From: Alkalinema sp. RU_4_3
GTDB lineage: Bacteria; Cyanobacteriota; Cyanobacteriia; Leptolyngbyales; Leptolyngbyaceae
DNA: 47,367 bases
Direction: 5' to 3'
Assembly: GCA_012031975.1 (NCBI GenBank)
Contig: JAAUSA010000011.1
Coordinates: 1 to 47,367 of the forward strand
The translations under genes were made by a program, and so were the position numbers. Of the stretch, positions 1 through 47,367 are shown in pieces. Numbering within the stretch: the stretch's first letter is position 1; the number at the start of each line of letters is the position of its first letter. The notes below the pieces were generated by a model. That model did not search any database and was not told where the DNA came from. It was given only the letters and a program-made list of their open reading frames with translations.

Positions 1-119
1 TGCCAATGATAGACTGGAAATCTTGAACTTTTGCATAGTATATAGGACGCTTTTAGACCAAGAGATCTATCCATTATATAACCTTCATGCCTGCTGTGGA
101 GGCGTTTGAGCAGAAGATT

Positions 120-443
120 TTAGACCGATCGCCGCCGATAGACAATCATCAGCATCAGCAAAAGGCAGCCCATACCCACCGCCGCCGGAAACAGGAGGGT
201 GGCGATCGAATAGGACTCCAGGGCCATCATAGCGATCCCATTGCGCACCGCAAACAACCCAAAGAAACCTAGGGACTCAGCATGGGGATTGGCATAGACT
301 TTTCTGAAGGTGGGTCCAAAGCCGAGTAGATCGACGATCGTCGCAATTACTACGGCCCATAGAGGATCGACTGGCAAATAGCACAGCGGAATCGCCGATA
401 GGGCTACCAGGATCGCTATCTCTATGCGATGCAGTACTTTCAT
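120..443 (-). CDS. small three-helix membrane protein (PQ-loop/SemiSWEET-like?)
   Basis: The 107-aa product is mostly hydrophobic, with three likely membrane helices at about residues 8-38, 58-76 and 78-101, and ends in a basic tail (YRRRSV). The segment DLLGFGPTFRKVYANPH, with an acidic residue in a helix followed by a GP turn and a basic stretch, recalls bacterial PQ-loop-like membrane proteins, whose members are often about twice this length. This copy may therefore be a half-length version. An in-frame stop lies six codons upstream of the ATG, so the protein cannot extend further in this frame. Its function is unknown; transport of a small molecule would be inference only. Confidence 0.6.
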   Translation of the reverse strand: MKVLHRIEIAILVALSAIPLCYLPVDPLWAVVIATIVDLLGFGPTFRKVYANPHAESLGFFGLFAVRNGIAMMALESYSIATLLFPAAVGMGCLLLMLMIVYRRRSV

Positions 444-451
444 GGCAATGA

Positions 452-622
452 ATGGTTATGTTCCTCGGGGTGAAAGCATCAACAGAATCGGATAGAACTA
501 GCTACAATCCAGGCATCACACCCGAATCGATCAATCAGCGCCTGAACCCTGGCACCTATCGCATCCGCATCAATCGCCGCTCCGGAGCACCCCAATACCT
601 GCTCACCTCCGTCCTATCCTAA
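452..622 (+). pseudogene. 56-aa ORF, likely 3' fragment of a secreted-protein gene
   Basis: This short open frame runs from ATG 452 (alternatives ATG 458, GTG 470) to TAA 620-622. Its second half contains NPGTYRIRINRRSG and ends YLLTSVLS. The pattern resembles the last beta strands of bacterial pre-peptidase C-terminal (PPC) domains of exported proteins. No upstream domain is present because the minus-strand membrane gene occupies that side, so a decayed gene end is more likely than a free-standing small protein. The assignment rests on pattern memory alone. Confidence 0.3.
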
Positions 623-630
623 CCACCCAT

Positions 631-676
631 AAAAAATCCGCACCAGCCGTCACTTACAGCAAAGTGTGGATTTTTT
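631..676. terminator. bidirectional intrinsic terminator
   Basis: A 13-bp stem is formed by 631-643 and 664-676 with a single G-T mismatch, enclosing a 20-nt loop. The arms carry A6 on the left and T6 on the right, so both strands end in a U-run. It sits between the converging 56-aa plus-strand fragment and the minus-strand exported-protein gene and can serve both. Confidence 0.75.
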
Positions 677-688
677 AATCCAACAAAC

Positions 689-1278
689 CTAGAACCTTGC
701 AGTCCCACTAGCCGTCCCCAAAGGAACCCCCCCAGTCAAAACCGGCCCACCCAGCGCATTATTCACCAGCGTCGCCAATTCCGTAGGCAACTCCATCGAA
801 ACCGAACTCGTAGAATAGACCCCATTCACCTGCGTCAACGCCATAACATTACCCGTAAACCGCACCAAAGGAACCCGTTTCGCTGGCGTCAGCGGCGTCA
901 CCTGCAACACACAGGACAGCACCGCCACAGAACTACTCACACTATTAATCGCACAGTTGTTCCCCGAGAACGTCAAATCGTCAACCGTCACCGAAATACT
1001 CTGATCCACCGTCACCGTCGCAATCCTAGAACCCGTATCCACCGATCCCCGCCCCGTCAATCCCACTGTTGGCTGAAGATTCGTCACCGACGGCGGCAAT
1101 GTCAAACCCGAAGACAGCAGAAAATCATTCGCCCGCTGCACCAACTCAGGCCGAAAATTCAAGGCACCGTCACCTTAGAAAAATTCAGAACCCCAGCATC
1201 CACAGGCCGCGCCGTCGCCAACAGCCCTAAATTAGCCACCACCAACCCGACAAAACCTAACCGTAAATAACTTTGCAT
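689..1278 (-). pseudogene. exported protein, frameshifted paralogue of the gene at 1474-2046
   Basis: The main frame (689-1162) matches the neighbouring exported protein almost throughout: NFRPEL, LTLP, the GSVDT-SRIAT segment, two cysteines in a C-x(16)-C spacing, the VPL-FTGN segment and the final PLGTASGTA. The matching signal peptide and the VLNFSKVTV segment are present upstream but in another frame, starting at ATG 1276-1278. They meet the body near 1163-1168, where one base is missing from the codon before TTG-AAT-TTT. In the paralogue this junction reads through normally. A single-base deletion, real or a sequencing error, inactivates the copy as given. The family is not recognised; a compact secreted beta protein with one disulfide is plausible. 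Confidence 0.7.
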
Positions 1279-1403
1279 AATTTAATACCCAAAAATCTAC
1301 CAGATAACAATATAATATTAATATACCCACAGATAATTCAACCCCCTTCACAATATTTTTAGAATAATTATCGATCGCAACCACCAACCCTATAAATACA
1401 AAC

Positions 1404-1444
1404 AAAAAATCCACACCAACTGCCAAAGCAATAAAGTGTGGATT
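1404..1444 (-). terminator. intrinsic terminator of the exported-protein gene
   Basis: A perfect 9-bp inverted repeat (AATCCACAC at 1408-1416, GTGTGGATT at 1436-1444) is followed on the minus strand by T6 (A6 on plus, 1404-1409). It lies 30 bp past the stop of the gene at 1474. The stem sequence is nearly the same as that of the terminator at 631-676, so the whole gene-plus-terminator unit appears to have been duplicated. Confidence 0.7.
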
Positions 1445-1473
1445 GCCACAAAAACTAAAAATTCAATTCAGAC

Positions 1474-2046
1474 CTAGGGTTTTGCAGTTCCAGACGCAGT
1501 CCCCAACGGTAAGCCTGGGGTCAAAATCTGCCGCCTTGCCAGCGTATTCACCGCCGTCGCCAACTCAGCCGGCAGCTCCATCGCCGCCGTACCACCCATC
1601 ACCAAGGACGCCGGATTGCCCGTGAACTTGATCAAAGGGACCCGTCTCGCCGCCGTCAGAGGAGACGCCTGGACCACACAGGAAAGCAACGCCGTAGAAC
1701 TGCTCGTATTAATGATCGAACAGTCCTTCCCCGATACAGTAATCCCCCGCACCGTCACAGCAACCTGCTGATCGATCAAAATGGTCGCAATCCTAGAAGT
1801 CGTATCAACGGACCCCTTCCCCGTCAAATTCACCGTCGGGCTAGCATTCGCCACCGCCGCAGGCAGCGTCAACCCCGCCCCCACAGCCAAATCCTTCGCC
1901 TGCGCCAACAGCTCAGGCCGAAAATTCAACGTCACCGTAACCTTCGAAAAGCTCAAAACCCGAGCATCCGCTGGCCGAGCTGCAGCCAAAAAGCCCGCAC
2001 TAGCCACAAAGAGGGCGATCGCACCCAAACGTAAAGAATGACGCAT
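1474..2046 (-). CDS. small exported protein of unknown family (intact paralogue)
   Basis: The product is 190 aa with a clear signal peptide: MRHSLRLG followed by a hydrophobic stretch and a cut site near AAARPADA. The start at 2046 is preferred over the in-frame ATG at 2061 because a GGAG ribosome site lies 9 nt before it and overlaps the earlier ATG. The mature part is rich in S, T and V, with beta-like repeats and two cysteines (KDCS and LSCV), which suggests one disulfide and export to periplasm or outside. It is closely similar to the frameshifted gene just downstream on the same strand, so the pair arose by tandem duplication. No catalytic motif is visible and the function is unknown. 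Confidence 0.75.
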   Translation of the reverse strand: MRHSLRLGAIALFVASAGFLAAARPADARVLSFSKVTVTLNFRPELLAQAKDLAVGAGLTLPAAVANASPTVNLTGKGSVDTTSRIATILIDQQVAVTVRGITVSGKDCSIINTSSSTALLSCVVQASPLTAARRVPLIKFTGNPASLVMGGTAAMELPAELATAVNTLARRQILTPGLPLGTASGTAKP

Positions 2047-2162
2047 AGAATAAATCTCCATGAAATATAATTAATATTGGACCAAATATCCAGATATTCA
2101 TAGAAAAATCAATCAACTTCACAGTATCTTCATCTGGCCAGATGAAAATAAGCAACATCTGA

Positions 2163-3515
2163 CTAGATCACCTGCCGCAGCGCCGCCATCACTTCCTGAA
2201 TATCCCCAAACCTTGCCTCAGCCTCCGGATGGGTCAGCCGCAACAGCAGATCGCCCATCTTGCTATCCATCTCCCCACCCACCTTCGGGTAGAACCGATA
2301 GCCATCCCCGCCCTGGCCGTAGAAATCCCCCGGCTCCTGCCCCGTCAGTAAAAAGGTCAGCGTCGTCCCCAACCCATACTGGTCCGTCTGGAAGGTCGCC
2401 ACCCCATTACGCTGCTCCGGCGCCGCATAGCTCGCCGTATCAAACCCCGTCGCCGTCTGCCAATTCAACATCCGAATCAGGCCAAAATCCGTCAACACAA
2501 TGCCATGGCCCGATCGCAACACCGATCGCCGGATCAAATGGGCCGGGGTCAAATTCGCATGGACCAGCCCCCGCTCATGGAGATGGGCCAGCACCTCACA
2601 GATCTCGATCCCCCAGGCAATTACCTCCGATCGCGACACCGGACCATAATTATTCACATACTGCGACAGTGACTGGCCATACACCATCTCCGTCACCAAA
2701 TAAACCCGCTCCTCCAGGGTCAACACCTCCACCACCCGAGGCAAAGAAGGATGATTCAACGGCTCCAAACTATGGGCCAACTGGGTAAACTGCTGAATCG
2801 CCAACTTATCCTTGGCCCACTGGGGATTGAGGGTCTTGATCGCCACCACATGGCCATTCTTCCAAGCCATACAGGTGATCGCCGTCTCGCCCTTACCCAG
2901 TATCTTGACCACCTGGTACTCGCCGATCGTCTGAAGCACCCGCATCGGTCGCCCCGTCGTCGGCGAAAACAGCGGCTCATTGGAGCTCGTACCCGGATTT
3001 TCGCTCGGTGCAATATTCGTCGCCGACTCCAGCAGCTTCGAGTCAATATCCGCAATATTCGGCAGCCCTAGGGTATTGGGAATATCGTCATCCGACTCCG
3101 GCAAAAACGAAGGCCGTCCCACGGTCCCCACATCTGAAGGCTTCGTCGGAATCCGCCCCGCCGGAGGCGCCCCCAGATGGACCTGGAGATTTGGCCCCGA
3201 TCGCGCCAGTCGGAAGGTCAACCCATCTTGAACAGGCACCCGGATCACCCGCTTACCATCAATGTAAGTGCCATTGGCTCCCAGACTCACCACCTCCCAA
3301 CTGTCCGCCGACTGTCTCAGCTCCACATGGTGACGCGAAACCACAGCACTGTAGAGGACCACCTGATTGTCCGTCGATCGGCCAATCCGAATCACATCAT
3401 CGCGCTCGAAGGTCCAGCTCTGAACTGGGGTGGATTGAATAGGATGTAGCAACGTTAGGGTAATCACGCGGGTCTCAACAGCTTTGGCAGCCTGCGGGTA
3501 GGAGGAGGAGTTCAC
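2163..3515 (-). CDS. FHA domain protein fused to a Ser/Thr kinase-like domain (probable pseudokinase)
   Basis: The 450-aa protein begins with an FHA phosphothreonine-binding domain (about residues 20-105: RIGRS 43-47, SRHH 60-63, NGTYIDG 81-87). A linker of about 95 residues leads to a kinase fold (about 200-440). The glycine loop (GKGETA 207-212), the ATP lysine (VAIK, K227) and DFG (343-345) are present. The catalytic loop, normally HRDxxxxN, reads HANLTPAH (319-326), so both the catalytic Asp and the metal-binding Asn are replaced. That predicts ATP binding without normal phosphotransfer. The start is GTG. The next gene upstream on the same strand is also an FHA protein, 104 bp away, so the two probably act together in phospho-signalling. 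An unusual active kinase cannot be excluded. Confidence 0.85.
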   Translation of the reverse strand: MNSSSYPQAAKAVETRVITLTLLHPIQSTPVQSWTFERDDVIRIGRSTDNQVVLYSAVVSRHHVELRQSADSWEVVSLGANGTYIDGKRVIRVPVQDGLTFRLARSGPNLQVHLGAPPAGRIPTKPSDVGTVGRPSFLPESDDDIPNTLGLPNIADIDSKLLESATNIAPSENPGTSSNEPLFSPTTGRPMRVLQTIGEYQVVKILGKGETAITCMAWKNGHVVAIKTLNPQWAKDKLAIQQFTQLAHSLEPLNHPSLPRVVEVLTLEERVYLVTEMVYGQSLSQYVNNYGPVSRSEVIAWGIEICEVLAHLHERGLVHANLTPAHLIRRSVLRSGHGIVLTDFGLIRMLNWQTATGFDTASYAAPEQRNGVATFQTDQYGLGTTLTFLLTGQEPGDFYGQGGDGYRFYPKVGGEMDSKMGDLLLRLTHPEAEARFGDIQEVMAALRQVI

Positions 3516-3619
3516 TTTCCAACAATTTAGCGGGGTTAATGTAGCAATTTTGGCATGGATTGCTCTCCGTAGAGAGACAGTTTTGCAACATTTATGGGTA
3601 ACCTACGACAGATTTGGGC

Positions 3620-4279
3620 CTAAACCTGAAACAGGAAAGAAACTTTATCGCCCTTACCGAGGGCAATACGATCGCCCGGACGCAGGCGGTAGCGGTTCCC
3701 TGAGGGCAGGGGAGCACCGTTGACGTAGGTGCCATTGGAGCTGCCCGTATCTTCAAGGTAATGGGCATCGCCCTCCACCCGAATATCCGCATGGACGCGG
3801 GAGACAATCTCGGAGTCCGTCAATCCCGAAACGTCAATGTCCGGGGGCACCCGATCATTAGGCTTACCCAGATGGATCAGCGGTAGACCTTGGGGCAATT
3901 CGATCAGGCGCTCCGACTGCACATGCAGCAGTCGAGCCGTGACCTGTTGAAGCTGGGTCGAACCCTGGGCTGGGCTGCCGACCGAGTTCGGCACATTGCT
4001 GATCAAGGCCTCTAGGGCATCGATCTCAATGGGGTTGGGCAAAATGGGGTCGGGCAACACCAATGGATCCGGAGTCACTGGTACGGGGGGCGGCGGTACC
4101 GCCATCCCCATATTCGCCAACTTGAGATCCTGGCCGCATTGGCCACAGAAAGCACTATCTACCCGCGCCGAAGCCCCGCAATTAGGGCATTGGGCCGTGG
4201 CCGCGAGGGGCGTATAGCAGGCCTCACATTGGACGGCGGCGGCGGGATTCTGATGATTGCAATTTGGGCAGACTGTCAT
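3620..4279 (-). CDS. double zinc-ribbon FHA domain protein
   Basis: The 219-aa protein has two N-terminal CxxC zinc knuckle pairs (C4, C7, C18, C21 and C31, C34, C45, C48), a proline-rich linker (about 60-85) and a C-terminal FHA domain (about 125-219, with SRVH and SSNGTYVNG). FHA domains bind phosphothreonine peptides. The zinc ribbons probably mediate protein contacts. ATG 4279, just before CPNC, is taken as the start; an upstream in-frame TTG would add only five residues. The gene starts 15 bp after the pgl stop and is followed by the FHA-kinase gene, suggesting one transcription unit. The partner phosphoprotein is unknown. Confidence 0.85.
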   Translation of the reverse strand: MTVCPNCNHQNPAAAVQCEACYTPLAATAQCPNCGASARVDSAFCGQCGQDLKLANMGMAVPPPPVPVTPDPLVLPDPILPNPIEIDALEALISNVPNSVGSPAQGSTQLQQVTARLLHVQSERLIELPQGLPLIHLGKPNDRVPPDIDVSGLTDSEIVSRVHADIRVEGDAHYLEDTGSSNGTYVNGAPLPSGNRYRLRPGDRIALGKGDKVSFLFQV

Positions 4280-4294
4280 GACGGGTAGACTCAA

Positions 4295-5038
4295 CTATTG
4301 CTTCTCTTGTACTGGTATTCCCTTCCCGGCGGCAGAATCGAGCAACCATATCAAATTTTCTTGGGCCGAAACGGCTCTTGATGGATAGGTTTCGTTGCTG
4401 CCGTCGGGGGAAAAGACTTGCTGGAGGGCCGTTTGCTTGTTTTCTCCGGCGACCATGAATAGGACCGTGCGGGCCTGGTTTAGTAAAGGATAGGTGAAGG
4501 TCAGGCGAGGTTGGCCCGATTTTTCGCCGACGGTGACGAGGGCATCGCAGACCTGGAGGGCCTCTGTGCCAGGAAACAGGGATGCAGTATGGCCGTCATC
4601 GCCCATGCCTAGCAGGACCACGTCTAGCTGGGGAATCTGGAGAGGTTCGCCTGGTAAGAGCTGGAAGAAGTCGCTGATGTGGGCCGCATGGAGGGCAGCA
4701 TCGGCGGCGGGATCGCCCCCCGCCGTGGGCATGGGATGGATGTTTTCCCAGGGAATGGTGATGCGATCGATCAGGGCCTCTCGGGCCATGCGATAGTTGC
4801 TGTCGGGATGGTCCTCGGGGACGTAGCGCTCGTCGCCCCAGAAGAGGTGAATCTTGGACCAGGGGAGTGCTGACTGGGCCAGTTTTTCGTACAGGGGTTT
4901 TGGGGTGCCGCCGCCTGCGAGTACGAAGGTGGCACTACCGCGCTTGGCGATCGCATCCTCTAGGAGCAAGATAACTTCCTCGTAGGCTCGATCGACCAAA
5001 GCTTGCAGATCCGGCAAAATTTCAACGCGCCTAACCAT
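4295..5038 (-). CDS. pgl: 6-phosphogluconolactonase
   Basis: This 247-aa enzyme hydrolyses 6-phosphogluconolactone to 6-phosphogluconate, the second step of the oxidative pentose phosphate pathway, in the cytoplasm. Family motifs are clear: the early AGGGTPKPLYE phosphate loop, WGDERYVPEDHPDSNY, and GMGDDGHTASLFPG near the centre. The length is normal for the DevB/SOL-type enzyme. ATG 5038 is chosen because homology starts with VEILPDL just after it; the long upstream extension in the same frame overlaps the divergent gene and looks non-coding. It is divergent from the sugar transferase gene (55-bp gap) and heads the unit with the two FHA genes. Confidence 0.95.
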   Translation of the reverse strand: MVRRVEILPDLQALVDRAYEEVILLLEDAIAKRGSATFVLAGGGTPKPLYEKLAQSALPWSKIHLFWGDERYVPEDHPDSNYRMAREALIDRITIPWENIHPMPTAGGDPAADAALHAAHISDFFQLLPGEPLQIPQLDVVLLGMGDDGHTASLFPGTEALQVCDALVTVGEKSGQPRLTFTYPLLNQARTVLFMVAGENKQTALQQVFSPDGSNETYPSRAVSAQENLIWLLDSAAGKGIPVQEKQ

Positions 5039-5093
5039 GAGAATTGTTCCATGATGGTGGTTCCATCTGTCAGCATAGACGAGGCAGCTCAAA

Positions 5094-6533
5094 GTGGCAC
5101 AGATAAAACCGCCGCCCACACAAAAATTAGAGGATCTGCGGGCACCGAGGCAGGGTCGCCAGACATTGAGCTTAAGCTGGCGCTGGCGGAGGGTTTTAGC
5201 GCTGCTTGTCACGGATATCTGGGGGCTGGCCCTAGCTTGGAAGCTGGCGGCCACCTTGAATCAGCTCTATTCGCCGCTGCCGCCCACCTTGGACTGGGGG
5301 AATTGGGGGGGATTGCCGGGGTTGTTTTGGCTGTTTGGGGCGGTGACGGTGGGGGTTTTGGCGCGGGGGGGGCTGTATGGGGCGCCCAGGGAGCAGCGGG
5401 ACTATGTGCGAGCGGGGCAGTTGATCAGTCTGGTGTACCTGCTGGGGCTGGTGTTGCAGTATTTCTATGATCCGAAGCTGGCGCCGCCGCGATCGCTCGT
5501 GGCATCGGCCTGGCTGGGCACTGTGGTGCTGGTGATGGGGTTCCGCATGGTGATGACGGGGCTATTGGCCCAGATTGAGGGGCGGCGGACCCAGGTGAGG
5601 ATTTTTCTGATTGCCCCGGCCCATCGTTTGGCTAAGTTGGCTAAGGTATTGCAGCGGCAGCCACACTATAGGGTGGTGGGGGCAGCCTTTTCTAGCATGG
5701 TCAAAAGTGAGGCGATTTTCGGGGCGATCGAGCGATCCCAGGCCCAGGAGGTGCTGGCGGAGAGTTTGCCGGAGACGGAACTGGCCTCTAATTTGTATTG
5801 GCAGCTGAGGCGATCGCAAATCACCCTGCGACTGATTCCGTCCAGTGTGGAGATGCTGCATCGGCGGGGCATGCCGGAGATCTTCGCGGGGGTGCCGACC
5901 CTGCGGATGGAGCCGCCATTGCTGGGGGGCTTGGACTATCGGTTTAAGCAGTATGGCGATCGGGTTTTCGCCCTGGGATTGTTAATTTTGCTGCTGCCAC
6001 TGATGGTGGTGGTGGCGATCGCCATTCGGGTCTTGTCCCCAGGGCCTGTGTTTTTTCGCCAGGAGCGGGTGGGGCTCTATGGTCGGCCCTTCCGGATTTG
6101 GAAGTTTCGGACGATGGTGGTGGAGGCCCCGGCGTTGCAGGCTGAGTTGGAGGCGGAGAACATTACGGATGGGGTGATGTTCAAGTTAAAGGCCGATCCG
6201 AGGGTGACTAAGGTGGGGGATTTTTTGCGGCGATCGAGCATTGATGAATTGCCGCAGTTGCTGAATGTGGTGCTGGGGCAGATGAGTTTGGTGGGGCCGC
6301 GTCCCTTGCCCGTGCGAGATGTGGAACGCTTTGACCCCTGGCACCATGTGAGACATCGGGTGCTGCCGGGGATTACTGGGTTATGGCAGATTTCGGGGCG
6401 ATCGACGATTGAGGAATTCAGTGATGCGGCGCGGTTGGATCTGTACTATATCGATTACTGGTCCTTGAATTTGGATTTGGAGATTTTGATCGAGACCGCC
6501 CGAATTGTATTGTTTGGCCATGGAGCTTATTAA
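5094..6533 (+). CDS. polyprenyl-phosphate sugar-1-phosphate transferase (exopolysaccharide initiation)
   Basis: The 479-aa membrane enzyme is predicted to move a sugar-1-phosphate from a nucleotide sugar to undecaprenyl phosphate, the first step of repeat-unit assembly for exopolysaccharide or O-antigen. About four N-terminal helices (about 30-165) precede a soluble segment. A further helix near 285-310 leads into the bacterial sugar transferase domain: GPVFFRQERVG, KFRTM, the DELPQLLNV-SLVGPRP block and PGITGLWQISGRS. This is the WbaP/CpsE-like polyprenyl glycosylphosphotransferase layout. The start is GTG 5094, with GAGG 9 nt upstream; an in-frame stop at 5076-5078 rules out earlier starts. 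The ligase-type gene begins at the base after its stop, so the two form an operon. Confidence 0.9.
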   Translation: MAQIKPPPTQKLEDLRAPRQGRQTLSLSWRWRRVLALLVTDIWGLALAWKLAATLNQLYSPLPPTLDWGNWGGLPGLFWLFGAVTVGVLARGGLYGAPREQRDYVRAGQLISLVYLLGLVLQYFYDPKLAPPRSLVASAWLGTVVLVMGFRMVMTGLLAQIEGRRTQVRIFLIAPAHRLAKLAKVLQRQPHYRVVGAAFSSMVKSEAIFGAIERSQAQEVLAESLPETELASNLYWQLRRSQITLRLIPSSVEMLHRRGMPEIFAGVPTLRMEPPLLGGLDYRFKQYGDRVFALGLLILLLPLMVVVAIAIRVLSPGPVFFRQERVGLYGRPFRIWKFRTMVVEAPALQAELEAENITDGVMFKLKADPRVTKVGDFLRRSSIDELPQLLNVVLGQMSLVGPRPLPVRDVERFDPWHHVRHRVLPGITGLWQISGRSTIEEFSDAARLDLYYIDYWSLNLDLEILIETARIVLFGHGAY

Positions 6534-9124
6534 ATGACTGCTCAGACTTCTACCCGTACTTCGCTATTGCCTGTTTTGGTCGCAGCATTTTTATGCGCTA
6601 TTGACGCTGGCGCCGAACAGTCACAGCTTAATTGTGAGCTGGCCCTGGGTCGCTGTATGGCAATTGGCGTTTGTCTCTCCAGTGTTGTGGCTAGCGTTGC
6701 AAATCTTCCAGGGCAGGCGGTTAGTCAGGTTTGGGTCAGGCCGCGATCTGTGGCTGGGGGCGGTAGCGATCGCCACAATTATCAGCATGGTGCGATCGCC
6801 CTTGGGATTGCAGAGTCAATGGCAGGGCTGGATTGTTCTGGCCTCTGTGGGGGCGGTCTATGCCCTGTCCGAACCGATGGCGCGATCGCGGGAAAAACTA
6901 CTGCGTTTTCAGGGCTATTTAAGTTTGGGGTTTATCGCCCTGAGCCTCTTGCTCTGGGTCACCCAAACCTGGCAGCCCGCCTTGCAAAACCTCGCCCAGA
7001 TTAAACAGGTCACCGGCTCGATCTCGGGTTTAATTTCTCCGACATTGCAGCGCGCAACTGGGCACCCCTGGGCCATCAAAACTACGTGGCGGGCTATCTC
7101 TGTTTGGCGATTCCCCTACTTGTGGGGTTAGGTGTTATGCCGAATCAACCTAGCGCTGCGGCAGGGGCTGGCCCCCTAAATCCCCCAATACTGGGGGACT
7201 TTGAAACAGATTTGGCTCGGAAGTCCCCCAGTATTGGGGGGGTTGGGGGGGCGGTTCGGCGAGGTCTCTGCTGTTTCTAATCGGCGCGGGATTCGGCATT
7301 TTAGATCTGTATACGACCAGTTCGCGATCGGGCTGGATCGGCATAATCATCGGCACCCTAGCAATGTTCTATACCTGGGTGCGCGGCCAGAATCTACCTG
7401 CGAAGTGGATTAAACTGGGTGGAACTGCCGCCGTAGTTTTACTCCTTGCCGGAATTTTCAGCAATCAGCGCTGGCAGAAATTGGGGGCGGCGATCGCCAC
7501 AGGTCAGATGCCCGGCGATTTTAACTATCGCTTGATTACGATCGCCACGGGCTGGAATATGGGATTGCAAAACCTATTCACAGGTACAGGGCCAGGATCG
7601 GTGCCGTTACTTTATGCTAAATACCGCCCGCTATGGGGTGGCTGGGAAGCAGAACAGGCCTATCAACTCCATAGTTTACCCGTTCAAATCTGGGCGGAAT
7701 TGGGCCTGATGGGTGTGGGTTTGATGGTGGGATTATTCATCATTCTATTTCGACAATTCCGTAAAACAGACAGGAGCGATCGCCTCAGCCTCAGCATTTT
7801 CGTGAGCCTGATCGCCTACGGTGTGCAGTCGCTCTGGGATTACCAACTCGACAATCCTGCGATCGCTGGAATGCTCATCATCCTAATCACCGCCCTCTGG
7901 AAATCCGATGGCGTGAGGAAACCACTGTTGCCTGTCAAAACGACTAAACTGCTGGCCCTCGCAATCGTCGCAGTTTTAACCGTCGGTCTGATTATTGTAT
8001 TCCCGATCGATCGCGCCTGGGCCACGGCCTACCAGGGGTTTGCTGCCCTCAATCGTGCGCTCAATGCCGAAGACCCAAAAATCCAACAGACCGAATTCCA
8101 ATCCTTCACCACCGCCCTCACCACCGCCCACCAAATCCAGCCCCAAAACCCCTACTACAGCCAGCAACTCGCCTGGGTCCTGGGCGATCGCGGTTTGCGC
8201 ACCAATAATCCGGCTTTAGTTAAGGAATCCATTGCCTGGTTCGACCGCAGTAAAAAAACAGGCCTCTCCCAGGAATTTTCCGCCACCAACCAAGGCTGGC
8301 TTCTACTCCAGAGCGATCCCGTCCGCGCCGCCCAATCCTTCCGAGAAGCAGCCACGCTGTTACCCAGTAAACGAGGCTTGTTCTACGGCCTGGGTTTAAG
8401 TCTGCTCTACCAAGGAAAGGTGGACCTAGCGATCGAATCGATCGCCCTAGAATGCCTGCGCGAACCCCTGTTCATCGCCAGTCCCCTTTGGCAAAACCCC
8501 AAACAAAAGGTGCTCTACGACCAAGTACTCAATCGTCTAAATGGCTTCTACGAAACCCTGATCGCCACCAAAAATGAAGCCCTGACGGGGTTCCTTCGCC
8601 ATGAGCAGACTAGCCTCCAGTGGTGGAGAGGCGATCGCGCAGGCGTGGAAAAACAATTGCAATCGGGGGTCTCTTTCCCTGAAATCCAAATCCTGTGGGA
8701 TTTAGAAGCGGGGCGATCGCCAAAGTTAGACGCATTACAGGACGACGTAGCCCGTTGGACCGTCATGGCCTGGACCGATCCCCCGGCCCGTCTCGCCAAC
8801 CTCCTGACTGCCTGGGCCGTCAGACATCAAACCCTCCCCCCCAAGGCCCTAATCCAGCAGCTCAAAACCACCATGGACCAGTCCAAGCAATTCGAGCAAT
8901 GGGTGCGATCGAATCCCAGGGAAACAAAGCGCGTTCGATCGGGCTTCAATGTCCTCAGCCGCAACATGGATGGCATTCCCCCGACGGACTTTACCCCCTT
9001 TGTCGAGAATGTTGTCATGACGGATTTGTACCGCCATCTGCTGCGATCAGACGGCTATTTCCCCGCCTTCGATCGGGCCTTGCAGCCCCTAAAGCAGGAT
9101 TTTCTGAAGCGATCGGCGCTATAA
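6534..9124 (+). pseudogene. O-antigen ligase/polymerase-type membrane protein, disrupted
   Basis: Three reading frames must be joined to recover one multi-helix O-antigen ligase (Wzy_C/WaaL-like) protein. Frame one (6534 to about 6600) gives the N-terminus. Frame two (about 6600-7025) gives several membrane helices. Frame three (about 7025-7165) contains the conserved NWAPLGHQNYVAGY block. After an inserted 82-bp palindromic repeat (7171-7252) the protein resumes at LLFLIGAGFG (about 7268) through the DLYTTSSRSGW and GTGPGSVPLLYAKYRP blocks. A C-terminal region of about 400 residues is helical and TPR-like. In this family the enzyme joins or polymerises lipid-linked glycans at the membrane. 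As given, the gene has two single-base frameshifts plus the insertion, so at least the latter is probably a true lesion. An active C-terminal product from an internal start cannot be excluded. Confidence 0.8.
7171..7252. repeat. 82-bp GC-rich inverted-repeat element inside the O-antigen ligase gene
   Basis: Two arms of about 30 bp in inverted orientation (7171-7202 and about 7221-7252) enclose an 18-bp centre. Each arm contains its own hairpin (CCCCCA-ATAC-TGGGGG). The left arm recurs, as its reverse complement and nearly exactly, at 23770-23802. The element lies between conserved blocks of the host gene and adds residues that do not belong to the family. Dispersed palindromic repeats of this C5/G5 type occur in many cyanobacterial genomes. 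No clear target duplication was found. Confidence 0.75.
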
Positions 9125-9155
9125 TAGCAGCACTACAGCCGTGGAGCATTGATGC

Positions 9156-9923
9156 ATGACAGTCTCCCCATCCACCAATCCCAAAACCACCGCTGTGGGT
9201 CAGGCCCTACCCACAATGCATGATCTCCCCTCTGAAGACCCACTGGAGCCTGGTTTGCCTGACGAATTTCACGGATTACAACCCCAACTGCTCGCCGAAA
9301 CCCTCAGCCTTGAGGGCTATCACCCCGATGAAATATTTAATGCCTTTGATCTCAACCTTTACTATGACATAGACCACAAAGGCTGGTACAAGCGCCCCGA
9401 TTGGTTCCTTGTCGTTGGCACCTCTCGCCGCTATCAGGGCAAATCCTCGCGATCGAGCTATGTGATGTGGGATGAGAAAATTCCACCTGTGGTTGTCGTC
9501 GAGTTCCTTTCCCCCAACACCGAGGCCGATGATCTAGGCAGGTTTGCATCTAAACCCCCACCTGTAATTCAAGGCAATCCCCCCGGCAAGTTCACCGTCT
9601 ATGAAACCATTCTCCAAATTCCCAATTACATTGTCTTCAACGAATCTACCAATCAGCTCCGCTACTTCCGCCTCATCGCCGGAAAATATCAAGAGCAGCC
9701 CCTCACGGCTCAAACCCCACTGCTCTGGATTCCAGAAATCAACCTAGGCCTGGGGCTTTGGCTTGGGGGGGGTCGCGGTCTCTATCAAAATTGGCTGCGC
9801 TGGTGTGACGCCCAAGGTAATTGGCTCCAGACTGAAGCGGAGCAAGAGCGATCGCAAAAGGAAAAACTGGCCCAATATTTGCGATCGATCGGCATCGATC
9901 CAGATAATCTACCCAGTCCTTAG
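9156..9923 (+). CDS. Uma2 family (DUF820) putative restriction-like endonuclease
   Basis: The 255-aa protein has the DUF820/Uma2 pattern common in cyanobacteria: an RPDWFLV strand, then PPVVVVEFLSPNTE carrying the PD-(D/E)XK-type acidic residue, a YETI-YIVF segment, and a tail region (GLGLWLG followed by RWCDAQGNWL). The C-terminus is a charged helix (QTEAEQERSQKEKLAQYL), also usual for the family. These proteins have a nuclease fold but their targets are mostly unknown, and many genomes carry dozens. The stop overlaps that of the convergent methyltransferase gene by 3 bp. An insert of about 15 residues (KPPPVIQGNPPGK) between two core strands is slightly unusual. Confidence 0.85.
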   Translation: MTVSPSTNPKTTAVGQALPTMHDLPSEDPLEPGLPDEFHGLQPQLLAETLSLEGYHPDEIFNAFDLNLYYDIDHKGWYKRPDWFLVVGTSRRYQGKSSRSSYVMWDEKIPPVVVVEFLSPNTEADDLGRFASKPPPVIQGNPPGKFTVYETILQIPNYIVFNESTNQLRYFRLIAGKYQEQPLTAQTPLLWIPEINLGLGLWLGGGRGLYQNWLRWCDAQGNWLQTEAEQERSQKEKLAQYLRSIGIDPDNLPSP

Positions 9924-10642
9924 GCAGGCTTCTGAAACACCAACACATGCTGCTGCGGCAACACCTTCTTATTTTCCACGAACTTAAAACCCGCCGCCGA
10001 AACCTCAGCTCTCGCCTGGGTCTGGGTCATCTTATGGTGGGGTTTGATGGCAATTAAGGGATTCTCCCCTTTATATTCCACCAGCACCACCTTGCCGCCA
10101 GGCTTCAGGGCCGCATAGATCGACTCCATCATCTCCTTCGGCTGGGTGAACTCATGGTAGGCATCGACCATAATGGCCCAATCGATCGATCCCGCCGCTA
10201 AATTCGTGGCCGTCTCACTGCCCTGGACCAATTCCACATTCTCAATTTCTGCGGCCCGCTGTCGATCGCCCAGCATCTTCAGCATTTCCGGCTGCAAGTC
10301 CACCGCATAGACCTTCGCTACCTGGGGCGCAATCTTAAAGGTCATATACCCAATCCCCGCTCCCACATCCGCCACCACGTCCTGGGGCTTGAATTTCAGG
10401 GCGGCGATCGCCTTGTCGGGCTGCTCTTCGTTGTCACGTCCGGAGCGATCAAGCCAGCCAGCCCCTTCGTAGGTCATCACCTGGGCAATTTCCCGGCCAA
10501 AGTAGCATTTTCCGATTCCATCGAAGGCAGGACCACAGTCTTCATAGCCAGCCGTGACGGCCCAGGCAGCGGAGGAAGTCATCCACAGGGTGCAGACTAG
10601 GACCATGGAGAATAGGAGGCGGAAGGTCGATCGGCGAGCCAT
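9920..10642 (-). CDS. class I SAM-dependent methyltransferase with signal peptide
   Basis: The 240-aa protein carries the Rossmann-fold methyltransferase motif I (VADVGAGIGYMT, about residues 89-100), an acidic motif II (VYAVDLQPEML) and the PGGKVVLVEY strand near the end. The N-terminus (MARRSTFRLLFS, a hydrophobic run, then AAWAVTA) is a convincing export signal, which is unexpected for a SAM-using enzyme. ATG 10642 directly before this signal is preferred to in-frame starts further upstream. Exported proteins of this type exist in Gram-negative bacteria, but the substrate is unknown. The gene converges on the Uma2 gene with overlapping stops. Confidence 0.8.
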   Translation of the reverse strand: MARRSTFRLLFSMVLVCTLWMTSSAAWAVTAGYEDCGPAFDGIGKCYFGREIAQVMTYEGAGWLDRSGRDNEEQPDKAIAALKFKPQDVVADVGAGIGYMTFKIAPQVAKVYAVDLQPEMLKMLGDRQRAAEIENVELVQGSETATNLAAGSIDWAIMVDAYHEFTQPKEMMESIYAALKPGGKVVLVEYKGENPLIAIKPHHKMTQTQARAEVSAAGFKFVENKKVLPQQHVLVFQKPA

Positions 10643-10689
10643 GGATTGTTCCCAAAAATGTTGTCTTAATAATACTACACATTGCAGCA

Positions 10690-10707
10690 TAGCAATTCCA
10701 AATTCAA
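10690..10707. repeat. solitary MITE end (terminal inverted repeat copy)
   Basis: AGCAATTCCAAATTCAA is the same as the left terminus of the complete MITE at 10962-11083, here without a matching partner. It lies 30 bp beyond the stop of the LysR fragment. It may mark the decayed element that truncated that gene. Confidence 0.55.
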
Positions 10708-10736
10708 CAACCGTTCCAGACAACCTGCATCTTTCC

Positions 10737-10886
10737 TCATCCAGCCGCACCGATCACTACTTGCCCCAAATGCTTCAACATCTGCGCGATCGCCCGTGAA
10801 ACCGAAGACGGATCGACATTGCGATCGCGGGCCACCGCCGCAAAGCTGCGCTGCTTCACCACTTCGACAAAGAGTTGCAGATACAT
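10737..10886 (-). pseudogene. LysR-type regulator, HTH-only fragment
   Basis: From ATG 10886, with GGAGG just upstream, a 49-aa frame encodes a LysR N-terminal helix-turn-helix. It reads LQLFVEVVKQRSFAAVARD, then NVDPSSVSRAIAQ and LKHLG, followed by an unrelated tail and stop. LysR regulators are normally about 300 residues, so the whole effector domain is gone. It points away from the oxidoreductase fragment at 11186 on the other strand, the usual divergent layout of a LysR gene and its target, and both are truncated. The peptide might still bind DNA, but a relic is more likely. Confidence 0.65.
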
Positions 10887-10961
10887 CCATGACGGCCTCC
10901 TAGGTCTCGATTACCTATGCTAGGCGATCGCCCCCAGATTCATGCATAAAACGCACGAGTG

Positions 10962-11083
10962 CAGCAATTCCAAATTCAAAAAATGATGACTCTGAAAGCC
11001 CTGTCATTAAGGGGGTTAACAATTCTTTGCAATCGATGCGATCGCTGGAATGGCCTAGAATCAGCTTAAATTTGGAATTGCTG
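10962..11083. mobile_element. 122-bp MITE with 9-bp target duplications
   Basis: The ends are inverted copies: CAGCAATTCCAAATT at 10962-10976 and its complement at 11069-11083, 15 of 15 matching, with partial pairing continuing inward. The element is flanked by perfect direct repeats GCACGAGTG at 10953-10961 and 11084-11092. That is the signature of a DDE-transposase-mobilised non-autonomous element. A 9-bp duplication is made by several IS groups, for example IS10-type IS4 members, IS903 or IS1. It carries no ORF. It sits between the LysR and oxidoreductase fragments. Related ends occur at 10690 and 16801. Confidence 0.85.
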
Positions 11084-11185
11084 GCACGAGTGTGGTTCCT
11101 AAGTTGATATTTACTGCCAGTTTTGCAGGAACTATTCTGTTGTCATCGCTTCAATCGAGCTACCCACCCACAGAAGGAATAAATC

Positions 11186-11355
11186 ATGAAATCCCCAAGA
11201 ATTGCACTATTAGGCTTAGGTTCCATGGGTTCAAGGATCGCTCAAAACCTGCTCAATGCCAATTATGCCGTCGTCATTTACAATCGCACCGCCGATAAAC
11301 TCCAGCCCTTGCTTGAACAGGGTGCAACCGCCGCCAAGCCATTGATCTATTACCC
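11186..11355 (+). pseudogene. NAD(P)-binding oxidoreductase (HIBADH/6PGDH type), N-terminal fragment
   Basis: From ATG 11186 the product starts with a Rossmann dinucleotide-binding motif (IALLGLGSMGSRIAQNLL), then VVIYNRT and a LLEQGA segment. This is the beginning of the 3-hydroxyisobutyrate dehydrogenase/6-phosphogluconate dehydrogenase-like family. Homology fades after about 55 residues, where the 3' end of the opposite-strand gene begins. The rest of the frame to 11482 is antisense to that gene. Full members are about 290 aa, so only the NAD-binding start remains. AAGGAATAAATC directly upstream supplies an RBS. It was probably paired with the divergent LysR gene. Confidence 0.7.
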
Positions 11356-12063
11356 TCATGCGAGCGTATTAATTGTCCCCGATGAGGCCGTAATAGACTT
11401 GAGGATTTGGAGAATTTGCAGGATTTCACTTTTCTCCGAATACTCTCGCGAAAACTCCAAATCTAAAACAGGCTTAGGCTGATCGATCGCCCGCAGCACC
11501 GCTTTTACAAACGTCCAGTTATCTGCGATCGTGTAACACCCAAACACGATCTGCTCCTCAACCTGTTCCAATTGGCTATTGATATAGGCTGCCGCCAGTA
11601 ATTCCCCATACAATTGGGGGATCGGATCAACGGCCTCAATGCCTCGCTTTGCTTCCACCACCACGAAGTAAGGCGCTTCTAAACGGCCCGCAATAGAACG
11701 CCCCAAGACACCATCGGCTATCCCACCAATGGAAAACCCCGGAAACTGAGCATTCAAGGCAATCTCCGACCAAGCTCGAATATAGTCTGTTTCTGCTAAT
11801 GCTAAAAGTGGATAAATGGCTCTCGCCCAAATGGTGGCTTCATTGAGCAAATGGGCTGGTTGATTGCGCAATTGTGATTGGATAAAATTTGCTTGCTGGG
11901 CTTCGGCAGTGCTGATTGTCACTGCTGCTGGTTTTGTCCAACCATACTCGCGAATCGGATGCTCCCTCAGTGTCACCACCGATCGCAAGTCAGTTAAATT
12001 CAATTTCCCGATCGTTAAAACAATCGGTTGATCACGGGCAGTATCTGAAGTGAGGGGTGCCAT
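11356..12063 (-). CDS. hypothetical protein with PD-(D/E)XK nuclease-like core
   Basis: The 235-aa protein is not assigned to a named family. Its centre has the order expected of a PD-(D/E)XK fold: SIGGIADGVLG (candidate Asp), then YFVVVEAKRG (the E-x-K strand) and a following helix (DPIPQLYGELLAAAYIN) like the one after the active site in restriction-type enzymes. The last 60 residues (QIVFGCYTIADNWTFVKAVL) look like the rest of the sheet. Such proteins are frequent as orphans in cyanobacteria. Its 3' end abuts the truncated oxidoreductase, so its arrival may have removed the rest of that gene. Binding or cleavage of nucleic acid is inference. Confidence 0.7.
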   Translation of the reverse strand: MAPLTSDTARDQPIVLTIGKLNLTDLRSVVTLREHPIREYGWTKPAAVTISTAEAQQANFIQSQLRNQPAHLLNEATIWARAIYPLLALAETDYIRAWSEIALNAQFPGFSIGGIADGVLGRSIAGRLEAPYFVVVEAKRGIEAVDPIPQLYGELLAAAYINSQLEQVEEQIVFGCYTIADNWTFVKAVLRAIDQPKPVLDLEFSREYSEKSEILQILQILKSITASSGTINTLA

Positions 12064-12350
12064 GACAGAAGAGTATAGGTTTGAAGTCTCGGCTCCATTA
12101 TAACGTGAGACAACCGGAGAAAAATCATCAAACTCTTGAGCTTATCCATGCTTGACCTTAGCTGACACCTGCTCAAAGGCCATGCGATCGCGGGCGTCAG
12201 TGGCGGTTCTGGGCATGGGAGGCCTGCAGTTGAGAAATCTTTCTTCAATTATAGCTTGACAGCAATGATTCCTGAGGATTTGAGTGAGTTGTGAACAAAA
12301 TTTGATGAAAGCGGACGATGGGGAGCCACTGCCCGCCTTCATCAAGGTTC
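12064..12350. other. intergenic, no supported gene
   Basis: This 287-bp stretch holds no ORF with recognisable features. A 24-codon minus-strand frame (about 12146-12220, starting MPRTATDARDRMAF) looks protein-like in composition but is too short to call. It may be the relic of a small gene. Confidence 0.4.
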
Positions 12351-15067
12351 TTAGGCTACAGCCATGATGGGGATTTCAATGCTAAACTCGGTCCCTTGGC
12401 CCGGCTGAGAAGAGCATTGTAGGGTGCCTAGGTGCTTTTCGGTGATGATTTGATAGCTGATGGAAAGGCCAAGGCCCGTTCCTTTGCCGATCGGTTTTGT
12501 GGTGTAGAAGGGATCAAATATTTTGGCTTGCGTCGCTTCAGTCATGCCAATTCCATTATCGGCGATCACAATTCTAACCCGATTCTCATGGCAGCGTTCT
12601 GTCGATAGTCGAATCACACGAGGGGTAGACTCATCTGCCTTGGCTTCCGTATTGGATAAGGCATCGATCGCATTTGCCAACAGATTCATAAAGACCTGAT
12701 TCAACTGGCTTGCATGGCATTCAATCAAAGGTAAATCATCATACTGTTTGACAATCTGAATATCCGACATCAAGGTATCCCCCTTCAGCCGGTGCTGTAA
12801 AATCATCAACGTACTGTCTAACCCCTCATGAATGTCAACTGCTTTCATTTCAGATTCATCCAAGCGAGAGAAATTACGTAGGGACAGGACAATGTTCCGA
12901 ATTCGCTGGGTGCCCATCTCCATAGAAGACAAAACCTTTTTTAGATCCTCAGTAATGAATGCCAAATCCACGTCTTCAAGGAGTTTTTGAATCTCCGGAT
13001 CATCTTGACCATAGCGCTCCTGGTAGAGATCGATCAAGCCCAGCAATGCTTGAACATATTCACTGGCATGGGCTAGATTGCCATGGATAAACCCCACTGG
13101 ATTATTAATTTCATGGGCTACCCCAGCGACCAACTGACCTAGGCTAGACATTTTTTCACTTTGGATCAGTTGAGACTGGGTCTCTTGCCGCTCTTGAAGG
13201 GCCACAGCGAGTTGGCTGGACTGCTGTTGCTGTTGGGAGAGCAGATCGGCCTGTTCGAGAGCAATACTGACTTGGGCCGAAACTTGGCGAACGAATTCGA
13301 TTTCAGCTTCTTTCCATTCATAGGGGCGATCACAGTGGTGCGTACAAAACAGTCCCCATAAGGTATCGCCTTTCAAAATCGGTGCCACCAAGGAGGCCTT
13401 AATGCAAAATTGCTCCAAAACCACTCGATAGCAATCCTCTAAACCCGCTTTACTAATATCACTGAGGGCTGATACCCGGCCCTGGCGATAGAACTCGGCA
13501 TATTGCTCACCAAAACAATGGTCATGCACAGGGATCGTCATCGCCGCTGGAAATTCCGGGGCCACATTTTCCGAGACGAAGACACCATCATTGAAATTTG
13601 ACGCTGGATCAAAATAGTAGATTCCGACCCGATCGGCCTTCAGAATTCGCCGCACCTCCTGGGTGACTGTCGTCATGATTTGCTCTAGGTCCAAGGACTG
13701 ACGCATCTTCGTCACGACTTCGAACAGCATGCGTTGCTGATCCGTAGCTTGCAGGAGCTGGAGCGTCCGCTCTTGCACCTGGATTTCAAGCTGACCGTTG
13801 AGTTGATGCACATGCCGATAGATCTCAGACTGCTCAATGGCCGTGGTAAATTGTTCGGCGATCGCCGCCGCCAGTGTTTGCTCATCGCTCAGCCAAGGCT
13901 GAATTTGTCCAATGTGAGATTGACGCCAGATTTCGAAGGACTGACGCGGAAAGGTCTGACGCTGATCGCTGTCACAATGCCCAGCCCATAACGTTTCGCA
14001 GGTGAATGCATCCCGAAACAAGCTCAAATAGCCAATGATCTGCTGATGGGTGACCAGCGGCACAATTAAAAGGCCACGAATCGAGGTGGGCCGGAAAGCG
14101 GCCTGGATTGTGCGCAAATCACTGACTTGGTAGATATCGTCGATCGCCCACAGATCATAGCTCCCGGCAAAATGCGTTTGAATGCCATAGCATTGCTCAA
14201 AATGCTCCAGGTGTAAGCCCGCCAGATCGGGCTGTTCTCCAACGGTATAAACCTGGGAGTCACAGTGGGACCTAAGGCCATACTGCAGTTGTAGGACCTC
14301 GGGTCGGACCCATAGGCGACCACTATAGCCTGCAGGGCTTGGACCGTCGATTCGAGGGCGGCCTGGAGATCGATCGCTGTTAAGGAATTGAGTTGGGCGG
14401 CAATTTTGTTGAGGATGGCTTTGCGCTCAACCTTTGCCTGGGCATACTGAAGATGGGTAGACTGGGCGATCGCCACCGAGATCTGATCCACTACTAATTG
14501 AATGCCCCTCAATTGCTGCAATGGAATTTCGAGGGGCGTGGCATGGTGCGCCACCAAGAGACCCCATAGTTGATCATGGTGAAAAATCGGAGCAGTCACG
14601 GAGGCTTTAATCCCCATGGCGGTCAAGTATTCCTGGTGGCAAGGATCCAAAGGCCGAAAAGCCCAATCCTCTGCAATGACTTCGCCTGTTTCTGGATCGC
14701 ATAACCGACTTTGGCCAATCAGGCCTGAATCCACATTGACCACATTGCGGACTTTCGCTTCAATAAACAACTGACGGGCATGGGGCGGAATATCATCCGC
14801 TGGAAAGTTTAATCCATTCAGTGGGGGCAATCGGCGATCCTCCCCCAGGGATTCTGCGATCACCTGACCACTGGTGTCGGCATGAAATTTGTAGATCTTC
14901 AGGCGATCGACCCCCAAAAATTGCTGAACCTCTGTCACCGTAGCATTCAAGATTTCCTGGAGTTCTAGCGATCGACGAATGCGATTCGTAATGCGCCTCA
15001 GCAAATTCTCTTGATCTAAACGAGAAGTTTGGCCGGATGTGGTAGAGGGCACAGTGACAGGATTCAT
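12351..15067 (-). CDS. multi-GAF cyanobacteriochrome-type sensor histidine kinase (one frameshift)
   Basis: Two frames (15067 to about 14320, and about 14320 to 12351) join into one protein of about 905 aa; the break falls inside GAF2. GAF1 (about residues 25-210) has the phytochrome-like RLKIYKFH and DPCHQEYLTAMG segments, with a Cys-His that could hold bilin and a further Cys 20 residues before it. GAF2 follows (SHCDSQVYTVGEQPD, YDLWAIDDIYQV). GAF3 has DHCFGE, a DXCF motif (codons 13512-13523), and a second conserved Cys in LEDCYRVVLEQF (codon 13431-13433), the dual-cysteine cyanobacteriochrome arrangement. The kinase core has VAGVAHEINNP (phospho-His), NLLANAIDAL and GTGLGLS. No receiver is fused. 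The expected role is light sensing with phosphotransfer to an unlinked regulator. Confidence 0.85.
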
Positions 15068-15434
15068 ACTCTTACTAACTGATGCTGGATGTTAAATGGA
15101 TAATTCATTGTGCCCATAATCCTCAGGGGATCTATCAGACAGTATAGACACGAAGCTATGCATAACTAGATTTGCATCAATCATAATGAGGAGATCTTCT
15201 AGTATGTATTAAGTGCGTGAAACTACTAACTGTCCATTGTTCCGCATCCCTGAGTCATCTAGCATTTTCCTGCTATTCAAGTAATGGTTTCGCGCGATCG
15301 CTCACCCCCCACAGGTCCCCAGAAGAAGACCCATGTGGTGAAGTCCGTTGAGAAGTTTTCAAACTGGTGGATTGCCCAACGATCGCGAGTTCGGGTTACA
15401 ATGGGGAGGTTGATCACTTTGGATCGCGGAGTCT
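15068..15434. other. intergenic between the sensor kinase and the MNT/HEPN module
   Basis: The 367-bp divergent region must contain the promoters of both sides. It is AT-richer than its surroundings in its first 150 bp. No RNA gene, repeat or conserved small ORF was recognised. The frame at 15284-15472 is unsupported. Confidence 0.4.
15372..15402 (+). promoter_or_regulatory. possible promoter of the MNT/HEPN operon
   Basis: TACAAT at 15397-15402 is a good -10 hexamer 32 bp before the ATG. TTGCCC at 15372-15377 is a possible -35, but the 19-bp spacing is long. GGGAGG at 15404-15409 follows, too far from the ATG to be its RBS. Confidence 0.3.
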
Positions 15435-15755
15435 ATGAATCCTACGCTTCAAACTATCCTTGGCAATCTTAAGCAGGAGCTGACTAGCCTGTATGGCGAT
15501 CGCTTATGTCAGCTTACCCTGTTCGGTTCTCAAGCTCGTGGGGATGCTGAATCAGGGTCGGATATTGATGTGTTGGTGGTGTTGCGATCGACGGTTAGTC
15601 CCGGTGAAGAGATTAAACGGACGGGGAAGCTGGTGGCTGATATTTGTTTGCAATATGAGGTGGTGATTAGTTGTCTGTTTATGGGTGAGGCGCAGTACCA
15701 AACTCGTAATGGTTCTTTGTTACGCAATATCCGCAAAGAGGGAGTCCTGCTATGA
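15435..15755 (+). CDS. MNT-type nucleotidyltransferase, antitoxin of a HEPN/MNT pair
   Basis: The 106-aa minimal nucleotidyltransferase has the full active-site signature GSQARGDAESGSDIDVLV (G31-S32 with D43 and D45). In HEPN/MNT modules the MNT partner neutralises the HEPN ribonuclease, in characterised systems by adding AMP to it. The gene overlaps the HEPN gene by 4 bp (ATGA), as expected for translational coupling of a toxin-antitoxin pair. The length is normal. It opens the accessory island that runs to about 22 kb. Confidence 0.9.
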   Translation: MNPTLQTILGNLKQELTSLYGDRLCQLTLFGSQARGDAESGSDIDVLVVLRSTVSPGEEIKRTGKLVADICLQYEVVISCLFMGEAQYQTRNGSLLRNIRKEGVLL

Positions 15756-16132
15756 CGGATGAGCAACGGGAGCTTCTCCTCAAAGCCCAACAGAGTTTAG
15801 ATGCGGCAAAACTCCTGCTGAATAACAGCTACTCTGACTATGCGACTTCCCGTGCTTACTATACGATGTTTTATATCGCCGAAGCCTTTCTGGAGGGTGA
15901 GGGTCTTTCATTTTCTAAGCATTCTGCTGTCATTTCGGCGTTTGGCCGGGAGTTTGCGAAGTCGCAGCGGGTGTCGGCTGAGTTTCATCGCTTTTTGATT
16001 GAGGCGCAGGCGTTGCGGACGACTGGGGACTACGGGCAGTTGAATGCTGTGACGATCGAGGAAGCATCTGAGCAAATTGATCGGGCGGAGCAGTTTTTGG
16101 TGGTGGCGGTTCAGGCGATGGGGGAGATATGA
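15752..16132 (+). CDS. HEPN domain protein, toxin partner of MNT
   Basis: The 126-aa all-helical protein matches the HEPN family (pfam05168 type), with SRAYYTMFYIAEAFL in the second helix and a KHSAVISAFGREF segment. HEPN toxins are metal-independent ribonucleases using an R-x(4-6)-H motif. Here R34 is present but the usual His position is Tyr (R-AYYTMF-Y). Activity may therefore be weak, absent or dependent on other residues; the Tyr form is not rare among cyanobacterial relatives. It is translationally coupled to the upstream MNT gene, so the pair is a toxin-antitoxin or abortive-infection module by context. Confidence 0.85.
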   Translation: MTDEQRELLLKAQQSLDAAKLLLNNSYSDYATSRAYYTMFYIAEAFLEGEGLSFSKHSAVISAFGREFAKSQRVSAEFHRFLIEAQALRTTGDYGQLNAVTIEEASEQIDRAEQFLVVAVQAMGEI

Positions 16133-16249
16133 GATGGGGGGCGATCGCCAGCATGGACCTGCACAGTGAGCCTATGGGAATCAAAACTGCCAAAACCGCA
16201 AGGTCTGATTTATGGGAGTGACAGTATCGCAGTCCCCTAGGCATCCATT

Positions 16250-16455
16250 ATGGCTGAACTTGTCCAAATACCTGTCGAACTTACCCGCTTCCAGTTGCCT
16301 GAAGGCGTTCATCGGCGTCTTACTTCGCTTTTGGATCGTCAGGATATACTGGTGAGGCCCTAACCCAAGCTGAGCGACAGGAGGCTGAAGGGCTGGTCGA
16401 GCTGGCGGAATTTCTATCCTTGCTTTGTCTGCGATCGCAGCGTGTAACCCTGTAG
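16250..16455 (+). pseudogene. small helical protein of an HNH-linked pair, frameshifted
   Basis: ATG 16250 begins MAELVQIPVELTRFQLPEG and continues to LTSLLDRQD. Near 16343-16350 a one-base shift is needed to continue into GEALTQAERQEAEGLVELAE, FLSLL and LRSQRV, ending at TAG 16453-16455. Together these make a protein of about 68 aa of a type I recall immediately upstream of small HNH endonuclease genes in cyanobacteria. The next frame does start like such an HNH protein. The role of the small protein is not established; antitoxin-like is a guess. Confidence 0.55.
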
Positions 16456-16457
16456 AG

Positions 16458-16688
16458 ATGACGACTATCCCTGCGAAGCTGCGACGATTAGTGATTCGGC
16501 GATCGGGCGGATTTGGGCAGAGAACGTATTTTTCGATCGCCATTCACCGTAAATGGTATGCGATTGATGGCTGGTCACTGCAATTATGGAGACAGGGAGC
16601 AATTGCAATCATGGGTTTGCATAGCGATTTCATAAGAAGAGAGGGGTTTGGTTTGTGGCCTGTAGTCGATTGCTTGCATGGACCGTGA
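16458..16688 (+). pseudogene. HNH endonuclease N-terminal relic
   Basis: Starting 2 bp after the small-protein relic, MTTIPAKLRRLVIRR matches the usual beginning of small cyanobacterial HNH endonucleases. The CEYC zinc/active-site motif that should follow within a few residues is missing. The frame continues through unrelated sequence to a stop inside the REPIN-like repeat. About 15 codons of the original gene survive, and the rest was probably replaced by a rearrangement. Confidence 0.4.
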
Positions 16689-16790
16689 AATGAATTTCAC
16701 GGCTAAGAGCGAAAGCCCGAAGCGGGCTGCAATAGATGATCATCCTAGCCCGAAGGGCTTTTGTTCTTAGCCCCGAGCTTAAGCTCGGGG
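16683..16790. repeat. symmetric REPIN-like element
   Basis: The 108-bp element is a mirror arrangement. It starts with a palindrome (16683-16702, 9-bp arms), then CTAAGA (16703-16708) and a hairpin (AGCCCG-AAG-CGGGCT, 16714-16728). The centre is the palindrome GATGATCATC (16735-16744). A second hairpin (AGCCC-GAA-GGGCT, 16747-16759) is followed by TCTTAG (16765-16770, the complement of CTAAGA) and a perfect 20-bp palindrome (16771-16790). Two REP-type units in inverted orientation define a REPIN, normally moved by an IS200-like RAYT transposase. No RAYT is in the window. Confidence 0.75.
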
Positions 16791-16800
16791 CCTGGGTAGT

Positions 16801-16818
16801 TTGAATTTAGAATTGCTG
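16801..16818. repeat. second solitary MITE end
   Basis: TTGAATTTAGAATTGCTG is the right-end form of the MITE terminus seen at 11066-11083, with one mismatch (A for G at 16810). No inverted partner was found nearby, so this is an end left by excision, recombination or decay. Confidence 0.5.
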
Positions 16819-16992
16819 GCGATCGCGATCGGAGGATGACAGATTTAGCTTATCCCTCTATAATTAAGAGATAGGCAGAAAATCATGTTTTCCACAGGTT
16901 TTTCCGTTGATTTTTCAACTATCTGCCTAATTATGTCTGGATAAACTGAAACTTTTTGCTTGTAAGCATTACCCTTTACACAGTTTGGCCCT

Positions 16993-17364
16993 ATGGAATT
17001 ATTCTTTGATAGCAATACCGAAATCTTAGGCAATTTGTTGGTGGACTACAATGAAAATGCAAAGCTACTAATTAGGAATATTGGCAATGACAGGAATTTA
17101 AGCCGCTTTGATACGTTCAACAAGAGATTTAAGATTTCCTGGGGAATGAAAATAGAATTTACAGACAATCTGCGTATCACAAAAGGAGATACGCGTGCAT
17201 GTTACATGATGATGTTAAAAGTGTCGGATTTGTGGTTTGCGTTTGAGCATCTGCTAGAAATAGCTAGTGAGGTGATTCCGCGCGATCTTTCTAATGCTGC
17301 TAAAGTAAATCCTTATTCGGAGCAATACTCCGGACATTTTTTGAGGAGAGGAAATAAGGAGTAG
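16993..17364 (+). CDS. hypothetical AT-rich ORF at the edge of the IS region
   Basis: The 123-aa frame starts MELFFDSNTEILGNLLV and ends at a stop 8 bp before the hairpin that precedes the transposase relic. It is not recognised. Its codon use is visibly richer in A and T than the surrounding genes and it has no HIP1 site, which suggests recent transfer. The ordered mix of hydrophobic and charged residues (LRITKGDTRACYMMMLKVSDLWFAFEHLLEI) looks like a real protein. The last 20 residues may be a readout of the IS insertion, in which case the gene is truncated at its 3' end. Confidence 0.5.
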   Translation: MELFFDSNTEILGNLLVDYNENAKLLIRNIGNDRNLSRFDTFNKRFKISWGMKIEFTDNLRITKGDTRACYMMMLKVSDLWFAFEHLLEIASEVIPRDLSNAAKVNPYSEQYSGHFLRRGNKE

Positions 17365-17372
17365 ACAAAACA

Positions 17373-17422
17373 CTACCTCTGTTTGTATGGTGCAAATAGT
17401 AAAAAGAACACCCCAGAGGTAG
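17373..17422. repeat. hairpin at the left end of the IS4-type element
   Basis: CTACCTCTG (17373-17381) and its exact complement CAGAGGTAG (17414-17422) flank a 32-bp spacer, 2 bp before the transposase ATG. It may be the IS left end plus a translation-blocking hairpin, a common device against read-in transcription. No right-end copy was found. Confidence 0.45.
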
Positions 17423-17424
17423 CA

Positions 17425-18152
17425 ATGAAAGATATTCTAGCAGCTCTACTTGCCAAAGTAGGGCATCTCGCAAACCTCAAACACAGTTTTTGCTGACGCT
17501 TCTACCGACCCTGGTGCTGGTGTTTGGGAAGGCTAACTTCACGAATATGAGCCGTTACAGCGATAAAAGCGAACGGACCTATCGTCGTCAATACAGTCAG
17601 GACTTCAACTTTACAGGCCTGAATGCTGAGCTGATTAAGGCAGCAACTGTCCTAGCCTCAGTCCTGATCGCTGTGATGGACTGCTCGTTTATCCCGAAAA
17701 GTGGCAGCAAGCAGACGCCAGGGATAGACTATTTCTATAATGGCAGTGCCAGTCGAACGGAGCGAGGGCTAGAAATCTCGGTACTGGGGGTTGTTGATGT
17801 CAAAGCCCGTCGTGGTTATAGTTTGTCGGTGCGGCAGACCCCGGCGAAGCTCAAAAGCGAACCTGCGCTACCTCTACGAAGGACCTCAAAAGTCTAGGGG
17901 TGCGAAACGCAAATATGATGGCAAAGTGGACACCAGTGACCTGAGCCGTTTTACGGACCTAGGTGAGTTAGAGGCCAACTTGCACCTGTATACCGCCCGC
18001 GTCTGGCATGTCACCCTCAAACGCCAGATCCGTCTGGTCTGCTTGGTAGACCAGCGTCGCCTAGGCAAGCGTGGTGTGGCATTGCTCTTTTCGACAGATG
18101 TTGAGTTGGATGCGAATGCTCTCTTGACCTACTATCAAGCTCGCTTCCAAAT
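17425..18152 (+). pseudogene. IS4-type DDE transposase, frameshifted and truncated
   Basis: ATG 17425 starts MKDILAALLAKVGHL. A shift near 17483 leads into LLTLLPTLVLVFGKANFTN, SRYSDKSERTYRRQ and the first catalytic-strand region (VMDCSFIPKSG, then DYFYNGSASRTERGLEISVLGVVDV). A second shift near 17845 leads to KSRGAKRKYDGKVDTSDL, then VWHVTLKRQIRLVCLVD and finally YYQARFQIE, the Y-(2)-R-(3)-E part of the YREK motif. The sequence then stops matching any transposase. The last conserved quarter is missing, lost where the serine-recombinase element begins. Two frameshifts plus truncation mean it cannot move itself. Confidence 0.8.
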
Positions 18153-18235
18153 TGAGATAAGCCAGCCTCAATGCCCCCATAAATCTGAGGCGGCTGAGAA
18201 TGAGGCAGTTTCGATACCGACTGTTTTTTGGACAT
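18153..18235 (-). pseudogene. truncated third gene of the recombinase element
   Basis: Just downstream of the recombinase gene a minus-strand ATG (18235) has AAGGAG 7 nt upstream and encodes MSKKQSVSKLPHSQPPQIY and GGIEAGLSQF before the frame runs into antisense IS sequence at about 18153. The good ribosome site, same-strand position and 30-bp spacing after the recombinase stop suggest it is the start of a third element-borne gene cut off at the junction. The family is not recognised. Confidence 0.45.
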
Positions 18236-18265
18236 CACGACACTCCTTAGGACAATTTAGAGAAA

Positions 18266-20419
18266 TTAGGACGGCTTACCTTCAGTTGGTGGGATAGTAA
18301 TCTCAGGAACTTTACCCTGCCAGCGTTGTCGTTGGATCTCTCCTGATGGACATTGGCGATGGGTTTTGAGACGCTCCAATTCTGCTGTATCCGCCCAAAT
18401 GATCCAATGATGGGGAGCATGGGTTTGTTTTCTAGCCTTCACCCACCCCCGTCGCACCCAATTGTACAGTGTCACCATAGGCATTTCTAAAGCAAGTGCC
18501 AAATCGGTTAACCACCATTCATGCTCGGCTAGAGATTCCCGTTCTAGAGCACCTCGGCGCTTACCCAACCCCAAATCGCGCATCAACTTCTGAACTTCAT
18601 CAGGCTTGAGAGTGGTCAATCGCTTGGGCGGATAGAACCCTTCTGCAATCAAACACTGGGTAATTTCCTGACTACTCAATTGTGCCTGAGCGAGTTGTTC
18701 TAACCGTTGACACAATTGAGGATAGTTACTCAGTTGTGTCCATCGCGCAACTGGACGAATAATTTGGGCTTGTGTCAAAGTTCCACCTATCCACTCTATC
18801 ATGACTTGAACCCGTTCACTCTCGCCTTGAACATCAACCCGAATGCGATGAATCACTTGTCGAACGATCTCTTTGCGTTGAACTGGAGTCGTCGAAGAAG
18901 AATGCCAAAGCGTTGGCAAATCTTCAGCCAGTTGCCGCACCATCTGCTTCTCCGACTCAGAGAGCGATTTCGGTTGTTGATGAGAGAATCTTTTGTATTC
19001 CTCTTGAAGGTGTTGGTAATCTTTGAGTTTCGCTTCCCATTCCTGTGCTAATTGTCGCGCAACCAGACGATTTTCAGGTTCAACTAAACGATAATGACGA
19101 CCTGCTCTCTGGGATTCAAATTCTGCTCTCTCTAATCGTTGCTGCCAGAGCTTATCTAGTTCTCCTCGTTCTTGCTCCAGGTGTGTCTCTGCTTGTAAAG
19201 ATAGCTCTAAAGCAATCGGTTCTAGAGCAGAGAGAACTTGTTGGGAAACGTATTCATCCAAACAGGTCCCTGCCAGATATTGACACAAGCTGCCACCGTA
19301 GTCCGAAGCTGCTCGACAGCAAACATATCGAGGTAAATTCCCTTGATAATATTGCACATTCATGCGACATCCGCACTTTTCACACACCAGTAGCCCGCTG
19401 AGCAATGCGCCTCCTGAACGAGGGTTACCCAGTTCATCGGCTCGGTTCCGGTTGGCTTTGAGTTGGGCTTGATTGTGTTGGTACTGTTCCCAACTGATAT
19501 AGGCAGGATGGTGATCTTGAATCAAAACATACCAGTTTTCTGGGGTCATTACCACTTGTCCAGTGTGGGGTCGCCCAGCTTGTTTGCGGCGTAGATCGGT
19601 TTGTTGGCGACCATAGGCATATGCGCCCGCATAGGCTGGATTTTTCAGCAGGTTTTGCAGCGTCGGACGGTTTGGTCGCCGCCATTCTAGATCGCCTTTG
19701 TGACTGCCTGAGTAATGACGGACCCCGATCTGAATCTGTTGTTTGACCAAGTAGCGCAGCACAGCATTCAGAGTCCCTAACGCCTCAAATTTCCGAAAGA
19801 TTAACTTGACAACCTGTTGGGCTTGCTCATCCGGGTCAAAAATCACCTCTCCTGAAGGGCGACGGACATAGCCAATGGGCACATGGAACCCCAATTCTCC
19901 ACGTTGGGCTTTGTTCCGTTTGCCTTGCACCAGGCGTTGTTTCAAAATGTGCAGTTCTGCCTCACTCATGGTGCCTTTTAAGCCCAACAACAAGCGATCA
20001 TTATATTGGCCAGGATCATAGATCCCATCCAAGTCAGCAATTAAGGTGCCAAACAGGGCACAAATTTCCAACAACTGATGCCAATCTTTGGAACAGCGAG
20101 CCAAACGGGACATTTCGATGCCCAGAATTAAGCCGACGTGGTTCAAGCCCACTTCACTGACTAATCGCTGGAAGCCGATTCGCCCTTCCGCACTACTGCC
20201 TGACTTCCCTAAATCATCATCAATTGTCAACACCCGCTCTTGACTCCAGCCCAACCCGACAGCTCGTTGGGCTAAACCATATTGCAGGCGAGTTGATTCT
20301 TGATGGTCAAGCACTTGTTGCAGAGTGGATTGACGCACGTAGACAATAGCCAGTCGCTCACGATGATGCGGTTGGATTTTCTCGCTTTGCCACAGACCCA
20401 GTTCTTGATTAGGACTCAT
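18266..20419 (-). CDS. large serine recombinase with C-terminal helix-turn-helix
   Basis: The 717-aa site-specific recombinase starts with the resolvase catalytic domain: the nucleophile lies in VYVRQS (S31), with the GKSG and EMSRLARCSKDW motifs after it. Next come the Recombinase domain (VPIGYVRRPSGEVIFDPDE, then RPTLQNLLKNPAYAG), a zinc ribbon (LLVCEKCGCRMN, then YVCCRAASDYG), a long coiled coil (about 410-490) and a C-terminal region. That last region includes a MerR-like helix-turn-helix (LALALEMPMVTLYNWVRRG). Such enzymes cut and rejoin DNA with a 2-bp overlap. The last 11 bases of a 76-aa gene overlap its start. IS4-type transposase fragments flank it on both sides. It appears intact, unlike nearly everything around it. 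Confidence 0.92.
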   Translation of the reverse strand: MSPNQELGLWQSEKIQPHHRERLAIVYVRQSTLQQVLDHQESTRLQYGLAQRAVGLGWSQERVLTIDDDLGKSGSSAEGRIGFQRLVSEVGLNHVGLILGIEMSRLARCSKDWHQLLEICALFGTLIADLDGIYDPGQYNDRLLLGLKGTMSEAELHILKQRLVQGKRNKAQRGELGFHVPIGYVRRPSGEVIFDPDEQAQQVVKLIFRKFEALGTLNAVLRYLVKQQIQIGVRHYSGSHKGDLEWRRPNRPTLQNLLKNPAYAGAYAYGRQQTDLRRKQAGRPHTGQVVMTPENWYVLIQDHHPAYISWEQYQHNQAQLKANRNRADELGNPRSGGALLSGLLVCEKCGCRMNVQYYQGNLPRYVCCRAASDYGGSLCQYLAGTCLDEYVSQQVLSALEPIALELSLQAETHLEQERGELDKLWQQRLERAEFESQRAGRHYRLVEPENRLVARQLAQEWEAKLKDYQHLQEEYKRFSHQQPKSLSESEKQMVRQLAEDLPTLWHSSSTTPVQRKEIVRQVIHRIRVDVQGESERVQVMIEWIGGTLTQAQIIRPVARWTQLSNYPQLCQRLEQLAQAQLSSQEITQCLIAEGFYPPKRLTTLKPDEVQKLMRDLGLGKRRGALERESLAEHEWWLTDLALALEMPMVTLYNWVRRGWVKARKQTHAPHHWIIWADTAELERLKTHRQCPSGEIQRQRWQGKVPEITIPPTEGKPS

Positions 20420-20639
20420 GGCTCTGCTCCTGCTGCAATTGCGCTGCTATCTGGTTCTCCAACATCTGACTGAGAATCCAGATCAGGCGTTGGCGATTGG
20501 GCAAGGGCAGATTGAGCCACAGATTGGTTTCTAGGACATTGGTCGGGGGGGATTTCTCGCTCTGACATCGCAGGGTTTCCTCTTGAGCTTGAGTTTGGCT
20601 GGCTTGGATGCGAGCAACTGTGGTCACCAGTCGCAGCAA
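20409..20639 (-). CDS. small partner protein of the serine recombinase
   Basis: This 76-aa frame overlaps the recombinase start by 11 bp, so the two are translationally coupled. The C-terminal half (WLNLPLPNRQRLIWILSQMLENQIA) is an amphipathic helical segment, in which a short loop precedes a helix that could pair with another protein; the N-terminal half is polar. The frame stays open upstream of the TTG at 20639 (PKIGVDGLLRLV), so the true start may lie further 5' or the gene may be cut by the element boundary. It is not assigned to a named family; a recombination helper is a context-based guess. Confidence 0.6.
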   Translation of the reverse strand: MLRLVTTVARIQASQTQAQEETLRCQSEKSPPTNVLETNLWLNLPLPNRQRLIWILSQMLENQIAAQLQQEQSHES

Positions 20640-20677
20640 TCCGTCTACTCCAATTTTAGGGGCTTGAGGGCGCTTCC

Positions 20678-21001
20678 CTCTTATCGGGGTATTCTGGCTG
20701 GCAGATTGAAACGCTCTTCGGTTGCTTGAAGACCCGTGGGTTTTGTTTGGAATCGACCCATCTTAAAGACCCGGAACGGTTGAGTCGGATGGTGGCCTTG
20801 CTGAGCATTGCACTTTGCTGGGCGTTTCGAGTGGGGGAATGGGTAAATCAACATCAGCCTATGACTATCAAAAAGCATGGACGCAAGATGAGGAGCACCT
20901 TTCGGGTGGGTTTAGATTATCTCCGGGGTGTCATGTTGAATCTCACAATAGCTCCAAATAGCGATTTCACAACCGTTCTAAGCTTTTTGTCCTGTACTTA
21001 G
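20678..21001 (+). pseudogene. C-terminal fragment of an IS4-type transposase
   Basis: The frame reads WQIETLFGCLKTRGFCLE, then STHLKDPERLSRMVALLSI, ALCWAFRVGEW and IKKHGRK, followed by FRVGLDYLRG. This is the E-(6)-K end of the YREK motif and the C-terminus of an IS4-family transposase. Only about 105 codons remain. Its style differs from the fragment at 17425-18152, so the two may come from different IS. Both break at the same codon group (FQIE/WQIE), however, with the shared bases CA[A/G]ATTGA, so a single split element should be tested. No start or catalytic Asp region is present. Confidence 0.75.
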
Positions 21002-21013
21002 AGCAGCGGTAGG

Positions 21014-21166
21014 TTGCAGGGTAATAGTCCTCTGCAAGCGCTGAATGACATTACCACCTCGGACAGAGAAAAAATCTATATAGTACAAACGGTCTTCTGG
21101 GTTTTCTACTTTTAACGTTTGGCTAGGATTGCAAGCGTTAAAGAACTTTTGAGGATAAAGAGTCAT
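21014..21166 (-). pseudogene. P-loop ATPase gene, N-terminal fragment cut by the IS
   Basis: ATG 21166 begins MTLYPQKFFNACNPSQTLKV, continuing ENPEDRLYYIDFFSVRGGN and VIQRLQRTITL. I recognise this as the start of a cyanobacterial ATPase family in which a P-loop (GxGKST) follows about 15-20 residues later. Here the match ends at about residue 50, where the transposase fragment begins on the other strand. The gene was disrupted by the IS, and the remainder is not elsewhere in the window. Full-length members look like stand-alone regulatory ATPases, but this stub has no function. Confidence 0.6.
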
Positions 21167-21216
21167 ATAAGAGCAAAACTTAGTTGAGATGTCTTACTTT
21201 TAATCTACCTTAGGGA

Positions 21217-21251
21217 GTTGACAATACGCATGTTCAATAAGAATTGTCAAC
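21217..21251. promoter_or_regulatory. perfect inverted repeat upstream of the BrnT module
   Basis: GTTGACAAT (21217-21225) and ATTGTCAAC (21243-21251) are exact complements with centres 26 bp apart. A -10-like TATAAT follows at 21252-21257, and another TATAAT at 21333-21338 lies 32 bp before the brnT ATG. The spacing allows two faces of a dimeric repressor. Whether it belongs to brnT or to the decayed ATPase gene is unclear. Confidence 0.4.
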
Positions 21252-21369
21252 TATAATGTAGCAAAAGTTCGTAACTCATCAATTTAGGTCGTTTCATTAA
21301 GATGGCTTAGTCTCAGTAGGCCTAGACATAGCTATAATCGGGAGATAATCCAGCGTAAGCAAGCACACA

Positions 21370-21642
21370 ATGGTCGAATGGGATGGGAAGAAAGCCAGCA
21401 CCAATCTCTCCAAGCACGGAATCTCCTTCATCGAAGCCACCAGCGTCCTCGACGATCCCTACGTTCTGATCCTCGACGATCCCCTCCATTCAATCGGTGA
21501 ACTGCGCTTCCTCGCCGTCGGCTACTCAAACCAGAATCAGATTCTTGCCGTAATCTACACCGAACGAAAGAACGACATCCGCATCATCAGCGCCCGCCCT
21601 GCCACTCGTCAAGAACAAAAGACCTATGAACAAGATCTCTAA
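21370..21642 (+). CDS. BrnT-family ribonuclease toxin
   Basis: The 90-aa protein matches BrnT: VEWDGKKASTNLSKHGISF at the start, EATSVLDDPY, then LAVIYTERKNDIRIISARPATRQEQKTYE. BrnT is a RelE-like RNA-cleaving toxin neutralised by a DNA-binding antitoxin encoded just downstream. The conserved Arg and His/Lys residues of the family appear present. The next gene overlaps it by 17 bp, as expected for a coupled pair. The inverted repeat at 21217-21251 could be the module's operator. Confidence 0.9.
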   Translation: MVEWDGKKASTNLSKHGISFIEATSVLDDPYVLILDDPLHSIGELRFLAVGYSNQNQILAVIYTERKNDIRIISARPATRQEQKTYEQDL

Positions 21643-22000
21643 TCCCCAACCACTCCTTCAAGACGATGGCGAAATGCTAGTCGAATACGATCTCACCCAT
21701 GCCGTCCGAGGCCGTCGCCATCAGCAACCAGTCGGCATCGATCTCCCCGGAGTCCAATTCCTCACCAACACCCAAGGCCAAAAGACCGCTGTATTACTTG
21801 ACCTCAACCTCCATCAGAATCTCTGGAACAGCACCACCATGGAGTATCCAGACCTCACTAACTTCCAATTTCTGATCAACGACCATAGCCGATCGGTCTT
21901 CCTCGACTTCACCTACCACCTCCCCCTCTGGCAAGCCCTCTACGCTCAAATCATCCCCCAACTCCCCGGCTACGATAGCGATTACCCGCCAACTCCCTAG
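21626..22000 (+). CDS. probable antitoxin of the BrnT module, with internal repeat
   Basis: The 124-aa protein starts with an antitoxin-like segment (EMLVEYDLTHAVRGRRHQ). Two similar segments follow: VQFLTNTQGQKTAVLLDLNL-HQNLW and FQFLINDHSRSVFLDFTYH-LPLW. Each has the order QFL-N-K/R-T/S-LD-H-LW, so the second half looks like a tandem duplication. This is not the usual BrnA ribbon-helix-helix antitoxin. It resembles the mixed antitoxins often seen next to cyanobacterial toxins, and its role is inferred from the 17-bp overlap with brnT. The stop overlaps that of the convergent amidase gene by 4 bp. Confidence 0.65.
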   Translation: MNKISNPQPLLQDDGEMLVEYDLTHAVRGRRHQQPVGIDLPGVQFLTNTQGQKTAVLLDLNLHQNLWNSTTMEYPDLTNFQFLINDHSRSVFLDFTYHLPLWQALYAQIIPQLPGYDSDYPPTP

Positions 22001-23743
22001 TTCCGCGATCCCCCAGGAGCCGCAATCTCAAACCAACTCATCAACCCCTCGGCGATCGCATCCGCCAATCTCACCTGCTCCTTCGGATCGCGCACCCAAT
22101 CAAACTCATCCGGATTAATCATAAACCCCAACTCCATCAAAATCGCTGGAGCCACCGCCGGACGGGTCACCGCTAAATTATTCCAATAGACCCCATAATT
22201 CGATCGCCCCAACTTCTTCGTCAAAAAACCCTGCATAAAATCAGCCAGACCATGGGACTGCGGATGATACCAAAACATCGCCATCCCCTTGGTTTTGATC
22301 GCATCCCCATCATCGGGCAGCGCATTGTAATGGAGACTCAACGAAACCGTGAGCTCCTTTTGATTAATCATCTTCGCGCGATCGTTCGGTAATAAATCAA
22401 TATCGCCCTCCCGAGTCATCACCACCGTCGCACCTTTGGCAACCAAGCGATCGCGCACCAACTTCGACACTGTCAACGCCACCGTTTTTTCTGGATAGCC
22501 ATTCAAACCCACAGAACCACTATCTTCCGGTCCACCATGACCTGGGTCTAGAAGAATAGTTTTACCCTGGAGCGGCAAAGATGAAAGAACGATCGCAGGG
22601 GGATTTTTGAGAGATAGAATTAGCGTAGAGCCTTCATACCGGAGTTTATAGCCCCACTGCTGTTGTCTGATTGTAAAACGATAGTCTAAACGATCGCTAC
22701 TCACCTGTTTCCAATTCACAAAATTAACGATCGGATTATCAACCAGCTTTAACGTATCCGATTGGGAAGTTGTATTGTAGAGACTTAAAACAAACTGATC
22801 ATTTGTTTGCTCAATCGCGATCGGAATCGGATTCGACAACGGAAACACAATCTCCGTCCAATCCCCCACAACACGGGAAGTCACCCCCCGAATAATCGCC
22901 CTCGGCGGCACCGCCCCCACCACAGTCTTCGTTTCGCCCCGTTTAATCCAAGCCCCATAGTCCAGGCGCAACCATTCTCCCTCACCCCCCGTCATCGATG
23001 CCCGACTCCCCTTCGGCAACGGCGTCAGCCGTGCAAAATCCGTACTTGGACCCGTCCGTGCCACCCCCGCATCCGCTGTCACCTCCACCACCTCCAGATT
23101 CTGAGGATTCAGCACCGTCACCTTCCCGGTCGCCGTCACCTGCGTTCCAGCGATTTGATAGATCGGCGGCGCTAGGGCACCCGGAGCACTGGCTACCAAA
23201 CAACCCGAATACAATCCCCCGACCGTCGCCACCTGCTCCGCCTTCCCCGTCAAGACCGCCGAATTCTCCGGCAGCGCCTGACTCGCCTGCGGCAGCAACG
23301 GGAGTTTCTTGTCCCCCACCAGCGCCGTTACGGTCAAATTGGGCTGGGCAATCACCGCCGGACAAAGGGCCTCCCCTGGCAGCCGCGCCAGATCACTCCC
23401 CGGCCAGAGCGAACTGGGTGCAAACTGCTCCCCCGGACCGATCGCCCCCGGCAACGCCAAACGCTTCACCTCGATCGCCAAGCGCTTCCCACCCTGCTCC
23501 ACAACAAACCGATTGCTCCCCAAAGAAAGCGGAAAACTCGGCGCAAAATGGCCACTGCGATTGCGCGCTATAGCCTTCCCATTCACCAACACCTGGCCCT
23601 CTAGCCCCGCACTCCCCAACAAAAAAATCTGCTTCGCCGTGGTTTCGTGGGTTACGGGCGGATAGACCACCTTCAGTTCCTGGGCAATCGCCCCCCGATC
23701 CAAACAACAGCAAACCTGGGACAACGAAAAGCGCAGTCTTCAT
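21997..23743 (-). CDS. N-acetylmuramoyl-L-alanine amidase (AmiC-type), frameshift in signal-peptide region
   Basis: The exported enzyme cuts the amide bond between muramic acid and the stem peptide during cell separation. The C-terminal Amidase_3 domain is complete: ILLDPGHGGPEDSG (zinc His), then PEKTVALTVSKLV, the SLHYNALP block (second His) and PAILMELGFMINPDE (catalytic Glu). A central SH3b-like segment (VARTGPSTDFARLTPLPKGS) and an AMIN-like region (WTEIVFPLSNP) precede it. The signal peptide MKTALFVVPGLLLFGS starts at ATG 23743 with GAGG upstream, but is out of frame with the body. One G fewer in the G6 run (C6 at 23691-23696 on plus) restores GAIAQELKVVYPP. A homopolymer sequencing error or slippage is likely. 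Confidence 0.9.
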
Positions 23744-23769
23744 ACCAAGCAACCTCAAAACAGATCTTT

Positions 23770-23802
23770 AAAGTCCCCCCAGTATTGGGGGATTTAGGGG
23801 GC
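23770..23802. repeat. copy of the C5/G5 palindromic repeat
   Basis: AAAGTCCCCCCAGTATTGGG and the following GGATTTAGGGGG match the reverse complement of the left arm of the element at 7171-7252, with one extra C. It is a half-element with one hairpin, located just upstream of the amidase gene, where it could act on transcription in either direction. Confidence 0.65.
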
Positions 23803-23877
23803 CACCAGCCCAACCCCTAAAAACTAAAAAACCCCGATCGCCAAAAGCAACCAGGGCCACAAAACAAACCGAAAAAC

Positions 23878-24174
23878 CTACTTCTGGGCAAAGAAACTAA
23901 TGTGATACATATAGCCCTTCCAAGGGTGGCGCTGCACTTCCTGCATCACCGCCGTCACATTCAGCTTCAATTCCGGTACATTCACCTCCACCAGGCTCTT
24001 GCGCTCCACCGCATCGCGATCCAAAAAGATCGCCGCCTTCTCATCAACTACAATCTGGACCGACTCCGTACCATTATGGCCGTAGATCGTCGCCGGAATC
24101 TTCTTATCGCGGCGCAACGCATTGGGCTTGCTGCCCTCAGGACGCTTAGTCCCCTCAATCGTAAACTTAGCCAT
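23878..24174 (-). CDS. rplY: 50S ribosomal protein L25 (short form)
   Basis: The 98-aa protein binds 5S rRNA in the large subunit. It shows the L25 features RRDKKIPATIYGHNGTE and the final short beta strands (VTAVMQEVQRHPWKGYMYHI). It has no C-terminal CTC extension, so it is the short type. It lies downstream of purA on the same strand, an arrangement I recall from other cyanobacteria. Confidence 0.9.
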   Translation of the reverse strand: MAKFTIEGTKRPEGSKPNALRRDKKIPATIYGHNGTESVQIVVDEKAAIFLDRDAVERKSLVEVNVPELKLNVTAVMQEVQRHPWKGYMYHISFFAQK

Positions 24175-24245
24175 GGGTTCTCTTCTCTTCGTTAATTGGG
24201 AGATGGGAAGCTGCTACAAAGCAGCGGTATTAGACAGACAGCATT

Positions 24246-25594
<1,349 letters not shown>

Positions 25595-25629
25595 TTACTA
25601 AGGGGGTATGGGTTTTCAACAAACTCTCA

Positions 25630-25658
25630 TTGTTAGCACCAGTTGACACGGTAGTCAA
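25630..25658 (-). promoter_or_regulatory. predicted promoter of purA
   Basis: On the minus strand TTGACT (25658-25653) and TAACAA (25635-25630) are separated by 17 bp, a good sigma70-type pair. Transcription would start near 25623, leaving a 35-nt leader before the TTG start. Confidence 0.5.
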
Positions 25659-25685
25659 TCATGCTACCTAGAATATCAAGTTTCA

Positions 25686-27026
25686 TTAAGCACCCAGCCG
25701 AGTTTCGATCGCCCTCGCCTCCTTCTCCAAATCCCCCGTCAGCACCACCGCCCCCTGCTCCATCACCAACAGATCATCCTCAATCCGGATCCCTCGACAG
25801 TCCGAAAACTGCCCCAGGCGATCCCAGTCCACGAGATCCACAAACTTATCCCGGCGTTCGCGATCGCCCAAGATTGCTGGCACCTGATAGAAGCCCGGCT
25901 CGATCGTCACCACCATCCCTGCCACCAGAGGCCGATCGAGGCGTAGATAGCCGAGACCAAAGCGATCGCTGTGGCTCCGGCCCGCCGCATAGCCCGCCAC
26001 ATCCCCCAAATCCTCCATGTCATGGACATCCAGGCCCAACAGATGGCCGATCCCATGGGGGAAAAACAGCGCATGGGCATCCTGGGCCACCAGGTCCTCG
26101 GGGTTCCCGCGCAAAATCCCCAAACTCACCAGACCCTCGGCCAAGATCCGGCAGGCCAGGAGATGAACGTCGCGATATTCCATGCCCGGACGAACGGCAG
26201 CTATAGCCCCCTGATTCGCCGCCAGTACCACTTCGTAGAGATCCCGCTGGGTCGGTGAAAACTGCCCCGACACGGGCCAGGTCCTGGTCACGTCCGCCGC
26301 CCAGCCCAGGGGCGTTTCGGCCCCGACATCGGCTAGCAGGAGGTCTCCAGGGGCAATTCTATGGTGGTAGTCCTCGTTGTGCAGCACCTCGCCATGGACC
26401 GTGACGATGCTGTTGTAGGCCGTGGTCATGCCGTTTGCCATCAGCACCTGCTCCATGGCTGCTCGCACCATCGCCTCGGTTTTGGCTTCCCGAGTAGCTG
26501 TCATCCCAGCTCGGTGGGCCTCGATCGTCACCCCCACCGCCTGCTGGATCTGCTCGATCGCCCCTGCATCCTGACGCAAACGCACCTGGACGATCGCCTC
26601 AGCGAGGGCGCGATCGGCTTCGTTCCCCAGTTCCCGTCCTAGCATTTCCACCTGGGCCGAACCACTCGTCAAGGCCACCGTCCCTACCTCAGGGAGCCAC
26701 TTCAGGTCCCCCAAGGCCGCCATCGGATGGGCAGCCTCTGCGCCAATTTCTGCCGCCAAGGCTTCACGAGAAAGCGTTTCGCCATGCCAGAGGGCGGCAC
26801 TCTTCGGCGGTTCATCCCAGAAAAGCGTCAGGCGATCGCCCGCTAGGGCCACCACGGCGTTTTCGATCGCTCGTCCCACAAAGTATAAAAAGTGACTGCT
26901 GGCCCGGTAGGGATATGGGTTGGCGCGGAAATTTCTAGGCGATCGCCCCCCCGACCACAGCAACACAGGGGACTTAACAAACTGCCCTAAATTCCGGCGG
27001 CGCTGGCGGAGAAGTTCGATCGTCAT
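25686..27026 (-). CDS. pepP: Xaa-Pro aminopeptidase (aminopeptidase P)
   Basis: The 446-aa M24B metallopeptidase removes N-terminal residues that precede proline. The pita-bread metal ligands are visible: the two Asp in DVGAETPLGWAADVTRTW, His in HGIGHLLGLDVHD, Glu in TIEPGFYQ and Glu in GIRIEDDLLV. The N-terminal creatinase-like domain includes RSPRNFRANPYPYRASSHFLY. ATG 27026 (MTIELLRQRRRNL) is preferred because earlier in-frame TTG extensions do not resemble the family. The gene is divergent from the CHAT gene and followed by purA on the same strand. Confidence 0.93.
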   Translation of the reverse strand: MTIELLRQRRRNLGQFVKSPVLLWSGGRSPRNFRANPYPYRASSHFLYFVGRAIENAVVALAGDRLTLFWDEPPKSAALWHGETLSREALAAEIGAEAAHPMAALGDLKWLPEVGTVALTSGSAQVEMLGRELGNEADRALAEAIVQVRLRQDAGAIEQIQQAVGVTIEAHRAGMTATREAKTEAMVRAAMEQVLMANGMTTAYNSIVTVHGEVLHNEDYHHRIAPGDLLLADVGAETPLGWAADVTRTWPVSGQFSPTQRDLYEVVLAANQGAIAAVRPGMEYRDVHLLACRILAEGLVSLGILRGNPEDLVAQDAHALFFPHGIGHLLGLDVHDMEDLGDVAGYAAGRSHSDRFGLGYLRLDRPLVAGMVVTIEPGFYQVPAILGDRERRDKFVDLVDWDRLGQFSDCRGIRIEDDLLVMEQGAVVLTGDLEKEARAIETRLGA

Positions 27027-27188
27027 GGGTTTGGCGTTGCGTTTGAATATTTGGCGGGAACAATAAATCTGCTTACCCAAGCATAGCCCGGCAGCTCACC
27101 GGATAGCAGGGACGACGCCATGATGATCGCTCCCTTGACTGCATCGTTCCCCCATTGCATTTCTTGTTGTTTCACCCTGAATGGTGTT

Positions 27189-29750
27189 ATGTCTCTGCGA
27201 ACCTCCTTCTCCCGTTTGATGTTGTTGAGTTTGAGTTTGGTCAGCTATGGTTTGGTCCTGCCCCAAATCTCACGGGCGGCGGCGCCATCGGCGTTTACCA
27301 GTCTGGCGAAGGAAGCCAAAGCAGAACTGTCGGACCCGATTGAAGCGGGCCGTCGCCACTATAAGGCGGGCAACTTTAGCGCCGCCGCTACCACCTGGCA
27401 AAATGCGGCACAATTTTTCAAGCAGCAGGGCGACAAAGCCAATCAAGCCCTCAGCCTCAGCTACCTCTCCCTGGCTCACCAAGAACTGGCCCAATGGACC
27501 GAAGCCCAGGAAGCCATAGACCAGAGCCTAAAACTCCTCCAATCTAGCCCAGCGAGCGCCAAACTCTCCGCCCAGGTGATCAACACCGAAGCGAGTTTAC
27601 TGCTGTACACCGGGAAGGTCGAAGCCGCCCTCGACAAATGGCAGCAGGCCCAGAAATATTACGAACAGGCCAGGGACCTCCAGGGCAGCCTCGGCAGCCA
27701 AATCAACCAGGCCCAGGCCCTCCAGCAATTGGGGTTCAACCGTCGAGCGCGCCAGCAGCTTGAATCGATCAATACTCAACTCACGGGCCTGCCTGATTCC
27801 GAACTCAAAGTCACGGCCCTGCGCGCCCTTGGCACGGCCCTCCAGGCCACGGGGGACAGCACCAGCGCCGACATCCTCCGGTCCAGCCTCACGGTCGCCA
27901 AGCAGCTCAATAACCAAACCGACGTCAGCCCCACCTTCCTCAGCCTCGGCAAACTCGCCGTCGCCGAAGGCCAGATGGAAACCGCCCTCGACTAGGAGCT
28001 GGAGCAGGCAGAAGCGAGCACCCAGAATCCCACGGAAAAGCTCCAAGCCCGCCTCAGCCAGCTCCAGCTCCTAGTCGAGCAGGGTCAGTCCAAGGCAGCG
28101 GGGGCGCAGGCGATCAAGCTGGCTAAGGATCTGCACCGCGATCTGATGGCCGCATCCCCCAGTCGTCCGGCCCTCTACACCGCGATCAACTTTGTATCCA
28201 CACTCAATGACCTGGACAACCCCAGTCAGCTTGTGCCCCTGGCCGATCTAGCGGGCCTGCTGGCCCATGTGGTCAAATCCGCCCAGACCACCCAGGACGC
28301 CTCCGCCGAGGCCTATGCCCTGAATCAGTGGGGTCGGCTCTACGATCGCACCCAGCAGCATGGCGAAGCCAAGGCCGTCACAACCCGTTCCCTGGAAATC
28401 GCCCGTCGCCTGGGTGCCGACAACATCATCGCCCAGTCCGCCTGGCAGATGGGCCGGATCGCCAAAACCCGGAATCAAAGAAGCGAAGCGATCGGTTTCT
28501 ACAAAGAAGCAATCAAGTCTCTCCAGGCCATCCGGGGCGATCTGGTGGCCGTCAACCAGGACATGCAGTTCTCCTACCGGGAAAGCGTCGAGCCTATCTA
28601 CCGGGAAATGGTGGCCCTGCTGCTAGACGGTCAGCCCGGACAGGCGGAACTTGCCCAGGCCCGTGACATCGTGGAATCCCTCCAGGTGGCGGAACTGGAT
28701 AACTTCTTCCGGGAAGCCTGCTTGGATAAAGCCCGGCAGATTGACCAGGTTGATCCCACGGCAACGGTCGTCTATCCGATCATCCTGCCCGATCGCCTCG
28801 CCGTCATCCTCTCTACCGCAGGCCAGCCCCTACGCTACTACAGCGTCGCCCAAACCAAGGAGGACACCGAGCGGGTCGTCGCCGCCATGTATCGCTCCCT
28901 CAGCCCGGTGGATAACGCCCGCGATCGCCTCGCCCAGTCCCAGAAACTCTACGACTGGCTGATCCGGCCCGCCGAGCAGGACAACGCATTTAAGGATACG
29001 AAAAACCTCGTCTTTGTCCTCGATGGCCACTTGCGCAACCTGCCGATGGCGGCGCTCCATGATGGCAAGCAGTACTTGATCGAGAAATATGCCGTCACCC
29101 TATCGCCGGGCCTTCAGCTCATGGCCTCCCATAGCAAAACCACCGACCAAGCCAAGGTGATCATCGGCGGGATTAGCGATGCGCGATCGGGGTTTGCAGC
29201 GCTGCCGGGGGTGGCGACAGAGGTCAAAACGATCTCCAACACCCTGTCGAGTAATACCCTGCTCAATCAGCAATTCACGGGCCTCGCCCTCTCCAACCAG
29301 GTGAAAAACAGTGATGCCAGTATCGTCCATCTGGCCACCCACGGACAGTTCAGCTCCCGCATGGAAGATACCTTCCTGCTGACCTGGGATGGTCGGGTGA
29401 ATGTCAAGGAGCTGGCCGAGCTGTTGCGCAGCCGCGAGGGAGACCGGGCCAAGGCCGTAGAGCTCCTGGTGCTGAGCGCCTGTGACACCGCCGCCGGAGA
29501 CGATCGCGCTGCACTCGGGTTGGCGGGTCTTGCCGTTAAATCCGGAGCCCGCAGTACTATAGCCACCCTTTGGCCCGTGAAAGATAAGGCGGCCTCGCTC
29601 TTGATGACCCAGTTCTACAGCAACCTGAAGAACAAAAACTTCACCAAGGCCGAGGCCCTGCGCCAGGCTCAGTTGCACCTGATCCAGAAGACCGACTTCC
29701 GGGAGCCCTTTTTCTGGTCCGGGGTTGTGTTAGTTGGAAACTGGCAATAA
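27189..29750 (+). CDS. exported TPR-CHAT caspase-like protein, interrupted by an in-frame amber codon
   Basis: ATG 27189 begins a signal peptide (MSLRTSFSRLMLLSLSLVSY, cut near ISRAAA). Helical TPR-like repeats follow (YKAGNFSAAATTWQ, QALSLSYLSLAHQELAQW and others), then a CHAT domain to residue 853. The CHAT protease dyad is present: His in HLATHGQFSS and Cys in LLVLSACDTAAGDD, with ATLWPVKD downstream. TAG at 27993-27995 interrupts the frame between ETALD and ELEQAEAS. No frameshift is involved and the frame is otherwise open through, so this is a true nonsense codon or a base error. Internal ATG 28146 could yield the CHAT half without a signal. CHAT enzymes cleave proteins. DUF928 and CHASE2-kinase genes follow, which suggests a shared envelope pathway. 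Confidence 0.88.
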
Positions 29751-29766
29751 CGCCAGCTTTCTCTAC

Positions 29767-29792
29767 AAAAACTACGACCCATCGTGGTTTTT
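29767..29792 (+). terminator. intrinsic terminator after the CHAT gene
   Basis: An 11-bp stem (29767-29777 with 29782-29792, one G-T pair) closed by a CCCA loop ends in T5. It lies 17 bp past the CHAT stop. A5 at its 5' foot would also allow termination on the minus strand. Confidence 0.75.
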
Positions 29793-29946
29793 CTCCGCAA
29801 TCTCCCCTGTGCGTAAAGGCCCCTGTGCCAAAACTTCAGTAATGCCACCGCACAAAGGTCCAGGTCCAACTCCTTAGCATGGTGGCACTGGCTCTACCCA
29901 AGGTTTTCTATCCAAGCCTTCCTATCTAACTATCGGACAAGTTCCT

Positions 29947-30880
29947 ATGACGTACCTCAATCGAATTAGCACCATGGCCGTCTTGGTTGTGGCAGCAATG
30001 GTTTCGGGGCTTCCGGCCCAGGCGATCGGCTTCAAGGCACCGGCGGGCCAAGGGGCACCGAGTCAGGCCACAGGCGGCGCTTCCCGTGGGGGGCATTAAG
30101 TTTGCACCCGCACGCGGCATGGCGGCACCCAGCCAGGCCACCGGCGGTGCTTCCCGTGGGAGTTTCTTCAAGGCACCCAAGGGCCAGGGCATGCCCGGCC
30201 AGGCCACCGGCGGCGCTTCCCGTGGATCGGTGTTTTTCAAGCCCGCCAAGGGCCAGGCCGCTCCCCTGCGCGCTTCGGGGGGTGCATCCCGGACGGGGCG
30301 CTATGACCTGACCGAAGTGCACGGCCCCACGGGCGCAGCGGGTCCAGCGGCGGTGGTGGCTATGCTGCCCCAGAGCTACACGGGCAACACGATTTCCGAG
30401 CGTCCGACGCTGATGGTCTATGTGCCAGCCTCGGCGGCCCGGATGGCCTCCTTTAGTTTGAAAGATGCCCAGGGCCAGACGCTGTACCAGCAGAGCTTGG
30501 CGGTATCGGGGAATGCTGAAGTGATGGCTCTAGCCCTGCCCGCCGATGCCCCCGCCCTGCAAGTGGGTCAGACCTACCAGTGGTATCTGGGCCTACAGGT
30601 GGATGGTGAGCTGAGCCCCAGCACGCCCTATGTGGATGGTTGGATTCAGCGCGTTGAGCCTTCGGCCAACGTAGCAGCGGCCTTGCAGCAGCCTGACCTG
30701 TTCAAGCAGGCGGAAGTGCTGGGTGCAGAAGGGGTCTGGTACGACTGCGCTGCCAAACTCGCCAGCCTGCGGGCAACCCAGCCCAGCAATGCCACCTTGG
30801 ATAAGGAATGGACGGATTTGCTTAGTGCCGTCGGCCTCCAGGAATTGAGCGCCATGCCCGTGGTTTCTGCGGCTCAGTAG
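29947..30880 (+). CDS. exported DUF928 protein with N-terminal tandem repeats, frameshift at a G6 run
   Basis: The frame from ATG 29947 starts MTYLNRISTMAVLVVAAMVS, then GLPAQAIG, a clear export signal. After it come four imperfect repeats of about 21-23 aa of the type FKAPAGQGAPSQATGGASRG. In the given sequence the frame ends at GGH-stop because a G6 run (30088-30093) is one base too long. With G5 the product continues (GIKFAPARG) through the repeats into the DUF928 body (PTLMVYVPA, then FSLKDAQGQTLYQ, YQWYLGLQVDG and ALQQPDLFKQAEVLGAEG-WYD), about 310 aa in all. DUF928 proteins are secreted, of unknown function, and often near CHAT and CHASE2 genes. The CHAT gene ends 196 bp upstream, with a terminator between. 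Confidence 0.85.
30031..30300 (+). repeat. four tandem repeats of 63-69 bp in the DUF928 gene
   Basis: The units begin near 30031, 30094, 30163 and 30232. Each encodes a Gly/Ala/Ser-rich segment ending GGASRG or GGASRT, followed by a phenylalanine-lysine or phenylalanine-phenylalanine joint. The first three share the core CAGGCCAC[A/C]GGCGG. The sequence drift shows they are not recent. Recombination between units could change copy number. Confidence 0.75.
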
Positions 30881-30903
30881 TTTATCGCTCCATTGTTTAT
30901 TTG

Positions 30904-30927
30904 GGGGTGGCTTGCTCAAGTCACCCC
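30904..30927 (+). terminator. stem-loop between DUF928 and CHASE2-kinase genes
   Basis: GGGGTGGCTT and AAGTCACCCC pair over 10 bp with one G-T pair and a GCTC loop, followed by only TTT. It lies 23 bp after the DUF928 stop and 34 bp before the kinase ATG. A weak terminator or attenuator that controls how much read-through reaches the kinase is possible. Confidence 0.5.
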
Positions 30928-30961
30928 TTTCGAGTTCGAACCCCCCGATTTAAGTAGAGTC

Positions 30962-33742
30962 ATGTGGCGTAATCTCAAAACCACCCTTTTTCCCTATCGG
31001 CGTCTAGCCCTATTTACCCCCGTGGTGATTGCCGGGTCGATCGCCGCCCACCATTTGGGCTGGTTTAATCGGCTGGAATGGCAGATGCGAGATCTACTGG
31101 TGCTGTCCCAAACAACCGATGCCAAGGGTCGATCGGTCGCCGACAAAATTGTGATCGTGACGATCGATGAGAAAGATATTGCGGCGGTTAAAAATTGGCC
31201 GATTCCCGATGAGAATTTAGCGGATTTACTCGAAAAGATTCGGGCTCAAAATCCCCGTGTCGTGGGGATGGATCTTTACCGCGATCTGCCCGTGGGGCAG
31301 GGCTACGATCGGCTCAAGAAAGTCTTTGAATCCATGCCCAGCTTGATCGGCGTGGAGAAAATCACAGGGGAGCGCGTCAAACCCTCTGCGGTGCTGAAAG
31401 CCAAGGATCAGGTGGCGATCGCCGATTTGGTCTTGGACGGCGATCGCCATGTGCGGCGGGCCATGCTGACGGCGGAAGATAGTAAAGAAGGGAATGCCCA
31501 GAAGGCGGGTCTGGCCACCCAAGTGGCCCTGAAATACCTGGAAGCCGACAATATCAACCTCGAACCGATTAAAGACACCCACTATCGTCTGGGCAAGACA
31601 GACTATCGCCCCCTCAACATTGGGGAAGCAGGCTACAATCGCCAGGACCTCGGCGGCTACCAGATTCTGATGAAATGGTATGGATCGGAATCGGCGTTTC
31701 AACAAGTATCCATGCGGGATGTGATCGCGGGCAAGGTCGATCCGAACTTGATGCGCGATCGCATGGTGTTTATCGGGTCCTTCGCCGAAAGCACCAACGA
31801 CTTCTTCAACACACCCTACAGTCTAAAAGCCAAAACCACCCGTGTCGCCACACCCGGCGTGGTAATTCATGCCAATATTGCCCATCAGCTAGTGCAGTCC
31901 GCGATCGTAGGCAACCACGAACTCCATGGATTCTCCGATCGCCAAACCTATGTCTGGATTGGGCTCTGGGGCATTGCGGGCATTGCGGGCTGTTGGTGGC
32001 TGGCCGGGGATGGCCTGAAGCGCCGCCTGCCGGGGGGGAATGTGCTGTGGGGATCGATCGGTCTGACCACGGCCTTGATCGGCTGTACCTATGGGGGGTT
32101 TGTAAACGGGCGTTTAGTCCCCTTGACGCCAGCGTTAGTCGCCATGCTGACGGGCATTACAGGCACAGCCCTAGTGTACAAACAACAGCGTTTAGAACAG
32201 GCGAATCAGCAACTGCTGGACTATTCTAAAAACCTCGAAGTTAAGGTAGCAGAACGGACCCAGGAGCTGTCCCTGGCCAAGCAGGCGGCGGATGCGGCCA
32301 ATCAGGCGAAAAGTGAATTCCTGGCCAATATGAGCCATGAATTACGGACACCGCTGAATGGGATTTTGGGCTATGCGCAGGTGTTGCAGCGATCGACCGA
32401 GCTGCCTACCAAATCCCGTGAAGGGGTGGAGATCATCCATCAATGCGGCACCCATTTGCTGATGTTGATTAATGACATTTTGGATCTTTCCAAAATCGAA
32501 GCGCGGAAACTCGAACTCCACAATAATCCGATTAATCTATCGAATTTCCTCAATGGGGTCAGTGAAATCTGTCGAATTCGTGCCCAGGAAAAGGGCGTGG
32601 AGTTCCAACTGGTGCTCTCCCCTGGCCTACCCACGGGCATTCAAGCCGATGAGAAACGCCTGCGGCAGGTGTTGATTAATCTATTGGGCAATGCGATCAA
32701 GTTCACCGATCAAGGGCGAGTCACCCTGCGAGTCAGTCAAACCACCGAAGCAGAAACGGGTGTCCTAGGCACAATCCCCACGGCAGAAGAAGAGATGCGG
32801 CTGCGGTTTCAGATCGAGGATACGGGCGTCGGCATGACAGACCGCCAGTTGGGTAAGATCTTCCAAGCCTTTGAACAGGTCGGTGACAACGATCGCAAAA
32901 CCGACGGCACGGGCCTGGGCCTGGCGATCAGCCAGCGGATTGCGGAACTGTTGGGCAGTCAAATCCAGGTCCGTAGCCATCTCGGCGAGGGCAGCACCTT
33001 CTGGCTCGACGCCAACTTCCAAACGATTAACGATTGGGCAACGACGCCAGCGGCCCAGTCCCTGCAACAGCAGGTGGTGGGATTCGAACTAGGCGATCGG
33101 GCCTCTGCGCCCAGCATTCTACTCGTTGATGATGATTTGAAACACCGTAGCGTTTTAAATACGCTGTTGGCCCAGATTGGGTTTAGTTTACTGACGGCGG
33201 AGAATGGGGTGGTGGGTTTGCAGCAGGCGATCGCCCAGCTCCCGGATCTGATCGTGCTGGATCTCGATATGCCAGAGATGAATGGATTTGACCTAATTGA
33301 AGCGCTCCAGCAAAATGACAAAACCACAGGCATTCCGATCGTGGTCGCCAGCGCCCGTGTGTTTGAGGAAGATAGGCTGAAAACCTTGCAGGCCGGGGCT
33401 AGCCATTTCCTGCCCAAGCCCATTCAGTTTGAAGCATTGTTAAAAGTCTTGGAACAAAGCTTAGCATTGCAATGGTTATATGCGGAAGGTGCTGAAAAGC
33501 TTGAGCCACAGCAAGAAACGCCGACTAAAATGGTACCGCCCAGCCCAGAAATCATTGAAAAACTTTACCATTTATCCATGCTCGGGGATATTGACGCGAT
33601 CGAGGGTACTCTAAGGGAACTTGTGAACGATAATTCTGCTCTATCACCGTTTGCCAAAGAAATTCAGGGCTTTGCGGCCAGTTTCCAAACGGGAAAAATA
33701 CGCCAGTTCCTAAAATCCTTTGCCATGGCGGAGTCCGCCTAA
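30962..33742 (+). CDS. CHASE2-domain hybrid sensor histidine kinase with receiver domain
   Basis: The 926-aa protein has one N-terminal helix (about 14-35), then a large periplasmic CHASE2 sensor (about 40-320; EKDIAAVKNWPIPD, RVVGMDLYRD, FIGSFAESTNDFFNTPYS). Three membrane helices follow (about 330-430) and a coiled coil (about 440-470). The kinase core has FLANMSHELRTPLNG (phospho-His), NLLGNAIKFTDQG, GVGMTD and GTGLGLAIS. A receiver carries ILLVDDD, the phospho-Asp in LDLDMPEM and a closing KP. A helical tail of about 90 residues follows. ATG 30962 fits the family start (MWRNLKTTLFPYRRL). It lies 6 bp before the next kinase gene, and the CHAT/DUF928 genes lie upstream. Confidence 0.92.
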   Translation: MWRNLKTTLFPYRRLALFTPVVIAGSIAAHHLGWFNRLEWQMRDLLVLSQTTDAKGRSVADKIVIVTIDEKDIAAVKNWPIPDENLADLLEKIRAQNPRVVGMDLYRDLPVGQGYDRLKKVFESMPSLIGVEKITGERVKPSAVLKAKDQVAIADLVLDGDRHVRRAMLTAEDSKEGNAQKAGLATQVALKYLEADNINLEPIKDTHYRLGKTDYRPLNIGEAGYNRQDLGGYQILMKWYGSESAFQQVSMRDVIAGKVDPNLMRDRMVFIGSFAESTNDFFNTPYSLKAKTTRVATPGVVIHANIAHQLVQSAIVGNHELHGFSDRQTYVWIGLWGIAGIAGCWWLAGDGLKRRLPGGNVLWGSIGLTTALIGCTYGGFVNGRLVPLTPALVAMLTGITGTALVYKQQRLEQANQQLLDYSKNLEVKVAERTQELSLAKQAADAANQAKSEFLANMSHELRTPLNGILGYAQVLQRSTELPTKSREGVEIIHQCGTHLLMLINDILDLSKIEARKLELHNNPINLSNFLNGVSEICRIRAQEKGVEFQLVLSPGLPTGIQADEKRLRQVLINLLGNAIKFTDQGRVTLRVSQTTEAETGVLGTIPTAEEEMRLRFQIEDTGVGMTDRQLGKIFQAFEQVGDNDRKTDGTGLGLAISQRIAELLGSQIQVRSHLGEGSTFWLDANFQTINDWATTPAAQSLQQQVVGFELGDRASAPSILLVDDDLKHRSVLNTLLAQIGFSLLTAENGVVGLQQAIAQLPDLIVLDLDMPEMNGFDLIEALQQNDKTTGIPIVVASARVFEEDRLKTLQAGASHFLPKPIQFEALLKVLEQSLALQWLYAEGAEKLEPQQETPTKMVPPSPEIIEKLYHLSMLGDIDAIEGTLRELVNDNSALSPFAKEIQGFAASFQTGKIRQFLKSFAMAESA

Positions 33743-33748
33743 GTCTTT

Positions 33749-35050
33749 ATGCATTCTGATAATCCGCTTCGCATTCTGCTCGTTGATGACACGCCGACCA
33801 ACCTGAAGGTGTTGGCCGAGGCACTGCATGGCCAGGGTTGGAAGACTTTGATGGCAGCCGATGGGGAGTCGGCCATCGAACAGGTGGAATATTTGCGTCC
33901 AGATTTAATTTTGCTGGATGTGATGATGCCGGGAATTGATGGGTTTGAGACCTGTCGGCGGCTGAAGGCGAATCCGGGCACCCAGGATATTCCGATCATT
34001 TTTATGACGGCGCTGTCTGACACCGTCGATAAGGTGCGGGGTTTAGAACTAGGGGCGGTGGACTATGTGACGAAGCCCTTCCAACATGAGGAGGTGATCG
34101 CGCGTACGAAATTACACCTGCGGCTGTCGCAGTTAACCCACAAATTAGAGCAGGAGGTGCAGTCGCGCACCCAGGATTTGAGTCAGTCCCTAAGCCAATT
34201 GCAGCAGGCCCAGTTGCAGCTGGTGCAAAGCGAGAAGATGTCTACCCTGGGACAGTTGGTGGCGGGCATTGGCCATGAGATTAATAATCCGATTGGGTTT
34301 ATCAATGGCAATTTGAAATATGTGCAGGAGTATGCCAATGATTTGTTCCGATTGCTAGAACTGTATCAGACGAAGCTCCCCAACCCTGATGCCGAGTTAG
34401 AGGATTTGATCGAGGAGATTGATCCGCCCTATTTGATTGGCGATATGCCGCAGATGATTGGGTCAATGAAGGAGGGCGTTTCGCGTCTTCAAGAGATTAG
34501 CCTGTCCCTGCGGACCTTTGCGCGCAGCGATACGGCATCGATGGTGGAATATCAGGTGGAGGATGGCTTGAATAGCACGTTGATGCTGTTGGGTCACAGG
34601 TTGAAGGCCGACGATCGCCGCCCTGCAATTCAAATTATCAAAAATTTCCAAACGACACCGAAGGTGAGCTGCTATGCGGGGCAGTTGAATCAGGTGTTTA
34701 TGAATTTGTTTGCCAATGCGATCGATGCCTTGGATGACTTTAACGAAGGCAAGAGCTATCAGGAATTGGAAACAACCCCCAATCGAATTACTGTCAGCAC
34801 GGAACTCAAGAATAACGAATTGGTGATTCGGATTGGGGATAACGGCATTGGTATTGACGACCAAATTCGCGAGAAAATCTTTGAGCCTTCGTTCACGACC
34901 AAGGCCGTGGGCAAGGGCACTGGCCTAGGTTTACCCATTAGCCAGCAGATTATTGAAGGCAAGCACAAAGGGAAACTAGATTGTTTTTCCGAGGTCGGCA
35001 AGGGCACAGAATTTGTGATTACGTTGCCGATCGAGTCCCAGGCTGATTAG
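33749..35050 (+). CDS. receiver-histidine kinase (REC-HisKA-HATPase)
   Basis: The 433-aa soluble kinase has an N-terminal receiver ([10 protein letters not shown], phospho-Asp in [22 protein letters not shown]), then a coiled coil (about 120-160). The kinase core has [14 protein letters not shown] (phospho-His), [19 protein letters not shown] and GTGLGLPIS. It therefore takes phosphate from another kinase and passes it on, the usual second stage of a phosphorelay. It starts 6 bp after the CHASE2 kinase stop, so the pair is surely co-transcribed, and the CHASE2 receiver or kinase is the likely input. The same style of core (EINNP-GF) occurs in the GAF kinase at 12.4-15.1 kb. Confidence 0.93.
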
Positions 35051-35068
35051 TGAAATTACAAATTGCAA

Positions 35069-35100
35069 GAAAAAGGCGATCGTGCAATGGCGATCGCCTT
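35069..35100 (-). terminator. intrinsic terminator of the WecG-type gene
   Basis: A perfect 10-bp stem AAGGCGATCG/CGATCGCCTT (35073-35082 with 35091-35100) is followed on the minus strand by T5 (A5 at 35070-35074). HIP1 is built into the stem. It lies between the converging REC-kinase and WecG genes and probably stops both. Confidence 0.7.
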
Positions 35101-35132
35101 CAATACCCATTGATTCAGCTCGGAACTAACAA

Positions 35133-35981
35133 TTAACGATTCACCACCTGACGGCTTGGCGCGGCCTCCAACCAAGGGCGGGACATCACCGGGGTAAACA
35201 TCCGGGGAGCCTCACGGCGACCCACTGAAGACAACACCTGCTTCAGCGCCATCCACAAAAACGGCGGAATCGTCTCACTATAGCGACCCCACAGCCGCTT
35301 CGGCTCCTGCACCAGGCGATAGAGCCACTCCAAGCCCGCACTCCGCACAAACTGCGGCGCCCGACTGTGGATCCCCGCATAGAGCGGAAACACACCACCA
35401 ATCCCCAGCATCACAGCCTGAATCCGATCTTTGTAGGCCATCATCCACTTTTCCTGCTTCGGACAACCCAGGGAAAGGAAAACAATCCCCGCTCCACTGT
35501 CGTTGACCATTTCCACCACCGAATCATCCACCTGCACAGGCATCGAAATCATCGGCAGGGACTCCATACCCGCCACCTTGAGCGTCGGAAAATCACGCTT
35601 CAAGCGGGTTGCCATCCGATCGAGCACAGCATCCTCAGAACCCAGGAAGAAAACACTCACATCCTCAGCGATGGCCTGATGACAGACCGCCATCATCAAA
35701 TCCAACCCCGCCACCCGGTCCTGCTGCTCGCGGCGCAATAGCTGAACCATCCAGACTAAGGGCATGCCATCCGGTGTGACCATATCTGCATGGTTCAACA
35801 CATGGGCTAAATTAGAATCCCAGGAGGCCTCGGTCAACATGTGCACATTGGCCACACAGACCACTTTGCTGAGGCCCTTCTTGGCCCAACCCATCACCAC
35901 ATCGACTTGCTCCTTAAAGGGCAGGGCCGTGACGGGAAATCCGATTACGTTCTGAGCTGGAATGTAGTTAGCGACTGTCAT
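35133..35981 (-). CDS. WecG/TagA/CpsF family glycosyltransferase
   Basis: The 282-aa GT26 enzyme adds a sugar to a lipid-linked glycan, the second step after a sugar-1-phosphate transferase. Family signatures: VCVANVHMLTEASWD, ADMVTPDGMPLVW, VFFLGSEDAVLDRM, IVFLSLGCPKQEKWM and a basic EWLYRLVQEPKRLWGRY near the end. It has no membrane helix, and a C-terminal tail of about 35 residues looks variable. Substrates are unknown. It may act with the polyprenyl sugar transferase at 5.1 kb but is not adjacent to it. Confidence 0.92.
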   Translation of the reverse strand: MTVANYIPAQNVIGFPVTALPFKEQVDVVMGWAKKGLSKVVCVANVHMLTEASWDSNLAHVLNHADMVTPDGMPLVWMVQLLRREQQDRVAGLDLMMAVCHQAIAEDVSVFFLGSEDAVLDRMATRLKRDFPTLKVAGMESLPMISMPVQVDDSVVEMVNDSGAGIVFLSLGCPKQEKWMMAYKDRIQAVMLGIGGVFPLYAGIHSRAPQFVRSAGLEWLYRLVQEPKRLWGRYSETIPPFLWMALKQVLSSVGRREAPRMFTPVMSRPWLEAAPSRQVVNR

Positions 35982-36598
35982 GGGTATGTACCAAAACCAC
36001 AGAAGAAGAACTGACTGGATTCTGAAGGATATTTCAGGGAGTGCTTATGAGATAGGAACTTACAAGGCTCAGCTACTGAAATATAAAACGAACCCTGTTC
36101 TATGTTGATAAGAAACACGCTGACCTAAGATTCACCGAGAACGCACTTAAGTAACATTAATGACCCTGTTGCTTAATAGGTTGCTCAGGTTGCCTTACTT
36201 TCGAATAGCCTTGGGGGTTTTGGCGGAGCTGATGGGGCTTTACCTATTCCGAGAATAGCGGATCTACCTAGGGATGTCTGTAAAAGTTGGATGAAGTCTT
36301 AACCTTGGAATGCGTGAATTACGTAAATAATCAACCTCAAGAAATGTATATTTGATACAGGAAGCCCTATCCGTGGGGTTTGGACTCGGGGACAAGTAGA
36401 ATCACGGTAAGGCCGATCGAATCTTTCTTTGAGATAATTTTCTAGCTATGGAATCAGGGAAAATACCGACGTATTCAGGCTTTTCCTGCTCCTCAAACCA
36501 AACAATGCCAACCTAGCTTCGAAATGCCATCGGTTCTGGACCCATGCTAGACCAGACAATGGCACTCTAAGGATCCGAGGCATGGCCATGGTGTTGCT
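35982..36598. other. 617-bp intergenic stretch
   Basis: No conserved ORF, RNA gene or repeat was recognised. The stretch is AT-richer than the coding parts and lies upstream of the WecG-type gene, so a long leader or several promoters are possible. An imperfect hairpin (CAGGGAAAA with TTTTCCTG near 36460-36490) is the only structure seen. Confidence 0.35.
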
Positions 36599-37291
36599 TT
36601 AAAGCAATCGGGCGGCCTGGGGGGCCAAGGCCGCTAAATCGATCGCCCCCAACCGCACAAAGGCCCGATCGATCGCCCCTTTCCCCCGTAACATACCGAT
36701 ACTGGCTCCGGGACAAATCCAACTCAGTGTTTCTACAGAAAAGCGATCGCGCAAGCATTGGACAGAGCGCAGTTGCCTGGGCCAGTGGAAGGTTTTGGCA
36801 ATCCGCAGGGGAGCGGGATTCCCGGCGCGATCGCCCAACAAATGCCGCCCCGTAAACAACATGCCACCATGGCCCGCGTAGTAGACACAGGCGGATCCGG
36901 GGGAATGGCCCGGTGTCCAGATCACTTCACAGCCCAGGGCAAGGGTTTTGTTGTGATGGAAGGTCTGACAATCCACCTCCGGCAGCAGATAGGCCTCCTG
37001 CTCCTGGACCACCAAGACACAGCCAAGCTGCTGGGCCATCTTGGCCACCTGCTTCCCAAACCCCCCGCGATGGGTCATCACCCATTGTTTGACACCGCCG
37101 CGATTGTCCAGGAACTGCAAATTCTCTTCGTTCCAAGCGGGGGCATCAATCAAAATATTGTGCTGGGCGAGGAAATAGGCCGTGCCGCCGAGGGTCTCTC
37201 GGTTGGGGGGGAAGGCATAGACGGAGGTGGTTGGATCGCCCCCTTCGAGAACGGAACGCGGGAGTTTTGGCGGTGAGGCGTATTGCTGCAC
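36599..37291 (-). CDS. MBL-fold hydrolase-like protein with degenerate first metal motif
   Basis: The 230-aa protein follows the metallo-beta-lactamase fold: GGTAYFLAQHNILIDAP, the motif-I position WVMTHRGGFGKQ, TPGHSPGSACVYY (motif II) and GMLFTGRHLLGD (motif III). The usual HxHxDH is replaced by HRGGFGK, so one metal site is largely lost, whereas the later His and Asp remain. It may bind one metal, or be a non-enzyme relative. The start is GTG 37291. It is divergent from the M50 protease gene. The substrate is unknown. Confidence 0.75.
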   Translation of the reverse strand: MQQYASPPKLPRSVLEGGDPTTSVYAFPPNRETLGGTAYFLAQHNILIDAPAWNEENLQFLDNRGGVKQWVMTHRGGFGKQVAKMAQQLGCVLVVQEQEAYLLPEVDCQTFHHNKTLALGCEVIWTPGHSPGSACVYYAGHGGMLFTGRHLLGDRAGNPAPLRIAKTFHWPRQLRSVQCLRDRFSVETLSWICPGASIGMLRGKGAIDRAFVRLGAIDLAALAPQAARLL

Positions 37292-37407
37292 GGGCGAAAC
37301 CCTATATTGGACAAGCTTAGACGTTGCTGATAGATGTTGCTGATCATTGTGACAGATTCGGTTCCCTCTCGGGGCAACCTGTTGTTTGGATAGTCCCCCC
37401 CTCCTTC

Positions 37408-38882
37408 ATGGCTTCTTTTTGGTTTTTTCTATTGCTGGCGGTTTCTAGCTGGCTGACCTATGTGGTGATTGAGCGGCAGGTGAAGACCCTGACCCGGACA
37501 CCGATCTGGATGCTTTGGCTGGTCCTGATGCTGCCCGTCTTCAGTATGACCCTCTGGATGTTGGGGGGCGGCGATCGGCGGGCCTTGCCGCTGTTTTTCT
37601 TCGTGTTTGTGGCCAGTTTTGTGGGCTATGTGGCGCTGATTCAGAAAGGCCGGATTGCCTCGCCCGATCGCAGCCTGGAGGAAGTCCTGCCCCTCGATTT
37701 ACCGAGCGATCCCCCGCCACCCGACCGATCAATGAAGAAGAGGAACAGCAGCTCCGCGATTGCTTCCCCTGGGGCATCTACCACCTGAACCGCCTAGAAT
37801 TTCGCCCCCAGGCGGTGATCTGCACGGGTCAGCTACGGACGGAGCCCGAGGCTGCCTACAAAACGATTCAGTCCAATGTGCGCCAGATCTTCGGCGATCG
37901 ATTCCTGGTTCTCTTCCAAGAAGGGACGCCCGGTAAACCCGTGTTTGTCATGGTGGCCAATCCCCAGTTGACCCCCGAGGGGCAGTTACTCGATCGCGCG
38001 CCTGATAAGCCCCTGATCGGCTTGATTCTGGCGGGTCTGAGTTTTATCAGTGCGACCTGGGCAGGCTGCGAGATCCTGCGCCAAACCCTAAAACCGACCC
38101 AGATTATCTGGACCGATGGGATCAGCTATGCCTGTGCCTGGATGGGATTTTTTCTCGTGCGGGAATTGGGGCATTATTTCATGGCCAAGCGCTATAGGCT
38201 ACCCGTCACCCTGCCCTACTTCTTTCCCTTTCCCCCGGTGGCCCCCTTCCCCCCGATTGGCACCCTCGGGGCCTATACGCGTCTGCTGGCCCCCATGCCC
38301 AGCCGCAAGGCTCTCTTCGATATTCGGGCGATCGGTTCCCTGGGCGGCATGGCCCTGGCCATCGGGCTACTCGCCTGGGGCCTGGCCCATTCGACCGTAG
38401 TACTGGAGAGCGATCGCGCCACCATCTTCGATTTTGAGGGGCTGAAGCCGAAGTACTCGCTGCTGTTGGCCCTGCTGACGAAGGTGGCACTCGGCACACA
38501 GATTGGGGCAAAGCAGGCGATCGCCCTCCATCCCGTGGCCTTTGCGGGCTGGTTGGGGGTGCTGTTCAGTGCGTTTAATTTGATGCCGATCGGCACGCTC
38601 GATGGGGGGCGACTGGTCCATGCGGTTTACGGCCAGCGGACCGGGGCGATGATTGGCAATGTGGCGCGGCTGTTGCTGCTGCTGCTGTCCCTGGCCCAGA
38701 TGCATCTGGTGCTCTGGGCGGTGTTGTTGTTCTTTCTACCGACGATGGATGAGCCTGCCCTCAACGATGTGACCGAGGTCAATGGGGTCCGGGATATGAT
38801 TTGTTTAGTGGCGCTGGTGCTGGTGATGCTGGTGATTTTGCCCGCACCGCCCTCGCTGTTGGTTGCTTTGGGTATGGGTTAG
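37408..38882 (+). CDS. M50 (site-2 protease/EGY-type) membrane peptidase, frameshifted, with RELGH motif
   Basis: Two frames join near 37711-37735, around a C5 run. The first (MASFWFFLLLAVSSWLTY) covers two N-terminal helices and a charged linker. The second starts at NEEEEQQLRDCFPWGIYHL and runs to the end, about 490 aa in all. The body fits the plant EGY/cyanobacterial S2P group: LPYFFPFPPVAPFPPIGTLGA, a helical bundle, and NLMPIGTLDGGRL holding the third metal ligand. The zinc motif normally read as HExxH is RELGH (codons 38160-38174), with the first His replaced by Arg. Activity is doubtful, as in inactive EGY3-type relatives. A DUF815 ATPase gene starts 2 bp after its stop. Confidence 0.85.
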
Positions 38883-38884
38883 GA

Positions 38885-40161
38885 ATGAATTATCAAGGGA
38901 ACTTTCAACGCTTAGAGGGGGCCTTGCTGCGATCGCTGCACCTCTATGGCAATCTTCTCGACGACGAGGTGGGCGAGGCTTTTTTACGGCTCCAGGAGGC
39001 CCTGGTGACGCGCGATCGCTCCGCCTTGGTCGAGGCCTATGGCCTGTGGTTTGCTGCCCTGGGCGATCGATCCATGGCTGGCAGGAACATCTGCTCCAGC
39101 GTTTGGTCGAGGCCGACAACAGCTTTAGCCGCGCCGCCGCCCAGTCGAGGATCGCCATGCCCATCGCCATGGCCGCTGGGCGGGACCTACAGGTGTTGCA
39201 GCAGCTCTATGACTACGATGTGGAGGCTATAGCGGCGGATGTCAACCAACAGGCCAATCTCACGGTGCCCTTGGTGCCCTGGGTGAATTGGTCGAGCGAT
39301 CTAGGTCCCCTCCAATCACTCCGCCAAGCCTTCGAGGGCAGTGAAGACTGGACCGAAGCCATGCCAACCCTGGTGGAACTCTATCGCCAGCGGGGCGTGG
39401 GGCGCTTTGGCAACTATTGGGCCTTTCGGTGGCAGCAGGGACAACTGGTGGGGTTGGCCCATCCTGACCCTGTGGCCCTTCAGGACTTGGTCGGCTACGA
39501 ATGGCAGCAGCAGGCCCTGGTGAAAAATACCGAGTCCCTGCTCAACGGTCACAGCGCCCTGAATGTGCTGCTCTACGGCAGTCGCGGCACGGGCAAATCC
39601 TCCCTGGTCAAAGGTCTGCTGAGCCGCTACGGTCCCCAGGGGTTGCGCCTGGTAGAAATTGCCAAGGCTGATTTGCAGGATCTCCCCCTAGTGGTCGAAC
39701 AGGTGCGCTCCATCCCCCAGAAGTTCATCTTCTTCGTCGATGACCTCTCCTTTGAAGCCGACGAGGAGCAGTTCAAGGCCCTCAAGGTGGTCCTTGAAGG
39801 CAGCATTACTGCTCGGCCTAGCAATGTTGTGGTCTACGCCACTTCCAACCGACGGCATTTAATCCGAGAATATTTCAGCGATCGCCCCGCCCCCCGAGAT
39901 CAGGACGAACTCTTCAATTGGGACACGGTCCAGGAGAAACTCTCCTTTAGCGATCGCTTCGGTCTCACCCTGACCTTTGAGCCCACGGACCAGGACACCT
40001 ATCTGAAAATCGTGTCTCACCTGGCCCAGGCCCAGGATATCCACCTCGACCCAGACCAACTCAAATTCCGCGCCCTACAATGGGCCACCCAGCAGAACGG
40101 GCGATCGGGTCGCACGGCCCGCCAGTTTATCGACTTCCTGACCGGAGAACAGCCAGCATGA
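38885..40161 (+). CDS. DUF815-family AAA+ ATPase, one frameshift
   Basis: ATG 38885 starts MNYQGNFQRLEGALLRSLHL and runs to about 39070. There a one-base shift leads into the frame GWQEHLLQRLVEADNSF, which continues to 40161, about 425 aa in all. The ATPase core is clear: LLYGSRGTGKSSLVKGLL (P-loop), FIFFVDDLSFE (Walker B) and VVYATSNRRHLIREYF (sensor 1 region), ending with the helical GRTARQFIDFL. DUF815 proteins are cytosolic and of unknown function. The gene follows the M50 gene by 2 bp and overlaps the thioesterase start by 4 bp (ATGA), so all three are one operon. Confidence 0.88.
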
Positions 40162-40571
40162 CTACCTTTCACTACGATCGCACCATCCGTTTCAATGATA
40201 CCGACGGCGCAGGGGTTGTGTACTTCGCGAACCTGATGTCCATCTGCCACGAAGCCTACGAAGCTTCCTTGGTGGCTGCTGGTATTGACATGCCTGCTTA
40301 CTTCCGAGGTCATCCGGTGGCGGTGCCGATTACCCATAGCTCGATCGATTTCCGTCGCCCGCTTAAATGCGGCGATCCCCTACAGATCGAGCTTCAGATC
40401 AGCATTTTGGATGAGAGTCGGTTTGCGATTGACTATCACCTGACCCGCAACAGCGAGGAGATCGCGACGGGGCGGACGGAGCATGTGTCGATCGATAGCG
40501 ATAGTCAAACGAAGGTGCCGTTTCCGCTGGATTTACGGCTGTGGCTGCATTTTCATGATGTTGATTGTTAG
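40158..40571 (+). CDS. 1,4-dihydroxy-2-naphthoyl-CoA hydrolase (hot-dog thioesterase)
   Basis: The 137-aa hot-dog fold protein releases 1,4-dihydroxy-2-naphthoate from CoA in phylloquinone (vitamin K1) synthesis, where cyanobacteria use this type of enzyme. The family motif NDTDGAGVVYFANLMSICHEAYE holds the catalytic Asp, and THSSIDFRRPLKCGD is the central strand region. The start at 40158 overlaps the preceding stop; the longer upstream frame is antisense-like. Its stop (40569-40571) is directly adjacent to the stop of hemH on the other strand. Confidence 0.9.
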   Translation: MTTFHYDRTIRFNDTDGAGVVYFANLMSICHEAYEASLVAAGIDMPAYFRGHPVAVPITHSSIDFRRPLKCGDPLQIELQISILDESRFAIDYHLTRNSEEIATGRTEHVSIDSDSQTKVPFPLDLRLWLHFHDVDC

Positions 40572-41735
40572 TTACAACAACCCCAAGGCATGCAGTGGAC
40601 CCCACCCAGTTACGACCTCAAATACAACGGCGAGCAACCCTAACATTGCGAGTCGGCCATTCCAAATCTCTGCGGAGCTGGTCATGCCCCATTCCCATTT
40701 TTCCTGGGGGTAGAGCTTCGTGTTCTCGACTAGCGCCACAGTGTCAGCAAAGGTGATGGGGCGATCGCCCTGGGCCTTCACCACCAAGTCCACGAGGGCT
40801 TGAATAAATTCAGGATTGGTGTCGGGGGCAGGCACCCGCGCAAACACCTCGATCCCGGCGGCTTCGGCGATCTCCCGATATTCAATGTCGATCTCTTCTA
40901 GGGTCTCAATATGCTCTGAGACAAAACTAATCGGCACCACCACCAATTCCTTGACCCCCTTTTCAGCCAGCTCTTCGATCGCCACATCGGTGTAGGGCTG
41001 CAACCATTCCACAGGACCCACCCGACTCTGGTAAGCGAGGGTGTAGGGGTTCGATCGCCCCAGGGTCTTCATGATCCCTGCCGTACAGGCTTCCATCTCT
41101 TTTTGGTAGGGATCGCCTGCTTCTTCCACATAACTCACGGGTACGCCATGGGCACTGAAAAACACATGGGCCTGTTCGGGGTTGGGGGTTTCATCAATCT
41201 TGCGTCCGATCAAACCCGCCATCGACTGCATATAGGCCGGGAACGTACCCCAGGAGGGCACCACCGTATATTTAATCTTCTGCAACTCCGGATCCGCTTC
41301 CCACATCCGCTCTAGCACCCGGAAGCTGGACCCGCTCGTGCTGATCGAAAACTGCGGATATAGCGGCAGAATCACCAGTTCTTCGATCTGATCGCGCTTA
41401 ATCTGGGCCACCGCTTCTTCGGTGAACGGATGCCAATAGCGCATGCCCACATAGACCGTCGCATCCTGGCCGAGGGCACGCAGTTTCTCCTGGACCGCCA
41501 GTGCCTGGGCTTCTGTAATCCGCCGCAGGGGCGATCCACCGCCAATCTTCTTGTAGTTATTCTGGGACTTCTTCGCCCGCAGGGTCGAAATAAACCAGGC
41601 CAAGGGCGCCTGGAGCAAAGGCGAAGGCAACCGAATAATTTCCGGATCCGCAAACAGGTTATATAAAAAGGGTCGGACATCTTCCAGCTTGTCCGGTCCA
41701 CCCAAATTCAAAAGTAAAACCCCTAGTCGGCCCAT
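40572..41735 (-). CDS. hemH: ferrochelatase with C-terminal CAB domain
   Basis: The 387-aa enzyme inserts iron into protoporphyrin IX to make heme. [20 protein letters not shown] opens the domain, with [53 protein letters not shown] (catalytic His region) and [16 protein letters not shown] after it. The C-terminal extension [18 protein letters not shown] is the single LHC/HLIP-like helix typical of cyanobacterial and plastid ferrochelatases, which binds chlorophyll and links the enzyme to the membrane. The length is right for the fused form. Confidence 0.96.
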
Positions 41736-41843
41736 GATTGAAAATCCTTATATTTTTCGGCAATCTTTCTTTAGATTACTTTAACAACATTACTGCCTCC
41801 CTCGACCGATCGCCCCACCCGTCTTCCAAAGAAAATTATTTCC

Positions 41844-43012
41844 ATGACCGATGCCGATCTACTCGCCCTCGATGGCAAAATCCTCAGCTTGAATCAAAAA
41901 TTTAAAGCCGCTGGCCTGGGTCTCCAGATCGAGCGCCGGGGCGCCAAACTCAACCTACGCGGCACCTTCCCGCCAAAACCGGGATCCGATCGCCTCCGCC
42001 CCTCCCAGCAGCGCCTCAGCCTTGCCTACCCCGCCACCGCCGCTGGGCTCAAACAAACCGAACAGCAGGTCAAAATCATCGCCGCCCAGCTGATCCAGCA
42101 CAGCTTCGACTGGCAGGAATACCTGCCCCACCAGGGTGGCAAACGCCTCAGCCAAATGGAGCTAGCCGAACAAATCCAAGCCTTCCAGCAGGCGTTTAAA
42201 AACCACCCCGATCGCGCCCTCAACCCCGCATCCACCATCACTACCTGGTCCGCCGCCTACGAACCCTACCTGAAAAACTCCTCACCACCACAGCGCAAAA
42301 CCCCCAACTCACCCTGACAGAGAGCCTGTACAAAGCGATCGATCAAATCCCCCGCCAGGCGAGGAGCCGCCAACTCTGCTGTACCGCCCTGAACGCCTTT
42401 GCCCAATTCATTAAGCTCGATCTCCCCGAACCCATCAAGGAGCGCTACGGCACCTACAACAACAGCGTGACGAAGGTGCGCGATCTGCCCACGGACAGCG
42501 CGATCGTCGAGCAATGGGAACGCATACCCAACCCAAGCTGGCAATTCGTCTACGCGATCATGGCCGCCTACGGTCTGCGCAACCACGAAGTCTTCTTTTG
42601 CAACTATGACGCCCTCCGCCAGGGCGACAGCCGGATCGATGTCCTCTCCACCACCAAAACAGGCAGCCATGAGGTCTGGCCCTTTCAGCCTGAATGGGTC
42701 GAACAGTTCAATCTGCGCCAAATCCAGTTGCCGGAGATTAACTGCGATCTGACCACCACCACCTTGCAGCGGGTGGGCCAGCGGGTCACGGCCCAGTTTC
42801 GCCGTTATGGCATTCCCTTTTCGCCCTACGACCTGCGCCATGCCTGGGCCGTGCGGACAATTCACTTTGGACTGCCCGATACGGTGGCGGCCAAGATGAT
42901 GGGGCATTCCACGGCCATTCACAGTCGCACCTACCACCAGTGGATGACCCGGCGCGATCAGGAGCAGGCGGTGGCAGCGGCGTTAGCGCGGCATCAGGTC
43001 GGCAAGGAATAA
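41844..43012 (+). CDS. tyrosine-type site-specific integrase, one frameshift
   Basis: The first frame (41844 to about 42275) gives the N-terminal DNA-binding half (LNLRGTFPPKPGSDR, SFDWQEYL). At A5 (42273-42277) one extra A is needed to read KKLLTTTAQNPQLTL and on through LYKAIDQIPRQARSRQLCC into the catalytic half. This carries DLRHAWAVRT (the conserved H-x2-R segment), MMGHSTAIHSRTYHQW (H and the Tyr nucleophile) and ends near 43012, about 389 aa in all. It is the cyanobacterial integrase type found as single chromosomal copies. No att sites or prophage genes are near. Its 3' end overlaps trpS by 19 bp on the other strand. Confidence 0.87.
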
Positions 43013-44001
43013 CCTAAGGCCGTTTTCACCTTGACTAGGGTTGTATTGGCGACTTCGGTGGCTTTTTCGCGGCCATCGCGCAGTACGGTTTCGAGGTAGC
43101 CCGGATCGCCCATGATCTCGGCATACTTCGTTTGAATCGGCTTGAGGGCTTCGATCGCCGTCTCCGTCATCAAGGGTTTGAACTGGCCCCAGCCCATGTC
43201 CTGACATTCTAAGGCGACCGTCTCCTTGGGTTTACCTGAAAGCAAGCTGTAGAGGGTGAGCAGGTTGTGGCATTCGGGGCGATCGCGGTTGTCGAATTCC
43301 AGGCCCTTGATCGGGTCGGTTTTACATTTTTTGATTTTTTGGGCGATGGTGTCGGGGGGGTCAAGCAGGTTGAGGCGGCTGAGTTCCGAGGGGTCAGATT
43401 TGGACATTTTGCGGGTGCCATCGGCCAGGCTCATGACGCGGGCGCCCTCTTTGCGAATCATTGGGTTGGGGCATTTGAGCACCGACTCACCTTTGCCGTA
43501 GAGGTGATTGAAGCGGTTGGCGATGTCGCGGGTTAGTTCCAGGTGCTGCTTTTGATCTTCGCCGACGGGGACCTGGTCTGCCTCATACAGCAAAATATCC
43601 GCTGCCATAAGCACCGGATAGTCAAGGAGGCCCACCCCCACGTCTTCGCCCTGTTTAATGGCTTTCTCTTTGAACTGAATCATGCGCTCCAACCAGTTGA
43701 GCGGGGTGATGCAGTTGAGCAGCCAGGCCAGTTCGCTATGGGCGGGGACGTGGGATTGGATAAAAATAGTTGAACAATTCAGGTCCACGCCGCAGGCCAA
43801 ATACAGGGCCGCAATGGCGCTGGTGTCCTGGGCCAGGGTCGCCGGGTTGTGGGGCACGGTGATCGCATGGAGATCGACCACACAGAAGAAATTATCGTAC
43901 TGGCCCTGACCATCTACCCAGGTTTTGATTGCGCCGAGGTAGTTGCCTAGATGGAGATTACCTGTGGGCTGGACGCCGGATAGAACGCGCTTTTTAGACA
44001 T
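42994..44001 (-). CDS. trpS: tryptophanyl-tRNA synthetase
   Basis: The 335-aa class Ic enzyme charges tRNA-Trp. The HIGH-type motif is in GVQPTGNLHLGNYLGA, the KMSKS loop in DGTRKMSKSDPS, and MAADILLYEADQVPVGEDQKQH is the tryptophan/tRNA contact region. The length is that of the short bacterial form. It is convergent with the integrase gene and overlaps it by 19 bp at the 3' ends. Confidence 0.96.
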   Translation of the reverse strand: MSKKRVLSGVQPTGNLHLGNYLGAIKTWVDGQGQYDNFFCVVDLHAITVPHNPATLAQDTSAIAALYLACGVDLNCSTIFIQSHVPAHSELAWLLNCITPLNWLERMIQFKEKAIKQGEDVGVGLLDYPVLMAADILLYEADQVPVGEDQKQHLELTRDIANRFNHLYGKGESVLKCPNPMIRKEGARVMSLADGTRKMSKSDPSELSRLNLLDPPDTIAQKIKKCKTDPIKGLEFDNRDRPECHNLLTLYSLLSGKPKETVALECQDMGWGQFKPLMTETAIEALKPIQTKYAEIMGDPGYLETVLRDGREKATEVANTTLVKVKTALGYSLPT

Positions 44002-44086
44002 AGGGCAGAACGGGAGTTTTACAGATTGTAAAGGCTCTTTATTCTACCGAGTTCTGTGCCAGTTGGGTTGTTCGGTATGGGCTGAT

Positions 44087-44251
44087 CTAGTCGCTGCGCT
44101 TGGCCTGGGCTTCGCGCTCTAGGCAGCGTTCCAGGAATTCAATCTGGTGCAGGCGCCAGAAGCGGCCTGGGCTGAGTACGGGCTGGTAATCGGTCTCGAA
44201 TAGCGGCTGGTTCAGGAACTTCCAGACAGGGAAACGGAGAAGTTGAGACAT
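44087..44251 (-). CDS. 54-aa hypothetical protein
   Basis: From ATG 44251 a short frame encodes MSQLLRFPVWKFLNQPLFET, then DYQPVLSPGRFWRL and HQIEFLERCLEREAQAKRSD before TAG 44087-44089. The alternation of aromatic/proline and charged residues looks like a real small cyanobacterial protein: a compact N-terminal part and a helical tail. No family is recognised. It sits 85 bp upstream of trpS on the same strand and 182 bp downstream of the HAD gene. Confidence 0.55.
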   Translation of the reverse strand: MSQLLRFPVWKFLNQPLFETDYQPVLSPGRFWRLHQIEFLERCLEREAQAKRSD

Positions 44252-44433
44252 GACGATTTTGAGAGCGTAGGGTTTTTTCGGCGATCGCGTCAGACCCCTG
44301 ACGGGCCTACTTTCTCAAGATGCCCCTCCCACGACGACGTTTCATAGTGGGGATTGCGGATTTTGTGGTTGGCGATGGTGGCTGTATGCCTGTATTTACT
44401 GGGACGACAGGCGCGAGGATTGGGCTTTGTGGC

Positions 44434-45153
44434 TTAGGTGGGCGCGTTGTCGGGGGAGGCCTTGTCGAATTGTTCCTGGATGCGATCGAGTTCGAGGTCC
44501 GTGAAGTAGTCGATGGCCCAGTTGGCCCAGCGTTGCATCATGTGGAAGGGGTAGGTGTTGGCGATGCCGACGACCGATATGCCCGCGCGTTTGGCGGCGG
44601 TCAGGCCTGCGATGGTGTCTTCGATGGCCAGGCAGTCCTGGGGCTGGAGGTTGAGTTCGGGGAAGGCGGTTTTGAGGCGCTCGATGCCGAGGAGGTAGCC
44701 GTCGGGTTCGGGTTTGCTGGTGGTGATGTCGTCGCCAGCGACGATGACGCTGAATAGGTTACGGATGTTGAGGCGATCGAGCACAACCTCGATTTCGGCG
44801 GTGAGGGCGCCGCTGACAACGGCCAGTTTGCACTGAAGACCTTGGAGTTTGAAAATCAGATCTTCAAGTCCTGGGTAGGTGGGGAGTTTTTCTAGGGTTT
44901 CGAGTTCGCGGAAGTAGGCGCGGGCCTTGCGGTTGATCAGGTCCTGGAGGTAGGTTTCGGTGACGAAGCGGCCCCGCGATTCGAAGAGGTCCTTGAGGGC
45001 CATGCGATCGCTGCGACCGACGCAGTAGCGCGCGAAATCCGTGGCGTTGGGGCGAATGTTTTCTTCCAGGAGGAGTTGTTCAATTAGTCTTTCGTGGGTT
45101 TTTTCGTCGTTGATGATGACGCCGTTGAAGTCGAAGAGGACGGCTTTAAGCAT
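44434..45153 (-). CDS. HAD-superfamily phosphatase/phosphomutase-like protein
   Basis: The 239-aa protein has the HAD order: motif I FDFNGVIIND (nucleophile D8, with Asn10 where many members have the acid/base Asp), a helical cap (about 15-90), motif II VVSGAL, motif III SKPEPDGYL and motif IV AIEDTIAGLTAAKRAG. The layout is closest to beta-phosphoglucomutase-like phosphatases. The Asn at motif I may alter catalysis, though the FDFNG form is not rare in cyanobacterial members. It is the last gene of the arsR-headed operon, and its start lies inside the 3' end of the preceding glycosyltransferase. Confidence 0.88.
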   Translation of the reverse strand: MLKAVLFDFNGVIINDEKTHERLIEQLLLEENIRPNATDFARYCVGRSDRMALKDLFESRGRFVTETYLQDLINRKARAYFRELETLEKLPTYPGLEDLIFKLQGLQCKLAVVSGALTAEIEVVLDRLNIRNLFSVIVAGDDITTSKPEPDGYLLGIERLKTAFPELNLQPQDCLAIEDTIAGLTAAKRAGISVVGIANTYPFHMMQRWANWAIDYFTDLELDRIQEQFDKASPDNAPT

Positions 45154-45860
45154 ATTGGGGTTTTGTAGGGGGCGCTATGTCGATTATACCAGCGGTACCA
45201 AGTCCGTAGTTTTTCCGGCGGGATGCCCAGGTGGTAGCCCAGGATCATGATTTGGTTGAGTAGGGTGGTGCGGAGGATGCCGAGCGTTTGCCAGCGGCGG
45301 GGGTGGGTTTTGACCGGAGTAGGAATGATGGCAATCCGACCCAGGCGTTTGAGGTTGTTAATCAACTGGTAGTCCTCCATGATCGCCAGGTCGGGGTAAC
45401 CACCGATCGCGCCAAAGGTCTCTCGCCTCAAGAAGATGCCCTGATCGCCATAGGGAAGCTGGAGGAGACGCGATCGCAGTTTTACCCCCCATTCAACGAA
45501 ACGCAGGGAAACCTCGGGGGCGTTGATGGTCAGATCGAAGGCTCCAGCGATCGTCTGGGGTTGGGCGATCGTGGTTTCGATCAATTCGTAGTAACCAGGG
45601 GGCAGCAGCGTATCACCATGGAGAAACAGCAGGATCTCGTTTTGGGCCATTTGAGCCCCGAGATTCATCTGTCGGGCACGGCCTGGGGCGCTGTGGAGGA
45701 GTTTTGCACCCCAGGATTGGGCAATGGCACAGGTGTCGTCCTGGCTGCCGCCGTCTACGACGAGGACTTCGATGTTTGCGTCCGTACCAGCGATCGCCCC
45801 CAAGGTTTGGTCCAGAACGGCGGCTTCGTTGAGGGTGGGGATGACGATCGAGAGACTCAT
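45084..45860 (-). CDS. GT2-type glycosyltransferase (TIGR04283 family)
   Basis: The 258-aa enzyme begins like a GT2 (MSLSIVIPTLNE, with VLVVDGGSQDDT) and has HSAPGRARQMNLGA, LFLHGDTLLPP (DxD-like acidic position) and GIFLRRETFGAIGGYP, all of TIGR04283, named for arsenosugar biosynthesis. It overlaps the upstream TIGR04282 gene by 4 bp (ATGA). Its last 24 codons lie within the start of the HAD gene and read as low-complexity sequence (SSSTSTASSST), so the original stop has probably been lost or shifted and the true end should be near 45150. The substrate is not certain. Confidence 0.88.
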   Translation of the reverse strand: MSLSIVIPTLNEAAVLDQTLGAIAGTDANIEVLVVDGGSQDDTCAIAQSWGAKLLHSAPGRARQMNLGAQMAQNEILLFLHGDTLLPPGYYELIETTIAQPQTIAGAFDLTINAPEVSLRFVEWGVKLRSRLLQLPYGDQGIFLRRETFGAIGGYPDLAIMEDYQLINNLKRLGRIAIIPTPVKTHPRRWQTLGILRTTLLNQIMILGYHLGIPPEKLRTWYRWYNRHSAPYKTPICLKPSSSTSTASSSTTKKPTKD

Positions 45861-46438
45861 AGCAAATGCTGTGGCAGGTATGGCAGGTCCTCGGGCCGAT
45901 CGATGTCCGGCAGTTCTGGCAACAGATGGATACGGAGGTTGAGGGATTGAGCGATCGCTAGGGTTTGGTTCAGTACCTGGTCGGTGCTCCAGGCAATCTG
46001 GTCAAACAGCTCTGGCACCACCCGCCGCAATCCAATTAAGTAATAGCCCCCATCGAGGGCCGGACCCAACACCAAGTCGTAGGTTGAGAGCGCCTCAAAG
46101 GTTTGCGTCAGGAGCTGGGTATCAATGCCGGGACAATCGGTACCGATAATCACGGCCCCAGTCCCTGCATTATCCCAAAACGCCCCGAGCATCTTCGCCC
46201 CCAAGTCTCCATCGGCCTGGGCCTGGTAACATAGATCCTCCCCCAGCCAATCCCGGAGTTCGCGCGCCTCCCCATTAGCGTAGTAGATGGCGATCGGCGT
46301 TTCCAAGCCTCGGGCCTGCCGCAGGCTATGTTCAGTCATGGCAATCTGCAACCGAGCCGCCCCCTCCGGCCCCAGGGCTGGAATCAAACGGGTTTTGGCC
46401 TGCCCCGCCCGTGGGTAGCGCGTGAAAATAATCAGCAT
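45857..46438 (-). CDS. nucleotidyl/glycosyltransferase (TIGR04282 family)
   Basis: The 193-aa protein shows the TIGR04282 signature: LIIFTRYPRAGQAKTRLIPALG at the start, AVIIGTDCPGIDTQLL and LVLGPALDGGYYLIGLR. These enzymes have a nucleotide-diphospho-sugar transferase fold and are linked to arsenosugar synthesis. ATG 46438 begins the matching sequence, 1 bp after the arsR stop. It is coupled to the TIGR04283 gene by a 4-bp overlap. The arsM and arsS genes are not in this window. Confidence 0.9.
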   Translation of the reverse strand: MLIIFTRYPRAGQAKTRLIPALGPEGAARLQIAMTEHSLRQARGLETPIAIYYANGEARELRDWLGEDLCYQAQADGDLGAKMLGAFWDNAGTGAVIIGTDCPGIDTQLLTQTFEALSTYDLVLGPALDGGYYLIGLRRVVPELFDQIAWSTDQVLNQTLAIAQSLNLRIHLLPELPDIDRPEDLPYLPQHLL

Positions 46439-46439
46439 C

Positions 46440-46826
46440 CTAACTGGCAGCGGCAGCTTCCTCGGCGGCGACAGCCGTGGCGAGGCTGAATTCGCGGAAA
46501 TACATGGCCTGCTGCTCAATTCGACAGGCGATGCGATCGCATACCATCGTACAGAGCTGGAAGCTTAGCTCATCGGCCACACTGTAGTAGGCGAGTGTAC
46601 CTTGGGTACGGCGGGTCAGAATGCCCGCTTGCAGCATCACCTTGAGGTGCTTTGACACATTGGCTTGGCTGGTATCCATCACCTCCACCAAGTCCTGAAC
46701 ACATTTCTCCCCATCACGCAGGAGATTTAAGATCCGCAGTCGGGTCGGCTCGCCCAGCACACTAAAGTAGCTGGCCACCTGTTGGACCACTTCCGGCGGA
46801 ACGTCAACGATTGTTCCAGTTTCCAT
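46440..46826 (-). CDS. ArsR/SmtB-family metal(loid) repressor
   Basis: The 128-aa winged-helix regulator has EPTRLRILNLLRDGEKCVQDL and DTSQANVSKHLKVM as its DNA-reading helix. Cysteines occur at C42 (EKCVQDL, the alpha-3 site region), C92, C96 and C101, so a thiol ligand set for arsenite or another soft metal is plausible, though it differs from the ELCVCDL pair of classical ArsR. It heads the operon of two glycosyltransferases and a HAD protein and should repress it until metal binds. The C-terminal Ala-rich tail (AAEEAAAAS) is unusual. Confidence 0.92.
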   Translation of the reverse strand: METGTIVDVPPEVVQQVASYFSVLGEPTRLRILNLLRDGEKCVQDLVEVMDTSQANVSKHLKVMLQAGILTRRTQGTLAYYSVADELSFQLCTMVCDRIACRIEQQAMYFREFSLATAVAAEEAAAAS

Positions 46827-47017
46827 ATTGGGAATTTATTGCACCGCACAAGTCGGGGAATAGAACGATTTCAGTAGTTCAGGTCGATAGAGCAATCAAT
46901 GAACTCATCCGGGGATCCCTATCTCCAAATCGAGAAATAGTCTGAGTCCATTATGCTCTATTACCCAGAAGTGATGAAAGTCCCTCGGGCAAAAGTCTAC
47001 CCCTAGATAGATTTTTC
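46827..47017. other. arsR upstream region
   Basis: This 191-bp gap between arsR and accB, both on the minus strand, must hold the arsR promoter. No inverted repeat that would clearly be an ArsR operator was seen. An AT-rich segment (AATAAATTCCC on the minus strand) lies just before the arsR ATG. Confidence 0.35.
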
Positions 47018-47367
47018 CTAGGCCGGGTTGACCCGCATCAGGGGCTGGCCATACTCGATGGGCTGACCGTTCTGGACCAGAATCTCGATCACCTCACCGC
47101 TGACCTCAGCTTCTATTTCATTCATGATCTTCATGGCCTCAATGATGCAGACCACCTGACCCTTGCGCACTTTCATGCCAATTTCCACAAAGGGCGATTC
47201 ATCGGGGCCGGGGGCGCTGTAGAAGGTGCCGACGATCGGCGAGGGCACATCAATATACTTGTCCAGGCTGGGGGCCGAGGTGCTGGGGATCACCTCCGTG
47301 GGAAGCGCCGGGGCGGCCGCGATCGCGCCTGCGGGGCCGCCGCCTGGAGCACCAGTGGCCGGACGGC
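47018..47367 (-). CDS. accB: biotin carboxyl carrier protein of acetyl-CoA carboxylase, 5' end outside window
   Basis: The last 115 codons of accB are present. BCCP carries biotin for acetyl-CoA carboxylase, the first step of fatty-acid synthesis. The biotinyl domain is complete: [20 protein letters not shown], the biotin lysine in EAMKIMNE and the final [13 protein letters not shown]. The upstream Pro/Ala/Gly-rich linker ([14 protein letters not shown]) continues to the window edge, so the start is not visible. The GTG at 47293 is inside the linker, not a start. Confidence 0.93.

Follow-up and report, generated by a model that had tools for sequence, protein, structure and literature searches.

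A probable All2699-like photoreceptor histidine kinase of Alkalinema sp. RU_4_3 that joins a knotless phytochrome to a DXCF-type GAF domain

The photoreceptor gene on the minus strand (15067-12351) of a 47,367-nucleotide stretch of Alkalinema sp. RU_4_3 DNA (contig JAAUSA010000011.1, positions 1 to 47,367, hereafter the window) raises the question of how many bilins one histidine kinase may carry and which colours these may report. As assembled, the window copy has the domain order GAF1-PHY-GAF3-kinase, yet a frame break keeps it from being one protein. The locus probably represents a photoreceptor histidine kinase of the All2699 type, in which a red/far-red knotless phytochrome would be combined with a second, probably blue-sensing bilin GAF of the DXCF type. 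The designation All2699-like is used because both have the same order of knotless phytochrome, bilin-type GAF3 and histidine kinase.

The N-terminal part of the gene has the features of a phytochrome. GAF1 (14468..14965, minus strand) matches PF01590 (E=6.5e-19) and its best matches are the GAF1 of All2699, SyB-Cph1 and Cph2. The best PDB sequence match is 6OZA/6OZB, the All2699 GAF1 (E 2.4e-72), and the fold also matches these entries, with 57-60% identity; 6OZA is the GAF1 of Nostoc All2699 (PMC6696110). The phytochrome-like Cys-His that the first-pass annotation had pointed out is present, as DPCH with the Cys-His pair at 14636-14641 and the cysteine at 14639-14641 (minus strand), and a PADDIP motif is present at 14786-14803 (minus strand). 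When cysteine conservation was scored in 75 full-length relatives together with the window, the GAF1 Cys-His was kept in 74 of the 75 scorable rows. The middle domain, previously counted as GAF2, is instead a PHY domain (13827..14327, minus strand, aligned to the intact relatives), for which PF00360 scores 36.9 bits (cut-off 27) over the part that lies in the second frame. The same frame contains the tongue motifs, namely LWAG (13980-13991) and PRQSFEIW (13926-13949), both on the minus strand. The RIT motif of GAF1 starts at residue 25, and neither a PAS domain nor any other domain was found ahead of GAF1. Because there is no PAS domain, a PHY domain with a tongue follows a phytochrome-type GAF with Cys-His, and GAF1 is closest to that of All2699, GAF1-PHY is, as judged from domains and homology, a knotless phytochrome (Cph2/All2699-type, group II). 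Its PHY domain is the only PF00360 match found in the genome, which is estimated to be 97% complete, and the gene appears to be the sole phytochrome of this genome.

GAF3 (13257..13691, minus strand) is a domain of the DXCF cyanobacteriochrome type. It matches PF01590 with an E value of 1.9e-26, and its AlphaFold model has a mean pLDDT of 92. The best Foldseek matches of the model are bilin GAFs, with the dual sensor kinase 6OAP first and TePixJ at 1.4 Å rmsd. The DHCF motif at 13512-13523 (DXCF Cys at 13515-13517, minus strand) aligns with the DPCF of TePixJ, and the cysteine of EDCY at 13431-13433, followed by a tyrosine at 13428-13430 (together 13428..13433, minus strand), aligns with the ECH cysteine of TePixJ. 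The coordinates given before for both motifs are exact, and the dual-cysteine assignment holds, since both cysteines align with the two chromophore cysteines of TePixJ, which are likewise 28 residues apart. Only the naming has to be reversed: the pair is as described, but by the convention of the field the term canonical belongs to the EDCY cysteine, which had been called the second, and the DXCF cysteine is the second. The significant PF01590 match, the bilin-binding GAFs found by PDB sequence and fold comparison, and the alignment of the cysteines to TePixJ at equal spacing indicate that the pairing is a matter of homology, not of chance. GAF3 also keeps an LxxH-type histidine, and the residue five positions after its canonical cysteine is a leucine; Leu527 of TePixJ, five after the canonical cysteine, is a D-ring tuning site (PMC7504144).

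The tyrosine that takes the place of histidine after the canonical cysteine had been singled out earlier. It is indeed present, but it is not a special feature, as it is common in the relatives: in the 76 rows (75 relatives and the window) histidine follows the canonical cysteine in 50 and tyrosine in 18. Cys-Tyr recurs in the DXCF GAFs L101 and L108 of the same genome, RcaE has Cys-Leu at the aligned position, and NpF2164g5_BV4, for which the printed primer reads Cys-Tyr, binds biliverdin covalently (PMC7504144). Cys-Tyr was therefore rejected as the mark of a dead or special GAF, and, being common and present in a biliverdin-binding domain, the tyrosine is no argument against bilin binding by GAF3.

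The colour of GAF3 is less directly indicated. In DXCF domains the second cysteine attacks C10 of the bilin and blue-shifts the dark state, usually together with PCB-to-PVB isomerisation (PMC11284453), and the photoproducts vary in colour, from teal to orange (PMC6628166). In the GAF3 tree, the sister of the window domain is L153 (99/91), within a group of DHCF domains that adjoins the red/green XRG group with weak support, while TePixJ, the only characterised DXCF domain included, sits elsewhere, also with weak support. Since GAF3 does not group with TePixJ, its photocycle may differ, and the blue or violet versus green assignment proposed at first is best treated as a prediction. The best guess from sequence is a blue-absorbing dark state; the colour of its partner state is not readable in this way.

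The gene ends with a histidine kinase core (12351..13142, minus strand), recognized by a weak PF00512 match (21.7 bits) and a PF02518 match (89 bits), with the phospho-acceptor histidine in GVAHEINNP at 13113-13115 (minus strand) and HATPase_c running to the end. Consistent with bilin attachment, the genome also carries genes for a heme oxygenase and for three ferredoxin-dependent bilin reductases, of which two lie side by side. In the mechanism that we propose, one bilin would be attached to GAF1 at the Cys-His of 14636-14641, and GAF1 together with the tongue-bearing PHY domain would act as a knotless phytochrome, photoconverting between a red- and a far-red-absorbing state. A second bilin would be attached to GAF3 at the EDCY cysteine (13431-13433), and the DHCF cysteine would reversibly attack C10 of this bilin, so that the dark state would absorb blue light and the photoproduct light of longer wavelength. 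The signals from GAF1-PHY and GAF3 would then travel through helical linkers to the one kinase core, so that two colour pairs would be integrated. The earlier suggestion of two bilins in one histidine kinase seems likely by analogy with the homologue All2699 of Nostoc sp. PCC 7120, which binds PCB on GAF1 (638/685 nm) and on GAF3 (645/595 nm) (PMC6696110).

All2699 has, like the window gene, three GAF-like domains, the second PHY-like and the third bilin-type, followed by a histidine kinase. The two differ in that the GAF3 of All2699 is red/orange (645/595 nm), whereas the window GAF3 has a DXCF pair and Cys-Tyr, and in the frame break of the window gene. The blue/green GAF of TePixJ (3VV4, 4GLQ) shares with GAF3 the DXCF and canonical cysteines 28 residues apart and the same fold at an rmsd of 1.4 Å; however, it is placed, with weak support, outside the clade of GAF3 in the GAF tree, has Cys-His where the window has Cys-Tyr, and is part of a chemotaxis-type receptor. 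Cph2 of Synechocystis and SyB-Cph1 (4BWI, 8W26) have the same GAF-PHY arrangement without PAS, with a PADDIP-type GAF and a PHY tongue, but their identity is lower, the output domains of Cph2 differ from those of the window gene, and SyB-Cph1 is without a GAF3 of the window type. Receptors that join a PAS-less phytochrome to a second bilin domain are already known. IflA of Fremyella diplosiphon, attributed to Bussell and Kehoe in 2013, is reportedly a four-colour photoreceptor with red/far-red and blue/green bilin domains in one protein.

Two other uses of the cysteines have to be weighed against the proposed one. An additional cysteine in GAF1 (RLC, 14699..14701, minus strand) had been taken as a possible chromophore ligand, which would make GAF1 itself a two-cysteine domain similar to the insert-Cys type. 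The residue lies in a loop 20 residues ahead of the canonical cysteine, and insert-Cys cyanobacteriochromes likewise use a loop cysteine (PMC6628166). A phytochrome with two such cysteines is also known, FiDCB (9JRY). It falls in or beside the stretch that matches residues 118-130 of SyB-Cph1, which are disordered (PMC11264168). However, a cysteine is found there in just 5 of about 75 rows, GAF1 has no extra insertion relative to the GAF1 of All2699, and the latter is red/far-red with a histidine at the aligned position. The cysteine was rejected as a second ligand of GAF1, being an unconserved loop residue, and a two-cysteine GAF1 is highly improbable. The other alternative is that the DXCF pair of GAF3 goes unused, the domain either binding its bilin without the reversible thioether or binding no bilin. 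Some GAF3 domains of the family have lost one or both cysteines (L127, L156), and in the tree the red/green group is, with weak support, a closer neighbour of the window GAF3 than TePixJ is; against these points stand the retention in GAF3 of both cysteines, the LxxH-type histidine and the pocket fold, and of both cysteines in most members of the DHCF clade. An unused pair is accordingly rather unlikely, and a GAF3 that employs both cysteines is the preferred reading.

The frame break raises a different alternative, namely that the only phytochrome of the genome has recently been inactivated, or that two proteins are made from the locus, one a truncated GAF1 and the other a kinase with GAF3 that is translated from an internal start codon. 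The GAF1 frame corresponds to the ORF 14066-15067 and the rest of the gene is in another frame, open from 14420 to 12351 (minus strand). As the alignment to intact relatives shows, homology in the GAF1 frame stops at 14327 and resumes in the second frame at 14324 (14324..14327, minus strand), confirming the frameshift previously suspected near 14320 and placing it at the start of the PHY domain. The break is present in the assembly, it lies outside any homopolymer run, and a TTG-started ORF (12351-14117) contains GAF3 and the kinase, all of which agree with a genuine break. On the other side, it is the single break in 905 codons, with no further stops or frame losses, and the relatives are intact, with GAF1, PHY, GAF3 and kinase contiguous in one protein: they match at E<=1e-200 in 57 of 390 genomes of the class, a count that includes the genome of the window, and internal stops were found in none. 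Moreover, purA (adenylosuccinate synthetase) on the same contig, about 10 kb from the photoreceptor break, has the same kind of break, being split between two frames (24578-25588 and 24246-24599, minus strand). No second copy of purA, which is normally required for purine synthesis, was found in the genome. A single-copy and normally needed gene split in the same way argues that the contig probably contains indel errors, the purA break among them, and the photoreceptor break is therefore more likely an assembly error than an inactivation. We regard a genuine break as unlikely, although less so than an unused cysteine pair.

Several other features of the window and the genome deserve mention. 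Beside the photoreceptor gene, at 15435-16132 (plus strand), adjacent small genes for a nucleotidyltransferase (PF01909) and a HEPN protein (PF05168) resemble an MNT-HEPN toxin-antitoxin system, and a large serine recombinase with Resolvase, Recombinase and zinc-ribbon domains is encoded at 18266-20419 (minus strand), a possible sign of a nearby mobile element. The same genome has further CF-type GAFs with a canonical cysteine, namely L101 (DHCF, Cys-Tyr), L102 (DHCF, Cys-His), L108 (DPCF, Cys-Tyr) and L106 (AQCF, Cys-His). Another GAF, L105, has Cys-Leu and groups with RcaE (100/99); it is possibly a chromatic-acclimation sensor, in a genome with an adjacent bilin reductase pair that is possibly pebA-pebB. 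Among the relatives, the GAF3 domains of L127 and L156, without both chromophore cysteines, are possibly blind second sensors.

The third domain has a history of its own. Three classes of GAF3 can be distinguished in the tree of the relatives: the XRG class, which groups with AnPixJg2, NpR6012g4 and Slr1393g3 (100/100); the DHCF class of the window, which is not a supported clade; and a third clade (100/100; L030, L157, L158, L161-L163, L165-L170 and L173-L178), mostly xxCF with Cys-His (e.g., SECF...SPCHREF), to which none of the characterised references used here belongs. On the GAF1-PHY tree (73 rows) these classes need 13 changes against the least possible 2, and the strongly supported branches alone force 7 changes for DHCF and 6 for XRG. 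L150 and L156 belong to the same genus, and their sequence identity reaches 80% for GAF1, 74% for PHY and 78% for the kinase, against 45% for GAF3; the GAF3 of L150 is nearest to XRG rows (66%) and that of L156, which has lost both cysteines and may evolve fast, to DHCF rows (54%), and a GAF3 tree constrained to unite the two is rejected (p-AU 0.0006). The window GAF1-PHY is nearest to L155 at a fork that is not firm (98/57), and the XRG-type GAF3 of L155 is 36% identical to that of the window, which is nearest to L153 and L185 (64%). The class changes on the GAF1-PHY tree and the contrast between L150 and L156 make repeated replacement the simplest reading, and it is rather more probable than otherwise that GAF3 is an exchangeable colour cassette, replaced repeatedly from other cyanobacteriochrome lineages while the knotless phytochrome and the kinase stay in place. 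Ancient paralogues that underwent gene conversion could also account for this pattern. That cyanobacteriochrome GAFs are shuffled as modules is a familiar idea, and exchange of GAF3 may already have been described in the literature.

In this receptor kinase, what is apparently the only phytochrome of the genome is coupled to another bilin domain that probably senses blue light. If exchange of GAF3 is true, a common chassis serves natural receptors that differ in their colour pairs, the window having the DXCF version and its nearest GAF1-PHY relative the red/green type. The family provides natural pairs that differ mainly in GAF3, such as L150 and L156, with which one can study directly how two colours are integrated by a single kinase, and whether signalling survives the swap of a colour domain, a matter of relevance to optogenetic design.
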